DNA of 64,000 nucleotides from Thiohalorhabdus sp. Cl-TMA. GTDB lineage: Bacteria > Pseudomonadota > Gammaproteobacteria > Thiohalorhabdales > Thiohalorhabdaceae. Where the stretch lies: positions 62,001-126,000 of the forward strand of contig NZ_JBGUAW010000004.1 of assembly GCF_041821045.1 (NCBI RefSeq), read 5' to 3'. This document shows positions 1-64,000 of the stretch, in pieces (position 1 is the first letter of the stretch; each line of letters opens with the position of its first letter). The notes under the pieces are model-generated. The model was not told the origin of the DNA. It searched no databases and was given only the letters and a program-made list of their open reading frames with translations. Made by a program: the position numbers and the translations under genes.

Positions 1-1090
1 CCTCCCGGGCCGGCCGGGCCAGGGCGTAGCTCGCCGCCCGCCGCAGCACCTGGAACACCACCAGCACCCCAAGCACCGGGGCGAGAGCCAGCACCCCGAA
101 GCCTAGGGCCACCAGGGCCGGGAGCAGTCCCAGCGCCACGCCCACGCCCAGCCGGCTCACCACCCGGCCGGTGACGAATAGCTGCACGCCGAGCGTCAGG
201 ATGTTGACCGCCAGGTCCATGGCGGCAAACAGCGCGGTGCGGTCGGCGGCCTGGGCTAAGCTGTCCTCCACGATATGGGCCTGCTCGAAGTACAGGAAAG
301 TGGAGGTGGCCGTGTACAGCAGGATGTAGCCGGCGATGCCGAGCAGGTAGGGGCTACGCGCCAGGAGCCGGATACCGCTCCAAGCGCCGCCACCGAGCCC
401 CCGAGTCGCGGCCCCTTCGTCGCCGGAACCCGGGGACGCCGGCTCGCCGGCACCGGATCCGCGCAGCCGCGCCGCCTGGGCGAGCAGCCGGCTGATGCAC
501 AGCAAGGTGAACGTCAGCAGCGTCGCGGACACCAGCAGCAGCTCCGCGATCCCCACTAGCTGCACCAGACCGGTGGTGAGCGCCGGCCCGGCGATGGCCC
601 CCGCGCTGCCGCCGGCGGCCACGGCGCCGAACAGCCGGCGGCCCTGCTCGTTGCTGAACAGATCCGCCATGAAGGTCCAGAACACCGAGACCACGAACAG
701 GTTGAAGACGCTCACCCAGACGAAGAACACCCGCGCCACCCAGGCCGGGTCCTCCACCACCCGGAAGGCGCCGTAGAACAGCAGGAGGTTGACCAGGAAG
801 AAGAGGTACACGCCGGGGATCAGGCGGCGGCGGGGGAAGCGGGCGGAAGCCGCGCCGTACAGGGGGATGGCCGCCAGCATGGCCACGAAGGTGGCGGTGA
901 ACATCCAGGGCAGGTTCTCCACACCGCCCTGGATACCCATCTCGTCCCGAATGGGCCGCAGGACGTAGTAGCCCGCGAGAAGGCTGAAGAAGTAGAGAAA
1001 GGCCCAGACCAGGGCCCGGACCTCCGTCTCCCGCACCCCCACCCAGCGGTTCAGGAGCGCCAGGAGGCGATGCGACAGGGCGCCTTGCAT
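1..1090 (-). CDS. ATP/ADP-translocase-like MFS carrier (3' end cut off by window edge)
   Basis: Reading leftward from the ATG at 1090, the frame stays open to the window edge, so the C-terminus is missing. An AAGGA sits upstream of the start. The protein is strongly hydrophobic with about ten predicted membrane segments. It begins with a short cytoplasmic stretch (RETEVRALVWAFLYFFSLL) and contains YYVLRPIRDEMG near residue 42, which resembles the N-terminus of bacterial members of the NTP/NDP antiporter (ATP/ADP translocase, COG3202) branch of the MFS. A long Gly/Ala/Ser-rich cytoplasmic loop separates the two halves. Free-living bacteria carry such homologues with no proven substrate, so nucleotide exchange should not be assumed. 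It lies just downstream of the rim operon on the same strand and may be cotranscribed with it. Confidence 0.7.
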   Translation of the reverse strand, partial: MQGALSHRLLALLNRWVGVRETEVRALVWAFLYFFSLLAGYYVLRPIRDEMGIQGGVENLPWMFTATFVAMLAAIPLYGAASARFPRRRLIPGVYLFFLVNLLLFYGAFRVVEDPAWVARVFFVWVSVFNLFVVSVFWTFMADLFSNEQGRRLFGAVAAGGSAGAIAGPALTTGLVQLVGIAELLLVSATLLTFTLLCISRLLAQAARLRGSGAGEPASPGSGDEGAATRGLGGGAWSGIRLLARSPYLLGIAGYILLYTATSTFLYFEQAHIVEDSLAQAADRTALFAAMDLAVNILTLGVQLFVTGRVVSRLGVGVALGLLPALVALGFGVLALAPVLGVLVVFQVLRRAASYALARPARE

Positions 1091-1159
1091 ATGCCGATCC
1101 TTACTCGTTTCCGGGGCTGTCCGCCGATGGACCGGGGACAGCCGGGAAAGGCCGATCCG

Positions 1160-2200
1160 TCAGCCGGGCTCTTCCCCCTGCTCGCCGCCAGTGAAGGCCT
1201 CCTCGCCGGACTGGAAGGCCTCCAGCTCCGCGGCCACCTCGTCGGCGGCCTCGAAGCGGGCGATGTGGAACAGGCCGTCCCCCTCGTTGACCAGGGGGAG
1301 GTGCGTCCGCCCCACCACGATGCCGTCGCCCAGAGCGGTCACGGCCTCTTCCTGCTCGCCGAAGGGGTCGGAGACCACGCCCAGCCGGTCCCCTTTCTTC
1401 ACCAGGGCGCCGAGCTCGGTGGTGGTGCGCAGGAAGCCGCTCTGCGGCGCCCGCACCCAGGTGCTGGAGCGGGCCACGTAGGGCTCCGGCAGCGGACGCT
1501 TGCGACGGCTAGGACGCAGCATGCCCAGCGCCCGGAGCACGTTGAGCACGCCGCGCACGCCGACGCGGATAGAGAACTCGTCGAAGCGCAGGGCCTCTCC
1601 GGCCTCGTAGAGCAGGACGGGCACGTTGCGGTCGCTGGCGGACTGGCGTAGCGAGCCGTCCCGCAGGCTGGAATTAAGAATGACGGGCACGCCGAACAGC
1701 TTGGCCAACCGGGCGGCCTCGGGGTCGTCCAGATCGGCGCGGATCTGCGGCAGATTGCCGCGATGGATGGCGCCGGTGTGCAAGTCGATGCCGTAGGTGC
1801 AGTTGTCCACCACCTCGCTCATGAACAGGTGTGCCAGCCGCGCGGCCAGCGAGCCCCGCTCGGACCCCGGGAAGGAGCGGTTGAGGTCGCGGCGGTCAGG
1901 GAGATATCGGGAGTGGTGGAGCACCCCGTGGACGTTGACGATGGGCACCGCCACCAGCGTGCCGCGCATGCGCTTGAGGGCCCGGTGCCGGAGCAGGCGG
2001 CGGATGATCTCCACGCCGTTGAGCTCGTCGCCGTGGATGGCGGCGCTCACGAACACCCGGGGGCCGTCACGCCGGCCGCGCACCACGTGGATGGGCATGT
2101 TCACCGGGGTGTGGGTATGGAGCTGGGCCACGGGCAGATCCACGGTGGTCCGGCTCCCGGGCCGGATGACCTGGCCGTGGATGGTGAAGGGGTCGGGCAT
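1160..2200 (-). CDS. succinylglutamate desuccinylase/aspartoacylase family zinc hydrolase, rimK-linked
   Basis: A 346-residue member of the M14-like AstE/AspA family, which are zinc amidohydrolases that remove an acyl or amino-acid group. Visible features are the zinc site HGDE (H56, E59) with H141 in DLHTG, a substrate-binding RDLNRSFPG at 104-112, and the catalytic Glu in LLYEAGEA (E199). A barrel-like C-terminal domain contains APQSGFL and ends in an acidic tail. Its ATG overlaps the rimK stop codon (TAATG), so the two are translationally coupled. That linkage suggests the substrate is a product or partner of RimK rather than succinylglutamate. No arginine-catabolism genes are nearby. Family assignment is solid; the substrate is inferred. 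Confidence 0.85.
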   Translation of the reverse strand: MPDPFTIHGQVIRPGSRTTVDLPVAQLHTHTPVNMPIHVVRGRRDGPRVFVSAAIHGDELNGVEIIRRLLRHRALKRMRGTLVAVPIVNVHGVLHHSRYLPDRRDLNRSFPGSERGSLAARLAHLFMSEVVDNCTYGIDLHTGAIHRGNLPQIRADLDDPEAARLAKLFGVPVILNSSLRDGSLRQSASDRNVPVLLYEAGEALRFDEFSIRVGVRGVLNVLRALGMLRPSRRKRPLPEPYVARSSTWVRAPQSGFLRTTTELGALVKKGDRLGVVSDPFGEQEEAVTALGDGIVVGRTHLPLVNEGDGLFHIARFEAADEVAAELEAFQSGEEAFTGGEQGEEPG

Positions 2201-3105
2201 TACCCCTTGCCTCGCGTGCGGGTGTGGTTGGGCTTGGCGTTCTTCTCGATGAACTGCACCAGGGTATTGGCCACGTCCTTCCGGGTGGCCGTCTCGATCC
2301 CCTCCAGCCCGGGGGAGGAATTTACCTCCATGACCACGGGGCCATGGTTGGAGCGCAGGATGTCCACCCCCGCCACGTTCAGCCCCATGGTCTTAGCCGC
2401 CCGCAGGGCGGTGGAGCGCTCCTCGGGGGTGAGCTTGGTGAGGGTGGCGGCGCCGCCCCGATGGAGGTTGGAGCGGAACTCGCCCTCCTTGGCCTGGCGC
2501 TTCATGGACGCCACCACCTTGTCACCGATGACGAAGCAGCGCATGTCCGCCCCCGCCGCCTCGCGGATGAACTCCTGGACCAGGAAGTTGGCGTCCAGCT
2601 CGCGAAAGGCGTCGATCACGCTCTCCGCGGCCTTCTGGGTCTCGGCGAGCACCACCCCGCGGCCCTGGGTGCCCTCCAGGAGCTTCACCACCAGCGGGGC
2701 CCCGCCCACCATCTCCACCAGGGCCTCGGTGTCGTCCACCGAGTGGGCGAAGCCGGTGAGTGGCAGCCCCACGCCCGACCGGGCGAGGAGCTGCAGGGAG
2801 CGCAGCTTGTCGCGGGAGCGGCCGATGGCCACGGACTCGTTGAGGGGATAGACGCCCATCATCTCGAACTGCCGCACCACCGCCAGCCCATAGAAGGTGA
2901 TGGAGGCGCCGATACGCGGCACCACGGCGTCGAACCCGGTCAGGGCCTGCTTCTTGAACTGGATGCCGGGGCGCTGCGAGGCGATGTCGATGGTGCAGCG
3001 CAGGGGGTCGATGATGTGGACCTCGTGGCCCCGATGAACCGCGGCCTCGGCGAGGCGGCGCGTGGAATAGAGGCGGCGGTTGCGCGACAGAATGGCCAGC
3101 TTCAT
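2200..3105 (-). CDS. rimK: RimK, ribosomal protein S6 glutamate ligase (ATP-grasp)
   Basis: The ATG at 3105 gives 301 residues, matching E. coli RimK (300). The start MKLAILSRN is typical of the family. ATP-grasp features include [15 protein letters not shown], the nucleotide-binding lobe FLVQEFI, and the metal-binding [11 protein letters not shown] and [12 protein letters not shown] near the C-terminus. RimK adds glutamate residues to the C-terminus of ribosomal protein S6 and can make poly-alpha-glutamate. The start overlaps the stop of the upstream protease gene (ATGA) and the stop overlaps the downstream hydrolase start, so the three genes form one tightly coupled operon. A longer in-frame extension upstream is possible but is covered by the real gene at 3102-3584. 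Confidence 0.95.
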
Positions 3106-3584
3106 GCCTTGCCCTTTTGGTGCCCCGGCACCGCGGCCGGACGACCGCCAAGGTAGGAGCGGCCGGGGTCCACCGAGTACCGCCCCTGAAGGGCCGTCCG
3201 CCCCAGCAGCATCCGGAATTTCATGGTATCCCGATTGGTGAGGGTCATCTCCACCCGCCAGGTGGCGCCGCCCAGAACGATGGGTGTCTCGATCACATAG
3301 CGGCGTTCGCGGTGGCCGCCGGAATCCCGAACCCAGCGGCGATCCGTCGCGGGGGCGCTGGCGATCACCGCGGTGCGGTCTCCCTGGGCCGGGTGGACCC
3401 CGAACCGTACCATCCGGACGCCCCGCTCGATATAGGGCTCCACGAAAAAGGCGTGCAGGGCGGAGGTGCGAGCCCCCGTGTCCACCTTGGCCTTGACCTG
3501 TCCCAGCCCCAGCTCGGGCAGGGCCACCCATTCGCGCCAGCCCAGCACGGCCGAAGCATCGGGACTGTTCCTTCCGCGGTTCAT
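3102..3584 (-). CDS. rimB: RimB-like retropepsin-fold aspartic protease (COG4067)
   Basis: A 160-residue protein with the single-lobe aspartic protease signature [10 protein letters not shown] (catalytic D35) and the C-terminal RMLLGRTAL typical of the COG4067 family. Annotation often calls this family an ATP-dependent zinc protease, but the DTGA motif points to a retropepsin fold. In Pseudomonas, RimB acts with RimK in S6 modification. It is the first gene of the rimB-rimK-hydrolase operon and overlaps rimK by four bases. No signal peptide is visible, so it is cytoplasmic. Domain assignment is confident; a role in S6 processing is by analogy with the Pseudomonas rim genes. Confidence 0.85.
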
Positions 3585-3789
3585 GAGCGGTCCCCGGGCG
3601 GGAATCGGCGGAACGGCTCGGAGTTGCGTGCGGGCGCTGTCATGGGGCCAGTGTATCAGCTCCCCCCGACCGTTCCCGCCAGGAACGGGCCGAAACGGGG
3701 CCGGGGGAGTGTCCTCCCGCCGGCCCCTGGGAAGCGGCCGAACGGACAGCGGATGTCCGCCGGCTTCGGATGGAAGCGCAGGGCGCGGG

Positions 3790-4089
3790 CTAGCGCGCGC
3801 TTTCGAAGCGGAGGGTGCGGTAACCGTTCTGGTTGACCTGGACGAAGGCCTCTTCGCGATGGTCCTGCACCCGGATAGAAACCACCCCGGCTTCGCCCAG
3901 GTCCAGCTCGTAGCGGGGCTCCGCCTCGCCGTCTGGATCCAGCCGGCCGATGGGGGCCTCCCAGGCCGGGTTCATGTATCCCCAATAGGTTTGGTTGCCG
4001 GAGGCGTCTTCGCGGCTGTTGATCCACAGCCGCACATCCTCCAGAAGCATCTTGCCGTTTTTCCGAACGGAGCCAGTGGCCAGGGCCAT
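3790..4089 (-). CDS. small hypothetical protein, 99 residues
   Basis: An ATG preceded at good spacing by a near-perfect AGGAGG, which supports a real gene. The product is soluble and acidic, has no Cys, no signal peptide and no membrane segment, and is rich in beta-prone stretches ([33 protein letters not shown]). The N-terminus ([31 protein letters not shown]) resembles a small beta-sandwich but I recognise no family. It stands alone between rimB (same strand, about 200 bp away) and an intergenic gap of about 500 bp. Function unknown. Confidence 0.7.
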
Positions 4090-4586
4090 ACCTCGCCTCC
4101 TTTCGTGGCTCGCGGCCGGGCGTGCCCGGCCTGCCGTTGCAAGCGTTCAGGCGGTTCCTGAAAGGCTTGGACCGTGACAGACGCATCCGGATTCCCCATT
4201 TGCGGACACGACCTCGGTCGCAGCCTTGAGGCGAACAGCCAGCCATCCACGACACAGCGGAGGGAGACCTGCATGCTTCACATCCTGGCCACCCTGAGGT
4301 CGAGATCATTCACCTCTAGCAAAAGGGCCATGCCTACCTGCAGTATCGAAGTGGGGCGGGGATCTACGCCCGGCGTTCCGGCTGCACCATTTACACAGTA
4401 GGCAACCACTTACAGGATCATCCTCGACCTTCCAGGCATTTCCCCGGGTTGATCCCTATAGTGCGGGGATTTGTTGTCTGCCCGGGGCGACAATGGCAGC
4501 ATTTTTTCCTATATCGGGTTGATGAAGGGCCGCAACCGGCTCTGAGGCCGGGGCCGGAAGGGCCCGAGCAATAGGAGACAAGAGCA
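4090..4586. other. 497-bp intergenic region with a possible decayed small gene
   Basis: The longest gap in the window lacking a clear gene. The right part presumably holds the promoter of the DJ-1 gene, but I see no convincing -35/-10 pair. On the + strand one reading frame is open from about 4319 to the TAG at 4573 after a TAG at 4316. It encodes a patterned stretch (YLQYRSGAGIYARRSG, then TIYTVGNH) that looks protein-like but has no start codon. This may be the remains of a small gene; see findings. Confidence 0.4.
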
Positions 4587-5144
4587 ATGGCTAGCGTCCT
4601 GATGCCTCTGGCGGAAGGATTCGAGGAGCTGGAGGCCGTCACCATCGTAGACGTTCTGCGCCGGGGTGGCATCGAGGTGGTGCTCGCGGGCCTCGAAGGT
4701 CCCGAGCCCGTTACAGGATCCCGCGAGACCCGAATCGTGCCCGACGCCGCCCTGGATGACGTCATGGATCGGGACTTCGACATGATTACCCTGCCGGGCG
4801 GCATGCCCGGAGTGGATCACCTAAAACGGGACGGGCGCATACAGAAGCTGATCGAGCGGTATCAGCAGAGCGGCAAGTTCACCACCGCCATCTGCGCCGC
4901 CCCGTCCATCCTGGCCGCCTACGGCCACCTGGAGGGTCGTCAGGCCACCAGCAATCCCAAGTTCATGAACCAGGTGAACATTGGCGACGTGGACTACGTC
5001 GAGGACCCGGTGGTCGTGGATGGCTCCGTGGTCACCTCCCGCGGCCCCGGTACCTCCATGGACTTCGGGCTCAAGCTGGTGGAGATGCTGGCCGGCGACG
5101 AGGCCCGCGACAAGGTGGAGGCGGGCCTGGTCCGTATCCACTGA
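4587..5144 (+). CDS. DJ-1/PfpI family protein, YajL-like
   Basis: A 185-residue DJ-1 superfamily protein. The nucleophile cysteine C103 lies in AICAAPSILA at the nucleophile elbow, and the partner glutamate is E16 in GFEELEA, as in human DJ-1 (C106/E18) and E. coli YajL. The family is described as protecting proteins against oxidative or glyoxal damage, with chaperone and proposed deglycase activity that is still debated. A Shine-Dalgarno AGGAGA precedes the ATG. It is monocistronic and ends in a strong bidirectional terminator shared with the converging methyltransferase gene. Confidence 0.92.
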   Translation: MASVLMPLAEGFEELEAVTIVDVLRRGGIEVVLAGLEGPEPVTGSRETRIVPDAALDDVMDRDFDMITLPGGMPGVDHLKRDGRIQKLIERYQQSGKFTTAICAAPSILAAYGHLEGRQATSNPKFMNQVNIGDVDYVEDPVVVDGSVVTSRGPGTSMDFGLKLVEMLAGDEARDKVEAGLVRIH

Positions 5145-5165
5145 GCCGGACCGTACGCTGCACGC

Positions 5166-5200
5166 AAAAGAGCCCGCCGGGAATCCCGGCGGGCTCTTTA
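5166..5200. terminator. bidirectional rho-independent terminator
   Basis: A 14-bp perfect stem (AAGAGCCCGCCGGG, loop AAT, then its complement) flanked by A-rich sequence on the left and CTTTA on the right. It lies 20 bp after the DJ-1 stop and before the end of the converging methyltransferase gene, so it can serve both. Confidence 0.9.
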
Positions 5201-5244
5201 TCGGGCTCCGCGTAACACCGAGCCGCTCCGGGCCCGGAAGGCGC

Positions 5245-6093
5245 TCAGGCCTCGGGCTTGCGGAAATGCAGCGCCCCCCAGGCGAGGTAGCCACTGTTAC
5301 CGCCGTCCACCCAGTGGCGGAGACCGGTCTTCATGTTGCTGATGTACTCGTCGCTGACCTTGCCCTGCAGCTCGTGCTCCCGGGACTCCAGTTCCTCGAG
5401 CACCCGGCCGTAATGGCGCGGTAGCTGGGGCGTGTGGTCGTCGAAGCCCAGGTCCTCCCAGCCGAGCTGCTTGGCCGTCTCCCTGTAGAAGCTCACCGAG
5501 CCCAGGCTGGGCAGGTGGATACGGGCGAGGATCGGGTCCAGCACGCCCTCGGGGACGTTGTCGGTCTGCATGGGGTCGGTGAAGATGAACTCGCCGCCCG
5601 GCTTGAGGATGCGGTCCACCTCCTTCAGCACCGCGGCGCGGTCATCGGCGTGCAGGATGGAGTCCTGGCACCACACCAGATCGAAGGAGGACGCGTCGAA
5701 GGGGGTGCCGTCGAAGCTGCCATCATAGACGTCGATGAGGTGGTCGACCCCCTGCTCCTTGTTCATCTGCCGGTCGCGCTCGTTCTCCACCTCGGAGAGG
5801 TTGAGCACGTCCACGTGGCAACCGAAGCGCTTGACCAGGTGGCGGGCCGTTCCGCCGTAGCCGCCGCCGATGTCGCAGACGCGGGTGCGCTCGTCGATGG
5901 GGCGCTTCACCAGGTCGGCCATGTGGTGAACGGTCCGGACGCTGGCATCGAAGATGGGCTCGTCCTCGGACTCGTACATGCCGATGTGGAGGTCTTCCCC
6001 GCCCCAGATGGTGAAATAAAAGGTGTCCGCGTCCTCGCTGTTGTAATAGGCACGCGCCGTCTCAACAGCCGCGGTGTAGTCCTCCTGGCTCAT
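5245..6093 (-). CDS. sarcosine/dimethylglycine N-methyltransferase (glycine betaine synthesis)
   Basis: The ATG at 6093 follows GAAAGAGGAG and gives 282 residues, close to the Halorhodospira enzyme. The N-terminus has the characteristic YYNSEDADTFY and IWGGEDLHIG. The SAM site is CDIGGGYGGTARHL, followed by LNLSEVENERDRQMNKEQGV, DLVWCQDSILHADDR and FTDPMQ, all hallmarks of SDMT. The enzyme methylates sarcosine to dimethylglycine and then to betaine, making a compatible solute. The usual partner, glycine/sarcosine methyltransferase (GSMT), is not adjacent and not in the window. This is the main sequence clue for a salt-adapted organism. Confidence 0.93.
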   Translation of the reverse strand: MSQEDYTAAVETARAYYNSEDADTFYFTIWGGEDLHIGMYESEDEPIFDASVRTVHHMADLVKRPIDERTRVCDIGGGYGGTARHLVKRFGCHVDVLNLSEVENERDRQMNKEQGVDHLIDVYDGSFDGTPFDASSFDLVWCQDSILHADDRAAVLKEVDRILKPGGEFIFTDPMQTDNVPEGVLDPILARIHLPSLGSVSFYRETAKQLGWEDLGFDDHTPQLPRHYGRVLEELESREHELQGKVSDEYISNMKTGLRHWVDGGNSGYLAWGALHFRKPEA

Positions 6094-6258
6094 AACAGAA
6101 CAGCTCCTCTTTCCAAGTGTTCGGTAACGGGCGTTCAGGACGGCGTCGACAACGGATACCGGAAGCGAAGCCCGCATATCCTAACAAACGCGCCGATCGG
6201 GCTCGAATCCCGGCGCCGCGACGCCCCGGGGAACCGGTCGCCGTCCAGGGTCGGCGGC

Positions 6259-6597
6259 TCACCCCGTCGGCTTCTGCCCCTTGCCCTCCCGCTCTTCCTT
6301 TTCCTCCGGCGCGACCTCATCGGGATCCGTATAAGCGCACCGGCCCTCTTCGATGTACTTGTCCCGATCCGAGCCCATCTCCCCGGCGCACAGCGCCCCT
6401 TCCTGGTCCTTCTTCTCGTCGCTGACGCTGGGCACGAAACGGTCGGCGGCCAGCATGTAACCGGCGGGCAGCGCCCGGACCCGGAAAGGATCCGCTTCTG
6501 CGCAAACCGGCGCCGGAGTGGTCAGTATGCCGCCTCCCACGGTCGCGCCGAGTACCAGCCGCCTCGGCCAGGCCCAGTACTGGAATCCGGAGCCCAT
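6259..6597 (-). CDS. small exported HvfA-like Cys-containing protein
   Basis: The ATG at 6597 follows AAGGAGG and gives 112 residues. The N-terminus has basic residues, a hydrophobic stretch (LVLGATVGGGILTTPAPVCA) and a probable signal cleavage site, then ADPFRVRALPAGYMLAADR. The pattern DPF...L..GYMLA closely resembles the leader of HvfA-type RiPP metallophore precursors. The typical EGKCG repeats are absent; only two mature cysteines occur, in EGALCAGEM and EEGRCAY. The tail is very charged (EEKEEREGKG). The CAG...EGRC spacing also recalls DUF2282 (BufA) proteins. HvfB/HvfC (DUF692/DUF2063) genes are not adjacent. Being a gene is well supported; the family call is tentative. Confidence 0.6.
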   Translation of the reverse strand: MGSGFQYWAWPRRLVLGATVGGGILTTPAPVCAEADPFRVRALPAGYMLAADRFVPSVSDEKKDQEGALCAGEMGSDRDKYIEEGRCAYTDPDEVAPEEKEEREGKGQKPTG

Positions 6598-6732
6598 GAT
6601 TCGCCTCCTTCCGCTGTGAACGGCATGTTGTTCCGAGTCTATACAAATCCGCCGTGTCCGACACCAGCCCGGGCGCGAACGTGCCGGAGCCGGGCCGAAG
6701 GGGCGCAATTCGGGGGGAGCGGGCACGGGGCG

Positions 6733-6760
6733 AAAAAAAGCTCCCGCACGATGCGGGAGC
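6733..6760 (-). terminator. terminator of tRNA-Thr
   Basis: On the minus strand a 9-bp stem (GCTCCCGCA, loop, TGCGGGAGC) is followed by seven T residues, starting 9 bp past the tRNA 3' CCA. Confidence 0.9.
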
Positions 6761-6768
6761 CCTGGAGA

Positions 6769-6844
6769 TGGTGCCGCCGGGGTGAGTCGAACACCCGACC
6801 TATCGATTACGAATCGATTGCTCTACCAGCTGAGCTACGGCGGC
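6769..6844 (-). tRNA. tRNA-Thr (anticodon CGT)
   Basis: A 76-base cloverleaf read on the minus strand: acceptor GCCGCCG pairing with CGGCGGC, D-arm GCTCAGCTGGTAGAGC, anticodon stem ATCGA/TCGAT around loop TTCGTAA (anticodon CGT at 6811-6809), T-arm with GTTCGACTC, and an encoded 3' CCA. It reads ACG threonine codons. It has its own promoter and terminator. Confidence 0.97.
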
Positions 6845-6866
6845 ACGGCCTGGAATCAGATGGGAA

Positions 6867-6896
6867 ATTCTACCCCCACCCCGGGACCCGCGGCAA
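6867..6896 (-). promoter_or_regulatory. probable promoter of tRNA-Thr
   Basis: On the minus strand TTGCCG (-35, 6896-6891), an 18-bp spacer and TAGAAT (-10, 6872-6867) place a start about 10-20 bp before the mature tRNA. Confidence 0.6.
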
Positions 6897-6916
6897 TCCA
6901 ATGGCACCGCGTCCGC

Positions 6917-7369
6917 TTAGGGGGTCTCGGCGTCCTGCTCCTGACCGCGCACCCGGACCACGATGTCCAGGTCGTTGCCGGATACTCCGTCGGGCAGCTT
7001 CTTGAAGAGCTGCTGGGTATCGATATCCTCGGCCGGAATGTCGCGCAGGGTACCAGTCGCCTCGTCGTACAGGTGATGGTGCGGCTCGGTATTGGCGTCG
7101 AAGAACACCTTGTTGGAGGAAACCACCACGGCCCGGACCAGTCCGGTCTCCTCGAACAGCCGCAGGGTGTTGTATACCGTCGCCTTGGAGACGCGGTGGT
7201 AATCGGCGTTGACCCGCTCCAGCACCTCGTCGGCGCTCATATGATGATCCACTCCGGGCTCGGCACCTTCCTCGAAGAGGACATGGGCGATCTCCACCCG
7301 CTGACTCGTCGGCTGGATACGGTGGTCCCGGAGGGCCTGGGCGATGTCGTTTTTGGAGTGGAAGTGCAT
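6917..7369 (-). CDS. Fur-family transcriptional regulator, Irr/PerR-like
   Basis: A 150-residue Fur-family repressor. The winged-helix DNA-binding domain (residues about 5-85) has TSQRVEIAHVLF and the recognition helix HRVSKATVYNTLRLFEE. The dimerisation half starts with NKVFFDANTEPHHHLYDE (H97-H99). This matches Irr (pattern YFDTNTSDHHHF) better than classical Fur. The C-terminal CxxC pairs of Fur and PerR zinc sites are absent. Irr-type proteins respond to heme/iron status and peroxide. The protein is soluble. Its promoter carries a perfect dyad (see next entries), suggesting autoregulation. Heme, FetAB and rubrerythrin genes elsewhere in the window are plausible targets, which is inference. 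Confidence 0.88.
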   Translation of the reverse strand: MHFHSKNDIAQALRDHRIQPTSQRVEIAHVLFEEGAEPGVDHHMSADEVLERVNADYHRVSKATVYNTLRLFEETGLVRAVVVSSNKVFFDANTEPHHHLYDEATGTLRDIPAEDIDTQQLFKKLPDGVSGNDLDIVVRVRGQEQDAETP

Positions 7370-7399
7370 TGGGCCTTACCTGACCAAAAAACAGCCTTA

Positions 7400-7428
7400 A
7401 CTATACAGAATGTATCCGGAATTGACCA
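7400..7428 (-). promoter_or_regulatory. probable promoter of the Irr-like gene
   Basis: On the minus strand TGGTCA (-35, 7428-7423), a 17-bp spacer and TATAGT (-10, 7405-7400), located 31 bp upstream of the start codon. Confidence 0.5.
7403..7415. promoter_or_regulatory. 13-bp dyad over the -10 region, candidate autoregulatory operator
   Basis: ATACAGAATGTAT is a perfect 5-3-5 inverted repeat. It overlaps the -10 hexamer and spacer of the promoter above, the position expected for a repressor site. Confidence 0.5.
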
Positions 7429-7536
7429 TATACTGACACTAACTTTGACCCGCCTACGAGGGTTTGACAAGGATACCCCCGCAAAATGCGGCCATCCCGG
7501 CTCTTTTCCGGGGGGTTCACGACCCCGGAACGGACG

Positions 7537-8670
7537 CTACGAAGCGTCGTGCGGAAGCTCCCGGTCGGGGGCGAAGGGCGACGGGTCCACCGCCGGCTCC
7601 GCTCCCGCGATCTGTGCGGCGAGCAGCTCCGCGGAGGCGGGCGCATGCACGACGCCGTTGCGGTAATGCCCCGTGCTCACGTACAGACCCCGGCAGCCGG
7701 GCACCGCCCCGATGAAGGGACGATCGTCCGGACTGCCCGGGCGAAGCCCGGACCAGAAGGTCTCCAGCTCCAGATTGGCGGTCTCCGGGACCATTTCCAC
7801 CGCGGCCTGGGAGAGCGCACGCACCGAGCCCAGCCCCGTCCGGGAATCGAATCCGGCCTCTTCGGTGGTGGAGCCCACCAGAAGGCGGCCATCGGCCCGG
7901 GGAATCAGGTAGTGACTACCGGTCATCACCACCTCGCCGAGCAGGGAGCGCGTTCCCTGCAGCAGGAGCATGGAGCCCTTCACCGGCCGCACGGGCAGCG
8001 CCACCCCCACCTGGGCGAGCAGCTGGCCGCTCCAGGGTCCGGCGGCTACCACCACCCGTTCGGCCTCCACGGTCCCGGCGTCGGTTTCCACGCCCTCGAC
8101 GACCCCGTTATTCCCGGCACGCAAGCGTAAAACGGTTGCCCCGTCCATAAGCTCCACCCCCGCTTCCCGGGCAAGCCGGTTCAGGCCACGCATCAACCGG
8201 GGGTTGCGGACCCAGCTGATCTCCGGCAGACGCAGGCCGTGCTCCGCCACCGGGCTCAGCGCCGGCTCGAAACCGGTAAGCGCATCCCCTTCCAGCTCCT
8301 GGAGCTCCACGCCCTGGGTCTGCGCCCAATCCCGCGCCCGCTCCCGGTCGAGGGGCGGCTGGCTGGGGAGATCGGCGTACAGCATGCCGAAGCTGCGCAG
8401 CTCCGGGTCCACGCCCGTGCGGTCGCGGATCCGCCGGCAGAGATCCGGATAGAGCTGCTGGCTGCGCCGGGCAAGGCCATTCACCGCATCGTCGTGCCGC
8501 CACGGATAGAGGGGAGAGAGGATCCCACCCCCTGCCCAGGAGCTGATACCCTGACGCCGCCCCGGATCGACGACGGTCACGGACTGGCCCTGATCGGACA
8601 GGGACAGGGCCGTGGTCATTCCGATGATGCCGCCCCCGATAACGACCGTGTCCGGTTGGAATGTACTCAA
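7537..8670 (-). CDS. thiO: glycine oxidase ThiO-like FAD-dependent oxidoreductase
   Basis: A 377-residue DAO-family flavoenzyme. The N-terminus has the Rossmann motif VVIGGGIIGMTTALSL and an acidic VVDPG loop, and the flavin-proximal SSWAGGGILSPLYPW is characteristic of ThiO. The C-terminal FWSGLRPGSPDDRPFIGAVP and GHYRNGVVHAPASAELLA complete the fold. ThiO oxidises glycine to iminoglycine for the thiazole half of thiamine. No other thi gene is adjacent, so related amine oxidase substrates cannot be excluded. It is transcribed alone, divergently from the DUF481 gene. Confidence 0.88.
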   Translation of the reverse strand: MSTFQPDTVVIGGGIIGMTTALSLSDQGQSVTVVDPGRRQGISSWAGGGILSPLYPWRHDDAVNGLARRSQQLYPDLCRRIRDRTGVDPELRSFGMLYADLPSQPPLDRERARDWAQTQGVELQELEGDALTGFEPALSPVAEHGLRLPEISWVRNPRLMRGLNRLAREAGVELMDGATVLRLRAGNNGVVEGVETDAGTVEAERVVVAAGPWSGQLLAQVGVALPVRPVKGSMLLLQGTRSLLGEVVMTGSHYLIPRADGRLLVGSTTEEAGFDSRTGLGSVRALSQAAVEMVPETANLELETFWSGLRPGSPDDRPFIGAVPGCRGLYVSTGHYRNGVVHAPASAELLAAQIAGAEPAVDPSPFAPDRELPHDAS

Positions 8671-8769
8671 TCCGGTGGCTCCGCTAGAGTGTCAAATGGA
8701 TTTTACACGCCCGTTCGGGCAGCGCGGCGGACAATCCGCACATGACAAAAGCAAGCAGGAGACTCGAGC

Positions 8770-9516
8770 GTGCGACTGCATCCACGCAGCGGCCTCTTTT
8801 TGCCTATAGCCATGCTGGCCACAACCGCCAATGCCGCTCCTCCGGAGGGCGGCGTGGAATCGGAACAGCTCTGGGACTCGGAGGCGGAGCTGGGCATTTC
8901 GACCGCCTCCGGGAACTCCGAAACCTCCACCTACACGGGAAGCGTCTCCGGAGACCGGGAGTCCGAGAAGACCAAGCTCCACCTTCAGGCCGACGGCCGG
9001 TACTCCAAGGAGCAGGGCAACCCCACCACCCAACGACTCCACGGCCTCAGCCAGTTCGATTACAAGTTCCGCCCCGAGATCTACACCTTCGGCCTGCTCG
9101 ACGCCCTGCACGACCGGTTCGGCGGCTACGAGCTTCAGCTCATAGAATCCCTGGGTGTCGGCCGGATGTTCTTCGTCGACCGGGACGACCTGGACTGGCA
9201 GGCGGACATCGGCCCCGCCCTGCGCCAGCAGTGGCTGGTGGACGAGACCTACGAGAACAGCTTCAACGTCCGCGCCCGGACCCTGGTCAAGTGGGAGTTC
9301 GCCGAAAACTCCACCCTGCAGGAACAGTTCACGTGGACCCAGTCCGTCAAGGACGAGGACGAGTACCTGTTCAGCAGCGAAACGGGGGTGAGCTTCCGGA
9401 TCAATTCCAACCTGGCCTTCAAGACCAGCGTGCTCGTGCAGCACGACAGCCAGCCGCCCGAAGGCACGGAGCGCACGGACGTCTTCACCACCACGTCCCT
9501 GCTCTACAGCTTCTAG
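8770..9516 (+). CDS. DUF481 family outer-membrane beta-barrel protein
   Basis: A GTG start with AGGAGA upstream gives 248 residues. A signal peptide (FLPIAMLATTANAA) is followed by alternating amphipathic beta strands and ends in the C-terminal aromatic signature LLYSF typical of barrels inserted by BAM. The opening strand SEAELGISTASGNSETSTYTG matches the DUF481 (YdiY-like, salt-induced outer membrane protein) family, which has no proven function. The mature protein is acidic, consistent with a periplasm or medium of high ionic strength. It is monocistronic. Confidence 0.85.
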   Translation: MRLHPRSGLFLPIAMLATTANAAPPEGGVESEQLWDSEAELGISTASGNSETSTYTGSVSGDRESEKTKLHLQADGRYSKEQGNPTTQRLHGLSQFDYKFRPEIYTFGLLDALHDRFGGYELQLIESLGVGRMFFVDRDDLDWQADIGPALRQQWLVDETYENSFNVRARTLVKWEFAENSTLQEQFTWTQSVKDEDEYLFSSETGVSFRINSNLAFKTSVLVQHDSQPPEGTERTDVFTTTSLLYSF

Positions 9517-9536
9517 GCCGGGGCGGGGGTCGGCAC

Positions 9537-9980
9537 CTAGGAGACCGGCTCCCCCGTCTCCTGGCCGGGGGCCACCCAGCGGTGTCCCCCGTCCGGCAGG
9601 GTTTCCTTTTTCCAGAACGGCGCCGTGGTCTTCAGAGCGTCGATTATGTAGCGGCAGGCGTCGAAGGCATCCCCCCGGTGCGGGGACCAGACGGAGACCA
9701 GCACAATCCGGTCACCGGGATGCAGGACCCCGTACCGGTGGATCACCAGGCTGTCCAATACCTCCCAGCGCTCCCCGGCCTCCCCGGCAACACGCTCCAG
9801 CTCCCGCTCCGTCATTCCGGGATAGTGCTCCAGCTCCATGACCCGGACTTCATCCCCGTCGTTCAGGTCGCGCACATTGCCGACGAAGTGCACCTCCGCG
9901 CCGGCGCCCGCCCCTACCGGGCGATGGGCCGCCAGCTCGGCGCCGACGTCGAATTCTTCTCGCTGTACGCGCACTTCCAT
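9537..9980 (-). CDS. moaE: molybdopterin synthase catalytic subunit MoaE
   Basis: The ATG at 9980 gives 147 residues, the normal length for MoaE (about 150). Visible features are FVGNVRDLNDGDEVRVMELEHYPGM, IHRYGVLHPGD and SVWSPHRGDAFDACRYIIDALKTTAPFWKKE; K117 and K124 correspond to the catalytic lysines of E. coli MoaE. With MoaD thiocarboxylate it inserts two sulfurs into precursor Z to make molybdopterin. The small subunit MoaD and other moa genes are absent from the window. A longer upstream reading frame extends to about 10322 but lacks MoaE similarity and is not used. Confidence 0.95.
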   Translation of the reverse strand: MEVRVQREEFDVGAELAAHRPVGAGAGAEVHFVGNVRDLNDGDEVRVMELEHYPGMTERELERVAGEAGERWEVLDSLVIHRYGVLHPGDRIVLVSVWSPHRGDAFDACRYIIDALKTTAPFWKKETLPDGGHRWVAPGQETGEPVS

Positions 9981-10179
9981 GGTTGGCTCACCGTCCTTCG
10001 TCGCGTGGGCATCCGGTTCCGAAAAAGCCCGACCGATTGAGCAGGGTATCAGACTCCGGGCATGCCGGGGAAAAGGGCAGCACCGCAGAGCGCACAGGCA
10101 CTCCCGACCGACGGGCCCTCGCGGGCTATGCGCATTGGGAGGGACGAGGTTCCCGGACCGGCGAGACGCCGGCCCGGCG

Positions 10180-10449
10180 CTACGAGGAGCCGTTTTCGTC
10201 GGAGGGCGATTCGGGACCGAACAGGCTGTCGAGCAGCTGGTCCACGCAACGGTCGAGCTCCGCCTGGAATCGGTCGTGGACCTCTTGGGTTTCCCGCAGC
10301 AGCGCCGCCGCCTCCCGCGCATCCAGGGCCCGCCGGGGCGTGCGCAGGTGATGCCGCCCCCGCAGCCGGATCAGGCCTGGGCTCGGATAATAGGTCTCAC
10401 TTTTGACTTCCCGCCAGGGGTGAAGCCAGCGACGTTGCTGCTGATCCAT
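10180..10449 (-). CDS. small hypothetical protein, 89 residues
   Basis: Starts at the ATG at 10449 (MDQQQRRWLHPWREVKSETYY). The N-terminal half is basic and aromatic, and the C-terminal half is an amphipathic helix (ALDAREAAALLRETQEVHDRFQAELDRCV) ending in an acidic Ser-rich tail. No signal peptide and no recognised family. It lies between recG and moaE on the same strand and has a likely promoter of its own just upstream of it. The in-frame extension to a TTG at 10530 would place the coding start on the TTGACA of that promoter, so I prefer the ATG. Confidence 0.55.
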   Translation of the reverse strand: MDQQQRRWLHPWREVKSETYYPSPGLIRLRGRHHLRTPRRALDAREAAALLRETQEVHDRFQAELDRCVDQLLDSLFGPESPSDENGSS

Positions 10450-10506
10450 GACCGTGCTTCGAAGCGTGCTCAATTGTCGGAGTTCTACATAGCTCGCCCG
10501 GAAATT

Positions 10507-10530
10507 TAGGCGATTTCGCGGCAGTGTCAA
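10507..10530 (-). promoter_or_regulatory. probable promoter for the 89-residue gene
   Basis: A consensus TTGACA on the minus strand (10530-10525), followed after 16-17 bp by an A/T-rich TAAATT. It lies in the 89-bp gap just beyond the recG stop. Confidence 0.45.
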
Positions 10531-10538
10531 CCACTGAC

Positions 10539-12605
10539 CTACCCCACCTCGCCGTATACCGCCCGTTCCCCCACCCAGCGCCGGATCAGGGCGTCGGCAG
10601 CATCGGGGTCGTCGCTCAGCAGGGTGTCGGCCGCCCGCGGCAGGGCGGGCACCAGGGCGCGATCCCGACCCAGGTCGGCGATGCGCATCTGCTCGAGGCC
10701 CGTCTGCCTTGTCCCTAGGACTTCCCCGGGACCACGCAGTTCCAGGTCCACCTGGGCGATGCGGAAGCCGTCATTGGTCTCCCGCATGGCGGCGATGCGC
10801 CGCTTCGCCTTGTCCCCGAGCGGAGGGTGATACAGCAGAACGCAGGCCGACTTGCGGCTGCCCCGCCCCACCCGGCCGCGGAGCTGATGGAGCTGGGCCA
10901 GCCCCATGCGCTCGGCATGCTCGATGACCATGAGGGTGGCGTTGGGCACATCCACGCCCACCTCGATCACCGGAGTGGCCACCAGCAGGTGGGTCCCCCC
11001 GTCCTTGAAGGCGGTCATGGCGGCCTCCTTCTCCTCCGGCGACATGCGGCCGTGGATCAGGCCCACCTCCAGCTCGGGGAAGGCCGCCTGCAGCCGCTCG
11101 TGGGTGGCGGTGGCCGCCTCCAGCTGCAGCATCTCGCTCTCGTCCACCAGCGGGCATACCCAGTAGGCCTGCTGGCCCCCGGCCACAGCATCCCGGATCC
11201 GGGCCTCCACCTCGTCGCGCCGGGCATCGGAGATGCCCACCGTATCCACGGGCTGCCGGCCCGGGGGAAGCTCGTCGATGACGCTGCCCTCCAGATCCGC
11301 GAAGGCCGTCATGGCCAGGGTGCGGGGAATGGGCGTGGCGGTCATGATCAGAAGGTGGGGATCACGGCCCTTCTCCTTGAGGGCCATGCGCTGATGGACC
11401 CCGAAGCGGTGCTGCTCGTCGATCACCACCAGGCCGAGCTCCGCGAAGCGCACCTCCTTCTGGAAGAGCGCGTGGGTGCCCACCACCACCCGCGCCGCGC
11501 CGTTGGCGATGGCGTCGGCCTCGGCGCGGCGCTCGCGCTCGGGCAGACTGCCCGCCAGCCAGTGCACCGTAAGCCCCATGGGCTCCAGCCATTCCTTGAG
11601 CGTGGCGCCGTGCTGCTCGGCCAGGATCTCGGTGGGCGCCATGAGGGCGGCCTGGTAGCCGGACTCCACCGCCTGCAGGATGGCCAGGGCGGCCACTACG
11701 GTCTTCCCCGAGCCCACATCGCCCTGTATAAGGCGCTGCATGGGCCGGTCCCCGGCCAGATCGGCCCGCACCTCGTCCCATGCACGCCGCTGGGCCCCGG
11801 TAAGCTCGAAGGGCAGGGCCTCCCGCAGGCCCTCGGTGAGGCTGCCGGTGCCCGTCAGGGCCGGCGCCCGCGCCTGTCTGCGCTGCTGCCCCACCTTGCG
11901 GAGCGCCAGATGGTGGGCCAGCAGCTCCTCGAAGACGAGCCGCTCCTGGGCGGGCGTGCGGAAAGCCAGGAGCGCCTCCACGTCCGCCTCGGCGTCAGGC
12001 CGATGGACGGCCTCCAGCGCGTCCGGAAGGGCGGGCCAGCCATGCTCCGCCCGTAGGGTCTCGGGCAGGTGCTCGGGCAGCCGGGAGCGATTCCGCGTCA
12101 GGGCCTGGGCGATCCAGGAGCGCAGCCGTCCCTGGGTCAGGCCCTCGGTCAGGGGATAGACGGGCGTGAGGTGACTGGGCGGATCGGGCGGGGCCTCGCC
12201 GCTCGCCTCGATCTCCGGGTGGACCATCTCCAGCCCGACACTCCCGCGCCGGACAGTACCGAAGGCCCATACCCCCCGGCCCGGCTGCAGGGTCCGCTTC
12301 AAATAATCCCGCACCTGGAAGAAGCGCAGGGTCAAGAACCCCGAGCCGTCCTCGATGCGCACCACGAACATGGGCCTGCGGCGCCCCACCACCTCGGCGG
12401 CACGCACCACGCCCTGACAACCGGCCTCCTGCTCGGGGGCCAGGCTCCCCATGGCGACGACCCGCGTCCGGTCCTGATAGCGGTACGGCAAATGGAAGAG
12501 CAGGGAATGCTGGGTGGTGATGCCGAGCCGCTCCAGGCGCTCCGCCATGCGCGGCCCCAGACCGGAGAGCTCCGTCAGGGAGCGGCCGGGGCGCTGTTCG
12601 GTCAT
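10539..12605 (-). CDS. recG: ATP-dependent DNA helicase RecG
   Basis: A 688-residue protein, close to E. coli RecG (693). The N-terminal wedge domain (about 1-170) with an OB-like region (VVAMGSLAPEQEAGCQGVVRAAEV) is followed by a SF2 helicase core: Walker A GDVGSGKT, motif II as VVIDEQHRFG, motif III MTATPIPRTLA, and motifs V-VI VEVGVDVPNATLMVIEHAERMGLAQLHQLRGRVGRG. RecG reverses stalled forks and branch-migrates Holliday junctions. In gammaproteobacteria it often lies near spoT and rpoZ, as here. It diverges from rpmB across a 144-bp AT-rich gap. Confidence 0.97.
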   Translation of the reverse strand: MTEQRPGRSLTELSGLGPRMAERLERLGITTQHSLLFHLPYRYQDRTRVVAMGSLAPEQEAGCQGVVRAAEVVGRRRPMFVVRIEDGSGFLTLRFFQVRDYLKRTLQPGRGVWAFGTVRRGSVGLEMVHPEIEASGEAPPDPPSHLTPVYPLTEGLTQGRLRSWIAQALTRNRSRLPEHLPETLRAEHGWPALPDALEAVHRPDAEADVEALLAFRTPAQERLVFEELLAHHLALRKVGQQRRQARAPALTGTGSLTEGLREALPFELTGAQRRAWDEVRADLAGDRPMQRLIQGDVGSGKTVVAALAILQAVESGYQAALMAPTEILAEQHGATLKEWLEPMGLTVHWLAGSLPERERRAEADAIANGAARVVVGTHALFQKEVRFAELGLVVIDEQHRFGVHQRMALKEKGRDPHLLIMTATPIPRTLAMTAFADLEGSVIDELPPGRQPVDTVGISDARRDEVEARIRDAVAGGQQAYWVCPLVDESEMLQLEAATATHERLQAAFPELEVGLIHGRMSPEEKEAAMTAFKDGGTHLLVATPVIEVGVDVPNATLMVIEHAERMGLAQLHQLRGRVGRGSRKSACVLLYHPPLGDKAKRRIAAMRETNDGFRIAQVDLELRGPGEVLGTRQTGLEQMRIADLGRDRALVPALPRAADTLLSDDPDAADALIRRWVGERAVYGEVG

Positions 12606-12749
12606 GACCGACGCCTCGCCCGAACCGGGCGGGCACGTTCACTGGAAGGATAGCCGGCGGTCATAGACAAATTCTGCCCACCCCGTGGCGCAAAAGGCAA
12701 AATATGCTAAACTTTTTTATTTTATGGCTTAAGCAAGTGGGGAGCCACC

Positions 12750-12941
12750 ATGGCGAAGCGTTGTGAGATCTGCGGGAAGGGGCCGGGCACGGGCAATAAC
12801 GTCAGCCATGCCCACAACAAGACCCGGCGACGCTACCTTCCCAACCTGCACAAGGTTCGTGCTGTCGTGGAAGGCGGCATCAAGCGCCTGCATGTCTGCA
12901 CCGAATGCATCCGGAGCGGTCGGATCAAGAAGCCTGCCTGA
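12750..12941 (+). CDS. rpmB: 50S ribosomal protein L28, short zinc-ribbon type
   Basis: A 63-residue L28 starting [20 protein letters not shown], with the conserved [12 protein letters not shown] core. Two CxxC pairs (CEIC and CTEC) make it the Cys-containing, zinc-binding (C+) form usual in Firmicutes and Deltaproteobacteria. The longer Cys-poor form is typical of E. coli. The normal gammaproteobacterial partner rpmG (L33) does not follow; a terminator comes 30 bp after the stop. The upstream 140 bp is the most AT-rich stretch nearby and presumably contains the promoter. It is preceded by GTGGGGAG as ribosome binding site. Confidence 0.95.
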
Positions 12942-12972
12942 TCCGCCACGTCCCGGAAAGGGCCGCATACCG

Positions 12973-13004
12973 AAAACGCCGATCCCTCGGGATCGGCGTT
13001 TTTG
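12973..13004. terminator. bidirectional terminator between rpmB and ridA
   Basis: A perfect stem AACGCCGATCCC / GGGATCGGCGTT with loop TC, flanked by AAAA on the left and TTTTT on the right, between converging genes. Confidence 0.92.
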
Positions 13005-13016
13005 CGGGCGGCCGGC

Positions 13017-13415
13017 TTATTCCCCTTCCGCCGAGACGTGCATGATGGCCTCCATCTCCACCTCGGCACCTTTGGGCAGAGCGGCCACACCCACGGCGGC
13101 GCGGGCCGGATACGGCTCGAGGAAATACTCGTCGAGCACTTCGTTGACCACCTCGAACTTGGAAAGGTCGGTCATGAAGACGGTCACCTTCACCACCTCG
13201 CAGAGCGTGCCTCCGGCCGCGCTCACCACCGCCTCGATATTGGTGAGCACTTGCTCGACCTGCCGCCGGAAATCCCCGTCCACCAGCTCCATGGTCATGG
13301 GATCAAGCGGAATCTGCCCGGAGATGAAGACCAGGTCGCCCGCCCGCACGGCCTGAGAGTACGGGCCAATGGCCTGCGGCGCGGCATCGGTGTGATAGTT
13401 CTCGCGAAAGTACAT
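13017..13415 (-). CDS. ridA: RidA family enamine/imine deaminase
   Basis: A 132-residue RidA/YjgF protein, usual length about 128. Features include AIGPYSQAV, FISGQIPLDP, VVKVTVFMTDLSKFEVVNEVYDEYF-like sequence and PARAAVGVAALPKGAEVEMEAI; the substrate-binding Arg is in PARAAV. RidA hydrolyses reactive 2-aminoacrylate made by PLP enzymes. The gene starts 15 bp after the spoT stop on the same strand, and spoT-ridA linkage is common in gammaproteobacteria. It ends at the shared terminator. Confidence 0.95.
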   Translation of the reverse strand: MYFRENYHTDAAPQAIGPYSQAVRAGDLVFISGQIPLDPMTMELVDGDFRRQVEQVLTNIEAVVSAAGGTLCEVVKVTVFMTDLSKFEVVNEVLDEYFLEPYPARAAVGVAALPKGAEVEMEAIMHVSAEGE

Positions 13416-13429
13416 ACTCTCTTCCTCGC

Positions 13430-15586
13430 TCAGCCCTTTTTGCGCACGATTCGCTCAACGGCGCTCAATCCCCGCATGATTCGCATGAGATGCGCCAGAT
13501 GGTCCCGCCCCTCCACTTCCAGGGTGAGGGATATGGTCTTGTGCACGCCGTCCCGGTCCTCCACCAGAACGTTGTCGATATTGGCCCCGTCCTCGGCGAT
13601 GGCTGACGCAAGGCTGGCCAGAACGCCCTTGGTGTTCTGCACCACGGCCTGAATGGCCACCGTGAACACGCCCCGGGTCTCCGGGGCCCACTCCACTTCC
13701 ACCCATTTCTCGGGATGGTGGGCGAGCTCGTGGAGGTTGGGACAGTCCTTGCGATGCACCATGACGCCGCGGCCCACGGAGATAAAGCCGACGATGGTGT
13801 CTCGGGGGATAGGGTAGCAGCACCGGGCCAGGTTGGCGACGATGCCCTCCATGCCCCGCACCAGCACGTTGCTATTGCCCCATTCCAGGGTTTCCGCCTC
13901 CTCCCCGCCCACGCGGCTGGCGGCCCGGACCTCGCGGTCCAGGTAGCCGGGGAACAAGTGCTGGACCACGGCGGGTGCCAGCACCGTGCCCCGACCGATG
14001 GCCTCGAAGAGCGCCTCCTGGGCGCTCAGGTGGAAGTGCTCGGCGGTCTCGCGGAGGGCATTGTCCGGAACCTCCGAGAAGGGCACGCCCACGCCCTCCA
14101 TGGTGCGCTCCAGCATGGCGCGGCCCAGGGCCACGGACTTCTCCCGCTGCTGGGTCTTCAGGAAATGCCGTACCGCGGAGCGGGCCTTGCCGGTCACCAC
14201 GAAGTGCAGCCAGGAGCTGTTGGGCTGGTGGTCGGGGTCGGTGAGAATCTCCACCCGGTCACCGTTGCGCAGCGGGGTGCGCAGGCTGCTGATGCGGCCG
14301 TTGACCCGGGCGCCTACGCACTGGTGACCGATCTCGGTATGCACGGCATAGGCGAAGTCCACCGGCGTGGCCCAGCGCGGCAGGCGCATGATCTCGCCCT
14401 TGGGCGAGAACACGTAGACCTCGTCGGGAAAGAGGTCCACCTTGACGTGCTCCAGGAACTCCGCCGAGTCGCCGGCCTCCTGCTGGATCTGGAGGAGCTG
14501 CTGGAGCCAGGCGTAGCTCTGCTCCAGCCTGCGCCGGTCGGGCGGCGCGACACCCTTCTCCTTGTACTGCCAGTGGGCGGCCACCCCCGCCTCGGCCACC
14601 TCGTGCATCTCCCGGGTGCGGATCTGGAACTCCATGACCCCACCGAAGGGGTTGACCACCACCGTGTGCAGGGACTGGTAGCCGTTGGCCTTGGGAATGG
14701 CAATGTAGTCCTTGAACCGGCCCGGGATGGGCTTGAACAGGTTATGCACCCGGCCCAGCACCTGGTAGCAGGTGGGCACATCCTCCACCAGGATGCGGAA
14801 GGCGTAGATGTCCTGGACTTCCTCAAAGGAAAGGCCCTTCACCTGCATCTTGCGGTAGATGCTGTACAGGTGCTTTTCCCGGCCAATCACGTCGGCGTCG
14901 AGCCCGGCCTCCTGGAGGTCGTTGGAGATGGCCACCTCGATGCGGTCGGTGATGTGGGCCCGATTGCCGCGCTCCTTGCGCACCTGCTCGGACAGCACCC
15001 GGTAGCGGACCGGATTGAGGTACTTGAAGGAGAGGTCCTCGAGCTCGTTCTTGATGCGGTTCAGGCCCAACCGGCTGGCGATGGGCGCAAAGATGTCCAG
15101 GGTCTCGCGGCTCACCCGGCGGCATTTGTTCTCGGAGAGGTAGCCGAGCGTCCGCATGTTGTGCAGGCGGTCCGCCAGCTTGATGATGATGACCCGCAGA
15201 TCCTGGGACATGGCCAGGAGCATCTTGCGGAAATTCTCCGCCTGGGCCTCCTCCCGGGTCTCGAAGTGGACCTGCCCCAGCTTGGTGACGCCGTCCACCA
15301 GCATGGCCACCTCTTCCCCGAACTGGCGCTGGATCTGCTCGAAGGTGGCGGGGGTATCCTCCACGGCGTCGTGGAGCAGAGCCGCGGCCAGGCAGCAGGC
15401 GTCCATGTGGAAGCCCGCCAGGATGCGGGCCACCTCTATGGGATGGGTGATATACGGCTCGCCGGAGGCGCGCTGCTGCCCCTCGTGAACGGCGGCAGCC
15501 AACAGATAGGCGCGATGGATGAGATCGACGTCTTCCGCGGGCAGGTAGGCCTGGGCGGCCTCGATGAGCTCGTTAATGCGAAGCAC
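13430..15586 (-). CDS. spoT: bifunctional (p)ppGpp synthetase/hydrolase SpoT
   Basis: A 718-residue RelA/SpoT homologue with all domains intact. The hydrolase domain has the HD motif LLHDAVEDTPAT; the synthetase domain has YIAIPKANGYQSLHT; TGS carries VFSPKGEIMRLPRWATPVDFAYAVHTEIGHQCVGARVNG; and a C-terminal ACT domain (about 640-715) follows the helical and zinc-finger-like region (CCYPIPRDTIVGF). The intact HD motif argues for SpoT rather than RelA. It controls the stringent response. The order gmk-rpoZ-spoT-ridA is conserved in gammaproteobacteria. A strong hairpin lies in the 69-bp rpoZ-spoT gap. Confidence 0.97.
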   Translation of the reverse strand: MLRINELIEAAQAYLPAEDVDLIHRAYLLAAAVHEGQQRASGEPYITHPIEVARILAGFHMDACCLAAALLHDAVEDTPATFEQIQRQFGEEVAMLVDGVTKLGQVHFETREEAQAENFRKMLLAMSQDLRVIIIKLADRLHNMRTLGYLSENKCRRVSRETLDIFAPIASRLGLNRIKNELEDLSFKYLNPVRYRVLSEQVRKERGNRAHITDRIEVAISNDLQEAGLDADVIGREKHLYSIYRKMQVKGLSFEEVQDIYAFRILVEDVPTCYQVLGRVHNLFKPIPGRFKDYIAIPKANGYQSLHTVVVNPFGGVMEFQIRTREMHEVAEAGVAAHWQYKEKGVAPPDRRRLEQSYAWLQQLLQIQQEAGDSAEFLEHVKVDLFPDEVYVFSPKGEIMRLPRWATPVDFAYAVHTEIGHQCVGARVNGRISSLRTPLRNGDRVEILTDPDHQPNSSWLHFVVTGKARSAVRHFLKTQQREKSVALGRAMLERTMEGVGVPFSEVPDNALRETAEHFHLSAQEALFEAIGRGTVLAPAVVQHLFPGYLDREVRAASRVGGEEAETLEWGNSNVLVRGMEGIVANLARCCYPIPRDTIVGFISVGRGVMVHRKDCPNLHELAHHPEKWVEVEWAPETRGVFTVAIQAVVQNTKGVLASLASAIAEDGANIDNVLVEDRDGVHKTISLTLEVEGRDHLAHLMRIMRGLSAVERIVRKKG

Positions 15587-15620
15587 GGCGGGCAGGTACC
15601 GCTGGGTTCGGTGGGAGAGG

Positions 15621-15646
15621 CCCCCGGCGGTTCGGACCGCCGGGGG
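15621..15646. other. GC-rich hairpin between rpoZ and spoT
   Basis: CCCCCGGCGGT, loop TCGG, then its perfect complement. There is no T-tract on the minus strand, so it is more likely an mRNA-stabilising or attenuating hairpin than a full terminator. Confidence 0.6.
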
Positions 15647-15655
15647 CGGGGAAGG

Positions 15656-16135
15656 TCAGGAGCCCTCCTCGCCGGAAGACTCGTCTGCCTCGCCCGATTC
15701 ACCCTCCGGCGCTCCTTCGCCGTCTCCCGCGGAGAGCTCGGGCTCCTCGGGGGCCGTTTCCGGGTGGTCTTCCTCGACCACGCCGGCCTCGTCGGCGCCC
15801 GGGGCGGGGGCTTCCTGCTGGGTACCGGTGGCCATGCCGGAGCTCAGCGCCTCGGCGGCCTCGGCCACGGAGGACTCGCCGCGCATGGCCTCGCCGCCGT
15901 CCGGCAGGTGCACCCCTTCCATCTCCTGGTCAATGCGGTCCAAAAACTCCATGTTGATCTGGCCGGAGGCGATCTCGCGCAGGGCCAGCACGGTAGCGTC
16001 GTCCTCCTCGGACTGGACGAGCGGCGTGGCGCCGTGACTCAGCTGCCGTGCCCGCCGGCCGGCGATCAGCGAGAGATGGAAACGGTTGCGATTGGGAATC
16101 TGGTCCAGACAGTCTTCAACGGTTATACGCGCCAT
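15656..16135 (-). CDS. rpoZ: RNA polymerase omega subunit with long acidic C-terminal extension
   Basis: Residues 1 to about 75 match omega closely: [32 protein letters not shown] and [14 protein letters not shown] align with E. coli RpoZ. The whole protein is 159 residues against about 91 in E. coli. The extra part from residue 75 is low-complexity, rich in Glu, Ala, Gly and Ser, and almost devoid of basic residues. Omega helps assemble the polymerase and forms part of the ppGpp site, which fits its position before spoT. Its stop is 69 bp from spoT and its start is 65 bp from the gmk stop. The identity of the N-terminal domain is secure. Confidence 0.95.
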
Positions 16136-16200
16136 GAGCTCCTTGCCCTCTTCCGGAAATGGTCGCGGAAGAACCTGACGGGAAACCTTTTAGCCTACCG

Positions 16201-16863
16201 TTACCCTGAGGTTTCGTCAATTTTCCCCATGAGCCGGTCGGCGAACACGCCCAATACCTCGCGCCGGTGCTCCAGCCGGCAGCGCTCGCCCAGCACCACG
16301 GCCACGAGGCGCTCCAGCGCCTCCTCGAACACGTCGTTGACGATCACGTAATCGTACTCGTCGTAGTGGCTGATCTCCGCCTCCGCATCGCGCATGCGGC
16401 GCTCGATGACCGTCACGTCGTCCTGGCCCCGCCCTTCCAGGCGCTGGCGCAGGGTTTGCCGGGAGGGCGGCAGGATGAACACACTCACCGCGTCGGATAC
16501 GCGCTCGCGGATCTGCCGGGCACCCTGCCAGTCGATCTCGAGCACCACGTCATTGCCCTCGGCGCGCTCCGCCTCCACCGCCGCCCGGCTGGTGCCGTAA
16601 GAGCGGTCGAAGACCCGGGCGTGCTCCAGAAAGGCGCCTTCCTCCACGAGCCGCTCGAATCCGGCCTCGTCCACGAAATGGTAGTCCACCCCGTCCTGCT
16701 CCCCCGGGCGGGGCGGCCGAGTGGTATGGCTTACCGAGGCCACCACGTGGTCGAGGCGCTCCAGCAGGGCCCGGTACAGGGAGGTCTTGCCGGCCCCGGA
16801 GGGGGCGGAAAGGATGATCAGCAGTCCCGGCTGGCGGGGTAGATCGGCGGAGTGTGCGGGCAT
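16201..16863 (-). CDS. gmk: guanylate kinase
   Basis: The ATG at 16863 follows AAGGAGAGACC and gives 220 residues, slightly longer than E. coli Gmk (207). The P-loop is LSAPSGAGKTSL and the GMP-binding segment is VSHTTRPPRPGEQDGVDYHFV, followed by SYGTSRAAVE and LEIDWQGARQI. It phosphorylates GMP to GDP and is essential for GTP, dGTP and (p)ppGpp precursors. It heads the gmk-rpoZ-spoT run and follows yicC by 19 bp, a common arrangement. Confidence 0.97.
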   Translation of the reverse strand: MPAHSADLPRQPGLLIILSAPSGAGKTSLYRALLERLDHVVASVSHTTRPPRPGEQDGVDYHFVDEAGFERLVEEGAFLEHARVFDRSYGTSRAAVEAERAEGNDVVLEIDWQGARQIRERVSDAVSVFILPPSRQTLRQRLEGRGQDDVTVIERRMRDAEAEISHYDEYDYVIVNDVFEEALERLVAVVLGERCRLEHRREVLGVFADRLMGKIDETSG

Positions 16864-16882
16864 TGCGGTCTCTCCTTGGCGC

Positions 16883-17749
16883 TTACTCGATGTTCTGCGC
16901 CTGCTCGCGCAGCTGCTCCACCAGAACCTTGAGATCCACCACGGTCTGGCTGATGGCGGCATCGGGCGACTTGGAGCCAATGGTATTGGCCTCGCGGTTC
17001 ATCTCCTGCATGAGGAAATCCAGCCGCCGGCCCACGGCGCCGCCCTCCTCCAGGACCCGGCGGACCTCCGCGGTATGGGTGGCCAGCCGGTCCAGCTCCT
17101 CGTCCACGTCCGCCCGCTGCACCTGCATGACCACCTCTTGCTCCAGCCGGTCGGGATCCACCCGCTCGCGAAGCTCGCCGAGGCGTTCTTCCAGCCGGCT
17201 CCGGAAGGCTTCCCGGACCTGCGGCAGACGCTCCTCGATCCGGGCAAGGCCCGCATCCACGCCGTCAAGCCGCTCGTGCAAGGCATCGGAAAGGGCCTGG
17301 CCCTCGCGGGCGCGGGCCTCCACCAGCCCCTCCAGGGCGCTATCCAGGGCCTCCCGGAGGCGCCGCTGCGCCTCATCGGCATCCAGGGTGGCGGTGACCA
17401 CCACGCCGGGCCATTTCATGATCTCCGCGGTGGAAAGCTCCCCGGTGGTGCCCAGCTCGCGTTCCGCCTCCCGGCCCAGGTCCGCCAGGGAGCGGGCCAG
17501 CTCCTGATCGAGGCGCAGCCGCCCGCCTCCGCCGCCGTTCTCGGTCAGCCGCAGGGTAGCGTCCAGCTTGCCCCGCTGCAGGACCCCGCGGGCCCGCTCG
17601 CGGACCGGCGTCTCCAGGGCCCTGTAGCCGTCGGGCAGGCGCGGATTCACCTCAAGATAGCGGTGATTGACGGTACGCAGCTCCCAGACGGCCTGCTGGG
17701 ATCCCAGGTCCGCTTCGCTGCGGGCGAAGGCGGTCATGCTTCGGATCAT
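16883..17749 (-). CDS. yicC: YicC/YloC family endoribonuclease
   Basis: A 288-residue YicC protein starting MIRSMTAFARSEADL, with the conserved ELRTVNHRYLEVNPRLP near the N-terminus and the C-terminal signature RRLDFLMQEMNREANTIGSKS followed by VDLKVLVEQLREQAQN. The central part is long coiled-coil helix. YicC family members are endoribonucleases implicated in sRNA decay and stationary-phase fitness. It is first in a probable yicC-gmk-rpoZ-spoT-ridA transcription unit and diverges from rph. Confidence 0.95.
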   Translation of the reverse strand: MIRSMTAFARSEADLGSQQAVWELRTVNHRYLEVNPRLPDGYRALETPVRERARGVLQRGKLDATLRLTENGGGGGRLRLDQELARSLADLGREAERELGTTGELSTAEIMKWPGVVVTATLDADEAQRRLREALDSALEGLVEARAREGQALSDALHERLDGVDAGLARIEERLPQVREAFRSRLEERLGELRERVDPDRLEQEVVMQVQRADVDEELDRLATHTAEVRRVLEEGGAVGRRLDFLMQEMNREANTIGSKSPDAAISQTVVDLKVLVEQLREQAQNIE

Positions 17750-17912
17750 GGAGGAACCTCTGATGAACGACAGCCAGATTCGCGGTTGCCACGGCGGGCG
17801 CGGGCCCTATACTACCTGCTATAGCGCTCTGGACGAAGACACGACCTGTTCGCCCGCTACTTGCTAGCATGGGCGCCGGCCGCGGACAGGCCCGACGGAA
17901 ACGGATTGCCCA

Positions 17913-18641
17913 ATGCGCTCCAGTGGACGCCCCGCCGACGCCATGCGCAACGTGCGCTTCGAGCGGCGATACATCAAGCACGCCGAGGGCTCGGTGCTGG
18001 TAAGCTTCGGCGATACCCGGGTGCTCTGCAATGCCAGTGTTATGGACCGGGTCCCTCCCTGGCTGGTTCAGGGAAAGAGCGGCTGGGTCCATGCCGAGTA
18101 CGCCATGCTGCCCCGCGCCACCCACCAGCGGAGTCCGCGGGAGTCCCTGCGCGGCCAGGTGGGCGGCCGAACCCACGAGATACAGCGCCTGATCGCCCGC
18201 TCCCTGCGCGCAGCGGTGGACCTGCGCACCCTGGGCAAGCGCCAGATCGTCGTGGATTGCGACGTGCTGCAGGCCGACGGCGGCACGCGGACCGCGGCTA
18301 TCACCGGGGGCTTCCTGGCGCTGCGCGACGCCGTGGACACCCTGCTCGCCGACGGCACCCTCTCCCGAGACCCGGTGCGCCACCAGGTGGCCTCGGTGTC
18401 CGCCGGTATCGTGGACGGCGAGGCGGTCCTGGACCTGGACTACGACGAGGATTCCTCGGCGGACGTGGACATGAATTTCGTCCTGGTGGAGGACGGCCGC
18501 TTCGTGGAGGTGCAGGGCACCGGCGAGGCCACGCCCTTCAGCCAGGAGCAGATGGACGCCATGCGTACCCTAGCGGAACAGGGCGCACGCCGGCTCTTCG
18601 ATGCCCAGCGTGCCGCTCTGGAGGAGGAACCGGTCGGTTGA
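17913..18641 (+). CDS. rph: ribonuclease PH
   Basis: A 242-residue protein that aligns along its length with E. coli RNase [61 protein letters not shown] and [18 protein letters not shown] are all present, including the phosphate-binding Arg and catalytic Asp. It trims tRNA 3' ends phosphorolytically. It heads a five-gene run (rph, mltA, rdgB, hemW, a cyclotransferase), and its stop codon overlaps the TTG start of mltA. Confidence 0.97.
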
Positions 18642-19861
18642 GCCCTTTTTCCATCGGGCAGGCGGCTGCCCGGCCCGTGGCAGTTTTCGCGCTCCTGCTC
18701 CTCATGGCGGCCTGCGCCACACTGGAGCCCCCCAAGGAAAAGCCCCGCGAGCCGGGTGTCGGCCCCATGGTGCCCTGGTCGAAGGTCCCGGGCTGGAAGG
18801 CGGGCAGCCAGGCCGAAGCCTGGCCCGCCCTGCTCGCCACCTGCGAGCGCCTCGGCAGCACGCCCGACTGGCGGGCCATCTGCGACGAGGCGGAGCTCTA
18901 TCCGAACCCCAGTGACGCCCAGGCGCGCTTCTTCATGCGCACGCGCTTCACGCCGCACCGCATGGTGGGGGGCGGAGACGACGACCGGGGCCTGATCACC
19001 GGCTACTACGTGCCCCTGCTGAACGGCAGCTTCGAGCCCACCGAGCGCTACCGGTACCCGCTCTACGAGCCCCCCGAGGATCTGCTGCACATCAACCTGG
19101 GCGCCCGCTTCGTGCGGCTCGCCGGCGAGCGGGTCCGCGGCCGCCTCAACGGGAATCAGGAGGTGGTGCCCTACTACGACCGCGCCCGGATCGAGAGCGA
19201 CGCCCAACCCCTGTCCGGTAACGAGCTGCTCTGGGTGGACAACCGCATCGACCGGTTCTTCCTGCACATCCAGGGCTCCGGCCGAATCCGGCTACCCGAC
19301 GGCGAGGTGGTCAAGGTGGGCTACGCGGACCAGAACGGGCGCCGTTACGTCTCCATTGGCAAGGTCCTGATCGACCGCGGCGACCTCACCAGCGAAGAGG
19401 TCTCCCTGCCCGCCATCCGGTCGTGGCTCCACAGCCATCCGGGCCGGGTCCGCCCCCTGTTGAACGAGAACCCCAGCTACGTCTTCTTCGCCCTGCGCGA
19501 AACGAACCTCGGCGGCCCGCTGGGCTCTCTCGGCGTGCCGCTGACGCCGCGCCGCTCTTTGGCCGTGGACCCGGACCACATTCCCCTCGGATCCCCCGTA
19601 TGGATGACCACTAAGCTGCCGGCCCCCGACCACAGCGACGAGCAGCGGCCCTATCGCCGTTTGACCTTCGCCCAGGACACCGGCGGGGCGATTAACGGGG
19701 CCGTGCGGGCGGACCTTTTCACCGGGCAGGGTGTCCCAGGAGAATGGCTTGCCGGGCGCATGAAGGACGACGGGCGGCTCTACCTGTTCCGGCCCGCCTG
19801 GAAGTACAAGCCCGCCGGGACGCAGGTGGCCGGGGAGCCGGCACCGGACGGCTCCGGCTAG
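18638..19861 (+). CDS. mltA: membrane-bound lytic murein transglycosylase A (lipoprotein)
   Basis: I place the start at a TTG overlapping the rph stop (TTGA), with GGAGGAAC 8 bp upstream, giving 407 residues. A signal ending in the lipobox LLMAAC anchors the protein by lipid, probably to the outer membrane. The MltA domain contains [32 protein letters not shown] and [13 protein letters not shown]; the 3D barrel at the end has [20 protein letters not shown] with the catalytic Asp. It cleaves peptidoglycan glycan strands to anhydromuropeptides. Coupling to rph probably reflects operon compaction rather than function. Confidence 0.95.
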
Positions 19862-19886
19862 GATATACGGAACCATGGGAGCAACG

Positions 19887-20489
19887 ATGCAAGAAGTGGT
19901 TGTCGCCACGGGGAACGCCGGCAAGCTGGGCGAGCTCAACGAGCTGCTGGCGCCCCTGGGCTGGCGGGCTCGTCCGCAGGGCGATTTCGGAGTGGAGGGC
20001 CCGGAGGAGACCGGCCTGACCTTCGTCGAGAACGCCCTCCTCAAGGCCCGGCACGCGGCAAGGGAGACCGGCCTGCCTGCCCTGGCCGACGACTCGGGGC
20101 TGGCGGTGGCGGCGCTGGACGGCGCCCCCGGCATCTACTCCAGCCGCTACGCCGGGGCCGGCGCTTCCGACGCCGACAATCTGGACATGCTGCTGACCAC
20201 CCTCGGTGATACCCCGGAGGAAGCGCGGAACGCCTTCTTCTACTGCACCCTGGTGCTGCTGCACGGCGCCGAGGACCCCTGCCCACTGATCGCCGAGGGG
20301 CGCTGGCCGGGCCGCATCACCCGGGAGCCCGCCGGAGCCGGGGGCTTCGGCTACGACCCGGTCTTCCTCGTGCCGGAGCGCGGGGTGACCGCCGCTCAGC
20401 TGGATCCCGAGGAAAAATCCCGCCTTTCCCACCGCGGCCGGGCCATGCAAGCCCTGCGCGAACGCCTCACGGAGGAGGGGCGCGGTTGA
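19887..20489 (+). CDS. rdgB: XTP/dITP pyrophosphatase RdgB (Ham1)
   Basis: The ATG at 19887 has GGAG at ideal spacing and gives [13 protein letters not shown], as in E. coli RdgB; an ATG 12 bp earlier lacks a ribosome site. The 200-residue product has [25 protein letters not shown] with the catalytic Asp, [10 protein letters not shown] and [14 protein letters not shown]. It removes dITP, XTP and dHAPTP from nucleotide pools. Its stop overlaps the hemW start (TTGA). rph-rdgB-hemW order is conserved in gammaproteobacteria. Confidence 0.97.
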
Positions 20490-21640
20490 CCCCGCCGCGC
20501 CCCGCGGACGTGCCGCTGGGCATCTACGTGCACGTCCCCTTCTGCCTGAAGAAGTGCCCCTACTGCGACTTCAACTCGCATGCCCGGGAAGGGGCCCTCC
20601 CCGAATCCGCCTACCTGGAGGCGCTGCGGACCGAGCTGCGCCGCCGCGCCCCCTTGGCCGGGACCCGGCGGGCGGGGAGCGTGTTCTTCGGCGGCGGCAC
20701 CCCCTCCCTCTTCGGGGGCGGCTTCTACGCCGCGATCCTGGAGGAGCTGGAGCGCTTCGTGGGCCTCGCCGACGACTGCGAGATCACCCTGGAGGCCAAC
20801 CCGGGCGCCAGCGAGGCGGATCGCTTCGCGGCCTTCCGCGCCGCCGGTATCAACCGGCTGAGCGTTGGCGTGCAATCCCTGGATGACGACTCCCTGAAAC
20901 GCCTGGGGCGCGTCCATTCCGCCGACGAGGCCCGCCGGGCGGTGGCCGCGGCCCGCGAGGCCGGCTTCGACAACCTCAACCTCGATCTCATGTTCGGCCT
21001 TCCCGGGCAAACCCCCGAGGGTGCCGTGGCCGACCTGGCGGGCTTACTGGCCCTGGCGCCCGAGCACATCGCGCTCTACCAGCTCACCATCGAGCCCAAC
21101 ACGGTCTTCTCCGCCCGGCCACCCGCACTGCCCGAGGACGATACGGTGGCCGACACCGAGATCGCCCTGCGAGACCGGCTGGCGGAGGCCGGCTTCCGGC
21201 ACTACGAGACCTCCAATCACGCCCTGCCGGGCCGGGCCTGCCGGCACAACCGCAACTACTGGGAGTTCGGCGATTACCTGGGCCTGGGCGCCGGGGCCCA
21301 CGGCAAGCTCACCACCGGCGACGGCATCCTGCGTACCCGCAATTTCGCCGGACCGGAGGCCTACATGCGTGCTGCGGCGGACGGCGACCCCGCCGTGGAG
21401 CGCCACCAGCCGGAAGCCGCCGACCTGCCCGGGGAATTCGCCCTGAACGTCCTTCGGCTCAACGATGGCGTCCCAACGCGGCTGTTCCCGGAGCGCACCG
21501 GTCTGCCCGCCGACCATCTGGCGGCTCCCCGCGCCGAGGCGGAGCGCCTCGGCCTGCTCCATCCCGACCCGGCCCACCTGGCGCCCACGGAGCGAGGTCG
21601 GACCTTCCTCAATGACCTCATCGGGCTGTTTCTGGAATAA
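20486..21640 (+). CDS. hemW: radical SAM heme chaperone HemW
   Basis: A TTG start overlaps the rdgB stop, with GAGGAGGGGCG upstream. The 384-residue protein has the HemW radical SAM motif [12 protein letters not shown] (C20, C24, C27) at normal spacing, [22 protein letters not shown] and [12 protein letters not shown]. It lacks the extra Cys residue needed by coproporphyrinogen dehydrogenase HemN (CxxxCxxCxC), so a heme-transfer role is the better call. Heme biosynthesis genes are in the same window, about 4 kb away on the other strand. Confidence 0.93.
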
Positions 21641-21707
21641 CCAGCAGCCCCTCCCGGTCCGTGCTATGGCAGCTTGTACAGTATCCCCCTGGGCCAGGAG
21701 CACTGGA

Positions 21708-22103
21708 ATGCGCGTCTTCGTCTACGGCACCCTGAAGCCCGGCCACGCCAACTGGCGGCGCCTCTTACAGGGCCGCGTGGGAAGGTGGCGGGCCGGCAAG
21801 ATCGAGGGGCGGCTTTTCGATCTTTCCCTGGGGTTTCCCGCCGCCGTTACCGGATCGGGCTGGGTGCACGGCTATATCCTGCACCTGACCGAGCCGCTGC
21901 TCGCCCTGGTGGACGACCTGGAGGGCTTCTCCCCCGGGCGCCCCCCTGCGCGCAACAACTACAACCGCCGGCAAGTGCCCGGCTTCACGCCGCAGGGGGC
22001 GCCGCTGGGGCGCGTTCACGCCTATTTCATGGAGCCGGACAAGGTGGAACGGCTGGGGGGAACGGAGCTACCGGGCGGGGTCTGGCGGCCGCTGACGGAA
22101 TAG
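21708..22103 (+). CDS. gamma-glutamylcyclotransferase (AIG2-like) family protein
   Basis: The ATG at 21708 gives 131 residues starting MRVFVYGTLKPGHAN, the hallmark YGTL entry of the cyclotransferase fold. LFDLSLGFPAAV, the acidic VDDLEGF and VHAYFM follow in the expected order. The family includes AIG2/YtfP proteins, which release 5-oxoproline from gamma-glutamyl compounds; the exact substrate is unknown. It is 67 bp downstream of hemW on the same strand and converges on trmB. Confidence 0.85.
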   Translation: MRVFVYGTLKPGHANWRRLLQGRVGRWRAGKIEGRLFDLSLGFPAAVTGSGWVHGYILHLTEPLLALVDDLEGFSPGRPPARNNYNRRQVPGFTPQGAPLGRVHAYFMEPDKVERLGGTELPGGVWRPLTE

Positions 22104-22139
22104 GCCGGACGGCGGGCCCGCCCTTCCGGCAAGGGGGGC

Positions 22140-22841
22140 TCAGAGGCGCCGATAGTGCAGGTCGTAGACCTCGTGGCCGCGCTGTTCGCCGCGCTCCTCG
22201 AACTTGGTGGGCGGGCGGTCCGGGCAGCGCGGGGCAAAGGCGCCTGGCCCGTGGATGTTCGCGTAGCGGGGGTGCGCCTCCATGACCTCCACCATCCATT
22301 GGGCGTAATCCGCCCAGTCGGTGGCCAGGAAGAGGTCCGCGCCGGGGGCCAGACGCTCCGCCAGTAGGTCCAGGAAAGGCGCCTGGATCAGGCGTCGCTT
22401 CTTGTGGCGCTCCTTGGACCAGGGGTCGGGGAAGAAGATATAGCAGGCCGCTAGGCTTCCGTCGGGCACCTGGTCGGCGAGGAAATCCACCGCATCCACG
22501 AGGCCCACGCGGACGTTGTCCAGCCCTTCCGCCTCCAGGGAGAGCAGGAGCTTGCCCACGCCCGGCGGATAGACGTCGAGCCCCACCCAGTTCCAGTTGG
22601 GGTGCCTACCGGCCATGCCCACCAGCGCCTCGCCACCGCCGATGCCGATCTCCAGGGCCACCGGGGCCTCGCGGCCGAACAGCGCCGGCCAGTCAGCGAC
22701 ACGCGGCGCTTCCGGAACGGCGAACCGGGGGAGCAGCTCCTCCAGGGCGCGCTGCTGGCCCTTGGTCAGGCGCCCCTTGCGCAGGACATAGCTGCGGATG
22801 GCGCGCTCCGGCCGCTGGTGCTGGGAAGGATGATCCGACAT
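22140..22841 (-). CDS. trmB: tRNA (guanine-N7)-methyltransferase TrmB
   Basis: A 233-residue TrmB. An N-terminal basic extension (RAIRSYVLRKGRLTKGQQRALEEL) is typical. The SAM site is LEIGIGGGEALVGMA; WVGLDVYPPGVGKLL, CYIFFPDPWSKERHKKRRLIQ and LFLATDWADYAQWM contain the catalytic and guanine-binding residues; and the end FEERGEQRGHEVYDLHYRR is the family C-terminal signature. It forms m7G46 in tRNA. It appears monocistronic; an interspersed repeat lies between it and the next gene upstream on the right. Confidence 0.97.
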   Translation of the reverse strand: MSDHPSQHQRPERAIRSYVLRKGRLTKGQQRALEELLPRFAVPEAPRVADWPALFGREAPVALEIGIGGGEALVGMAGRHPNWNWVGLDVYPPGVGKLLLSLEAEGLDNVRVGLVDAVDFLADQVPDGSLAACYIFFPDPWSKERHKKRRLIQAPFLDLLAERLAPGADLFLATDWADYAQWMVEVMEAHPRYANIHGPGAFAPRCPDRPPTKFEERGEQRGHEVYDLHYRRL

Positions 22842-22890
22842 GGGCTCCCGCGTTCAAGAGGTAGAGACAGGGTGATCCACCCTACCAGAA

Positions 22891-23000
22891 AACGGAAACG
22901 CCAAGGATGCCAAGGGGAACGGGCCATGTCGGAGAAAGCGTGCGCGATTGGCCGCCTTCTTGGCTCCTCGGGGCCCTGGCCGTTTCCCCGTTCCCGGGGC
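22891..23000. repeat. CGCCAAG-type interspersed repeat, copy A
   Basis: Between trmB and the epimerase: AACGCCAAGGATGCCAAGG on the left and an imperfect inverted counterpart (CTTCTTGGCTCCTCGG, then GGCCGTTTCCCCG) on the right. The same motifs recur at 34048-34090 and 52326-52490. Copy A overlaps no recognised gene apart from a few bases near the epimerase end. Confidence 0.6.
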
Positions 23001-23007
23001 TGCGGCT

Positions 23008-23922
23008 CTACAGCCTTCCCTCTTCCCGCAGGCTGCACCGAACAGCGGCTTCCAGATCCGTGTGGACGGGCTCCCAGCCCAGCTCCCCGCCGGCCCGGCG
23101 GATGCTGCAGCGGCGGGATTCCTCCAGGAAGGAAAGGCGCATGGCGGAGAGCTCCCGGTAGGCCGTCTCGGGGCTGACGGGCGGCGGGAGGGGGACGCCG
23201 AGCACGGCGGCCACCGCCTCCAGCAGGGCCCCCTGGCGACGGTCCACGCCGTCACAGGCGTTATAGGCCCGGTTGGGACGCCCCTGGCGCAGGGCGGCCA
23301 GCACCAGGCGCACCAGATCGTCCACGTGGATGGCGTTGGTAAAGCGGGGCTCCGGCCAGTCCACCCGCAAACCTTCCCCGGCCCGGATCCGCTCCACCGG
23401 GAGGCGTCCGGGGCCGTAGATGCCGGAGACCCGGAGGATCTGGACACTGGTGGCATGGCGGGCGCCGAAGGCCCGCACCTGCCGCTCGGCATCCTGTCGT
23501 CGGCGGGCACGGTCCGTACCGGGAGCCAAGGGGGTGGTCTCGGGGGTCAGGATCCCGCCCCGATTGCCGTAGACCCCGGTGGTGCTCAGATAGACGAGGC
23601 GGTCCGGCGGGTGGTGGGCCAGGCGGGCCAGAAGCCGGGCCATGCGGTAGTCACGCAGGCCCCCGCGGCCGGGCGGGAAGGCGCACACCATGGCGGACGC
23701 CGGCACCGGGAATTTCCCGCCCGAGGCGGTGTCCAGATCGAGATGGAAAGGCTCCACCCCCTCGGGCCATTCCACCACCGAGGTACGCCGTCCGGCGAAC
23801 ACCCGATGGCCCGCGGCGGCCAGAACCGCCGCTAGACGGGCTCCGACGTAGCCGCAGCCCGCTATGGCCACCGCGGGGTGGCGCTTTTGGGCCCTCTGTG
23901 CATGCGGTACCATTTCAGCCAT
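23008..23922 (-). CDS. NAD(P)-dependent epimerase/reductase, extended SDR (YeeZ-like)
   Basis: A 304-residue extended SDR. The N-terminus has VAIAGCGYVGARLAAVLAAAGH (GxGxxG, NAD(P) site), an Arg after the second strand (AGRRTS) suggesting NADP preference, and VYLSTTGVYGNRGG with the catalytic Ser/Thr and YxxxK-like region. The pattern resembles the YeeZ branch of SDRs rather than a specific sugar epimerase. It is divergent from the ferredoxin-reductase gene with a short 61-bp gap. Substrate unknown. Confidence 0.8.
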   Translation of the reverse strand: MAEMVPHAQRAQKRHPAVAIAGCGYVGARLAAVLAAAGHRVFAGRRTSVVEWPEGVEPFHLDLDTASGGKFPVPASAMVCAFPPGRGGLRDYRMARLLARLAHHPPDRLVYLSTTGVYGNRGGILTPETTPLAPGTDRARRRQDAERQVRAFGARHATSVQILRVSGIYGPGRLPVERIRAGEGLRVDWPEPRFTNAIHVDDLVRLVLAALRQGRPNRAYNACDGVDRRQGALLEAVAAVLGVPLPPPVSPETAYRELSAMRLSFLEESRRCSIRRAGGELGWEPVHTDLEAAVRCSLREEGRL

Positions 23923-23983
23923 CCGATTCTTTCAATCCGAGCGCGTAATAGAAAACCATTCACCGAAAAGGCAAACCGTTCTC

Positions 23984-24997
23984 ATGGCGTATACGGTCAA
24001 GCTGGAGCCCAGCGGCAAACAGTTCGAGGTCGAGCCGGGACAGAGCATCCTGGATGCGGCCATGCACCACGGCGTCAACCTCCCCTACGGGTGCCGCAAC
24101 GGAGCCTGCGGGGACTGCAAGGGGAAGCTGGTCTCGGGACAGGTGGACTACGGCCAGTACAAGCCCACCGCCATGAGCGAGGAAGAGCGCGCCCAGGGAT
24201 CGGCCCTGTTCTGTCAGGCGCAGCCGCAATCCGATCTAGTGATCGAGGCCTACGAGATCGACGACGCCCGGAAGGCCGAGGTCCGGCGACTGCCGTGCCG
24301 GGTCCACGAAGCCCGCAAGCTGACCCACGACATCATGGAGGTCAGCCTCAAGCTGCCCTCCGCGGAGCGGCTGCAGTACCTGGCGGGCCAGTACATCGAG
24401 GTCATCCTGAAGGACGGTCGGCGACGGGCCTTCTCCATCGCCAACACGCCCCTGCACGACGAGCTCCTGACCGTGCACATCCGCTACGTCCCCGGCGGCG
24501 AGTTCACCGAGCACGTCTTCGAGCACCTCAAGCCCAAGGAGATCTGGAACTTCGAGGGGCCGCTGGGCGATTTCTATCTGCGCGACAGCGACCGGCCGGC
24601 GATCCTGGTGGCCGGCGGTACCGGACTCGGCCCCATCAAGGCCATTCTGGAGACCGCCTTCGAGGAGGGCGTGGAGCGCGACTTCCACCTGTTCTTCGGC
24701 GTCCGCGCCCAGCGCGACCTCTATCTCACCGAGCTCCTCGACCAGTGGCAGCAGGAGCATGCCAATTTCCGGTGGACGCCCGCCCTCTCCGATCCCACCG
24801 AGGAGGACACCCACTGGACCGGCGACACGGGCTACATCCACGACGTGCTGCCGCGGTACTACGGGGATCTCTCCGGGCACGAGGGCTACCTTGCCGGACC
24901 GCCGCCCATGGTGGACGCCGCCAGCGAGACCCTGAAGCAGCTGGGCGTGGACAAGGACCGGCTCTTCTCCGACGCCTTCACCTACTCCACGGAATAG
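23984..24997 (+). CDS. 2Fe-2S ferredoxin-fused FAD/NAD(P)H reductase (AscD-like)
   Basis: The ATG at 23984 gives 337 residues. The N-terminal plant-type ferredoxin has C37, C42, C45 and C77 in YGCRNGACGDCKGK...LFCQAQ. An FNR-like FAD domain (YIEVILKDGRRRAFSIANTP) and an NAD domain (AILVAGGTGLGPIKAIL, with the C-terminal YLAGPPPMVDAA) follow. This architecture matches CDP-6-deoxy-delta-3,4-glucoseen reductase and reductase components of oxygenases. It probably passes electrons from NAD(P)H through FAD to the 2Fe-2S cluster. No oxygenase partner is nearby, and some members act as stand-alone reductases of UbiB/UbiF-like or aromatic hydroxylase systems. Confidence 0.9.
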   Translation: MAYTVKLEPSGKQFEVEPGQSILDAAMHHGVNLPYGCRNGACGDCKGKLVSGQVDYGQYKPTAMSEEERAQGSALFCQAQPQSDLVIEAYEIDDARKAEVRRLPCRVHEARKLTHDIMEVSLKLPSAERLQYLAGQYIEVILKDGRRRAFSIANTPLHDELLTVHIRYVPGGEFTEHVFEHLKPKEIWNFEGPLGDFYLRDSDRPAILVAGGTGLGPIKAILETAFEEGVERDFHLFFGVRAQRDLYLTELLDQWQQEHANFRWTPALSDPTEEDTHWTGDTGYIHDVLPRYYGDLSGHEGYLAGPPPMVDAASETLKQLGVDKDRLFSDAFTYSTE

Positions 24998-25001
24998 CCA
25001 G

Positions 25002-25036
25002 CGGAGCCCGCCGGCTCGACGCCGGGCCGGCTCCCT
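25002..25036. terminator. imperfect hairpin between converging genes
   Basis: GGAGCCCGCCGGC, loop TCGAC, GCCGGGCCGGCTCC between the reductase stop and hemY. It lacks a T-tract, so termination is uncertain. Confidence 0.35.
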
Positions 25037-25041
25037 GCCGC

Positions 25042-26289
25042 TCAGGCCTTGCCGTTACCGCCGTTCATGCCCGGCTCCGGCGCCGGTAGCACCGGGATTC
25101 GTCCCTCCAGCGCGGTCAGGCTCCGGCGGCAGCAAGCCAGGGCCTGGTCCGGTTTCTCCCGCTCCTGATAGAGATGCGCCAGACGCAGCAGGATCTCCGC
25201 CGGCAGGTCCTCCTGGGACGAGGCCTCCTCCAGATACTGATCCGCCTTGCCCCACAGGCGGGCGGCGATGGCGAGCTGGGCGAGCACGGTGAGCAGGTGC
25301 GGGTCCCGCGGATGGTCCGAGAGCCAGCGCTCCAGGCGCTGGAGCAGCTCCTGCGCCGCCCCGGGTGCCTGGGGCAGCGCCAGATAGAGGTCCACCAGCT
25401 CGCCCCGCCAGTGCCGCTTGAGGCCCTGCTCCAGAGCACGCTCCGCTTCCTGGCCGCGATCCTCGCTCAGCAGGTATCGGATCCACGGCCCCATCAGCCG
25501 CGAATCCGCCCGCTCCTCCCGGCTCGCCTCCTTCCAGAGGCGCTCCACTGTCACCCCGTTACCGGCGAGGCGGGCCTGCTCCAGACGTCTGGCCCGGGCC
25601 TCCTGCAGCTCCTCCGCGGCATCGCCCTCCGACAGGATCCCGGCTTTCCGGGCCCTGGGCACCAGCCGCATCAAAGCCTCCCAGTCCTCCACCTGGCGAT
25701 AGAGCACCAGCAACCGGCGCAGGAGCTGCCGGTTCTCGGGCTCCTGCTCCTCCAGACTGGATAGCAGCGCCAGGGCATGCTCGGCCCGGCCGGCATCCAT
25801 CTCGATCTCCGCGCGCAGCAGGGTGGCGGCCGGATCGTCGCTTAGAGCGTCATTCTGGGCCTTGGCCAGGAATTCCTCGGCGGCGGCATCCTCCCCCGCC
25901 TGATGCGCGGCGCGGGCCGCCCCCACGTAGAAGGCCGCCGGTGCCTCCGCCTGCCGGCCTCCCCGAGCCAGCAGCTTGCGCGCCCGCTCGGCCTGCCCCC
26001 GTTCCAGGGCCAGCGTACCCTCCTCCAGGAAGGTCAGGCTCCGCCGGCGACGCCGCTGCTTGCGGGCCTCCCGCAGCCGGGAGGGGGCATGCCAGGTGGC
26101 GCTCAGAAAGCCCCATATCTCCCAGCCGAAGGCCAGAAACAGGGCCAGCACCACGCCCACGAAGGCGGCGGTGGTCTCCAGGGTGTAATCGCCCACCTGG
26201 ATCAGCACGTATCCGGGCCCTTCCCCCACCAGGGTCACCACCGCGGCGGCGACTCCGAGCACGATAAGGATCTTGATAAGGGCCCGCAT
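25042..26289 (-). CDS. hemY: HemY, TPR-rich heme biosynthesis accessory protein
   Basis: A 415-residue membrane protein with two N-terminal helices (IKILIVLGVAAAVVTLV; AAFVGVVLALFLAFGWEIWGFL) and a basic linker, then TPR repeats through most of the length (FLEEGTLALERGQAERARKLL and following). It matches the gammaproteobacterial HemY found downstream of HemX, which is not the protoporphyrinogen oxidase also called HemY in Bacillus. Its start shares one base with the hemX stop (TAATG). Last gene of the hemC-D-B-X-Y cluster. Confidence 0.88.
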   Translation of the reverse strand: MRALIKILIVLGVAAAVVTLVGEGPGYVLIQVGDYTLETTAAFVGVVLALFLAFGWEIWGFLSATWHAPSRLREARKQRRRRRSLTFLEEGTLALERGQAERARKLLARGGRQAEAPAAFYVGAARAAHQAGEDAAAEEFLAKAQNDALSDDPAATLLRAEIEMDAGRAEHALALLSSLEEQEPENRQLLRRLLVLYRQVEDWEALMRLVPRARKAGILSEGDAAEELQEARARRLEQARLAGNGVTVERLWKEASREERADSRLMGPWIRYLLSEDRGQEAERALEQGLKRHWRGELVDLYLALPQAPGAAQELLQRLERWLSDHPRDPHLLTVLAQLAIAARLWGKADQYLEEASSQEDLPAEILLRLAHLYQEREKPDQALACCRRSLTALEGRIPVLPAPEPGMNGGNGKA

Positions 26290-27536
26290 TATTCGCTCCG
26301 CTCCTTGCGGACCTGGCGGAAGGTAGTGAGGGGCGCATCAACGGGCGGGAGATCCTGGGTGATATTCCGGTCGCCCAGGGACTTCAGCGAGGACAGAAAA
26401 GCCTGTACGGCACTGCTGTCCGTATCGAAGAAGCGCTGTACCCAATCCCGGGATTCCCGGAGGGACCGGTGGTATAGCTCATCGCGCTGTTGCAGGGCCG
26501 CGAGCCGGGCGGTCTGCAGATTCAGGACCAGATTGTGGCGTAGGAAAGTGGCCTTGTCCGGCGGCAACAGGGGCTCCATCTCCTTGCCGGAGCGCCGCAG
26601 CCGCACCAGGCTCTTGACGTCCTGCCAGAAGGCATTCAGGCCGGCCACGAACTGCCCCCACCAGCCCCGGGGCTCCGCCTGCTCCTCCCGGGCCGCCTGC
26701 TGCTCCTGATCGCCGAGGGGCGGCGGGCTGACTCCCTTGACGGGCAGATCCATGGCGCTTTCCGCCAGGCTGGACAGCTTGAAGGCGATGCCGGCCAGAT
26801 CCGGATTATTGGCCTGCTCCAGCTTGGTCATGGACGACTGGATGGACCGCCGCACCTCCATCCAACCGGGGGCGTTCAGGTCCCGAAGGGCCTGGTCGGC
26901 GCTTTTCAGCGCCGCGTAGGCGGCTTCCGGATCTTCCTCCAGCTGGGCGATGCGCTCGGCGCTGACCAGCAAAGTCTCGATGCGCTCCAGGCGCCAATAG
27001 GTGGGCCCGCCCTCCAGCTGCGCCTGGAGGTCCTGGGTGGCGCCGCGCAGGGTCTGCAGGCTCTGGGTCATCTGCTCGATGCGGTTGCGCAGCTCTTCCT
27101 GCCGCTGGGTGAGCTGGCTCTGCGCCTGGCTGTTCTGCTCCAGGGTGCTCCGCAGCTCGCGGACCATCTGGTCCAGGTCCTGGGAGAGCTCCTGCCGGAG
27201 CCGTTCCTGCTGCTGCTCGCGATTGGCCAGGGTGGTGGCGAAATCCTCCACGCGCCGGTCCAGCTGCAGATAGAAATAGGCGCCGGCACCGCCGGCTCCC
27301 AGGGCCACGAACAGCGCCAGGCCGCCCAGCAAAAGCCCGCCGCGTCCGCCGCCCTTGTCGTTGGACGGGGGCCGCTGTCCGCCATTGTCTCCGCCGGCTT
27401 CGCCTTGCTCCTCTCCCTGTTCCCCGGTGGACGCTGCGCCCTCGGATTCCGGGCGCTCGTTGTCCTGGAGGGACTCCCCCATCCGCTCGGGCCCGGACGT
27501 CGCATCCGACCCCGGTTGCTCGTTGCTGTCCGCCAT
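26289..27536 (-). CDS. hemX: HemX-like membrane protein (uroporphyrinogen-III C-methyltransferase-like)
   Basis: The ATG at 27536 follows AAGAGGTAT and gives 415 residues. An acidic, Gln/Ser-rich N-terminal tail (about 75 residues) is followed by one membrane helix (GGLLLGGLALFVALGAGGAGAYFYL), a coiled coil of about 120 residues and a helical periplasmic domain ending in the conserved LNLQTARLAALQQRDELYHRSL. This is the HemX family, often misannotated as a methyltransferase; no SAM site is visible. It is coupled to hemY by a one-base overlap and follows hemB. Confidence 0.88.
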   Translation of the reverse strand: MADSNEQPGSDATSGPERMGESLQDNERPESEGAASTGEQGEEQGEAGGDNGGQRPPSNDKGGGRGGLLLGGLALFVALGAGGAGAYFYLQLDRRVEDFATTLANREQQQERLRQELSQDLDQMVRELRSTLEQNSQAQSQLTQRQEELRNRIEQMTQSLQTLRGATQDLQAQLEGGPTYWRLERIETLLVSAERIAQLEEDPEAAYAALKSADQALRDLNAPGWMEVRRSIQSSMTKLEQANNPDLAGIAFKLSSLAESAMDLPVKGVSPPPLGDQEQQAAREEQAEPRGWWGQFVAGLNAFWQDVKSLVRLRRSGKEMEPLLPPDKATFLRHNLVLNLQTARLAALQQRDELYHRSLRESRDWVQRFFDTDSSAVQAFLSSLKSLGDRNITQDLPPVDAPLTTFRQVRKERSE

Positions 27537-27576
27537 GGATACCTCTTGGTTCGTCCCGTCGCTGGAGAGCCGGCCG

Positions 27577-28551
27577 TCAGGCCTCCTCCCGGAGCCACCC
27601 TGCCGCATCCAGGGCGTGATAGGTAAGGATCAGATCGGCGCCCGCCCGTTTGAACCCGGTGAGCGTCTCCAGCACCACCGCGCGCTCGTCGATCCAGCCC
27701 CGCTCGGCTGCCGCCTTGATCATGCTGTATTCCCCGGAAACATTATATACCGCCACCGGCAGCTCGGTGGACTGACGCAGGCGCAGGACCACGTCCATGA
27801 ACGCCAGTCCCGGCTTCACCATGACGACGTCCGCGCCTTCGGCCTCGTCCAGCTCCAGCTCCCGCAGGGCCTCCCGGCCATTGGCGGGATCCATCTGGTA
27901 GCCCCGCCGGTCGCCTTTGGACGGTGCGCTCTCGGCGGCATCCCGGAAGGGGCCGTAATAGGCGCTGGAATACTTGGCCGTGTAGGCCATCACCGGCAGC
28001 TCATGGTAGCCGTTCCCGTCCAGGGCGGCGCGGATGGCGTCCACCATGCCGTCCATCATGCCGGACGGTGCCACCATGTCGGCACCCGCCTCCGCATAAC
28101 TAACCACCGCCCGGCGCAGGTTGTCGAGGGTCAGGTCGTTGTCCACCACCCCGTCCTCGCGCAGGATGCCGCAGTGGCCGTGGTCCGTGTACTCGCAGAA
28201 GCAGGCGTCAACGATCACGTAGAGGTCCGGAACCGCCTCCTTGAGCCGCGCCACCGCCTGCTGGATGACCCCTTCCGCGTGCCAGGCCTGGGTGCCCTCG
28301 GCGTCCTTTTCCGCCGGAATGCCGAACAGGATCACCCCGCCGAGCCCGGCATCCCGGGCCCGGCGCCCTTCCTCCACGATCCGCTCCAGCGGGAGCTGGA
28401 GCACCCCCGGCATGGAGGGAACGGCTCGGGCGCCGGTCTCTCCTTCCTTGACGAAAAAGGGCTGGATGAGGTCCTCGGGGCGCAGGTGGTTCTCCCGCAC
28501 CATGGCCCGGATGGCCTGATTGCGCCGGAGGCGCCGGGGACGATAGCGCAT
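27577..28551 (-). CDS. hemB: delta-aminolevulinic acid dehydratase (porphobilinogen synthase)
   Basis: A 324-residue ALAD starting [17 protein letters not shown]. The zinc site is [14 protein letters not shown] (C117, C119, C127), and the two Schiff-base lysines are in [12 protein letters not shown] and VMVKPGLAF. It joins two aminolevulinate molecules into porphobilinogen. It lies in the cluster between hemD and hemX, a position where E. coli has nothing; hemB is elsewhere in E. coli. It is 15 bp from the hemD end and probably transcribed with it. Confidence 0.97.
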
Positions 28552-28566
28552 GACGGTCGGTTCTCC

Positions 28567-29361
28567 CTATTGCTCGGGACGGGGCTTGCAGACCCGCTCT
28601 TCGAGGGCGCGCAGCAGGCCCTCGTCGGAGGCTTCGGGGGCGACCACGGGCTCCGGGAGCCCCCGCTCCCGGATCGCACTGGCCGTTACCGGGCTGATGA
28701 CCACCAGCGGAAGGGCGGCCAAGCGCCTGCGGGCTGCCTCGTCGAGCATGGCCAAGAGATTGGTGAAGGTTTCGGGGCTGGTGAAAACGGCCGCATCCAG
28801 CCGGCCCTCTGCGAGGGCCGCCGCCACCGGGGCGGGATCCGTTTCCGGACATTTCCGGGTGTAGGCGGGCAGCCGTTCCACCCGGGCGCCGCGCTCTTCC
28901 AGCGTGGTCGGCAGCAGCTCGCGGCCCTCCTCGCCGCGCACTATCAGCACCCGCGCGCCGGAGATCCGCGCAGGGGCCATTTCCGCCATGGCGAGGAAGG
29001 ACTCGGAGCGGAAATCCTCCGGGGTCAGGATGGCGGCGTCCACGTGCCGTTGGAGCACACCGGCCGTCTTGCGCCCGATGGCGGCGTAGCCGGGGGTCGC
29101 CGGCCAGGGGAGGCCGGCCTCGCCGAGCAGCCGGGCGAAGCCCCACACGGCGTTGGCGCTGGCGAAGAACAGCCAGTGGAAGCCCTCGAGATCCGGCGAG
29201 ACCCGGTCCCACACCGACCGGTCGCCGGGGGGGCCGATCTCGATGGTGGGGAAGGCCAGCGGCTCGCCGCCCCGGTCCCGGATGGCCGCCAGCAGGTCAC
29301 CGGCCTGGTGGGCGGGCCGCGTCACCAGGATCCGGCATCCGGACCAGGCGGCGTCAGACAC
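28567..29361 (-). CDS. hemD: uroporphyrinogen-III synthase
   Basis: The GTG at 29361 overlaps the hemC stop by eight bases and gives 264 residues (E. coli 246). HemD is a poorly conserved family; ILVTRPAHQAGDLLAAIRDRGG at the N-terminus, WLFFASANAVWGFARLL, AAIGRKTAGVL and the final VVISPVTASAIRERGL match its two-domain pattern. It closes hydroxymethylbilane to uroporphyrinogen III with ring D inversion. Context between hemC and hemB makes the assignment firm. Confidence 0.93.
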   Translation of the reverse strand: MSDAAWSGCRILVTRPAHQAGDLLAAIRDRGGEPLAFPTIEIGPPGDRSVWDRVSPDLEGFHWLFFASANAVWGFARLLGEAGLPWPATPGYAAIGRKTAGVLQRHVDAAILTPEDFRSESFLAMAEMAPARISGARVLIVRGEEGRELLPTTLEERGARVERLPAYTRKCPETDPAPVAAALAEGRLDAAVFTSPETFTNLLAMLDEAARRRLAALPLVVISPVTASAIRERGLPEPVVAPEASDEGLLRALEERVCKPRPEQ

Positions 29362-30286
29362 GGCCCCGGGCCCGTTCCAGGATGGCATCGGCCCCTCGGC
29401 CGAGGAGCCGGTCGGCGAGATCCCGGCCCAGCCGTTCGGCCTCCCCCGCCGGCCCCTCCACCGCGTCCTCAACGAGCCGCGAGCCGTCGGGCTCGCCCAC
29501 CAGGCCGCGTACCCGGAGGCGCTCCCCGTCCAGCTCGGCATAGCCGCCCATGGGCACCTCGCAGCCGCCCTGCATGCGCCGGTTCAGGGCCCACTCGGCG
29601 CGGGTACGCACGGCGGTCTCGGCGTCCTCGATGGCGCGAATGCGGTCCAGGGTCTCCTGGTCTCCCTCCCGACATTCGATACCGATGGTGCCCTGCCCCA
29701 TGGCGGGCAGGCTGTCGGCGGGATCCAGCAGGGTGGTGATGCGGTCCGACCAGCCCAGCCGGCGCAGGCCGGCGGCGGCGAGAACGATGGCGTCGTACTG
29801 CCCCTCCTCCAGCTTGCGCAGGCGGGTGTCCACGTTGCCGCGGATCTCGGCCACCTCCAGCTCGGGGAAACGGCTCATGAGCTGGCACTTGCGTCGCAGG
29901 CTGGAGCTGCCCACGCGGGTCCCGGCGGGCATCTCGCCCGGATGGGAATAATGCAGGGAGATAAAGGCATCCCGGGGGTCCTCGCGCTTGCAGACCACCG
30001 GCAGGTGCAGCCCCTCGGGCAGCTCCACGGGGACGTCCTTCATGGAATGCACGGCGATATCGATGGAGCCGTCCAGGAGGGCCTCCTCGATCTCCTTCAC
30101 GAAGGCGCCCTTGCCGCCCATGTCCAGCAGGGAGCGGTCCTGGACGCGGTCGCCGGTGGTGGTGATGGTCACCAGCTCGACCTCGAGGCCGGCATGGGCG
30201 GTCTCGAGGAGGCCCTTGACGTGATTGGCCTGCCAGAGGGCCAGCTTGCTGCCGCGTGTACCGATTCGAATCCGCTCCCCGCTCAC
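29354..30286 (-). CDS. hemC: hydroxymethylbilane synthase (porphobilinogen deaminase)
   Basis: A 310-residue protein with IRIGTRGSKLALWQANHVK, DMGGKGAFVKEIEEALL, IAVHSMKDVP, and the dipyrromethane cofactor Cys in MQGGCEVPMGGY at C242, the same number as in E. coli HemC. It polymerises four porphobilinogens. First gene of the heme cluster; a 209-bp gap separates it from the divergent thioredoxin-like gene and should contain its promoter. Confidence 0.98.
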   Translation of the reverse strand: MSGERIRIGTRGSKLALWQANHVKGLLETAHAGLEVELVTITTTGDRVQDRSLLDMGGKGAFVKEIEEALLDGSIDIAVHSMKDVPVELPEGLHLPVVCKREDPRDAFISLHYSHPGEMPAGTRVGSSSLRRKCQLMSRFPELEVAEIRGNVDTRLRKLEEGQYDAIVLAAAGLRRLGWSDRITTLLDPADSLPAMGQGTIGIECREGDQETLDRIRAIEDAETAVRTRAEWALNRRMQGGCEVPMGGYAELDGERLRVRGLVGEPDGSRLVEDAVEGPAGEAERLGRDLADRLLGRGADAILERARGRV

Positions 30287-30495
30287 TTGACCTCCTCGGG
30301 CTACCTCTACCGGCGCGGCCGGCCGCCGGAATGCGGGTTTTCAGGGCAATCCGTTATCTTGGGCAAAATGGGGGGCGAAATCAAACCGCCGCCCCGGAAA
30401 CCCTCGCGCCCTCCGGCGGTCTGAACAAGGCAACGTTGCACCCCCCGCACCTCTGACTTAGGGTTACAAGCTCTGGCCCGGAAAAGGAAGCCGGT

Positions 30496-30963
30496 ATGTC
30501 TCGTCTGATTCCCTTGTTGTTCCTTCTCCTTTTCAGCACCACCGCCGCCGCGGGAGACATCCCCCCCGCCTCCGACCTGGCCGCCACCGCGGACGAGGCC
30601 CATACCGACGGCAAAACCGTGGTGATCTTCTTCTACCAGGAGGAATGCCAATACTGCGAGACGGTGCGCGAGCAGTTCCTCCGGCCCATCCTGAACAACG
30701 ACGACTATATCCGCCGAATCACCCTGCGCCAGGTGAATACCCGTAGCGAAGCGTCGCTCCGGGACTTCCGGGGGGAGGCGACCACCCACAGCCGGTTCGC
30801 AGCCCGCCGGGACAAGAAGCTCACGCCCACCATCGCCATTTACGGGCCGGACGGCAGCCGTCTCGTGGAGCCGCTGGTAGGTCTGAAAGGCGGCACGGCC
30901 TACTATGGACACAACCTCGACGAGGCCATCGAGCAGGCAGAGCAAAAGCTAGCCCAAAAGTGA
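30496..30963 (+). CDS. exported thioredoxin-fold protein (CQYC)
   Basis: A 155-residue protein with signal peptide (LIPLLFLLLFSTTAAAG) and a thioredoxin-like domain: VVIFFYQEECQYCETVREQFL contains the active-site CxxC (CQYC), and KLTPTIAIYGPDG carries the cis-Pro. It resembles SoxW-like and other periplasmic thioredoxins that work in redox of c-type cytochromes or sulfur oxidation, but no Sox gene is near. Periplasmic disulfide reductant is the likely role. It is monocistronic. Confidence 0.85.
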   Translation: MSRLIPLLFLLLFSTTAAAGDIPPASDLAATADEAHTDGKTVVIFFYQEECQYCETVREQFLRPILNNDDYIRRITLRQVNTRSEASLRDFRGEATTHSRFAARRDKKLTPTIAIYGPDGSRLVEPLVGLKGGTAYYGHNLDEAIEQAEQKLAQK

Positions 30964-31081
30964 TATCTCCATTGATTGACGGTCCCCTTGCAGGCTCGTA
31001 CGCTTACTCGTGTCGTGTTCCCGGGCAGCTTGATGCAAGGGGCCCAGCCCTCTTCCAATCCTTCTGTCAGCGACGGGTTCC

Positions 31082-31906
31082 ATGAGCCAAACGGCCCTCC
31101 GCCTGCTTACCTATAATATCCAGGTTGCGATCGGCTCCCGCCGATACCGGCACTACGTCAGCCACGGCTGGAAATACGTCATGCCCCATGGGCAGAGCCT
31201 GCACAACCTGGACCGCATCGCCGAAGTGCTCGCCCCCTTCGACATCGTCGGTCTCCAGGAGGCGGACGGCGGCAGCTTCCGCACCGCCTTCGTGGACCAG
31301 GCGCGCTACCTGGCGGCCAGCGCCGGATTCAATAGCTGCCAGAGCATGATCACCCGGGATTTCGGCCGCTTCGCCCAGCACACCAATTCCCTGCTCAGCC
31401 GGATTCCCGTACAGGCTGTCCACGAGCACCGGCTCCCGGGGGCCATGGACGGGCGTGGGGTGCTGGAGACGCGATTCAATCTGGACGGTCGTCCGCTCTC
31501 CGTGTTCATCACCCACCTCGCCCTGCGCCAGCGCACCCGCATGCGGCAGGTTGCCTACCTCGCCAAGCTAGTGAACGCCGTGGGCCCCTCGGTGGTCATG
31601 GGCGACTTCAACGCCAAGCCCCGCTCCAAGGAGCTGAAGCTGCTCTGCGAGCGCGCCGGTCTGCGGCTTTCCACACGACCCGTCCACGGCACCTTGCCCA
31701 GCTGGCGCCCCCGCGTCGCCGTGGACCACATCCTCGCCTCGCCCGAGATCGTCCTGGAAGAGTACGGCCCTCTGCCCGAGCTGCTCTCCGATCACCTCCC
31801 CGTACAGGCGGTAGCCCGCTGGAAGGTGACCGCCGACAGCGAAAGCCCCGCCGAAGTCCCGGAGCTCGAAGCCTCCCATCCGGTAGCCTCCCCCGAATCC
31901 GCCTAG
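31082..31906 (+). CDS. endonuclease/exonuclease/phosphatase (EEP) family hydrolase
   Basis: A 274-residue EEP-fold protein. Motifs in order are LLTYNIQVAI, IVGLQEADGG (metal-binding Glu), SVFITHLAL, SVVMGDFNAKP (catalytic Asp-Asn) and VDHILASPEIV with LLSDHLPVQA (catalytic His). The fold includes nucleases, inositol phosphatases and sphingomyelinases; the substrate cannot be read from sequence. It lacks a signal peptide. The C-terminal 30 residues are a low-complexity acidic tail. It is alone between the thioredoxin-like gene and htpG. Confidence 0.85.
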   Translation: MSQTALRLLTYNIQVAIGSRRYRHYVSHGWKYVMPHGQSLHNLDRIAEVLAPFDIVGLQEADGGSFRTAFVDQARYLAASAGFNSCQSMITRDFGRFAQHTNSLLSRIPVQAVHEHRLPGAMDGRGVLETRFNLDGRPLSVFITHLALRQRTRMRQVAYLAKLVNAVGPSVVMGDFNAKPRSKELKLLCERAGLRLSTRPVHGTLPSWRPRVAVDHILASPEIVLEEYGPLPELLSDHLPVQAVARWKVTADSESPAEVPELEASHPVASPESA

Positions 31907-32056
31907 CTTCCGGGCCCGTTCTTCGCGTGCCCGCGCAGCCTCTTGCGCTGAATCCTCGGTGCAGGAGCGGCGTCCGGCACGGCCCGGGCAGCCGGCACGC
32001 GGATTTCCGTACCGAAGCACCACGAGCATGCACTCTTCGCCGGTCTCTTTTAAAAT

Positions 32057-32082
32057 GGGGGGCTTACCCCCAGATAGGGGGG
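32057..32082 (+). other. G6/C5/G6 alternating tract in the htpG leader
   Basis: GGGGGG, then CTTA, then CCCCC, AGATA and GGGGGG. The C-tract can pair with either G-tract, giving two mutually exclusive hairpins 40-65 bp before the htpG start. Whether it is transcribed and acts as an RNA switch is unknown. Confidence 0.4.
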
Positions 32083-32123
32083 ACACGTTTCCGTTCAATC
32101 TTTGGGATAAACGAGGGAGCACC

Positions 32124-34028
32124 GTGACGGCGGAAAATCCGCAACAGGAAACCCGCAGCTTCGAAACCGAAGTGCAGCAGCTGCTGCACCTCATGGTTCA
32201 CGCCCTGTATTCCCACCGGGAGATCTTCCTGCGGGAGCTGATCTCCAATGCCTCGGACGCCATCGACAAGCTCCGCTTCGAGGGGCTGAAGAACGAGGAG
32301 CTGTTCGAGGGACAGAAGGAAGGACGGATCCGTCTGATCCCCGATTCCGAGGCCGGCACCCTGACCATCATCGATAACGGCATCGGCATGGACCGGGACG
32401 AGGTGGTGGAGAATCTCGGCACCATCGCGCATTCCGGCTCGCGGGCCTTCGTGGATCAGCTTACCGGCGACGAGGACCAGGACGTGGAGCTCATTGGCCA
32501 GTTCGGCGTGGGCTTCTACGCGGCCTTCATGGTGGCCGACCGCGTGGAGGTGACCACCCGCCGCGCCGGCGTGGATCCGTCGCTGGGCGTGCGCTGGGAA
32601 TCCGAGGGCACCGGCCGATACACGGTCGAAACCCTTGAGCGCCCGGAGCTGGGCACCGCCATCACCCTCCATCTCAAAGAGGACGCCAGGGAGTTCCTGG
32701 AGGAGGGGGAGCTGCGCCGGGTGGTGAAGACCTACTCCGACCATATCCCCTACCCGGTGGTGCTGGAGGCCGGCGAGAAGCCGGAGACCCTCAACGAGGC
32801 CTCGGCGCTGTGGGCGCGGCCCAGATCCGAGATCTCCGAGGAGGAGTACCGCAGCTTCTATGCCCACGTTGCCCACGGCGATACCGACCCCCTGACCTGG
32901 CTGCATTTCCACGCCGAGGGCACCACCGAGTACACCGCCCTGCTCTATTTCCCCTCCCAGCCGCCGCTGGACCTGTGGCAGCCGGAGGCCCGCCACGGCG
33001 TGCGGCTCTACGTCCGGCGGGTGTTCATCACCGATCAGGCCCGCGAGCTGCTGCCCACCTACCTGCGCTTCCTGCGTGGGGTGGTGGACGCCCCGGACCT
33101 GCCTCTGAACGTCTCCCGGGAGATGCTGCAGTCGGACCAGCAGGTGGCGCGCATCCGCAAGGGCGTGGTCCGGCGGGTGCTGAAGCGCCTGGCGGACATG
33201 GCGGACAACGAGCCGGACCGCTACCGCAAGTTCTGGGACAACTTCGGCGCCGTGCTCAAGGAGGGCATTCCCGAGGACCCGTCCAACCAGGAGGAGCTGG
33301 CGGGCCTGCTACGCTTCCGCACCTCCAGACGGCCCGACGAGTGGGTGAGCCTGGCCGACTACAAGGCCGCCATGCGCGACGAGCAGAAGGCCATCTACTA
33401 CCTCACCGGCGACGATCTGGAGACCCTGAAGAACAGCCCGCAGCTGGAGGTCTTCAAGAAAAAGGGCGTGGAGGTGCTGCTGCTCACCGACCCGGTGGAC
33501 GAGTGGGTGGTCATGCACCTCAACGAGTTCGACGGCACCCCGCTTACCAGCGTGGCCCACGGCGATCTGGATCTGGGCGAGCTGGAAAGCGAGGAGGAGA
33601 AGCAGGAAGAGGAGGCCACCGAGGCGGACTACGGCAGCCTGGTAGGCACCCTCAAGGACCGCCTCGGCGAGGCCGTTTCGGATGTCCGCCTGTCCCACCG
33701 GCTCACCGACAGCCCCAGCTGCATCGTGGCCGGGGAGAACGCCCTGGGTGAGCACATGGAGCGCCTGCTCAAGGCGGCCAACCAGCCGGTGCCGGAGAGT
33801 CAGCCCATCCTGGAGCTCAACCCGGAGCACGCCCTGGTGCAGAAGATGAAGGAGATCCACGGCACGGACCCCGCCGACAAGCGGCTGGGCGAGTGGGGGT
33901 GGCTCCTGCTGGACCAGGCGCGGCTGGCCCAGGGCGCCCCGCTGCCGGATCCCGCCGGTACGGCCCAGCGGCTTTCCGGAATCATGAACGATCTGGCCGG
34001 ATCCGGGCCGAGCCGGATCATCACCTGA
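32124..34028 (+). CDS. htpG: molecular chaperone HtpG (Hsp90)
   Basis: A GTG start with GAGGGAG 6-12 bp upstream gives 634 residues (E. coli 624). N-terminal ATPase motifs are HREIFLRELISNASDAIDKLR, DNGIGMDRDEV, TIAHSGSRAF and GQFGVGFYAAFMVAD. The middle domain contains VNVSRE-like sequence (LPLNVSREMLQSDQQVARI). The C-terminal dimer domain has PSCIVAGENALGEHMERLL. Hsp90 family chaperone. Heat-shock control is expected from the family, but I see no convincing sigma-32 promoter. Confidence 0.97.
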   Translation: MTAENPQQETRSFETEVQQLLHLMVHALYSHREIFLRELISNASDAIDKLRFEGLKNEELFEGQKEGRIRLIPDSEAGTLTIIDNGIGMDRDEVVENLGTIAHSGSRAFVDQLTGDEDQDVELIGQFGVGFYAAFMVADRVEVTTRRAGVDPSLGVRWESEGTGRYTVETLERPELGTAITLHLKEDAREFLEEGELRRVVKTYSDHIPYPVVLEAGEKPETLNEASALWARPRSEISEEEYRSFYAHVAHGDTDPLTWLHFHAEGTTEYTALLYFPSQPPLDLWQPEARHGVRLYVRRVFITDQARELLPTYLRFLRGVVDAPDLPLNVSREMLQSDQQVARIRKGVVRRVLKRLADMADNEPDRYRKFWDNFGAVLKEGIPEDPSNQEELAGLLRFRTSRRPDEWVSLADYKAAMRDEQKAIYYLTGDDLETLKNSPQLEVFKKKGVEVLLLTDPVDEWVVMHLNEFDGTPLTSVAHGDLDLGELESEEEKQEEEATEADYGSLVGTLKDRLGEAVSDVRLSHRLTDSPSCIVAGENALGEHMERLLKAANQPVPESQPILELNPEHALVQKMKEIHGTDPADKRLGEWGWLLLDQARLAQGAPLPDPAGTAQRLSGIMNDLAGSGPSRIIT

Positions 34029-34047
34029 CCGCCGAGATGGCGGCACC

Positions 34048-34090
34048 AAACCGCCAAGTACGCCAAGGATCGCCAAGAACGGCAAAAGCG
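34048..34090. repeat. CGCCAAG tandem repeat, copy B
   Basis: Three CGCCAAG heptamers at 34052, 34061 and 34071, with 9- to 10-bp period, followed by CGGCAAA. Same family as 22891-23000 and 52326-52490. Confidence 0.65.
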
Positions 34091-34103
34091 GATAACAAGG
34101 CGA

Positions 34104-34217
34104 TGTAGGAGCGGCCTCCTGGCCGCGATGCGCAGCCTTCCGCCGCACAGGCGGAAGGCTGCGCTCTGTCGTCGTCCGGGGCTCATTGGGTCGCGGCCGG
34201 GACAGCCGCTCCTACAC
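34104..34217. repeat. REP-like inverted pair (GTAGGAGCGG type)
   Basis: TGTAGGAGCGGC...GCCGCGA on the left is inverted as TCGCGGCC...GCCGCTCCTACA on the right. A perfect 15-bp hairpin (arms at 34130-34144 and 34150-34164, loop GCACA) sits between them. The outer motif matches REP sequences common in gammaproteobacterial genomes. It occupies the htpG-acnA gap and could terminate or stabilise transcripts. Confidence 0.75.
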
Positions 34218-34281
34218 ACTGCCAACCAACCATCTCGACGAATAGATTCCAACCGTTAACGGACTTCTCAGGAGCACGCCC

Positions 34282-36951
<2,670 letters not shown>

Positions 36952-36978
36952 CGGAAGGCCCGGCAGCCGGCCCAGCGC

Positions 36979-37012
36979 AGAAGGGCCCCGGCTTCCGGCC
37001 GGGGCCCTTTGT
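36979..37012. terminator. terminator after acnA
   Basis: AAGGGCCCCGGC, loop TTCC, GGCCGGGGCCCTT, then TGTATTT, 30 bp past the acnA stop and before the converging EAL gene. Confidence 0.85.
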
Positions 37013-37061
37013 ATTTCCAGGATACCGCTCCCGGGGAGAAGAGGGGGCTACGGCGAAGCGA

Positions 37062-38153
37062 TCACGCCGTCCAGCCGGATTTCGCCAGCTCAGGTCCGGG
37101 GCGTCCGATCAGGAAGCCCTGTATCAGGTCGGCGCCGTGCTCCCGCACCCACTGGCATTCTCCCGGGGTCTCCACGCCCTCGGCCACGCTCCGGATCCCC
37201 ATGGCGGCGGTGGCCTCCAGCAGCTTCCCGGCCAGGGCGGCCTTGTGGGGCTGCCGGTCCACATCCCGGATCAGCTCCATGTCGAGCTTGACGAAATCCG
37301 GCTGGAGCACGTGCAGGAGATTGAGCGAGGCGTAACCGGAGCCGAGGTCGTCCAGCGCCACGCCGAAACCGGCCTCCCGGTAATAGCCCAGGACATCGGT
37401 CAGGGTGGCCATGTCACCCACGCGCTCCGATTCGGTCACCTCGAACACCACCTGATCGGGACGGAGGCCGGCTTCCTCCACCGCCCGGAAGGTGGTCTGC
37501 AGGCAATAGGCGGGATCATAGATGGAGGTGGGGGTGAAGTTGATGAACACCCGCCGCTCCCCGGACCCCTGGCCAGCGAAGGCGGCGACAGCGCTGCGCC
37601 GGGCCGCCAGATCGAGCTGGAAGAGCAGATCCGCCTCGGCCGCCAGCCCGACGATCGGACCGCCTCCCACCACTCCGCCGTCCGGCTGCAGGCCGCGCAG
37701 CAGGGCCTCGAAGGCGAAGATCCGGCTCGGGTCCCGGGCTTCCACGATGGGCTGGAAATGGCTGGTGAGGCGCTTTTCGGCCATCATGTCCACCAGCCAG
37801 CCCGCCTCGGCGGCGGCCAGCCACTGTCCCAGCGGGGCCACCCGGCCGTAATCGCCCGGTCCCGGCTCCGTCTCTCCCGGGAGATAGAGCGCCCGGACAT
37901 GGTCGAGCTCCACGCCGCTCAGCCCCGGCCGCAGCCGGCCCGCCAGCTGCGGGGGCGCCCCGGCCTCCAGGCCCACCATCAGGGCGCCGAGCTCGTCGCG
38001 CTCTTCCCAGGCCAAGCCCGCCTCCCCGAGCAGCCGGAGCAGCTTTCCCCGGGTGTGCCCGAGCGGACTCCAGAGCAGCAGCCGCCCCGGACCGTCGATC
38101 CGGTCCGGCATCCGCTCGCAATTGGGACATGCCGCTCGCCATCCGTCCGTCAT
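37062..38153 (-). CDS. EAL-domain cyclic-di-GMP phosphodiesterase
   Basis: A 363-residue soluble protein. An N-terminal domain of about 110 residues is rich in Leu and Gly and has a CPNC near the start. An EAL domain follows with all catalytic motifs: FEALLRG, FINFTPTSI (metal Asn), VFEVTES, ALDDLGSGYASL (DD metal site), FVKLDMELI (catalytic Lys) and AEGVETPGE. It should hydrolyse c-di-GMP to pGpG. The neighbouring gene upstream encodes a roadblock-like protein and may regulate it. Confidence 0.9.
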   Translation of the reverse strand: MTDGWRAACPNCERMPDRIDGPGRLLLWSPLGHTRGKLLRLLGEAGLAWEERDELGALMVGLEAGAPPQLAGRLRPGLSGVELDHVRALYLPGETEPGPGDYGRVAPLGQWLAAAEAGWLVDMMAEKRLTSHFQPIVEARDPSRIFAFEALLRGLQPDGGVVGGGPIVGLAAEADLLFQLDLAARRSAVAAFAGQGSGERRVFINFTPTSIYDPAYCLQTTFRAVEEAGLRPDQVVFEVTESERVGDMATLTDVLGYYREAGFGVALDDLGSGYASLNLLHVLQPDFVKLDMELIRDVDRQPHKAALAGKLLEATAAMGIRSVAEGVETPGECQWVREHGADLIQGFLIGRPGPELAKSGWTA

Positions 38154-38199
38154 GGCTTCTCCTCGAAATGCGGCCGGGACAGGCGTGCGTGCAGCCGGC

Positions 38200-38727
38200 T
38201 CAGGACTCCGTGAGACGCGTCCAGTCGGTGACCAGGCAGGTGGTGACGGCGCGGCCGATCCCCTCCAGAACCGCGTCCGTATTCCCGGACAGGGCCTGCG
38301 TGAGCAGGACCAGGGTCATGGCCTTGCCCTGCACTTCCAGGGGCCTGAACAGGAGCTTGCGCTCCTGGCCCAGACTCACCGCCACGTATTCCGGCGCCGT
38401 TTCGGCGGCCTCCTCCGAGGCGGCCTCACCGAAGCCGGCGAAGGATACCGCCTCGCCGGGCTGGCGGCTTGCCTGGCTGCGCTCCAGCGGGAAAGCGCCT
38501 TTCAGCCGGTCCAGAAGCTGGATAGAATCCGGGGCCAGGGCGGTGATCCGGTCCGGATGGTCGAACCCGCGGTTCGCCACGGCCCAGCCCTCGGGGCCCA
38601 CCACCATGGCGGCGAGGAAGCGCCGGCTGCGCAGGGTCTCCTCGAGCACCCACTCGACCCGGCTCTGCGGAGCGCCCTGGCCCGGCGGCCCATAGGACGG
38701 ATTGTTCTCGGCTTCCTGGGAGCTCAT
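38200..38727 (-). CDS. roadblock/LC7-like hypothetical protein
   Basis: The ATG at 38727 with GAGGAGAC upstream gives 175 residues; earlier in-frame ATGs lack a ribosome site. The protein starts with a flexible polar tail (EAENNPSYGPPGQG). A domain from about residue 25 has VEWVLEETLRSRRFLAAMVVGPEGWAVANRG and EYVAVSLGQERKLLFRPLEVQGKAMTLVLLT, whose strand-helix pattern resembles roadblock/LC7 modules seen with small GTPases and two-component proteins. It is 46 bp upstream of the EAL gene on the same strand, so both form a likely operon. Family assignment is tentative. Confidence 0.6.
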   Translation of the reverse strand: MSSQEAENNPSYGPPGQGAPQSRVEWVLEETLRSRRFLAAMVVGPEGWAVANRGFDHPDRITALAPDSIQLLDRLKGAFPLERSQASRQPGEAVSFAGFGEAASEEAAETAPEYVAVSLGQERKLLFRPLEVQGKAMTLVLLTQALSGNTDAVLEGIGRAVTTCLVTDWTRLTES

Positions 38728-38787
38728 CCCTGTCTCCTCTGACACGGAACACCCCATGCGGCGTTCCCGACGAATCAAGGGTATGCG

Positions 38788-39549
38788 ATGCTGCTGCACA
38801 TTGCCAAGGCGATCGGCTACCTGGCCATGCCGCCGGGCATCCTCATCCTGGGCGGGCTTGTCGCCCTGGTGGCGGCGCGGCGTTTTCCGAGGGTGGCCTG
38901 GGGGCTCGGGGCGGTGGTCCTGACGGCCACCTATCTCCTGAGCATCCGGCCGGGTGCGGAGCTACTGCTCGCGCCGTTGGAGTCCCGCTACCCGGCCTTG
39001 CAGACCGTTCCGGCGGAGGCCGAGGCCATCGTGGTACTGGGCGGCGGACAAATCGCCGACAGTCCGGAGTACGGCAGCGGCGCACCCGGCGATTCCACCC
39101 TGCAGCGCACCCGCTTCGCCGCCCACTTGGCGCGGGCGTCCGACCTCCCGGTGTACACCACGGGCGGCCTTCCCCTGGGACGCGGCGTGCCCACCGGCCG
39201 GCTCATGGCGCAAACGCTCTCCGGGGACTACGGCATCGCCCCGGGACGCCTGCACCAAGAGACCGCCTCCCGGAACACCCGCGAGCACGTCACGCACCTG
39301 GATACCCTGCTCGGCGACCGTGATCGGGTGGTGCTGGTCACCACCGCCTGGCACATGCCCCGGGCCATGGCCACCTTCGCCGCCGGGAACCTGCACCCCA
39401 TACCGGCCCCCACCGACTACCACGAGGGGCTCGGCGAGCCCTATCACTGGCTGGATTTCCTGCCTTCCGCGGGCCACCTGAAGATAAGCAGCAACGCCGC
39501 GCATGAGTATCTGGGGCTGGCCTATTATTGGGTACGCGGTTGGTTGTAA
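38788..39549 (+). CDS. YdcF/ElyC-family membrane protein (DUF218)
   Basis: A 253-residue protein with two N-terminal membrane helices (LGYLAMPPGILILGGLVALVAA-like, and WGLGAVVLTATYLLSI) and a periplasmic DUF218 domain: AIVVLGGGQIADSP, PVYTTGGLPLGRGVPTG and VLVTTAWHMPRAMATF. The two-helix plus DUF218 layout matches E. coli ElyC, which affects peptidoglycan/O-antigen lipid carrier use. The exact reaction of the family is not established. Start chosen at ATG 38788; divergent from the roadblock-like gene. Confidence 0.85.
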   Translation: MLLHIAKAIGYLAMPPGILILGGLVALVAARRFPRVAWGLGAVVLTATYLLSIRPGAELLLAPLESRYPALQTVPAEAEAIVVLGGGQIADSPEYGSGAPGDSTLQRTRFAAHLARASDLPVYTTGGLPLGRGVPTGRLMAQTLSGDYGIAPGRLHQETASRNTREHVTHLDTLLGDRDRVVLVTTAWHMPRAMATFAAGNLHPIPAPTDYHEGLGEPYHWLDFLPSAGHLKISSNAAHEYLGLAYYWVRGWL

Positions 39550-39610
39550 GCCTGGTGTCCCGCCTCGGAAATTGGTTACATTCCCGACTCTTCCGGGGCC
39601 GGGCGATCCG

Positions 39611-39988
39611 CTAGTGGGCGGTGGGGAACGCCTCCAGGGGGAAGCGGGGGACGGGGACGTCGATCTCCTCGCCGGTATCGGGCACCACCATGTGGTAGGA
39701 GCCGTGCATGGAGGCGGAGGGGGTGGGCAAAGGAGTGCCCGAGGTGTATTCATAGGCCTCGCCGGGCTCGATCAGGGGCTGTTCCCCCACCACGCCCTCG
39801 CCTTCCACCTCGGTGACCTGTCCCTCCCCGTATTCCACGTACCAGTGGCGGGCGAGCAGCCGGACGGGCTGATGGCCGGCGTTGTGGATGCGGATGGTAT
39901 AGGCGAACACGTAGTGGCTGCCTTCGGGGGACGACTGGCCCGGAAGGTACTGGGCCAGGGCGCGGACTTTCACGTATTCGGGGCTCAT
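39611..39988 (-). CDS. apaG: ApaG family protein (Co2+/Mg2+ efflux-associated)
   Basis: The ATG at 39988 gives 125 residues, as in E. coli ApaG. FAYTIRIHNAGHQPVRLLARHWYV, VEGEGVVGEQPLIEPGEAYEYTSG and MHGSYHMV are the family signatures of this FN3-like beta-sandwich. In E. coli, apaG is linked to apaH and ksgA; here it stands alone, converging on the YdcF-like gene. A second ATG two codons upstream is possible, but the GGGGG ribosome-binding sequence is better spaced for 39988. Function in cation tolerance is known only by mutant phenotypes. Confidence 0.93.
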   Translation of the reverse strand: MSPEYVKVRALAQYLPGQSSPEGSHYVFAYTIRIHNAGHQPVRLLARHWYVEYGEGQVTEVEGEGVVGEQPLIEPGEAYEYTSGTPLPTPSASMHGSYHMVVPDTGEEIDVPVPRFPLEAFPTAH

Positions 39989-40215
39989 GGACATGCCCCC
40001 AAGTGAAGCAGTCCTTTCCGCCGCCTGCAACCCGAAGCCGGGCTTTCCCGGAGGCGGTCGGCCCGGAGGGCGGCGCGGGTCATCGGAAAGCGGGTGGCAT
40101 TGCCGGATGGCCCGGTGGGCGGGGTTGGCCGAGGCGCGTACAATTACCTTTTTCGGCCTGCCGGAGGGAGAGAATCCGCTCCGGGGCCTCGATAGCTGTC
40201 CAGAAGGAGCGTGTA

Positions 40216-41535
<1,320 letters not shown>

Positions 41536-41547
41536 CGCCGGCGCGCC

Positions 41548-42807
41548 TTGGAGCTGCTCCACCTGTTCCAGCGCCTGGGACTGGCGCTGGCCCTGGGCCT
41601 GCTCATCGGACTGGAGCGGGGCTGGCAGCTCCGCGAGCGCTCCGAGGGGGCCCGCCTGGCCGGCCTGCGCACCTTCGGCCTGACGGGCCTCATGGGCGGC
41701 GTGTGGGCCCTGCTGGCCCGGGACTTCGGGCCGGCGGTCCTCGGGGTGGGCTTCGCGGCCCTGGCCGTGGTGGTGATCCTCGCCCACCTGCAGATGGTGC
41801 GCGGCGGCGACCAGCCCGACCACGGCATCACCACCGTGGTGGCGCTCTTGCTCACCTTCGCCTTCGGCGCCTTGACGGTTTCCGGCTCCATGGCGGTGGC
41901 CGCCGCGGGAGCCGTCATCACCGCCTTCCTGCTGGGCCTCAAGCCGGTCCTCCACGACTGGCTGCGCCGGCTCACCGAGCCGGAGCTGTTCGCCGCCCTC
42001 AAGCTCCTGCTGATCTCCGTGGTGATCCTGCCCGTGCTGCCCAACCGCGGCCTGGGCCCCTGGGGGGCGCTCAACCCCTACGCCCTGTGGTGGATGGTGG
42101 TCCTGATCGCCGGGATTTCCTTCGTGGGCTACTTCGCGGTCAAGCTCATGGGTCCGAACCGCGGGGTGCCGCTGACGGGCCTGGCCGGCGGGCTCGCCTC
42201 CTCCACCGCCACCACGCTCAGCTTCTCCCGGCTGGGGCGGCGGCAACCGGACCTCCGCCGACTGCTGGCGGCGGGCGTCGCCCTCTCCGCGGCCACCATG
42301 TTCCCCCGCATCGCCCTGGAGGCCGCGGTGGTGAATAGCGACGTGCTGCCGGTGCTGGGCCCGGTAATGGCCACCATGACGGCGCTGGGCTTCCTCGCCG
42401 CAGGTCTCCTGTGGTGGAAGGCGGGGAACGGCGACACGCCGGGCGAGGTAGCGCTGCAGAACCCCTTCGAGATCGGTCCCGCCCTCCAGTTCGGCTTCCT
42501 CTTGGCCACCATCATGCTGCTGGCGGAGGGAGCCCGCGCCTGGCTGGGGGATGCAGGGGTCTACCTGCTGGCGGGGGTGTCGGGGCTGACCGACGTGGAC
42601 GCCATCACCCTCTCCCTGAGCCGCATGGCCCAGGGAGAGCTGTCGACGCATGTCGCCGCCCGCGCCATCACCCTGGCGGCCATGGTCAACACGGTGGTCA
42701 AGGGCGGGCTGGTGGTGGGCATCGCCGGGCGCGGCATGGCCGGTCCGGTGGCGGCCGCTTTCGGCGTGGTACTCGCGGGGGGGATGGCCGCGGTGCTCCT
42801 GCTCTGA
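41548..42807 (+). CDS. MgtC/SapB-like membrane protein with DUF4010
   Basis: A TTG start 12 bp after gltA gives 419 residues. The N-terminal third is MgtC-like (LGLALALGLLIGLERGWQLRE; RLAGLRTFGLTGLMGG) and the rest is the DUF4010 membrane domain with the conserved TGLAGGLASSTATTLSFSRL. About twelve membrane helices are predicted. The family has been linked to Mg2+ homeostasis, but MgtC itself is a regulator, not a transporter, and DUF4010 has no proven role. No ribosome site is visible, so translation may depend on coupling to gltA. Confidence 0.85.
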   Translation: MELLHLFQRLGLALALGLLIGLERGWQLRERSEGARLAGLRTFGLTGLMGGVWALLARDFGPAVLGVGFAALAVVVILAHLQMVRGGDQPDHGITTVVALLLTFAFGALTVSGSMAVAAAGAVITAFLLGLKPVLHDWLRRLTEPELFAALKLLLISVVILPVLPNRGLGPWGALNPYALWWMVVLIAGISFVGYFAVKLMGPNRGVPLTGLAGGLASSTATTLSFSRLGRRQPDLRRLLAAGVALSAATMFPRIALEAAVVNSDVLPVLGPVMATMTALGFLAAGLLWWKAGNGDTPGEVALQNPFEIGPALQFGFLLATIMLLAEGARAWLGDAGVYLLAGVSGLTDVDAITLSLSRMAQGELSTHVAARAITLAAMVNTVVKGGLVVGIAGRGMAGPVAAAFGVVLAGGMAAVLLL

Positions 42808-42853
42808 AGCCCGGCCCCGCGCCGCGTGCCAGCCGGCGGGCCCTGGGGCGGGC

Positions 42854-44854
42854 TCACGACCCGTCGCCGTCCTCCCGCCAGCTATAGGCGGAGGAGCGTG
42901 AAGGGCTCCGGGCCTCGCTCTCGGGGATCGCCTCCTCCTCGCCACGGCTATCCGGCGCCATGCCGAGGAGCTCGTCAATCTCCGCGGCATCGAGGGTCTC
43001 CCGCTCCAGCAGGGCCTCCGCCAGCGCGTCCAGGCGGTCGCGATTGCCGGCAAGCAGCTCCTCGGCGCGCTTTTCCTGGGCGGCGATCAGGTCGTGTACC
43101 TCCTGGTCGATGATCCGGGCCGTGTACTCGCTGTAGTCCTTGGCCTGGCCCATCTCCCGGCCCAGGAAGACGTGCTCCTCCCCTTCCCGGAAGGCCACGG
43201 GCCCCACCTTGTCGCTCATGCCCCACTGGGTCACCATCTGGCGCGCCAGTCGGGTCGTCTGCTTGAGGTCGTCGTGGGCGCCCGTGGAGAAATCGTTGAA
43301 GCGCACCTTCTCGGCCACCCGGCCGCCCAGCATGACCGCCAGCCGCGCCCGCAGATAGCCCACGGTGTAGTTGTAACGGTCCTCCTCCGGAACCTGCTCG
43401 GTGGCGCCCAGGGCCTGTCCCCGGGGGATAATGGTCACCTTCTTGAGCGGATCCGTCTCCCTGAGCAGGCGCGCCACCAGGGTATGTCCCGACTCGTGGT
43501 AGGCGATGCGCCGCTTCTCGTCCTCCTGCAGCAGATCCTCCCGCTCGCTGCCGAACAGGATCTTGTCCCGGGCCTTGTCGAAGTCCTCGCTGTCCACCTG
43601 ATCCTTGCGGGCGCGGGCGGCGAACAGCGCGGCCTCGTTCACCAGGTTCTCCAGATCGGCCCCGGAAAAGCCCACGGTGCGGGCGGCGATGGTGCCCAGA
43701 TCCACGTCGGCGCCCAGCGGCACGTCCCGGGTGTGGACCCTGAGAATGGCCTCGCGGGCCGGCTTGGGCGGCCGCTCCAGGGTCACCTTGCGGTCGAAGC
43801 GGCCCGGCCGCAGCAGCGCGGAGTCCAGCACGTCCGGGCGGTTGGTGGCGGCCATGACCACCACCGATTCATCGGACTCGAAGCCGTCCATCTCGGCGAG
43901 GATCTGGTTGAGGGTCTGCTCCCGTTCGTCGTGGCCGCCGCCGAGGCCGGCGCCCCGCTGGCGGCCCACGGCGTCGATCTCGTCGATGAAGATGATGGCG
44001 GGGGCTTCCTTCTTGGCGTCGTTGAACATGTCGCGCACCCGGGAAGCACCCACGCCCACGAACATCTCCACGAACTGGGAGCCGGAAATGGAGTAGAAGG
44101 GCACACCGGCCTCCCCGGCCACCGCCTTGGCCATCAAGGTCTTGCCGGTGCCGGGCGGTCCCATGAGCAGCACCCCGTGGGGGATCTCGGCGCCCAGCCT
44201 GCGGAACTGCTCGGGCTCCTTCAGGTAGTCCACCAGCTCCTGGAGGTCCCGCTTGGCGTTATCGGAGCCGGCCACGTCCTCGAAGGTGACGCTGCTGGCG
44301 GTCTTCTCGTAGCGCTTCGCCTGCGATTTGGTGAAGCCGCTGATCTGCTGGCCCATGCCGCCGAGCTGGCTCTGCATGCGCCGGCTGGCGAACCAGATCA
44401 GCCCGATGATAAGGAGCAGGGGCAGTAGGCCGATGAGCAGCGGTCCGAGCAGCGAGTCGCCCTGGGGTACGGCGGTGACCTTGACCCCGTTCTGCTCCAG
44501 CACATCCATGAGGTTGGGATCGTCGAAGGGCGGCTTGGCGGTGGTGAACCGGGTCGGCTGATTGGGGGCCTGCTTGGCCGGATCGGTGACGGGACTGGCC
44601 TCGCTCTTGAAGCGGCCGTCGATCCGCTGCCCACGCACGGTGACCTCGGCCACCGTCCCGGCACGCACTTCCTGCTTGAACTGGGTATAGGAGAGCTCCA
44701 CCTGGTTGCCGCCCTGCCCGCCCATCCAGAGGAAATAGCCGAACAGCAGGCCGAGCACCAGGAACCAGATCCAGTAACGCCACTGCTCCCGCGGCGGAAA
44801 CGGGCCCCGGGTACCGTCCTCGGGGGTGCCGCCTTCCTGATTGGACTGCGCCAT
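42854..44854 (-). CDS. ftsH: ATP-dependent zinc metalloprotease FtsH
   Basis: A 666-residue FtsH. Membrane helices lie at about 27-44 and 136-156 around a periplasmic loop of about 90 residues. The AAA+ domain has Walker A GPPGTGKT (232-239), Walker B IIFIDEID, and the SRH region [19 protein letters not shown]. The protease site is [11 protein letters not shown]. The N-terminal tail is unusually polar ([17 protein letters not shown]) and the C-terminus ends in an acidic Ser-rich tail. It degrades LpxC, misfolded membrane proteins and others. The usual rlmE partner is not adjacent. Confidence 0.97.
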
Positions 44855-44911
44855 AATGTTTTCCGCTTTCCTGGGTGGGAATAGGACTCGGGGGCGACCC
44901 GGTACCGGGGG

Positions 44912-45553
44912 TCAGAAGGAGGCGGCCAGATGGGTCTTGAGCCACCGGGAAGCCAGCTCCGCGACCCGTTCCAGTTTACCCTCCTCCTCGAACAGATGGG
45001 TCGCGCCGGGGACGATTTCAAGATGGCTTTCCCCGGCGAGCTCCTTGGCGGCCTCCTGATTGAGATCGATAACCACCTGATCCAGCCCCCCCACGATCAG
45101 GAGGACCGGGGCCCGCACGCGAGCGAGGGGCTCTCCGGCCAGATCCGGGCGGCCGCCGCGGGAGACCACCGTGTCGACGGTCTCGCCGAGCTCCGCGGTG
45201 GCCCGGAGCGCCGCCGCGGCCCCGGTGCTGGCGCCGAACAGTCCCAGGGGAAGATCCCGGACCCCGTTCTTGCCCCGCACCCAGTGCACCACCGTGATCA
45301 GGCGCTGGCTCAGGAGCGGAATGTCGAAACGGTTGGCGTAGACCTGGTCCTCGCTGGCGGTGAGCAGGTCGAACAGGAAGGTGGCCATACCCGCTTCCTG
45401 CAGGACCCGGGCCACGTAGTTATTGCGCGGGGACAAGCGGCTGCTTCCACTGCCGTGGACGAAGATCACCAGCCCCTCGGCCCTGTCCGGGATCACCAGC
45501 TCGCCGTCGAGGCTCGTGCCGTTCAGTGGAATCTGGACGATTTCACCCGCCAT
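44912..45553 (-). CDS. dienelactone-hydrolase-like alpha/beta hydrolase
   Basis: The ATG at 45553 gives 213 residues. The alpha/beta hydrolase pattern is GLVIFVHGSGSSRLSPRNNYVARVLQ (oxyanion region), LGLFGASTGAAAALRA (nucleophile Ser in GASTG), VLLIVGGLDQVVIDLN (Asp) and VPGATHLFEEEG (His). It matches small dienelactone hydrolase-like proteins that are often fused or adjacent to phosphoribosyltransferases; such a transferase lies 1.3 kb away at 46857-47489. No signal peptide. Substrate unknown. Confidence 0.85.
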   Translation of the reverse strand: MAGEIVQIPLNGTSLDGELVIPDRAEGLVIFVHGSGSSRLSPRNNYVARVLQEAGMATFLFDLLTASEDQVYANRFDIPLLSQRLITVVHWVRGKNGVRDLPLGLFGASTGAAAALRATAELGETVDTVVSRGGRPDLAGEPLARVRAPVLLIVGGLDQVVIDLNQEAAKELAGESHLEIVPGATHLFEEEGKLERVAELASRWLKTHLAASF

Positions 45554-45566
45554 GGCCAACCCCCGT

Positions 45567-46313
45567 TCATGTGCCCCCGCTCAGCATCTCACGGAGCCGC
45601 AGGGCATTGCGGGCCGCGTGTCCCGCTTCATCGTTGTCGAAGAACACATAAGCGGCTTTCCCCTGATCCTGCCATTCCCGGAGCCGCTGGCCCCACGCTT
45701 GCAGGGCCTCATCCCCGTAGCTCCCGGCGTATTCCTCCTCGGGCCCGTGCAGACGAACGTAGACAAAGTCAGCGGTCACTTGCAGGGGGCTGGCCGTCTC
45801 ACCAAGCTCGTAGATGCAGAAGGCCGCGCCGTGCTCCTGGAGCAGCTCGTACACCCGCGCATCGAACCAGCTGGGATCGCGGAGCTCGAAGGTGTATTCG
45901 GGCCCTCTGGGCAAGGCCTCCAGGAACTGCCGAAGCCGGTCCGCGTTGACCTTCCAATTGGGCGGAAGCTGGAACAGCACCGGGCCCAGCCGGCTCCCCA
46001 GGGCCTCGGCCCGCTCCCAGAACCGCTCCAGGCTGGGACCGGGGTCCTTGAGCTTCTTCATATGGGTAATGTAGCGGCTGGCCTTCACGGCGAACCGGAA
46101 TCCATCGGGCACGCCCTCCCGCCATTTGCGGACGGTTTCCTCCTTCGGAAGGCCGTAGAAGAAGCTGTTGATCTCCGTGGCGGCGAACCGCTCCGCGTAG
46201 TATTCGAGGAAGGCGTTCTTGGGCAGATCCTGGGGATAGAAGGGCCCCCGCCAGTGGTCGTACTGCCAGCCGGAGGTGCCGATGCGGATTCGAGGGGCTT
46301 CGTGGTCGCTCAT
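45567..46313 (-). CDS. DUF72 family TIM-barrel protein
   Basis: The ATG at 46313 with AGGTGG upstream gives 248 residues. The N-terminus RIRIGTSGWQYDHWRGPFYP is the DUF72 signature; YAERFAATEINSFFYGLP, RFAVKASRYITHMKKLKDP and AYVFFDNDEAGHAARNAL follow in family order. DUF72 (YecE) is a TIM-barrel family of unknown reaction. It precedes the hydrolase gene by 14 bp on the same strand, so they are cotranscribed. An in-frame earlier ATG at 46352 is less likely because it lacks a ribosome site. Confidence 0.9.
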   Translation of the reverse strand: MSDHEAPRIRIGTSGWQYDHWRGPFYPQDLPKNAFLEYYAERFAATEINSFFYGLPKEETVRKWREGVPDGFRFAVKASRYITHMKKLKDPGPSLERFWERAEALGSRLGPVLFQLPPNWKVNADRLRQFLEALPRGPEYTFELRDPSWFDARVYELLQEHGAAFCIYELGETASPLQVTADFVYVRLHGPEEEYAGSYGDEALQAWGQRLREWQDQGKAAYVFFDNDEAGHAARNALRLREMLSGGT

Positions 46314-46526
46314 GACTGCCACCTGGCGATCGTGCTTGCGGATCTTTCCCATGCAACCCGCCAGACGGCAGATTTGCAAGGCACCACCTCATGGGCCCCT
46401 CATCCATTCCTCCAAAAGGAGGGCCGCAACTGCCTCCCTGCCAGCATTTTTGGTTTGAAAAAGCCCAAAAAGCGGCGTTATAAGGAAAGAAGGGTTGGCC
46501 CGAAACTGCCCAGAGGAGGCATGGCC

Positions 46527-46832
46527 ATGGCTAGAGATCTGCAGCTGTACGCCGACCTGGAGGTGGCGGATATCCATCATCCGGAAGTCCAGGAAACCCT
46601 CACCGACCTCAGCCGACGCCTGGACCGCTCGCAGCGCCCCAGCGAAGTGGTTACCGAGGGACGGCGAATCCATCTGGGGGTGGGCTATCTGGACAACAAT
46701 CCCGCCTACACCCATTGGCTATTCCAGGCGGTAAGCCGGCTGGTCAAGCATACCCGCCAACCTTCCGTGGAATGCCAGATCTGCGATTCCACGGGGGATT
46801 GGTGGAGCGAGCGGGTATACCCGGCCGCCTGA
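46527..46832 (+). CDS. small hypothetical protein, 101 residues
   Basis: The second of two close ATGs, with a perfect AGAGGAGG at ideal spacing upstream; this is among the best ribosome sites in the window. The product MARDLQLYADLEVADIHHPEV is acidic, soluble, with a C-terminal SVECQICDSTGDWW (CxxC). An upstream gap of 140 bp includes an AAAAAGCCCAAAAAGCGGC stretch that may hold the promoter. It diverges from the DUF72 gene and converges on the phosphoribosyltransferase. No family recognised. Confidence 0.65.
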   Translation: MARDLQLYADLEVADIHHPEVQETLTDLSRRLDRSQRPSEVVTEGRRIHLGVGYLDNNPAYTHWLFQAVSRLVKHTRQPSVECQICDSTGDWWSERVYPAA

Positions 46833-46856
46833 TACCGGAATTCCGGGACCCCCGGG

Positions 46857-47489
46857 CTAGCGCTTGCCGGGGGTCAGATACTGCATCGCCTCCTCGTCCG
46901 ACACTTGGCCGAATTCGGAGTAGAACTGCCCCACGGCCATGAACCACTCCGGCGTCTCCGCCGCGATCACCACGTCCACCTCCCGCTCCAGACGCCGAAT
47001 GCTCTCCGGAGGCGCCACCGGGATGGCCAGCACCACGCGCCGGGCGCCCTGGCTGTAGGCCAGACGGATGCAGGCCACGGTGGTGGCCCCGGTAGCCACG
47101 CCGTCGTCCACGATCAGTACTGTCTTGCCCGCCAGCTCTGGGTCGGGGTGGTCCCCGCGGTAGCGGTCGAACTTCTCCCGGGCGTTGGCCGCCTCCCGCT
47201 GCCGGGCCTCCTCCAGGTAGGCGTCATCCACGCCAAGCTGCTGGATCAGCCCCTGGTTCCTCCATACGCTGCCGTCGCTGGCCACCGCACCGATGGCCAG
47301 CTCGGGATTGCCCGGAGCGCCCATCTTGCGGGCCACCACGATATCCAGCGGAATGCCCAGGGCGTCCGCGACCACGCGGCCCACCGGCAGTCCGCCGCGC
47401 GGAACCGCCAGTACGATATCGCCCTGTATGCCCCGCTCGCCAAGCAGGGCCGCCAGCCGCTCGCCGGCCTGCGCTCTGTCGCGGTACAC
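46857..47489 (-). CDS. phosphoribosyltransferase (PRTase fold)
   Basis: A 210-residue type I PRTase. The PRPP loop is TVLIVDDGVATGATT with the two acidic residues, and the N-terminal DIVLAVPRGGLPVGRVVADALGIPLDIVVARKM is typical of COG1926-type predicted phosphoribosyltransferases. These are often linked to dienelactone hydrolase-like proteins, as near here. The nucleobase or substrate is unknown; the family may act on non-purine substrates or in nucleotide-related stress. It sits on the same strand as the GGDEF/EAL gene beyond it, with about 100 bp between. Confidence 0.85.
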   Translation of the reverse strand: MYRDRAQAGERLAALLGERGIQGDIVLAVPRGGLPVGRVVADALGIPLDIVVARKMGAPGNPELAIGAVASDGSVWRNQGLIQQLGVDDAYLEEARQREAANAREKFDRYRGDHPDPELAGKTVLIVDDGVATGATTVACIRLAYSQGARRVVLAIPVAPPESIRRLEREVDVVIAAETPEWFMAVGQFYSEFGQVSDEEAMQYLTPGKR

Positions 47490-47591
47490 GGCCTTCTCCT
47501 CCCGAACGCCCGTACCGGGGATATTTCCGATTTTCTATCATTGGTGGGCGGGCTCGGGAATTGGTGGGATCACGGAGTGACCGGCCCGATA

Positions 47592-50129
47592 TCAATCCAG
47601 CTTCGGAGCCGGGTGGCCCAGATGGAAGCCCTGGGCCAGGGGGATATCCACCGCCCGAACCGCACCGAGGATCTCCTCGTCCTCGATGAACTCGGCGATG
47701 GTCCGTATGCCCAGCTCCGACGCCAGGGTGGCCATGCTCTTCACGAAGGCGTGGTCGCGGGGGTCCCGGGCCATATTGACCACGAAGTCGCCGTCGATCT
47801 TGACGTAGTCGATGGGCAGACGCTTCAGGTAGTGGAAGGAGGCGAAGCCGCTGCCGAAGTCGTCCACCGCGAACTGGAAGCCGTCCAGCTTCAGGTCGGT
47901 GATGAACTTCTCCAGCAGGGTAAGGTTGCGCACCGTCTCGCGCTCGGTGAGCTCGAAGACCACGGAAGTGGGCTCGATGCCGTACTGGCGCACCAGGGTC
48001 CGGGTCCGGGTCAGGAACTCCTGCAGCACCAGCGCCCGCGGCGAGAGGTTGATGAACAGCATGCCCGCGTAGCCGGCAGCCCGCGCATCGGCGAAGGCCC
48101 GCTCCATGACCAGGAAGTCGAGCTTGTGCACCACACCCATGCGCTCGGCGTGCTCGATGAACTCTCCCGCCCCCAGCACCATCCCCTCGGTGTGGATGCG
48201 GCTCAGCACCTCGTGGGCCACCGCGTCTCCCCCCTCCACCTGGCGGATGGGCTGGTAGTAGGGAATCACCTCCTTGTTGTCGAAGGCCTCCTGCACCAGA
48301 TGGCTCTTCTCGCCCAGCTCCCGGAAGACCTCCACCACGTCCTCCTCGGTGGGCATGCCGATACGGTGCTTACCTTCGGCCTTGGCCCGGTACATCATGT
48401 TGTCCGCGAACAGGAACAGGTCCTGGCCCTCGTCGGCATGGTCGGGATACATGGCGATGCCGATGGAAACGGTGGCCCGGACCCGGGCGCCTTCCGGCGT
48501 GTCCAGGACCAAACCGTCGGTGGCCTCCAGCAGCCGCTGGGCGACCATGTAGGCCTGTTCCGAGCCGGTCTCGGGCAGAAGGGCCAAGAACTCGTCCCCG
48601 CCGTAGCGGGCCAGGACGTCGCCGCGCCGCAGGGCCTCGTGAAGCGCCGACGAGAACTGCTGCAGGAACTGATCCCCAACCTGGTGACCGAAGCGGTCGT
48701 TGATGTTCTTGAAGTTGTCCAGGTCGATGAGCAGCAGGCCGAAGGCGTAGTCGTGGCGCTGGGCCCGGCCCACCTCGTAGCTCAGGAACTCCCGGAAGGT
48801 GCGCTGGTTGTAGAGGTCCGTCAGGGGATCACGGCTGGCGTAGTACTCCAGATCCCGGGTGTACTTGGAGATAGCCCGCACCGAGCCCACTACGTTCAGC
48901 AGCGTGGACAGGATGCTCTCGGTCACCAGAAGCCGGGTGGGATCCTGCGCCGTGCTGGTGTGCACCCCGATACCCACCACACCGCCGATCTTGGGCGTCT
49001 CCAGGAGCAGGGTCTTGGTCTGGAGCTCCACTTCCGCCTCGGGGATCTCGGGCAGCTCGCTCTCTGGGTCCACTACGTGGTGGTGGATCTCCACGGCGGC
49101 GGCCTCCCCGAAATGCGGGTTGCCCTTGAGCGCGCCGTGGATGCAGCGCGTGACGGTATCCCGGGAGGTATCCGAGGGCCGGCGCAGCCAGAACAGCTCG
49201 ATGTCGTAGGTTTCCTCCTCCACCTTGAACAGGGAGAACAGGAAATAGACCTCCATCACGCCATTGATCTCGGACAGCAGGGTCTTGATGTACTCCTGCC
49301 AGTCCTGCACCACGTCGGAGGTGATCACGAACTTCTCCAGGAGCCGGATCTCGAACTCCAGCAGGTCCTTGTCCACGGCGATGGTGCGCATCTTGTCCGC
49401 CAGCTCGCGGACCTTGCCGGCCAGCTCGTTGAGCTCGTCGAAGCCGAGCTGGTGCTCGGGCACCCGGACGTCCCGGAGGTCCGCCACGCTACGCACACGC
49501 TCGATATCGCCGTCGAGATGGTCCACCGATCGATTGATGCGCCGGCTCAGGAGGGTGGCCACGCCCCAGGCCACCACCAGGGGCAGCGGCGCGATGGCCA
49601 GGAAGGCGAGGCTGAAGTTGTCGTCGGCCCGTTCCAGAATGGGCGTGAGGTCCTGGTCCACCTTGATGGCGCCCAGCACGGCCCCCTTTTCCGCGTTGGT
49701 GTGACAGCGCAGACACTCCGGGCGGGCCTTCAGCGGGAACACGTGCGAGACCCGCCGGCCGGAGCGAAGCCGCTGCTCCTCCCCGGTGCGCAGGGCGCGG
49801 TCCACGGGTCCCTCGATGGCGGGCTGCTCGATGGGTCCGAATCGCCGGGTCACCAGGGGCCCGCGGAAGATGGTCAGCGAGAAGGCGCTCCCCGCGAAGG
49901 CTTCCCGGTTGGCCGCCAGGAAATCCTTCACCTGCTCCCGGTCCCAGCCGCGGCGCATGATCTGGAACATGGACTGGAAAGTCTGCCGCGCCAGAAGCTC
50001 CGAGAAGCGGCTCGCGTTCTCCTCCACCTCCTGGTGGTAGATCCGGGAGGCCACGCCGTACACCCCGAAATAGAGGAGGATGGAAACGGCCAGAGCCGCT
50101 ATGAGGATGAAGCCCTTGATGGATTTCAT
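47592..50129 (-). CDS. GGDEF/EAL protein with periplasmic heme-c-binding sensor
   Basis: An 845-residue protein with membrane helices at about 7-27 and 173-193. The periplasmic domain between them carries CLRCH (C139-H143), a c-type heme motif, in a context (RVSHVFPLKARPECLRCH...GAVLGAIKVDQDL) like the Tll0287/DUF3365 domain. A cytoplasmic coiled region and a GAF-like domain (about 260-410) follow. GGDEF is intact (RYGGDEF, 508-514) with an I-site RRGD. The EAL domain starts near 580; its motif is EVLSRI instead of EAL but metal and base motifs (INLSP, ELTER, AVDDFGSGFAS, VKIDG) remain. It probably links redox or gas sensing to c-di-GMP turnover. Confidence 0.9.
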   Translation of the reverse strand: MKSIKGFILIAALAVSILLYFGVYGVASRIYHQEVEENASRFSELLARQTFQSMFQIMRRGWDREQVKDFLAANREAFAGSAFSLTIFRGPLVTRRFGPIEQPAIEGPVDRALRTGEEQRLRSGRRVSHVFPLKARPECLRCHTNAEKGAVLGAIKVDQDLTPILERADDNFSLAFLAIAPLPLVVAWGVATLLSRRINRSVDHLDGDIERVRSVADLRDVRVPEHQLGFDELNELAGKVRELADKMRTIAVDKDLLEFEIRLLEKFVITSDVVQDWQEYIKTLLSEINGVMEVYFLFSLFKVEEETYDIELFWLRRPSDTSRDTVTRCIHGALKGNPHFGEAAAVEIHHHVVDPESELPEIPEAEVELQTKTLLLETPKIGGVVGIGVHTSTAQDPTRLLVTESILSTLLNVVGSVRAISKYTRDLEYYASRDPLTDLYNQRTFREFLSYEVGRAQRHDYAFGLLLIDLDNFKNINDRFGHQVGDQFLQQFSSALHEALRRGDVLARYGGDEFLALLPETGSEQAYMVAQRLLEATDGLVLDTPEGARVRATVSIGIAMYPDHADEGQDLFLFADNMMYRAKAEGKHRIGMPTEEDVVEVFRELGEKSHLVQEAFDNKEVIPYYQPIRQVEGGDAVAHEVLSRIHTEGMVLGAGEFIEHAERMGVVHKLDFLVMERAFADARAAGYAGMLFINLSPRALVLQEFLTRTRTLVRQYGIEPTSVVFELTERETVRNLTLLEKFITDLKLDGFQFAVDDFGSGFASFHYLKRLPIDYVKIDGDFVVNMARDPRDHAFVKSMATLASELGIRTIAEFIEDEEILGAVRAVDIPLAQGFHLGHPAPKLD

Positions 50130-50311
50130 GGGGACCGGGGAGGTGGCTCCTGGCGTTCCAGGGGAGTGAGAAGACGCTTCGCCCCACCCTTTACGGACCA
50201 GAGCCTACCAGGAAAAACCCGGCGAAAAAATTTCCCTGAGTGGATTGCGGACTTCCCTGTCCGACTCGGCGGACACTGAGCTAGGCACTGTCCCCGCCGA
50301 CCGCCCCGGGC

Positions 50312-50692
50312 TCACTCACCATCGGAGGCAAACCGGCGCAGCAGCTTCTCCTTGTAGATCTGCTCGGTCTTCAGGGAAGTGCTGCGGCCCCGGCCCAGCC
50401 GCACACGCTCCGCCAGCACCCGCAGCCGGGCGCGGGCCTTGCTGGCCTCGGCGGGATCCTCCACCACCTCGAGGAGATCCTCCAATTGCTTGATCTCCTG
50501 GTTGGGCGCGAGCTCCGGCGGAAGGTGCCCCGAATTCTTGAGCATCCGGTAGGCCGTGCGCAGCTCCTCTGGAACCATGGAGTCGTCCTCGAGCTCCAGG
50601 GGCTCCCCTTCCCCGGGAAGGTCGTCGAAGACGCCCTCCTCCATGGCCTCCTGGATCCGTTCTTCCGCCAGCCGTTGAAACAGAAACACCAT
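50312..50692 (-). CDS. DUF1992 (DnaJ-homologue subfamily C28-like) protein
   Basis: A 126-residue protein beginning MVFLFQRLAEERIQEAMEEGVFDDLPGEG, the defining pattern of DUF1992 (E. coli YhdN). Residues RTAYRMLKNSGHLPPE and an Arg/Glu-rich helical C-terminus (LAERVRLGRGRSTSL) complete the family. It has no J domain; the DnaJC28 name reflects eukaryotic relatives. Function unknown. It diverges from the FetA-like gene. Confidence 0.85.
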   Translation of the reverse strand: MVFLFQRLAEERIQEAMEEGVFDDLPGEGEPLELEDDSMVPEELRTAYRMLKNSGHLPPELAPNQEIKQLEDLLEVVEDPAEASKARARLRVLAERVRLGRGRSTSLKTEQIYKEKLLRRFASDGE

Positions 50693-50825
50693 CGCTCTCC
50701 CGGGCGTGAGCCCGCCCTGTCAATGCGCTATCCTTGGGCCGCCCCGGGCGGCATCGGTCATTGTAGCCGGGGCGCCCGACCGCGCGCCACAACCCCACAA
50801 GGAGCATGCCATCAAGGAGCCGCCC

Positions 50826-51533
50826 TTGCTCACAGCCCGGAGCCTGGAGCTGAGCGAGCCCGCCCTGGGCCCCCTGGACCTGGACCTCCCGGCCGGTTCG
50901 GTGACCCTGCTGGCGGGTCCCAGCGGCTCCGGGAAGAGCTGCCTGCTCCGCCTCCTCGCCGACCTGGACCGTCCCGAGCACGGCCGGGTGGAGCTCGAGG
51001 GCCGACCCGCGGAGAGCTATCCGGCACCGGCCTACCGCCGTGCCGTAGGCTACCTCCCAGCCACGCCCGCCTTCGGCCCGGGCACCCTGCGCCACCTGAC
51101 AGGCCAGCTCGAGCGGTTCGGCAAGGGCTCGCAGGTGGCCGACCTGGAAAACGCCCTGAAGGCGGTGGGCCTGGATCCGGGCCTACTCGACCGCCAGGCC
51201 GCCGCCCTGTCCACGGGGGAATCCCTCCGGGCGGCGCTGGCCCTGCTGGTCAGCGGCAACCCCCGGATCCTGCTCCTGGACGAGCCCACCGGGGCCCTGG
51301 ACCCCGGCGCCACCGCCCTGGTGGAGTCGGTCATACGCGAGCGTGCGGACGCCGGAACCGCCGTATTGTGGGTGACCCACGACCCCGAGCAGGCCGAGCG
51401 CGCGGGAGAAGCGCTCTATCACCTGGAGGGCGCCGCCCTTAAGGGGCCCGAGCGGGACCGGGCGAGATTCGGACCAATCATGCAGCGTTTCCAGACTGCA
51501 GTTCCGGAACGGGGAGGCGCGCATGGAGGGTGA
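50826..51533 (+). CDS. fetA: FetA-like ABC transporter ATP-binding protein (YbbL)
   Basis: I start at the TTG at 50826, with AAGGAG 6 bp upstream; the reading frame extends further but no good start exists. The 235-residue product has Walker A GPSGSGKS (31-38), a signature LSTGES (129-134, usual LSGGE), Walker B ILLLDEPTG (148-156) with catalytic Glu, and the switch His in WVTHDPEQ. The Q-loop Gln is replaced: the expected position reads YLPATPAF. FetA with FetB exports iron in E. coli and protects against peroxide. Its stop overlaps fetB by 11 bp. The atypical Q-loop may affect coupling. Confidence 0.85.
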   Translation: MLTARSLELSEPALGPLDLDLPAGSVTLLAGPSGSGKSCLLRLLADLDRPEHGRVELEGRPAESYPAPAYRRAVGYLPATPAFGPGTLRHLTGQLERFGKGSQVADLENALKAVGLDPGLLDRQAAALSTGESLRAALALLVSGNPRILLLDEPTGALDPGATALVESVIRERADAGTAVLWVTHDPEQAERAGEALYHLEGAALKGPERDRARFGPIMQRFQTAVPERGGAHGG

Positions 51534-52326
51534 GGGCCCGGTCGCGCTCACGGCGGTGGACCTGACCGTCGCCGCCTCTTTGATCCTGCTCAACGCCGGC
51601 ATTTCCCTGGCCATGAGCCTGGGCATGGGCCGCTTCATATTGGTGGCCGCCGGGCGGATGATCGTGCAGCTGCTGGCGGTGGGCATGGTGCTGGAATGGG
51701 TCTTCGGCCTGCGCCATCCCATGGCCGTGGTGGGTCTGGGGCTGCTCATGGCCGTGCTCGCCGGCCGCGAGGCCGTGGCCCGGCAGAAGTTCCGCTTCTC
51801 GGGAATCTATCCCCTGGGCTGGGGGATCATGGTCGGATCGTCCTTCATGGTGACGGCGGTGGCCCTGGCGGGCATCGTTTCCGTGGACCCCTGGTTCCGG
51901 CCGCAGTACGCCATCCCCCTGCTGGGCATGATCCTGGGCAACACCCTGAACGGCATCGCCCTGGGGATGGACCGGGTCCTCACCGGGCTGCGCCGCGAGC
52001 AGGACCACATCGAGCTGCTCCTCGCGCTGGGCGCCACCCGCCGGGAGGCTATCCGGGACCTGGCCCGGGAGGCCGTGCGGGTCGGCACCACCCCCATCAT
52101 CAACGGCATGTCGGTGGCCGGGGTGGTCAGCCTCCCCGGCATGATGACCGGCCAGATCCTGTCCGGGACGCCGCCCGTGGAGGCGGTGAAATACCAGATC
52201 ATGATCTTCTTCCTGGTCGCCGCGGGAACGGCGCTGGGTACGGTGGGCGCGGTGCTGGGGAGCCTGCGGAGGCTAGTGGACTCCCGGGGCCGGATCCGGA
52301 GCGAGGCCCTGAAGGAAAAGAACTGA
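51523..52326 (+). CDS. fetB: FetB-like iron export permease (UPF0014)
   Basis: A 267-residue permease of the UPF0014/FetB family. About seven membrane helices are visible, and the signature LLALGATRREAIRDLAREAVRVGTTPIINGMSVAGVVSLPGMMTGQILSG is intact. This is the cytoplasmic coupling loop plus the conserved Pro-Gly-Met. It overlaps the FetA-like gene, so the two make a complete exporter. The rubrerythrin module 0.2-3 kb away on the opposite strand suggests iron/peroxide stress as shared theme; that is inference. Confidence 0.9.
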   Translation: MEGEGPVALTAVDLTVAASLILLNAGISLAMSLGMGRFILVAAGRMIVQLLAVGMVLEWVFGLRHPMAVVGLGLLMAVLAGREAVARQKFRFSGIYPLGWGIMVGSSFMVTAVALAGIVSVDPWFRPQYAIPLLGMILGNTLNGIALGMDRVLTGLRREQDHIELLLALGATRREAIRDLAREAVRVGTTPIINGMSVAGVVSLPGMMTGQILSGTPPVEAVKYQIMIFFLVAAGTALGTVGAVLGSLRRLVDSRGRIRSEALKEKN

Positions 52327-52490
52327 TTTGAACCGCCAGGGGCGCCAAGAACGCCAAGATTAACGTGGAAAAATCCTGTAGCCGCTTATTGCCTATAGCA
52401 GGCGGGACTGCGCCATTTTTCCCGGATTATAGGGCCGGCCTAGTCCCTGTTCTTTTTGCTTGGCGTTCTTGGCTTCTCGGCGTTTTCTCA
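52326..52490. repeat. CGCCAAG-type interspersed repeat, copy C (inverted ends)
   Basis: Between converging fetB and DUF3501 genes. The left end has CGCCAAGAACGCCAAG at 52343-52358; the right end has its complement CTTGGCGTTCTTGGC at 52459-52473. The 15-bp core GCCAAGAACGCCAAG is identical in both arms. The 100 bp between shows no gene. Confidence 0.7.
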
Positions 52491-52497
52491 CGCCGTC

Positions 52498-53079
52498 TCA
52501 ATCGAAATCGTTGGCCAGCTTCTCGTGCAGGAGCTCGGGCACGGTCACCTCGATCTGACGCTTTTCATGGTCGATCCCCATGTGGACGGGGCTGCCCGAT
52601 TTCCAGGCATCCACCATCTCCGGGGCCAGCTCGAAGCGCATGAAGTGGACCGTGGAGGTCTTGTCCGGGGTGGAGCGGTCCAGATCCTCGTCGGCATGGG
52701 CGTACGCCTTGTCGTGGCCGTCCACCCGTACCCATACCTGGTGCTCGACCCCCACCAGCTCCGCCAGGCGCTCCTGGCGCTCGGCCCGGTCATCGTACTG
52801 GATCATCAGGGTGGCCTTGAGGTTGGAGCCGTCCGGTATCAGCGGATTGTAGACGTCCAGCTCGTCCTGGAGCTCCTCGGGCTTGAACAGCCGCTCGGCC
52901 CGGGCCATCTCCTGGACCTGATACCACATGGTGTCGCGATCCTCGAAGAATAGAGTGATGTGGCCGTCCAGATCCAGGCGTCTACCGGCCTTGTGGTCCT
53001 GGATCCGGCCCTGGATCTCCTTGCGCTGCTTTTCGTAGTCCTCCAGGGACAACAGCTCCTGCTGGGTGATTGCCTGCAT
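52498..53079 (-). CDS. DUF3501 family protein
   Basis: A 193-residue DUF3501 protein: QQELLSLEDYEKQRKEIQGRI at the N-terminus, LDGHITLFFEDRDTMWYQVQEMAR and ELDVYNPLIPDGSNLKATLMIQYDD, and VHFMRFEL near the end. The family is found next to rubrerythrin and heterodisulfide-reductase-like genes, as here, which points to peroxide defence, but no biochemical role is proven. The protein is soluble with no Cys pairs. It lies downstream of the 177-bp palindrome. Confidence 0.88.
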   Translation of the reverse strand: MQAITQQELLSLEDYEKQRKEIQGRIQDHKAGRRLDLDGHITLFFEDRDTMWYQVQEMARAERLFKPEELQDELDVYNPLIPDGSNLKATLMIQYDDRAERQERLAELVGVEHQVWVRVDGHDKAYAHADEDLDRSTPDKTSTVHFMRFELAPEMVDAWKSGSPVHMGIDHEKRQIEVTVPELLHEKLANDFD

Positions 53080-53160
53080 GGGAATCCTCCATGTCCGGTT
53101 TCGCCCCGTCGGGACGACTCAGTACAGAACCGCCCGGCAGCCAAGGCAGCGGGCTCCGCC

Positions 53161-53337
53161 CTAGTGCGCCGGGGCGGAAATCCTATTCCAGGTTTTCATC
53201 AGGAATCCGGGAGGCGGGGCAAGGTCGCAGGGCGACTGAAGGGATGTCCGGAGGACAGGGTCCCCTTGGAGCCCGGAGACCTTGCCCCGCCTCCCGGATC
53301 CTTCAGCAGGCCGGGAATTTCCGCCCCGGCGCACTAG
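53161..53337. repeat. 177-bp palindromic element
   Basis: A near-perfect inverted repeat. The outer arms start with CTAGTGCGCCGGGGCGGAAA and end with the exact complement TTTCCGCCCCGGCGCACTAG (21 bp matched in total). A second 20-bp perfect pair (CCGGGAGGCGGGGCAAGGTC and complement) is nested inside, and a small TGTCC/GGACA hairpin is at the centre. The right CTAG provides the TAG stop codon of the Fe-S gene read leftward. Confidence 0.85.
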
Positions 53338-54674
53338 GCTTTCTCCTCCAAGCCGTAGGCCATCCGCAGCAGGGTTAGGGGGTGGGTGGGCGGCTCCTCG
53401 GTCTCCAGGCCCTGCTTGATCTGGGTGCCGGCGATGGGGCAATCGCTGGCGTAGAAATCCGCCTCCGCCTCCCGCACCCGCCGGAACAGCGGCTTGCCGA
53501 TCTCCATGGACTTCTCGAACCACTCCACCTTCACGCCCCAGGTACCGTCGTGGCCGGAGCAGCGCTCGAACGCGGCCACCTCCGTATCCGGAATCAGCTC
53601 CAGCATGCGCTGGGTCTGGGGGCCGATGTTCTGGACGTGCTGGTGGCAGGGCCGGTGGTAGGCCACCTTGCCCAGCCCCTCTTGGAAATCGGTGCTCAGC
53701 AGCCCTTCACGATGGCGCTGCATGAAGTACTCGAAGGGGTCGAAGACCCGTTTCGCCACCTTCTGGACCCGCTCGTCCCCGGGCGCCACGTTGCCGTACT
53801 CCTGGCGGAACATCAGGGCGCAGGAAGGGACCGGGGCGAGGATGTCCCAGCCCTCGTCCACGAGGGCCTCCAGCTTGGGCAGGTTGGCGTCCTTGGCGGC
53901 GGTGACCGATTCGAAGTCCCCCAGCTCCAGGCGGGGCATGCCGCAGCACCGCTCGCCGTCCACGAAGCGCACGGGGATGCCGTTGTGCTCGAGAACGGCC
54001 ACCAGGTCCCGGCCCAGCTGCGGGATCTGGTAGTTCACGTAGCAGGTGCCGAAAACCGCCACCTTGCCGGTGGTCTCCGCGCCCGGGACCGGTTCTGGAT
54101 TCGGCCCCCGATAGCGCTTCCGCCAGCTCGTGAAGGTCCGGGAGGCGTACTCGGGCAGCTCGCGGTCCCGGTGCACGCCGAGCGCCTTCTCCAGGCCCGC
54201 CCGCAGCGGCTTCTGGCGGTTGGCCCAGTTCACCAGCGGCGCCACCCCGGGCCGGGCCGCCACGCGGCCGAGAGTGTCGGTCTGGGTCAGGATCTTGTCG
54301 CGGAGGGAAGGCTCGCCGTTCCGGTACTGGATGGCCTTGGCCCGCAGCATGAGGTGGGGGAAGTCCACCTCCCACTCGTGCGGCGGCACATAGGGACACT
54401 TGGCCATGAAGCACATGTCGCAGAGATAGCAGCGATCCACCACCTGGAAATGGTCTTCCCGGGTGAGGCTGTCCACCTCCATGGTCTCCGACTCATCGAT
54501 GAGATCGAACAGGGTGGGGAAGGCCTTGCACAGCGAGAGGCACCGCCGGCAGGTGTGGCAGATGTCGAATATCCGGTCCATCTCCTGATGGAGGGCATCC
54601 GTGTCCCAGAAGGATGCTTCCTCCCACTTCAGGGAGTGCCGCTGCGGCGCCTTGGAGGCTCCCTCTTCCGCCAT
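53334..54674 (-). CDS. heterodisulfide-reductase/GlpC-like Fe-S oxidoreductase
   Basis: The ATG at 54674 with AAGGAGA gives 446 residues. Two 4Fe-4S ferredoxin-like clusters are marked by [15 protein letters not shown] (about 40-54) and [16 protein letters not shown] (about 84-99). Two CCG-type domains follow ([14 protein letters not shown]; the second with [12 protein letters not shown] and CSGHDGTWG). The layout matches glycerol-3-phosphate dehydrogenase subunit C and HdrD-like proteins, but GlpA/GlpB are missing and the gene sits between rubrerythrin and DUF3501. It may pass electrons to the rubrerythrin. The stop lies in the palindrome. Confidence 0.88.
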
Positions 54675-54815
54675 CCGCGTCTCCTTGGATTGGGCCGGCA
54701 TGCGCCGTGCCGAGCGCCTGCCGAGGTGCGGGGTCGGGCGTTCCGCTCGTTACGCGGGCCGAAAAATCAGGCGCTGAGGGCCCATGCCAGGACGCCCCAG
54801 CGCACCGGGAGAATT

Positions 54816-54833
54816 CCGGGCGGATCCGCCCGG
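54816..54833. other. 18-bp perfect palindrome after rubrerythrin stop
   Basis: CCGGGCGGATCCGCCCGG, just past the stop of the rubrerythrin gene (minus strand). No T-tract, so read-through into the Fe-S gene is likely. Confidence 0.45.
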
Positions 54834-54834
54834 G

Positions 54835-55254
54835 CTACTCCATGTTGTCCAGGGCCTTCTGGAAACGGTTGGCATGGGACCGCTCGGCCTTCGCCAGGGT
54901 CTCGAACCAGTCCGCCACCTCGTCGAAGCCCTCATCCCGGGCGGTCTTGGCCATGCCGGGATACATGTCGGTGTATTCGTAGGTTTCCCCGGCGATGGCG
55001 GACTTCAGGTTGGTGCTGGTGTCGCCGATGGGCTCATCGGTAGCCGGGTCGCCGGCGGCTTCCAGGAACTCCAGGTGACCATGGGCATGGCCGGTCTCAC
55101 CCTCGGCGGTGGAGCGGAACAGGGCCGAAACCTCGTTCTCTCCTTCCACGTCGGCCTTCTGGGCGAAATAGAGATACCGCCGATTGGCCATGGACTCCCC
55201 GCCGAAGGCTTCTTTCAGATTTTCATGGGTCTTGGTGCCCTTCAGATCAGCCAT
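54835..55254 (-). CDS. rubrerythrin-type diiron protein without rubredoxin domain
   Basis: A 139-residue ferritin-like protein. Diiron ligands come from the pairs [50 protein letters not shown] and [16 protein letters not shown] (ExxH-type helix motifs). The C-terminal rubredoxin-like Cys4 of classical rubrerythrin is absent, so it needs an outside electron donor; the Fe-S protein downstream is a candidate. Family members reduce hydrogen peroxide. The ATG has GGAGGAGGAGCC upstream. A dyad at the promoter suggests Fur-family control. Confidence 0.92.
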
Positions 55255-55286
55255 GGTGGCTCCTCCTCCGTTGGGCGGATGGATGA

Positions 55287-55301
55287 TTAGACTCAGTCTA
55301 A
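55287..55301. promoter_or_regulatory. 7-1-7 dyad, PerR/Irr-type operator candidate
   Basis: TTAGACTCAGTCTAA is a perfect 7-1-7 inverted repeat with the TTA...T-N-A...TAA frame of the PerR box. TTAGA...TCTAA also recalls the Irr control element. It lies about 6 bp past the predicted -10 of the rubrerythrin promoter, covering the expected start site. Confidence 0.65.
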
Positions 55302-55307
55302 ACTAAG

Positions 55308-55336
55308 AATCTAGGTTAGCCGTCGAGGGGATGCAA
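55308..55336 (-). promoter_or_regulatory. probable promoter of the rubrerythrin operon
   Basis: On the minus strand TTGCAT (-35, 55336-55331), a 17-bp spacer, and TAGATT (-10, 55313-55308). Confidence 0.5.
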
Positions 55337-55403
55337 CCCCTTTGTCTCCAGAATATATGGGGGTGCCCCCCGATACCTTCAAGGACCCGACGACCCGGGT
55401 ATT

Positions 55404-56720
55404 CTAGGCCGGACCGTCCAGACCGGGCGTGAAGCGCATCCGGCGCTCGCGGCCCCGCCGCTCATCCACCCCGACCAGGAGCACCAGCCCCACCACGAAA
55501 AACCCCGCGGTGGCCAGCAGCGCGCCCCGGTAGTTTCCCGCAGAGAAATAGCTGAGCAGGCCGTAGGAAAGGGGGCCGACAATGGCCGCCACCTTGACCG
55601 CCACCCCCCAGAGCCCGAAGAACGCCCCCTCGTGCCCGGCGGGGGAGAGCATGGCCACCAGGGCGCGCCCGCTCGACTGGCTGGAGCCCATGCAGGCCCC
55701 GACCAGGAAGGCGGCCACCCAGAACATGCCCTCGCCGCGGGCGAAATAGGCGAGCAGGATGGCCACCAGCCAGCCCACCAGGGTCACGGCCACCGTGCGC
55801 ACGGCGCCGATGCGGTCATGGACCCGGCCCAGCAGCCAGGCGCCCGCAGCCGCGGCCAGGTTGACCACCAGGATGAGGGTGATGGTCTGGTCCTTGGAGA
55901 AGCCCATGACCTGCTCGGCGTAGATGGCCGCCAGGGCCACCACGGTCTGGATGCCGCAATAGAAGATCGCCAGACACACCAGGAACCGGGCGAGATCGGG
56001 AAGCTGACGGGCATCGCGCCAAGCCTGCAGGGTGCGGCGCCAGGGATTGGTGCGGTAGCCCCCGCGGGCCAGGGGGCCCGGGCGCTCCCGCACCCAAAGA
56101 AAGGTGGGCAGCGCGGTCAGGGCGAACAGGCCGGCCACGATAAGCATGGTCACGGGAATGAAATCGGCGGCATCGCCACCCTGGGCCTGGGACCAGCGGA
56201 CGTAGGCCAGACACACCAGCAGGGTGAGCAGGCCGCCGATATAGCCAATGGTCCAGCCGAAGGCGGAGGTGCGGCCGAGGCGCTCGGGGGGCACCAGACG
56301 GGGCAGGAAGGCGGCGATGAGATTCTCGCCCAGGCCGAAGGCGGTATTGGAAACCAGGATCAGGGCCATGCCGAGGGCCAGCTCGCCGGGCCCCACCAGA
56401 CCCAGAGCGGCGGTCCCGGCTATGCACAGGGCGGTGGAGGCGCCCAGCCACGGCTTCAGGCGGCCGGTCTCGTCGGCCGTCTGGCCCACCCAGGGACCGA
56501 TCAGCAGCACGACCGCATGGGAAAGGGACAGGGCCACGGTCCACAGCAGCCAGGCCCCGGGGCCGCCCCCGGCCACGGCGCCGACGAAATAGGCGTTGAA
56601 CACCGCCGTGATGACCACCGTGGTATAGCCGGAATTGGCGAAATCGTAGAAGGCCCAGGCCAGGATCTCGCCGCGGCCGGCCCAGGCCGTACGCGGCGGG
56701 CGCTCATTCGGGGAGGGCAT
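55404..56720 (-). CDS. MFS transporter, UMF1 (Atg22-like) family
   Basis: A 438-residue, 12-helix MFS protein. The N-terminus ILAWAFYDFANSGYTTVVITAVFNAYF is the signature of the UMF1/Atg22-like group, and DPTRRK-like loops are replaced by WVGQTADETGRLKPWLGAST. ESTA-type substrates are unknown; yeast Atg22 exports vacuolar amino acids. The C-terminus is short and basic (GVDERRGRERRMRFTPG). Its start overlaps the acyltransferase stop by 17 bp, so the two are coupled. Confidence 0.88.
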   Translation of the reverse strand: MPSPNERPPRTAWAGRGEILAWAFYDFANSGYTTVVITAVFNAYFVGAVAGGGPGAWLLWTVALSLSHAVVLLIGPWVGQTADETGRLKPWLGASTALCIAGTAALGLVGPGELALGMALILVSNTAFGLGENLIAAFLPRLVPPERLGRTSAFGWTIGYIGGLLTLLVCLAYVRWSQAQGGDAADFIPVTMLIVAGLFALTALPTFLWVRERPGPLARGGYRTNPWRRTLQAWRDARQLPDLARFLVCLAIFYCGIQTVVALAAIYAEQVMGFSKDQTITLILVVNLAAAAGAWLLGRVHDRIGAVRTVAVTLVGWLVAILLAYFARGEGMFWVAAFLVGACMGSSQSSGRALVAMLSPAGHEGAFFGLWGVAVKVAAIVGPLSYGLLSYFSAGNYRGALLATAGFFVVGLVLLVGVDERRGRERRMRFTPGLDGPA

Positions 56721-57390
56721 AGATGGCGTCCACGATACGTTTGGCCGCCTCGTTCAGCAGGGAACGGTCGCGGTCGCCGCTGTAGCGGCGGCGCAGATCC
56801 GCCAGGTCCACTTCCGGGCCGTAGCGGACCCGGACCCGGCGAGGCCGGAGGAAGGTCTTGAGGTCGCTTCCCGGAAGCTGGCGAATGCCGCTGATGCGGG
56901 CCGGGAAAACCGGAGCCCCGCTCTCCAGGGCGAGCATGGCCACCCCCGCCTTGGGGTGCACCCGCTCCTCGGGGGCGTGGATTCCGCCTTCCGGGAAGAT
57001 CCCCACCACGCGGCCCTCCTCGAGGCGCGCCAGGACGCCGCGCAGGCTGGTGGCGGTGGGACGCATGCGCTTCACCGGTATGCAGCCGGTCCGCTCGTAC
57101 ACCCAGGTCAGTGAGCGCACGCGGTAGTATTCCACGGCGATCATGAAGGAGATGATCCGCCGGTTGCTGGCGATCAGAAACAGCGGGTCGGGGCCGGCAT
57201 GATGGTTGGCCGCCAGCAGGGCCGGTCCCGCTTCGGGGAGCGTGCTCGCCTCGGCCCGCATGCGATGGAAGATCCGGCAGTAGGCACGGATCAGGGCGTG
57301 CAGAAGGCGGGCCCAAAGCGGCCAGTTCCGGGCGTGGTCGGGCAGGATGGACAAACGGGCTCCTCGGGTGGCTGCCGACGGACAGGCCAA
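56704..57390 (-). CDS. 1-acyl-sn-glycerol-3-phosphate acyltransferase-like protein
   Basis: A 228-residue PlsC-family acyltransferase. The motif HX4D is in ALLAANHHAGPDPLF, and FPEGGIHAPE (about 136-145) and PVFPARISGI are the acceptor and membrane-binding motifs. A short hydrophobic segment lies near the N-terminus. It acylates a glycerol phosphate or other lipid; substrate is not defined. It precedes and overlaps the MFS gene, which may therefore move a lipid-linked substrate (speculative). Confidence 0.9.
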   Translation of the reverse strand: MACPSAATRGARLSILPDHARNWPLWARLLHALIRAYCRIFHRMRAEASTLPEAGPALLAANHHAGPDPLFLIASNRRIISFMIAVEYYRVRSLTWVYERTGCIPVKRMRPTATSLRGVLARLEEGRVVGIFPEGGIHAPEERVHPKAGVAMLALESGAPVFPARISGIRQLPGSDLKTFLRPRRVRVRYGPEVDLADLRRRYSGDRDRSLLNEAAKRIVDAIYALPE

Positions 57391-57479
57391 CCATACCCGG
57401 GCGTCCGGGGAGAAAAAAGCGTAATCCGGCGCTTGGGCGCTCTCCGGAGCTTCTGACAGACTTCGGGAAGGGGGTGGCG

Positions 57480-58001
57480 CTAGGCCGGCTCCAGGTCCGC
57501 CGGGGCCACGAAGCGCTCCAGGTCGGCGCGTCCCCGGCCCACCCCGGCCCAGCTATCGCCCTCCAGGACCAGTACGGCCACGGCCCCGGTGGGGAACTTG
57601 GCCTTCATGCGGCCATACGCCGCCGGCGGGCCGCCTCCGGCCAGATCCACGGCCGCTTCCTGGATGGCCGGATTATGGCCGACGACCAGTACCGTGCCGG
57701 TGTCCGCGCTCAGGGCATGCAGGCGCTCCAGGAGCGAGGCCGCGGTGGCGGTGTAGAGACCGTCCTCGAAGGCCACATTGGGCAGCGTCTCCCATTCCGA
57801 CCACAACTGCTCCAGGGTTTCCCGGGTGCGGCGGGCGGAAGAGCACAGTATACGGTCCGGGACCAAACCGGCGTCCCGCAGATAGCCCCCCATGCGCGGG
57901 GCCACCTTCTGGCCGCGCTCGTTCAGGGGGCGATCGTAATCCGCCAGGCCGGCCTCCTCCCGGCTCGACTTGGCGTGCCGCATGAGGAGGATCCGTTTCA
58001 T
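57480..58001 (-). CDS. SixA-like histidine phosphatase
   Basis: The ATG at 58001 gives 173 residues. The catalytic RHG-type motif is LLMRHAKSSREEAG, with the second His in TVLVVGHNPAIQEAAVDL and Arg in SSARRTRETLEQL. This is the SixA branch, which dephosphorylates phosphohistidine of HPt domains or PTSNtr proteins in E. coli. No two-component gene is adjacent. It diverges from the P-type ATPase gene (42-bp gap). Confidence 0.9.
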   Translation of the reverse strand: MKRILLMRHAKSSREEAGLADYDRPLNERGQKVAPRMGGYLRDAGLVPDRILCSSARRTRETLEQLWSEWETLPNVAFEDGLYTATAASLLERLHALSADTGTVLVVGHNPAIQEAAVDLAGGGPPAAYGRMKAKFPTGAVAVLVLEGDSWAGVGRGRADLERFVAPADLEPA

Positions 58002-58043
58002 TAGCGCGTCCCCTGCTCTGGTGGGTTTCCGAGGGAGTATACC

Positions 58044-60806
58044 TTGACCGCTCGTCCAACCGAACGCCCCCCGGCCTCGCCCGCCGGCATCCGCGCGGAC
58101 TCCTGGCACGCCCGCTCCCCGGAGGACACGCTGGCACGACTGGGCACCACCCGGGAAGGCTTGCCGCGGGGCGAGGCCCTGGAACGGCTGGACCGTTACG
58201 GCCCCAACCGGCTGACCCCGCCCCGCCGCCGGGGCCCCGTGCGCCGCTTCCTGGTCCAGTTCCACAACGTCCTGATCTACGTCCTGCTGCTCTCCGCCGT
58301 GACAACCGCCGCTCTGGCCCACTGGGTGGATACCGGGGTGATCCTCGGCGTGGTGATGGCCAATGCGGTGATCGGATTCCTTCAGGAGGGCAAGGCGGAA
58401 CGGGCCCTGGATGCCATACGCGACCTGCTATCGCCACGGGCGGTGGCGGTCCGGAACGGCCAGCGGACCACGCTTCCCGCCGAACAGCTCGTTCCCGGAG
58501 ACGTGGTCCTGCTCCAGTCAGGGGACAGGGTGCCCGCCGACCTGCGGCTGCTCAAGGTCCACAACCTGACGATCGACGAGGCGGCCCTGACCGGGGAGTC
58601 CATGCCCGTACGCAAGGGGACGGAAGCGGTCGCGGAGCGTGCCGCTCTGGCGGACCGCCCGGACATGGCCTATTCCGGAACCATGGTGCGCTACGGCCAG
58701 GGACGCGGCGTGGTGGTGGCCACGGGGGACAGCACCGAGCTGGGCCGGATCAGCACCCTGCTTGCCGAGGTCAATCCGCTGACCACCCCGCTTCTGCGGG
58801 AGATGGGCCGCTTCGGCCGCGTTCTGAGCCTGGCCATTGGCGGTCTGGCCGCGGCCCTTTTCTCCTTCGGGGTCCTGGTGCGCGGATACAGTGCCGTGGA
58901 GATGTTCATGGCCGCGGTGGGCCTCGCGGTGGCCGCCATCCCGGAAGGACTTCCCGCCATCATCACCATCACCCTGGCGGTGGGGGTACAGACCATGGCC
59001 GCCCGGCGCGCCATCGTCCGGCGGCTGCCGGCGGTGGAGACCCTGGGCTCCGTGACCGTGATCTGCTCCGACAAGACCGGAACGCTCACCCGCAACGAGA
59101 TGACGGTGGCCTCGGTGGCCGAATCCGGCCGAACCTTCGGAGTGACCGGCGACGGCTACGATCCCCACGGCGGCGTCACCCTGGACGGTACGGAGGTTGA
59201 TGCCGCCAGCCATCCGGGTCTTACGGAGATCATCCGGGCGGGGCTGCTGTGCAACGATGCCGGCCTGTACCGAGACGATGGCGGACGCTGGGCCGTGGAC
59301 GGCGATCCCACCGAGGGCGCCCTGGTCACCCTGGCCCGCAAGGCGGGCCTGGACCCCGTTCTGGAAAGCGAGGAACGGCCCCGCCAGGACCTCATCCCCT
59401 TCGAGTCCGAGCACCGTTTCATGGCCACCCTGCATCACGACCACTTCGGCCATGCCTTCGTCTATCTGAAGGGCGCCCCGGAGCGGGTCTTGGCCATGTG
59501 CAGCCACCAGCGCCACGGGGGCGAGGACGTCCCTTTGGATTCCGCGTACTGGCACGCGCACGCCGAGGGGCTCGCCGCCCAGGGCCAGCGGGTGCTGGCC
59601 CTGGCCTTCGGCGCCATGACGCCGGACCACGGCGAGCTGCGGTTCGCGGACGTGGAGGAAGGACTCACCCTCCTGGGGCTGGTGGGCATGATGGACCCGC
59701 CCCGGAGCGAGGCCATTGAGGCGGTGCACGAGTGCCGGCAGGCGGGCATCCGCGTGAAAATGATCACCGGCGACCATGCCGTTACGGCGCGGGCCGTGGG
59801 TGAGCGGCTGGGAATCGGCGACGGCGTCCGGACGCGCACCGGAGACGAGCTGGACGCCCTGGACGATGCCGGGCTCCGGGGCGATGTCCGGGCGGTGGAC
59901 GTGTTCGCCCGGGTGAGCCCCGAGCACAAGCTGCGCCTGGTGGAGGCCCTGCAGTCCGACGGCGAGGTGGTCGCCATGACCGGGGACGGGGTCAACGACG
60001 CTCCGGCGCTCAAACGGGCGGACGTGGGGGTGGCCATGGGCGTTAAGGGAACGGAGGTGGCCAAGGAGGCGGCAGAGATGGTGCTCGCCGACGACAATTT
60101 CGCCTCCATCACCGCCGCGGTCCGGGAAGGCCGCACCGTCTACGACAATATCAAGAAATCCATCCTGTTCATCCTGCCCACCAACGGCGGCGAGGCCCTC
60201 ACCATCCTGGCGGCGGTCCTGCTGGGCCGGGAGCTGCCCATCACGCCGGTGCAGATCCTGTGGGTCAACATGATCACCGCCGTGACGCTCGGACTGGCGC
60301 TCGCCTTCGAAGCCTCAGAGCCCGGCGTCATGCGCCGCCCGCCCCGGGAGCCGGGGGCCAGCCTGCTCTCTGCCTTCATGATCGCCCGAATCGTCCTGGT
60401 GTCCCTGGCCGCCGTGGCCGTCACCTTCGGCCTCTTCCTGTGGGAGCGGGTGCACGGCACGGAGGTGGAAGAGGCGCGTACCCTGGCGGTGAACACCCTG
60501 GTCCTGGTGGAAGCCTTCTACCTTTTCAGCACCCGCCGGATCCGTGACCCGATCCGAGGCCCCCGGGACCTCCTGGGCAACGGCTACGTACTGGCCGCTG
60601 CGGGGACGGTGGCGGGAGGCCAGCTCCTGTTCACCTATGCGCCCTTCATGCAATACCTGTTCGGCACTCGACCCCTTTCCTGGGAAAGCTGGGGACAGAG
60701 TGTCGCGGCCGCCGCATTGGTCTTCCTGCTGGTTGAAATTTCGAAGCACCTGCGCGGCAGGGACAATGCTGGACAAAATGGCTCATCTGTGTCAGGCGTC
60801 ACTTGA
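58044..60806 (+). CDS. cation-transporting P-type ATPase (type II, Ca2+/CtpF-like)
   Basis: A TTG start with GAGGGAG gives 920 residues. P-type motifs in order are LTGESMPV (actuator), the M4 IPEGLPAIITITLAVG, the phosphorylation DKTGTLTRNEM, KGAPERV in the nucleotide domain, and GDGVNDAPALKRADVG (hinge). The cation-binding M4 PEGL is SERCA/PMCA-like, and M6 NMITAVTLGLALAF is like bacterial CtpF-type ATPases. Ca2+ or another divalent cation, or Na+, is the likely substrate. Ten membrane helices are predicted. Monocistronic by orientation; the GGDEF/EAL gene follows at 103 bp. Confidence 0.9.
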   Translation: MTARPTERPPASPAGIRADSWHARSPEDTLARLGTTREGLPRGEALERLDRYGPNRLTPPRRRGPVRRFLVQFHNVLIYVLLLSAVTTAALAHWVDTGVILGVVMANAVIGFLQEGKAERALDAIRDLLSPRAVAVRNGQRTTLPAEQLVPGDVVLLQSGDRVPADLRLLKVHNLTIDEAALTGESMPVRKGTEAVAERAALADRPDMAYSGTMVRYGQGRGVVVATGDSTELGRISTLLAEVNPLTTPLLREMGRFGRVLSLAIGGLAAALFSFGVLVRGYSAVEMFMAAVGLAVAAIPEGLPAIITITLAVGVQTMAARRAIVRRLPAVETLGSVTVICSDKTGTLTRNEMTVASVAESGRTFGVTGDGYDPHGGVTLDGTEVDAASHPGLTEIIRAGLLCNDAGLYRDDGGRWAVDGDPTEGALVTLARKAGLDPVLESEERPRQDLIPFESEHRFMATLHHDHFGHAFVYLKGAPERVLAMCSHQRHGGEDVPLDSAYWHAHAEGLAAQGQRVLALAFGAMTPDHGELRFADVEEGLTLLGLVGMMDPPRSEAIEAVHECRQAGIRVKMITGDHAVTARAVGERLGIGDGVRTRTGDELDALDDAGLRGDVRAVDVFARVSPEHKLRLVEALQSDGEVVAMTGDGVNDAPALKRADVGVAMGVKGTEVAKEAAEMVLADDNFASITAAVREGRTVYDNIKKSILFILPTNGGEALTILAAVLLGRELPITPVQILWVNMITAVTLGLALAFEASEPGVMRRPPREPGASLLSAFMIARIVLVSLAAVAVTFGLFLWERVHGTEVEEARTLAVNTLVLVEAFYLFSTRRIRDPIRGPRDLLGNGYVLAAAGTVAGGQLLFTYAPFMQYLFGTRPLSWESWGQSVAAAALVFLLVEISKHLRGRDNAGQNGSSVSGVT

Positions 60807-60908
60807 GCATGGGGGTCGGGTAAAGCAGAATCGGGTTCCTCCTGCATCCCGGGGCCGAATTGTGAGCCGTCCCGGGGAAGCCTGGAGCCAGCCCGGGAGA
60901 CCTGCGGT

Positions 60909-63419
60909 TTGGCCCGAAAATCCTCCGTCCCTCTTCCCTGGAGGCTGCTGAACAGCCTGCGAGGGCGCTATCTTTTGGGCGCCTTCCTGGTGCTCGCCAT
61001 TCTGCTCGTCAGCAGCTGGTCCGCCGAGAGCTATCTCCGTTACGAGCAGGAGGAGCGCACCCGCCATTTCCAGCAGCGCCAGCAGGCCCTCGAGGCCAGC
61101 CGGGTGATCCGGGACGCCTTCTGGGAGGCGGAGCACCAGCTCCAGGCCTTCGTGCTCACCCCGGGGCCGCAGAGCCGCCGGAAGGCCCTGGCCGCCATCC
61201 GACGGGCCCACAAGGGCGCCCAGCACCTCCGCAAGCTGGCCTGGGTACGCAGCAACGACCAGCAGTCCTTGGCGGCCGGCCTGCTGAAGGATTTCCGGCA
61301 ACTGGAGGACAAGGCCCGCAAGCTGCTTGCCCTCCGGAGCTCCCCGGACCGGCTGTACCCGGCCCTGCGCATCATGCGCGAGAATCTGGCACCGGCCGGC
61401 ACCGCCTTCCTCAACGCCGCCCAGCTGGCGCTGGCCGCGGATCCGATCCCGGCGGCTCAGCCCGGAGCCCGTATAGACCATCTTTTCCGGGAAACCCGAT
61501 ATCAATGGAGCCGCATGATCGGTGAATTCCGGCTCTACGTAACGGCGCGCATCGGGATGCTGGGCGGCGCCCAAGACCATACCCGCATCGCCAATCTGGA
61601 AACCTACTTCAGCGCCGTGCAGGACAATCTTTCCCGGCTCGATGCCCTGGACCGCCGCGGTCTCCTGTCCCTGGCGCAGCGTCGCGCGCTGCGCACCATG
61701 GAGGAGCAATCCGAGCATTGGCACGACGCTTACCAGCAAGTACGCAAGCTCTACACCACCCACAACTGGCGGGAGGACTTCCCGCTGATCACCGGGTCAC
61801 TCCACCCCCTGTACCGCTCCATCCAGGGGGCCCTGATCCGGCTGGACAAGCGCATCAAGGAGGCCGCCACCCGGGAGGCGGATTCCATGGCCACCGTGGC
61901 CGGGAATCTGACCGCCATACTATGGAGCTTGCTGGTGATCCACCTGGGCGTGCTGGTGCTGGGCTACACCATCCTGCATCGGGGAATTCTCTCCCCCCTG
62001 GCCCGGGTGGCGACCGCCATCAAGGGCGAGGCCGAGGGCGAGACGGAGCTCCCCGCACTTCCCGGGGGACCGCGGGAGATCGAGGACCTGACCAATGCCT
62101 TCGGCACCATGCGCCAGGAGGTGCGGTCCCGGGAGTCCGAGCTGCAGCACCAGGCTTTCCACGATCCCCTGACCGACCTGCCCAATCGGACTCTCTTGGA
62201 GGACCGACTGAGCCAGGCCGTCCGCAAAAGCCGAAGGCAGGGCACCAGCGGGGCCCTGGTCATGCTGGACCTGGATTTCTTCAAGGAGATCAACGACACC
62301 TTCGGCCACCCCACTGGCGACAAGGTACTGGTGGAAGTGGCCCAACGGCTCCGCGAGGTCCTGCGGGAGACCGATACCGCGGCCCGCTTCGGAGGCGACG
62401 AATTCGGCATCCTGCTGCCGGACACGGACGGCGACGCCGCCAAGCACGTTGCCGGAAAGCTGTTGTCCCGTCTGCAGGCCCCCCTGCGTTCGGGCAACGG
62501 CGACCTGCATATCGGCGGCAGCATGGGTATCGCACTGTTCCCCGAGCACGGGGAGGACCCCGAGACGCTCATCCGCCGGGCCGATCTCGCCATGTACGAG
62601 GCCAAAAGGCTCCGGCAGGGGTTCGTGGAATTCCATTCGGACCACCTCCCGGACACCGTGGAGCGCCTCACGCGGGTTGGCGACCTCTACGCGGATATCC
62701 TCCACGACCGGGTGGAGCTGCATTTCCAACCGCAGGTGGATCTGGCCACCAGCCGGGTGGTTGGCGCGGAGGCGCTGCTTCGCTGGGGGCCGCCCGGCAC
62801 AAATCCCCTGCCCCCGCCCGACGTGTTCGGCATGGCCGAGCGGGCGGGGGTCTTCCATGCGCTCACCCAGCGCGTGTTCAACGCCGCCGTGCGGGAATGC
62901 GCCGGCTGGAGGAATACCGGCAAGGACCTGCGGATCGCCATCAACCTCACGGTGAACGACCTCCAGGCCGGCGGGCTGGTGGACGATATCCGGACCCATC
63001 TGACGGCCTGGGACCTGCCCGCTTCGCGCCTGGAGCTGGAGATCACCGAGAACGCCGTGGTGGCCGATACCGAACGGGCCAAGCGAACCCTGGGCGAGCT
63101 CCGGGATCTGGGTATTCGGGTAGCCGTAGATGACTACGGCACAGGGTACTCGTCGCTGGGCTATCTGAAGGAGCTTCCTGTGGACATCCTGAAGATCGAC
63201 AAGTCCTTCATGACCGGGCTTTCCGAAGAGCCCAGAAACCAGGCCATCGTCCGATCCACCATCGATCTCGGCCACAGCCTGGACCTGCAGGTAGTGGCAG
63301 AGGGCGTGGAATCTCCGCGGGCCCTGGACCTGCTCCTGGGCTGGAATTGCGACCGCGCCCAGGGCTTCCACCTCGGGGAGCCCTGCTCCGGGGTGGACTG
63401 GCGCGAGCGCTTCGCCTGA
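60909..63419 (+). CDS. membrane GGDEF/EAL protein with four-helix-bundle sensor
   Basis: A TTG start gives 836 residues. A membrane helix (YLLGAFLVLAILLVSSW, 21-37) is followed by a long periplasmic helical domain of about 280 residues (PilJ/MCP-type four-helix bundle), a second helix (ILWSLLVIHLGVLVLGYTI), a HAMP-like segment, then GGDEF (RFGGDEFG, with I-site RETD) and EAL. EAL motifs are GAEALLRW, INLTV, ELEITENA, AVDDYGTGYSS, ILKIDKSF and AEGVESPR, all intact. It could both make and degrade c-di-GMP. The sensor ligand is unknown. Confidence 0.92.
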   Translation: MARKSSVPLPWRLLNSLRGRYLLGAFLVLAILLVSSWSAESYLRYEQEERTRHFQQRQQALEASRVIRDAFWEAEHQLQAFVLTPGPQSRRKALAAIRRAHKGAQHLRKLAWVRSNDQQSLAAGLLKDFRQLEDKARKLLALRSSPDRLYPALRIMRENLAPAGTAFLNAAQLALAADPIPAAQPGARIDHLFRETRYQWSRMIGEFRLYVTARIGMLGGAQDHTRIANLETYFSAVQDNLSRLDALDRRGLLSLAQRRALRTMEEQSEHWHDAYQQVRKLYTTHNWREDFPLITGSLHPLYRSIQGALIRLDKRIKEAATREADSMATVAGNLTAILWSLLVIHLGVLVLGYTILHRGILSPLARVATAIKGEAEGETELPALPGGPREIEDLTNAFGTMRQEVRSRESELQHQAFHDPLTDLPNRTLLEDRLSQAVRKSRRQGTSGALVMLDLDFFKEINDTFGHPTGDKVLVEVAQRLREVLRETDTAARFGGDEFGILLPDTDGDAAKHVAGKLLSRLQAPLRSGNGDLHIGGSMGIALFPEHGEDPETLIRRADLAMYEAKRLRQGFVEFHSDHLPDTVERLTRVGDLYADILHDRVELHFQPQVDLATSRVVGAEALLRWGPPGTNPLPPPDVFGMAERAGVFHALTQRVFNAAVRECAGWRNTGKDLRIAINLTVNDLQAGGLVDDIRTHLTAWDLPASRLELEITENAVVADTERAKRTLGELRDLGIRVAVDDYGTGYSSLGYLKELPVDILKIDKSFMTGLSEEPRNQAIVRSTIDLGHSLDLQVVAEGVESPRALDLLLGWNCDRAQGFHLGEPCSGVDWRERFA

Positions 63420-63511
63420 TCCCGGCAGGCCACGTTCCGCCCGGTTTGTTTCCCGGCGGACGGGGCGCCATGATGGAGGCTCCGACCCGGAACGGCCCAG
63501 CGGAGCGCCCC

Positions 63512-63775
63512 ATGGATTGGATGCAGGCGGCGGGCCAGACCCAGGACTGGCTCCATACCATCGTCGGACCCCACAACCGGGCCATCACCTGGTGGCAGAT
63601 GATCAACCGGGCCGTGATCATCTTTCTTTTCACGGTGCTGCTGGTCCGTCTGGGCGGGAAGCGCTTCGGGAGGACGCCGGCTCCGACGACCTGAGCCGGG
63701 CGCGGGGCGCCTATCTGGAGCGTAACGGCAATTTCAGCTTCATCCACCGGGAATATGGCTTCGGGAGGTCCGCCG
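63512..63775 (+). pseudogene. decayed DUF421 (YetF-like) membrane protein gene
   Basis: MDWMQAAGQTQDWLHTIVGP starts a DUF421-like protein with one membrane helix (AVIIFLFTVLLVRLGGKRFG), but the frame ends at 63694 after 60 residues. From about 63670, in another frame, EDAGSDDLSRARGAYLERNG continues the typical C-terminus of the same family (LERNG...). So the middle (remaining helices and most of the cytoplasmic domain) is lost with a frame change. No intact DUF421 remains here. The exact right end is unclear. Confidence 0.6.
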
Positions 63776-64000
63776 ATGCGCCCCACCTTCCATCCGACCC
63801 TGGTGAACGGCCCCTTCGGGGACCCGGCCCTGTACGTGGAATTCCTGGACCGGCGGCCGGCCCTTATGTTCGACCTGGGCGAGATCTCCGACCTCGCACC
63901 GCGAAAGATCCTGCGCCTGACGCACGTCTTCGTCTCCCATGCCCACATGGACCATTTCGCCGGATTCGACCGGTTGCTGCGCATCTGCCTAGGGCGGGAT
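63776..64000 (+). CDS. metallo-beta-lactamase-fold hydrolase (3' end cut off by window edge)
   Basis: The ATG at 63776 with GGGAGG upstream opens a frame that runs off the window. Its 75 residues contain the metal motif VSHAHMDHFAGF (HxHxDH) and resemble ribonuclease Z-like / PQQB-like MBL proteins (GDPALYVEFLDRRPALMFDLGEI). Only the N-terminus is visible, so substrate cannot be inferred. Confidence 0.8.
   Translation, partial: MRPTFHPTLVNGPFGDPALYVEFLDRRPALMFDLGEISDLAPRKILRLTHVFVSHAHMDHFAGFDRLLRICLGRD

Follow-up and report, generated by a model that had tools for sequence, protein, structure and literature searches.

Among the closest described systems are RUP of Streptococcus pneumoniae, a ~100-bp non-autonomous repeat with a TA target and IS630-Spn1-like ends, and the small repeats of the Correia/NEMIS and ERIC types, which mostly end in TA and some of which form long hairpins near genes (PMC2229807). 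IS630 elements themselves, members of the Tc1/mariner group, duplicate a TA target as a rule, and a preference for CTAG is indicated by the title of a work cited there (PMC2170065). The family described here has CTAGTG... terminal repeats and TA at its ends in common with IS630 elements, whereas the element in the window (the whole 64-kb stretch of DNA analysed) carries no transposase gene. It differs from RUP in sequence and host, in being GC-rich with nested arms and a conserved asymmetric core, and in that its partner transposase was not found in the assemblies; with the Correia/NEMIS and ERIC-type repeats, no sequence match has been established. REP/BIME repeats offer a further point of comparison, as inverted REP-like repeats flank four family copies, whereas the window copy has IS630-like ends and no REP repeats as arms. 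On sequence grounds, the best reading is a new family of IS630-type MITEs, its newness being judged against published kinds of element.

The window element is a palindrome located between a gene for an Fe-S protein and a DUF3501 gene (Table 1), and it is real and far beyond chance. Its outer arms are perfect over 22 bp, while the inner arms extend over 29 bp at 93% (spanning 53205-53299) and include 22 perfect base pairs; a preceding sequence-only reading had recognized the perfect arms but made them slightly short, at 21 and 20 bp. That reading also described CTAG on both sides and a very stable hairpin on either strand, and both descriptions hold: CTAG lies at 53161-53164 and 53334-53337, and the predicted RNA folds reach -134.5 kcal/mol on the minus strand (z = -10.9) and -136.3 kcal/mol on the plus strand (z = -10.2), that is, ~-135 kcal/mol and ~10 SD beyond shuffled sequences, with 0 of 200 shuffles as good in either case. 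Inverted repeats with perfect arms of at least 14 bp within 250 bp are few in the window, and the palindrome is the sole place where two of them are nested. The 171-bp body has no capacity to encode a transposase. No Rfam model reached its gathering score in the seven loci searched, and the sub-threshold matches in 53100-53400 were mostly to microRNA-precursor models, as would be expected of any long hairpin. A second, different palindrome (GCCAAGAACGCCAAG type; 52344-52473; fold -70.6 kcal/mol) occupies the gap behind the DUF3501 gene.

Table 1. Features of the palindromic element and its flanking genes, in window positions.
Feature	Position	Strand	Remarks
DUF3501 gene, downstream of element	52498-53079	-	PF12007, E 7e-69
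Outer arm (terminal inverted repeat of IS630 type, plus flanking CCTA)	53160-53181		
Left TA of CTAG target, putative target duplication copy 1	53162-53163		CTAG ends and IS630 TA rule (PMC2170065)
Element body, 171 bp	53164-53334	-	GTGCG...CGCAC; core reads 5'-3' on minus strand
Inner arm, perfect 22 bp	53205-53226		
Conserved asymmetric core	53227-53277	-	GGCTCCAAGGGG...CCCTTCAGTCGCC
Inner arm, other side	53278-53299		
Outer arm, other end	53317-53338		
Right TA, putative target duplication copy 2	53335-53336		With 53334, makes up the Fe-S stop codon TAG
Fe-S protein gene, upstream of element	53334-54701	-	CCG cysteine-rich domain, PF02754

The inner part of the palindrome recurs throughout its own genome (G000). 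A covariance model built from 12 of the 21 copies, which match it by construction, returned 16 strong loci in G000 and five in a congener (G001) at E <= 5.2e-8, four of the G000 copies and all five in G001 being independent of the model building; a second congener (G002) gave no match better than E 0.28. The core pattern was present in two of the 56 genomes searched, own genome included, namely G000 and G001, and the family looks confined to the genus. In a scan of a named genome collection, which may omit records of the genome that the window comes from, a single Streptomyces stretch contained the core pattern without the family arms and was taken as a chance occurrence. A hairpin that evolved locally, with no mobile history, is scarcely credible: template switching is able to create hairpins (PMC8794818), but the 21 dispersed copies sharing the core refute such an origin, and IS630-type ends and the absence of the element in congeners also stand against it. 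The sequence-only reading had named a lack of other copies and an identical sequence in all relatives as the signs of a local hairpin, which is not what the genome and its relatives contain, and its suggestion of a small mobile palindrome is borne out by the dispersed copies, their presence or absence between species and the IS630-type ends.

At each of three occupied sites that were compared between species, the congener lacked the element. At the Fe-S/DUF3501 junction, where 254 nt separate the Fe-S stop from the DUF3501 start in the window, only G002 offers a clean empty site, of 25 nt; the junction in G001 (222 nt) likewise lacks the element and carries other repeats, one of them similar-looking to the palindrome at 52344-52473. 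Insertion of the element accounts for the odd gap between the two genes. The sites corresponding to two other copies, L067 and L059, are empty in G000, the former with a TGA stop and the latter with 19 nt between two convergent genes. Flanks at the three sites lacking the element are too diverged to show a single CTAG.

The Fe-S gene stops at the TAG inside the right CTAG of the palindrome, and the palindrome had been proposed to supply this codon. Under TA target duplication, this is correct for the G, which belongs to the element, but not for the T and A, which are target bases. Reconstructed on the same assumption, the element-free site reads GCC TAG GGC, with GCCTAGGGC as the predicted empty allele; since this site already contains GCC TAG, the stop probably preceded the insertion. 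The Fe-S protein would have kept its last codon because the element starts with G, so that TA plus G restores TAG. In G001 and G002 the Fe-S protein ends at the same alanine codon, followed by TGA; because both congeners have TGA, we infer the pre-insertion TAG target and do not see it directly.

Copy ends, read by eye, connect the family to IS630. The best-kept copy in G001 (G001:C14:167598-167774) has CTAGTGTCCTGTCGCAGAAATT at both ends, and both this copy and the window copy are flanked on each side by TA at CTAG; the TA flank is absent in some of the 21 copies, and several ends are decayed or unrecognised. With one mismatch allowed, the CTAGTGTCCTGTCGCAGAAATT end was found in three of 369 genomes of the class, namely G000, G001 and G279, the last belonging to another gammaproteobacterial family and being the only one outside the genus. 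There, an end of this type bounds a 365-aa IS630 transposase (DDE_3, PF13358, E 1e-21), the two ends of the element reading CTAGTGTCCTGTAAC(AG/CC)AAATTCG. The stop of this transposase gene (L057:57-1154) is itself the TAG of the terminal CTAG of its own element. Relatives of the G279 transposase gave matches on 685 plasmid records, and CTAGTG... ends at CTAG occur in five of the six IS630 relatives fetched from these records; in the sixth, from a Vibrio plasmid, no CTAGTG... ends were found. The G001 copy matches the G279 ends at 19-22 of 24 positions. The window outer arms match them at only 14-16 of 24, which counts against the IS630 reading, the two sharing the initial CTAGTG and the final AAAT but differing in the middle; the IS630 link of the window copy thus runs via the G001 copies and the plasmid IS ends.

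No transposase with matching ends was found in the draft assemblies of G000, G001 and G002, and a partner element in the same genome is no strict requirement for a MITE. Several candidate partners were rejected: the sole DDE_3 gene in G000 (G000:C16) has different ends, and G001 and G002 have no DDE_3 gene; and among the loci found with the G279 transposase, L089 and L090 were read by eye as another family, while L091 is related to IS630 but carries different ends. We regard it as very probable that the element is a MITE with IS630-type terminal repeats, inserted at the CTAG of the Fe-S stop by a transposase acting in trans. A transposase-less element, comprising 171 bp and a duplicated TA, with its outer arms serving as terminal inverted repeats, would have been pasted into the TA of that CTAG.

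The arms of each copy change together. Inner-arm mismatches average 1.6 of 17 within a copy and 4.1 of 17 between copies (20 of 21 copies; arms aligned with shifts, L083 left out), and none of 20000 permutations reached so low a value, although the permutations ignore subfamily relatedness. In an alignment of 12 copies, 16 of 31 predicted pairs show changes on both sides that preserve pairing. Compared with L085 and L067, L078 has its centre inverted: when flipped, it matches them at 110 and 120, as against 44 and 60. Both homogenised arms and an inverted spacer have been reported as traces of template switching (PMC8604942, PMC8794818), and G-U-like mismatches, flanks included, number 40 in the sense of the core strand and 51 in antisense. 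Because arm homogenisation, the inverted centre and the lack of a G-U strand bias fit template switching, a DNA process is favoured over RNA selection as what keeps the arms complementary: template switching would homogenise the arms and invert the centre while preserving their pairing. The core presents a different pattern. Across 18 copies (L083, L085 and L086 left out), many core columns are 0.89-1.0 identical, whereas arm columns stand at ~0.5 and the outer flanks at ~0.25-0.4. As the core is conserved despite unpaired loops, which homogenisation should erase, this pattern points to a constraint of some kind on the core.

Conservation of a core with unpaired loops, far stronger than that of the arms, also speaks for a possible but unlikely alternative, in which transposition explains only the origin of the hairpin and an RNA role at 3' ends (stabilising, RNase III cutting or attenuation) explains its retention. 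Placement agrees with this alternative in that copies sit behind genes: with genes called by our own codon-usage script and not by a standard gene finder, ten of the 21 copies lie between convergent genes, eight behind a gene in the direction of the core, one against it and two in unclear contexts, while the gene junctions in the window comprise 30 co-directional, nine divergent and eight convergent cases. Convergent sites are, however, uninformative on strand, the orientation bias among informative copies is small (eight versus ~2), and purging of promoter insertions would yield the same placement. The G-U mismatches, moreover, are not biased to the core strand, and neither a terminator-like nor a sigma-70-like promoter site was found in 52900-53500, the palindrome lacking the hairpin followed by a T run that defines an intrinsic terminator. 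A cut in DUF3501 expression by the hairpin, put forward in the sequence-only reading, is a hypothetical effect.

Under the MITE reading, placement may follow from the target itself. CTAG is rare in the window, with 35 sites seen against 70 expected from a Markov model and 189 by composition; eight of the 35 are stops, 14 are intergenic and 13 lie inside genes. Among the 21 copies, eight retain at least one TAG terminus (by eye), and in five a terminal TAG is the stop of a gene (L058, L059 at both ends, L067, L069 and L074), this role being doubtful in L068 and L086. A special targeting of stop codons was rejected, five of eight TAG-ended copies being not clearly above the eight stops among 22 harmless CTAG sites. 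With stops making up eight of these 35 sites, CTAG targeting together with the purging of harmful insertions may suffice to explain copies behind genes and at stops.

The ends of the family are not uniform. In four copies on C4 the core is bounded by inverted REP-like repeats, a name that we presume from the motif, instead of IS630-type ends, and L069 is REP-like on the left and IS630-like on the right. REP-like repeats are dense in G000:C4:198709-229258, a stretch that contains three of the four copies with REP-like bounds. Elsewhere, a REP-like hairpin in the window (GTAGGAGCGGCC..., 34095-34180) adjoins a strong GC-rich hairpin, and a 49-bp palindrome consisting of the outer ends only, without the core, was found in the region of G001:C8:164080 (L052). 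The core could on this account be the mobile or selected unit, with the outer arms as exchangeable shells (IS630-like, REP pairs or others), a reading that draws on the replaced ends on C4, the mixed ends of L069 and the outer-ends-only palindrome. We nevertheless consider it decidedly unlikely, as no consistent boundary or duplication was seen by eye around the core, and as REP repeats are common in G000 and G001 (66 and 30 matches), those around the core could be later or neighbouring insertions.

The less ordinary features of this family are its well-conserved centre and the joint change of its arms. There is a slim chance that the core is a selected 3'-end module carried in varied mobile shells, IS630-type or REP pairs, whose arms are rewritten by template switching and which insertion at CTAG stops spreads behind genes without harm to proteins; if so, the hairpins of this family would retain a common shape while their sequences change. 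The copies form a natural bacterial set for testing, on DNA alone, template switching against RNA selection in long hairpins, and the same set could be used to test whether the CTAG preference of IS630-type elements lets them settle harmlessly at stop codons.
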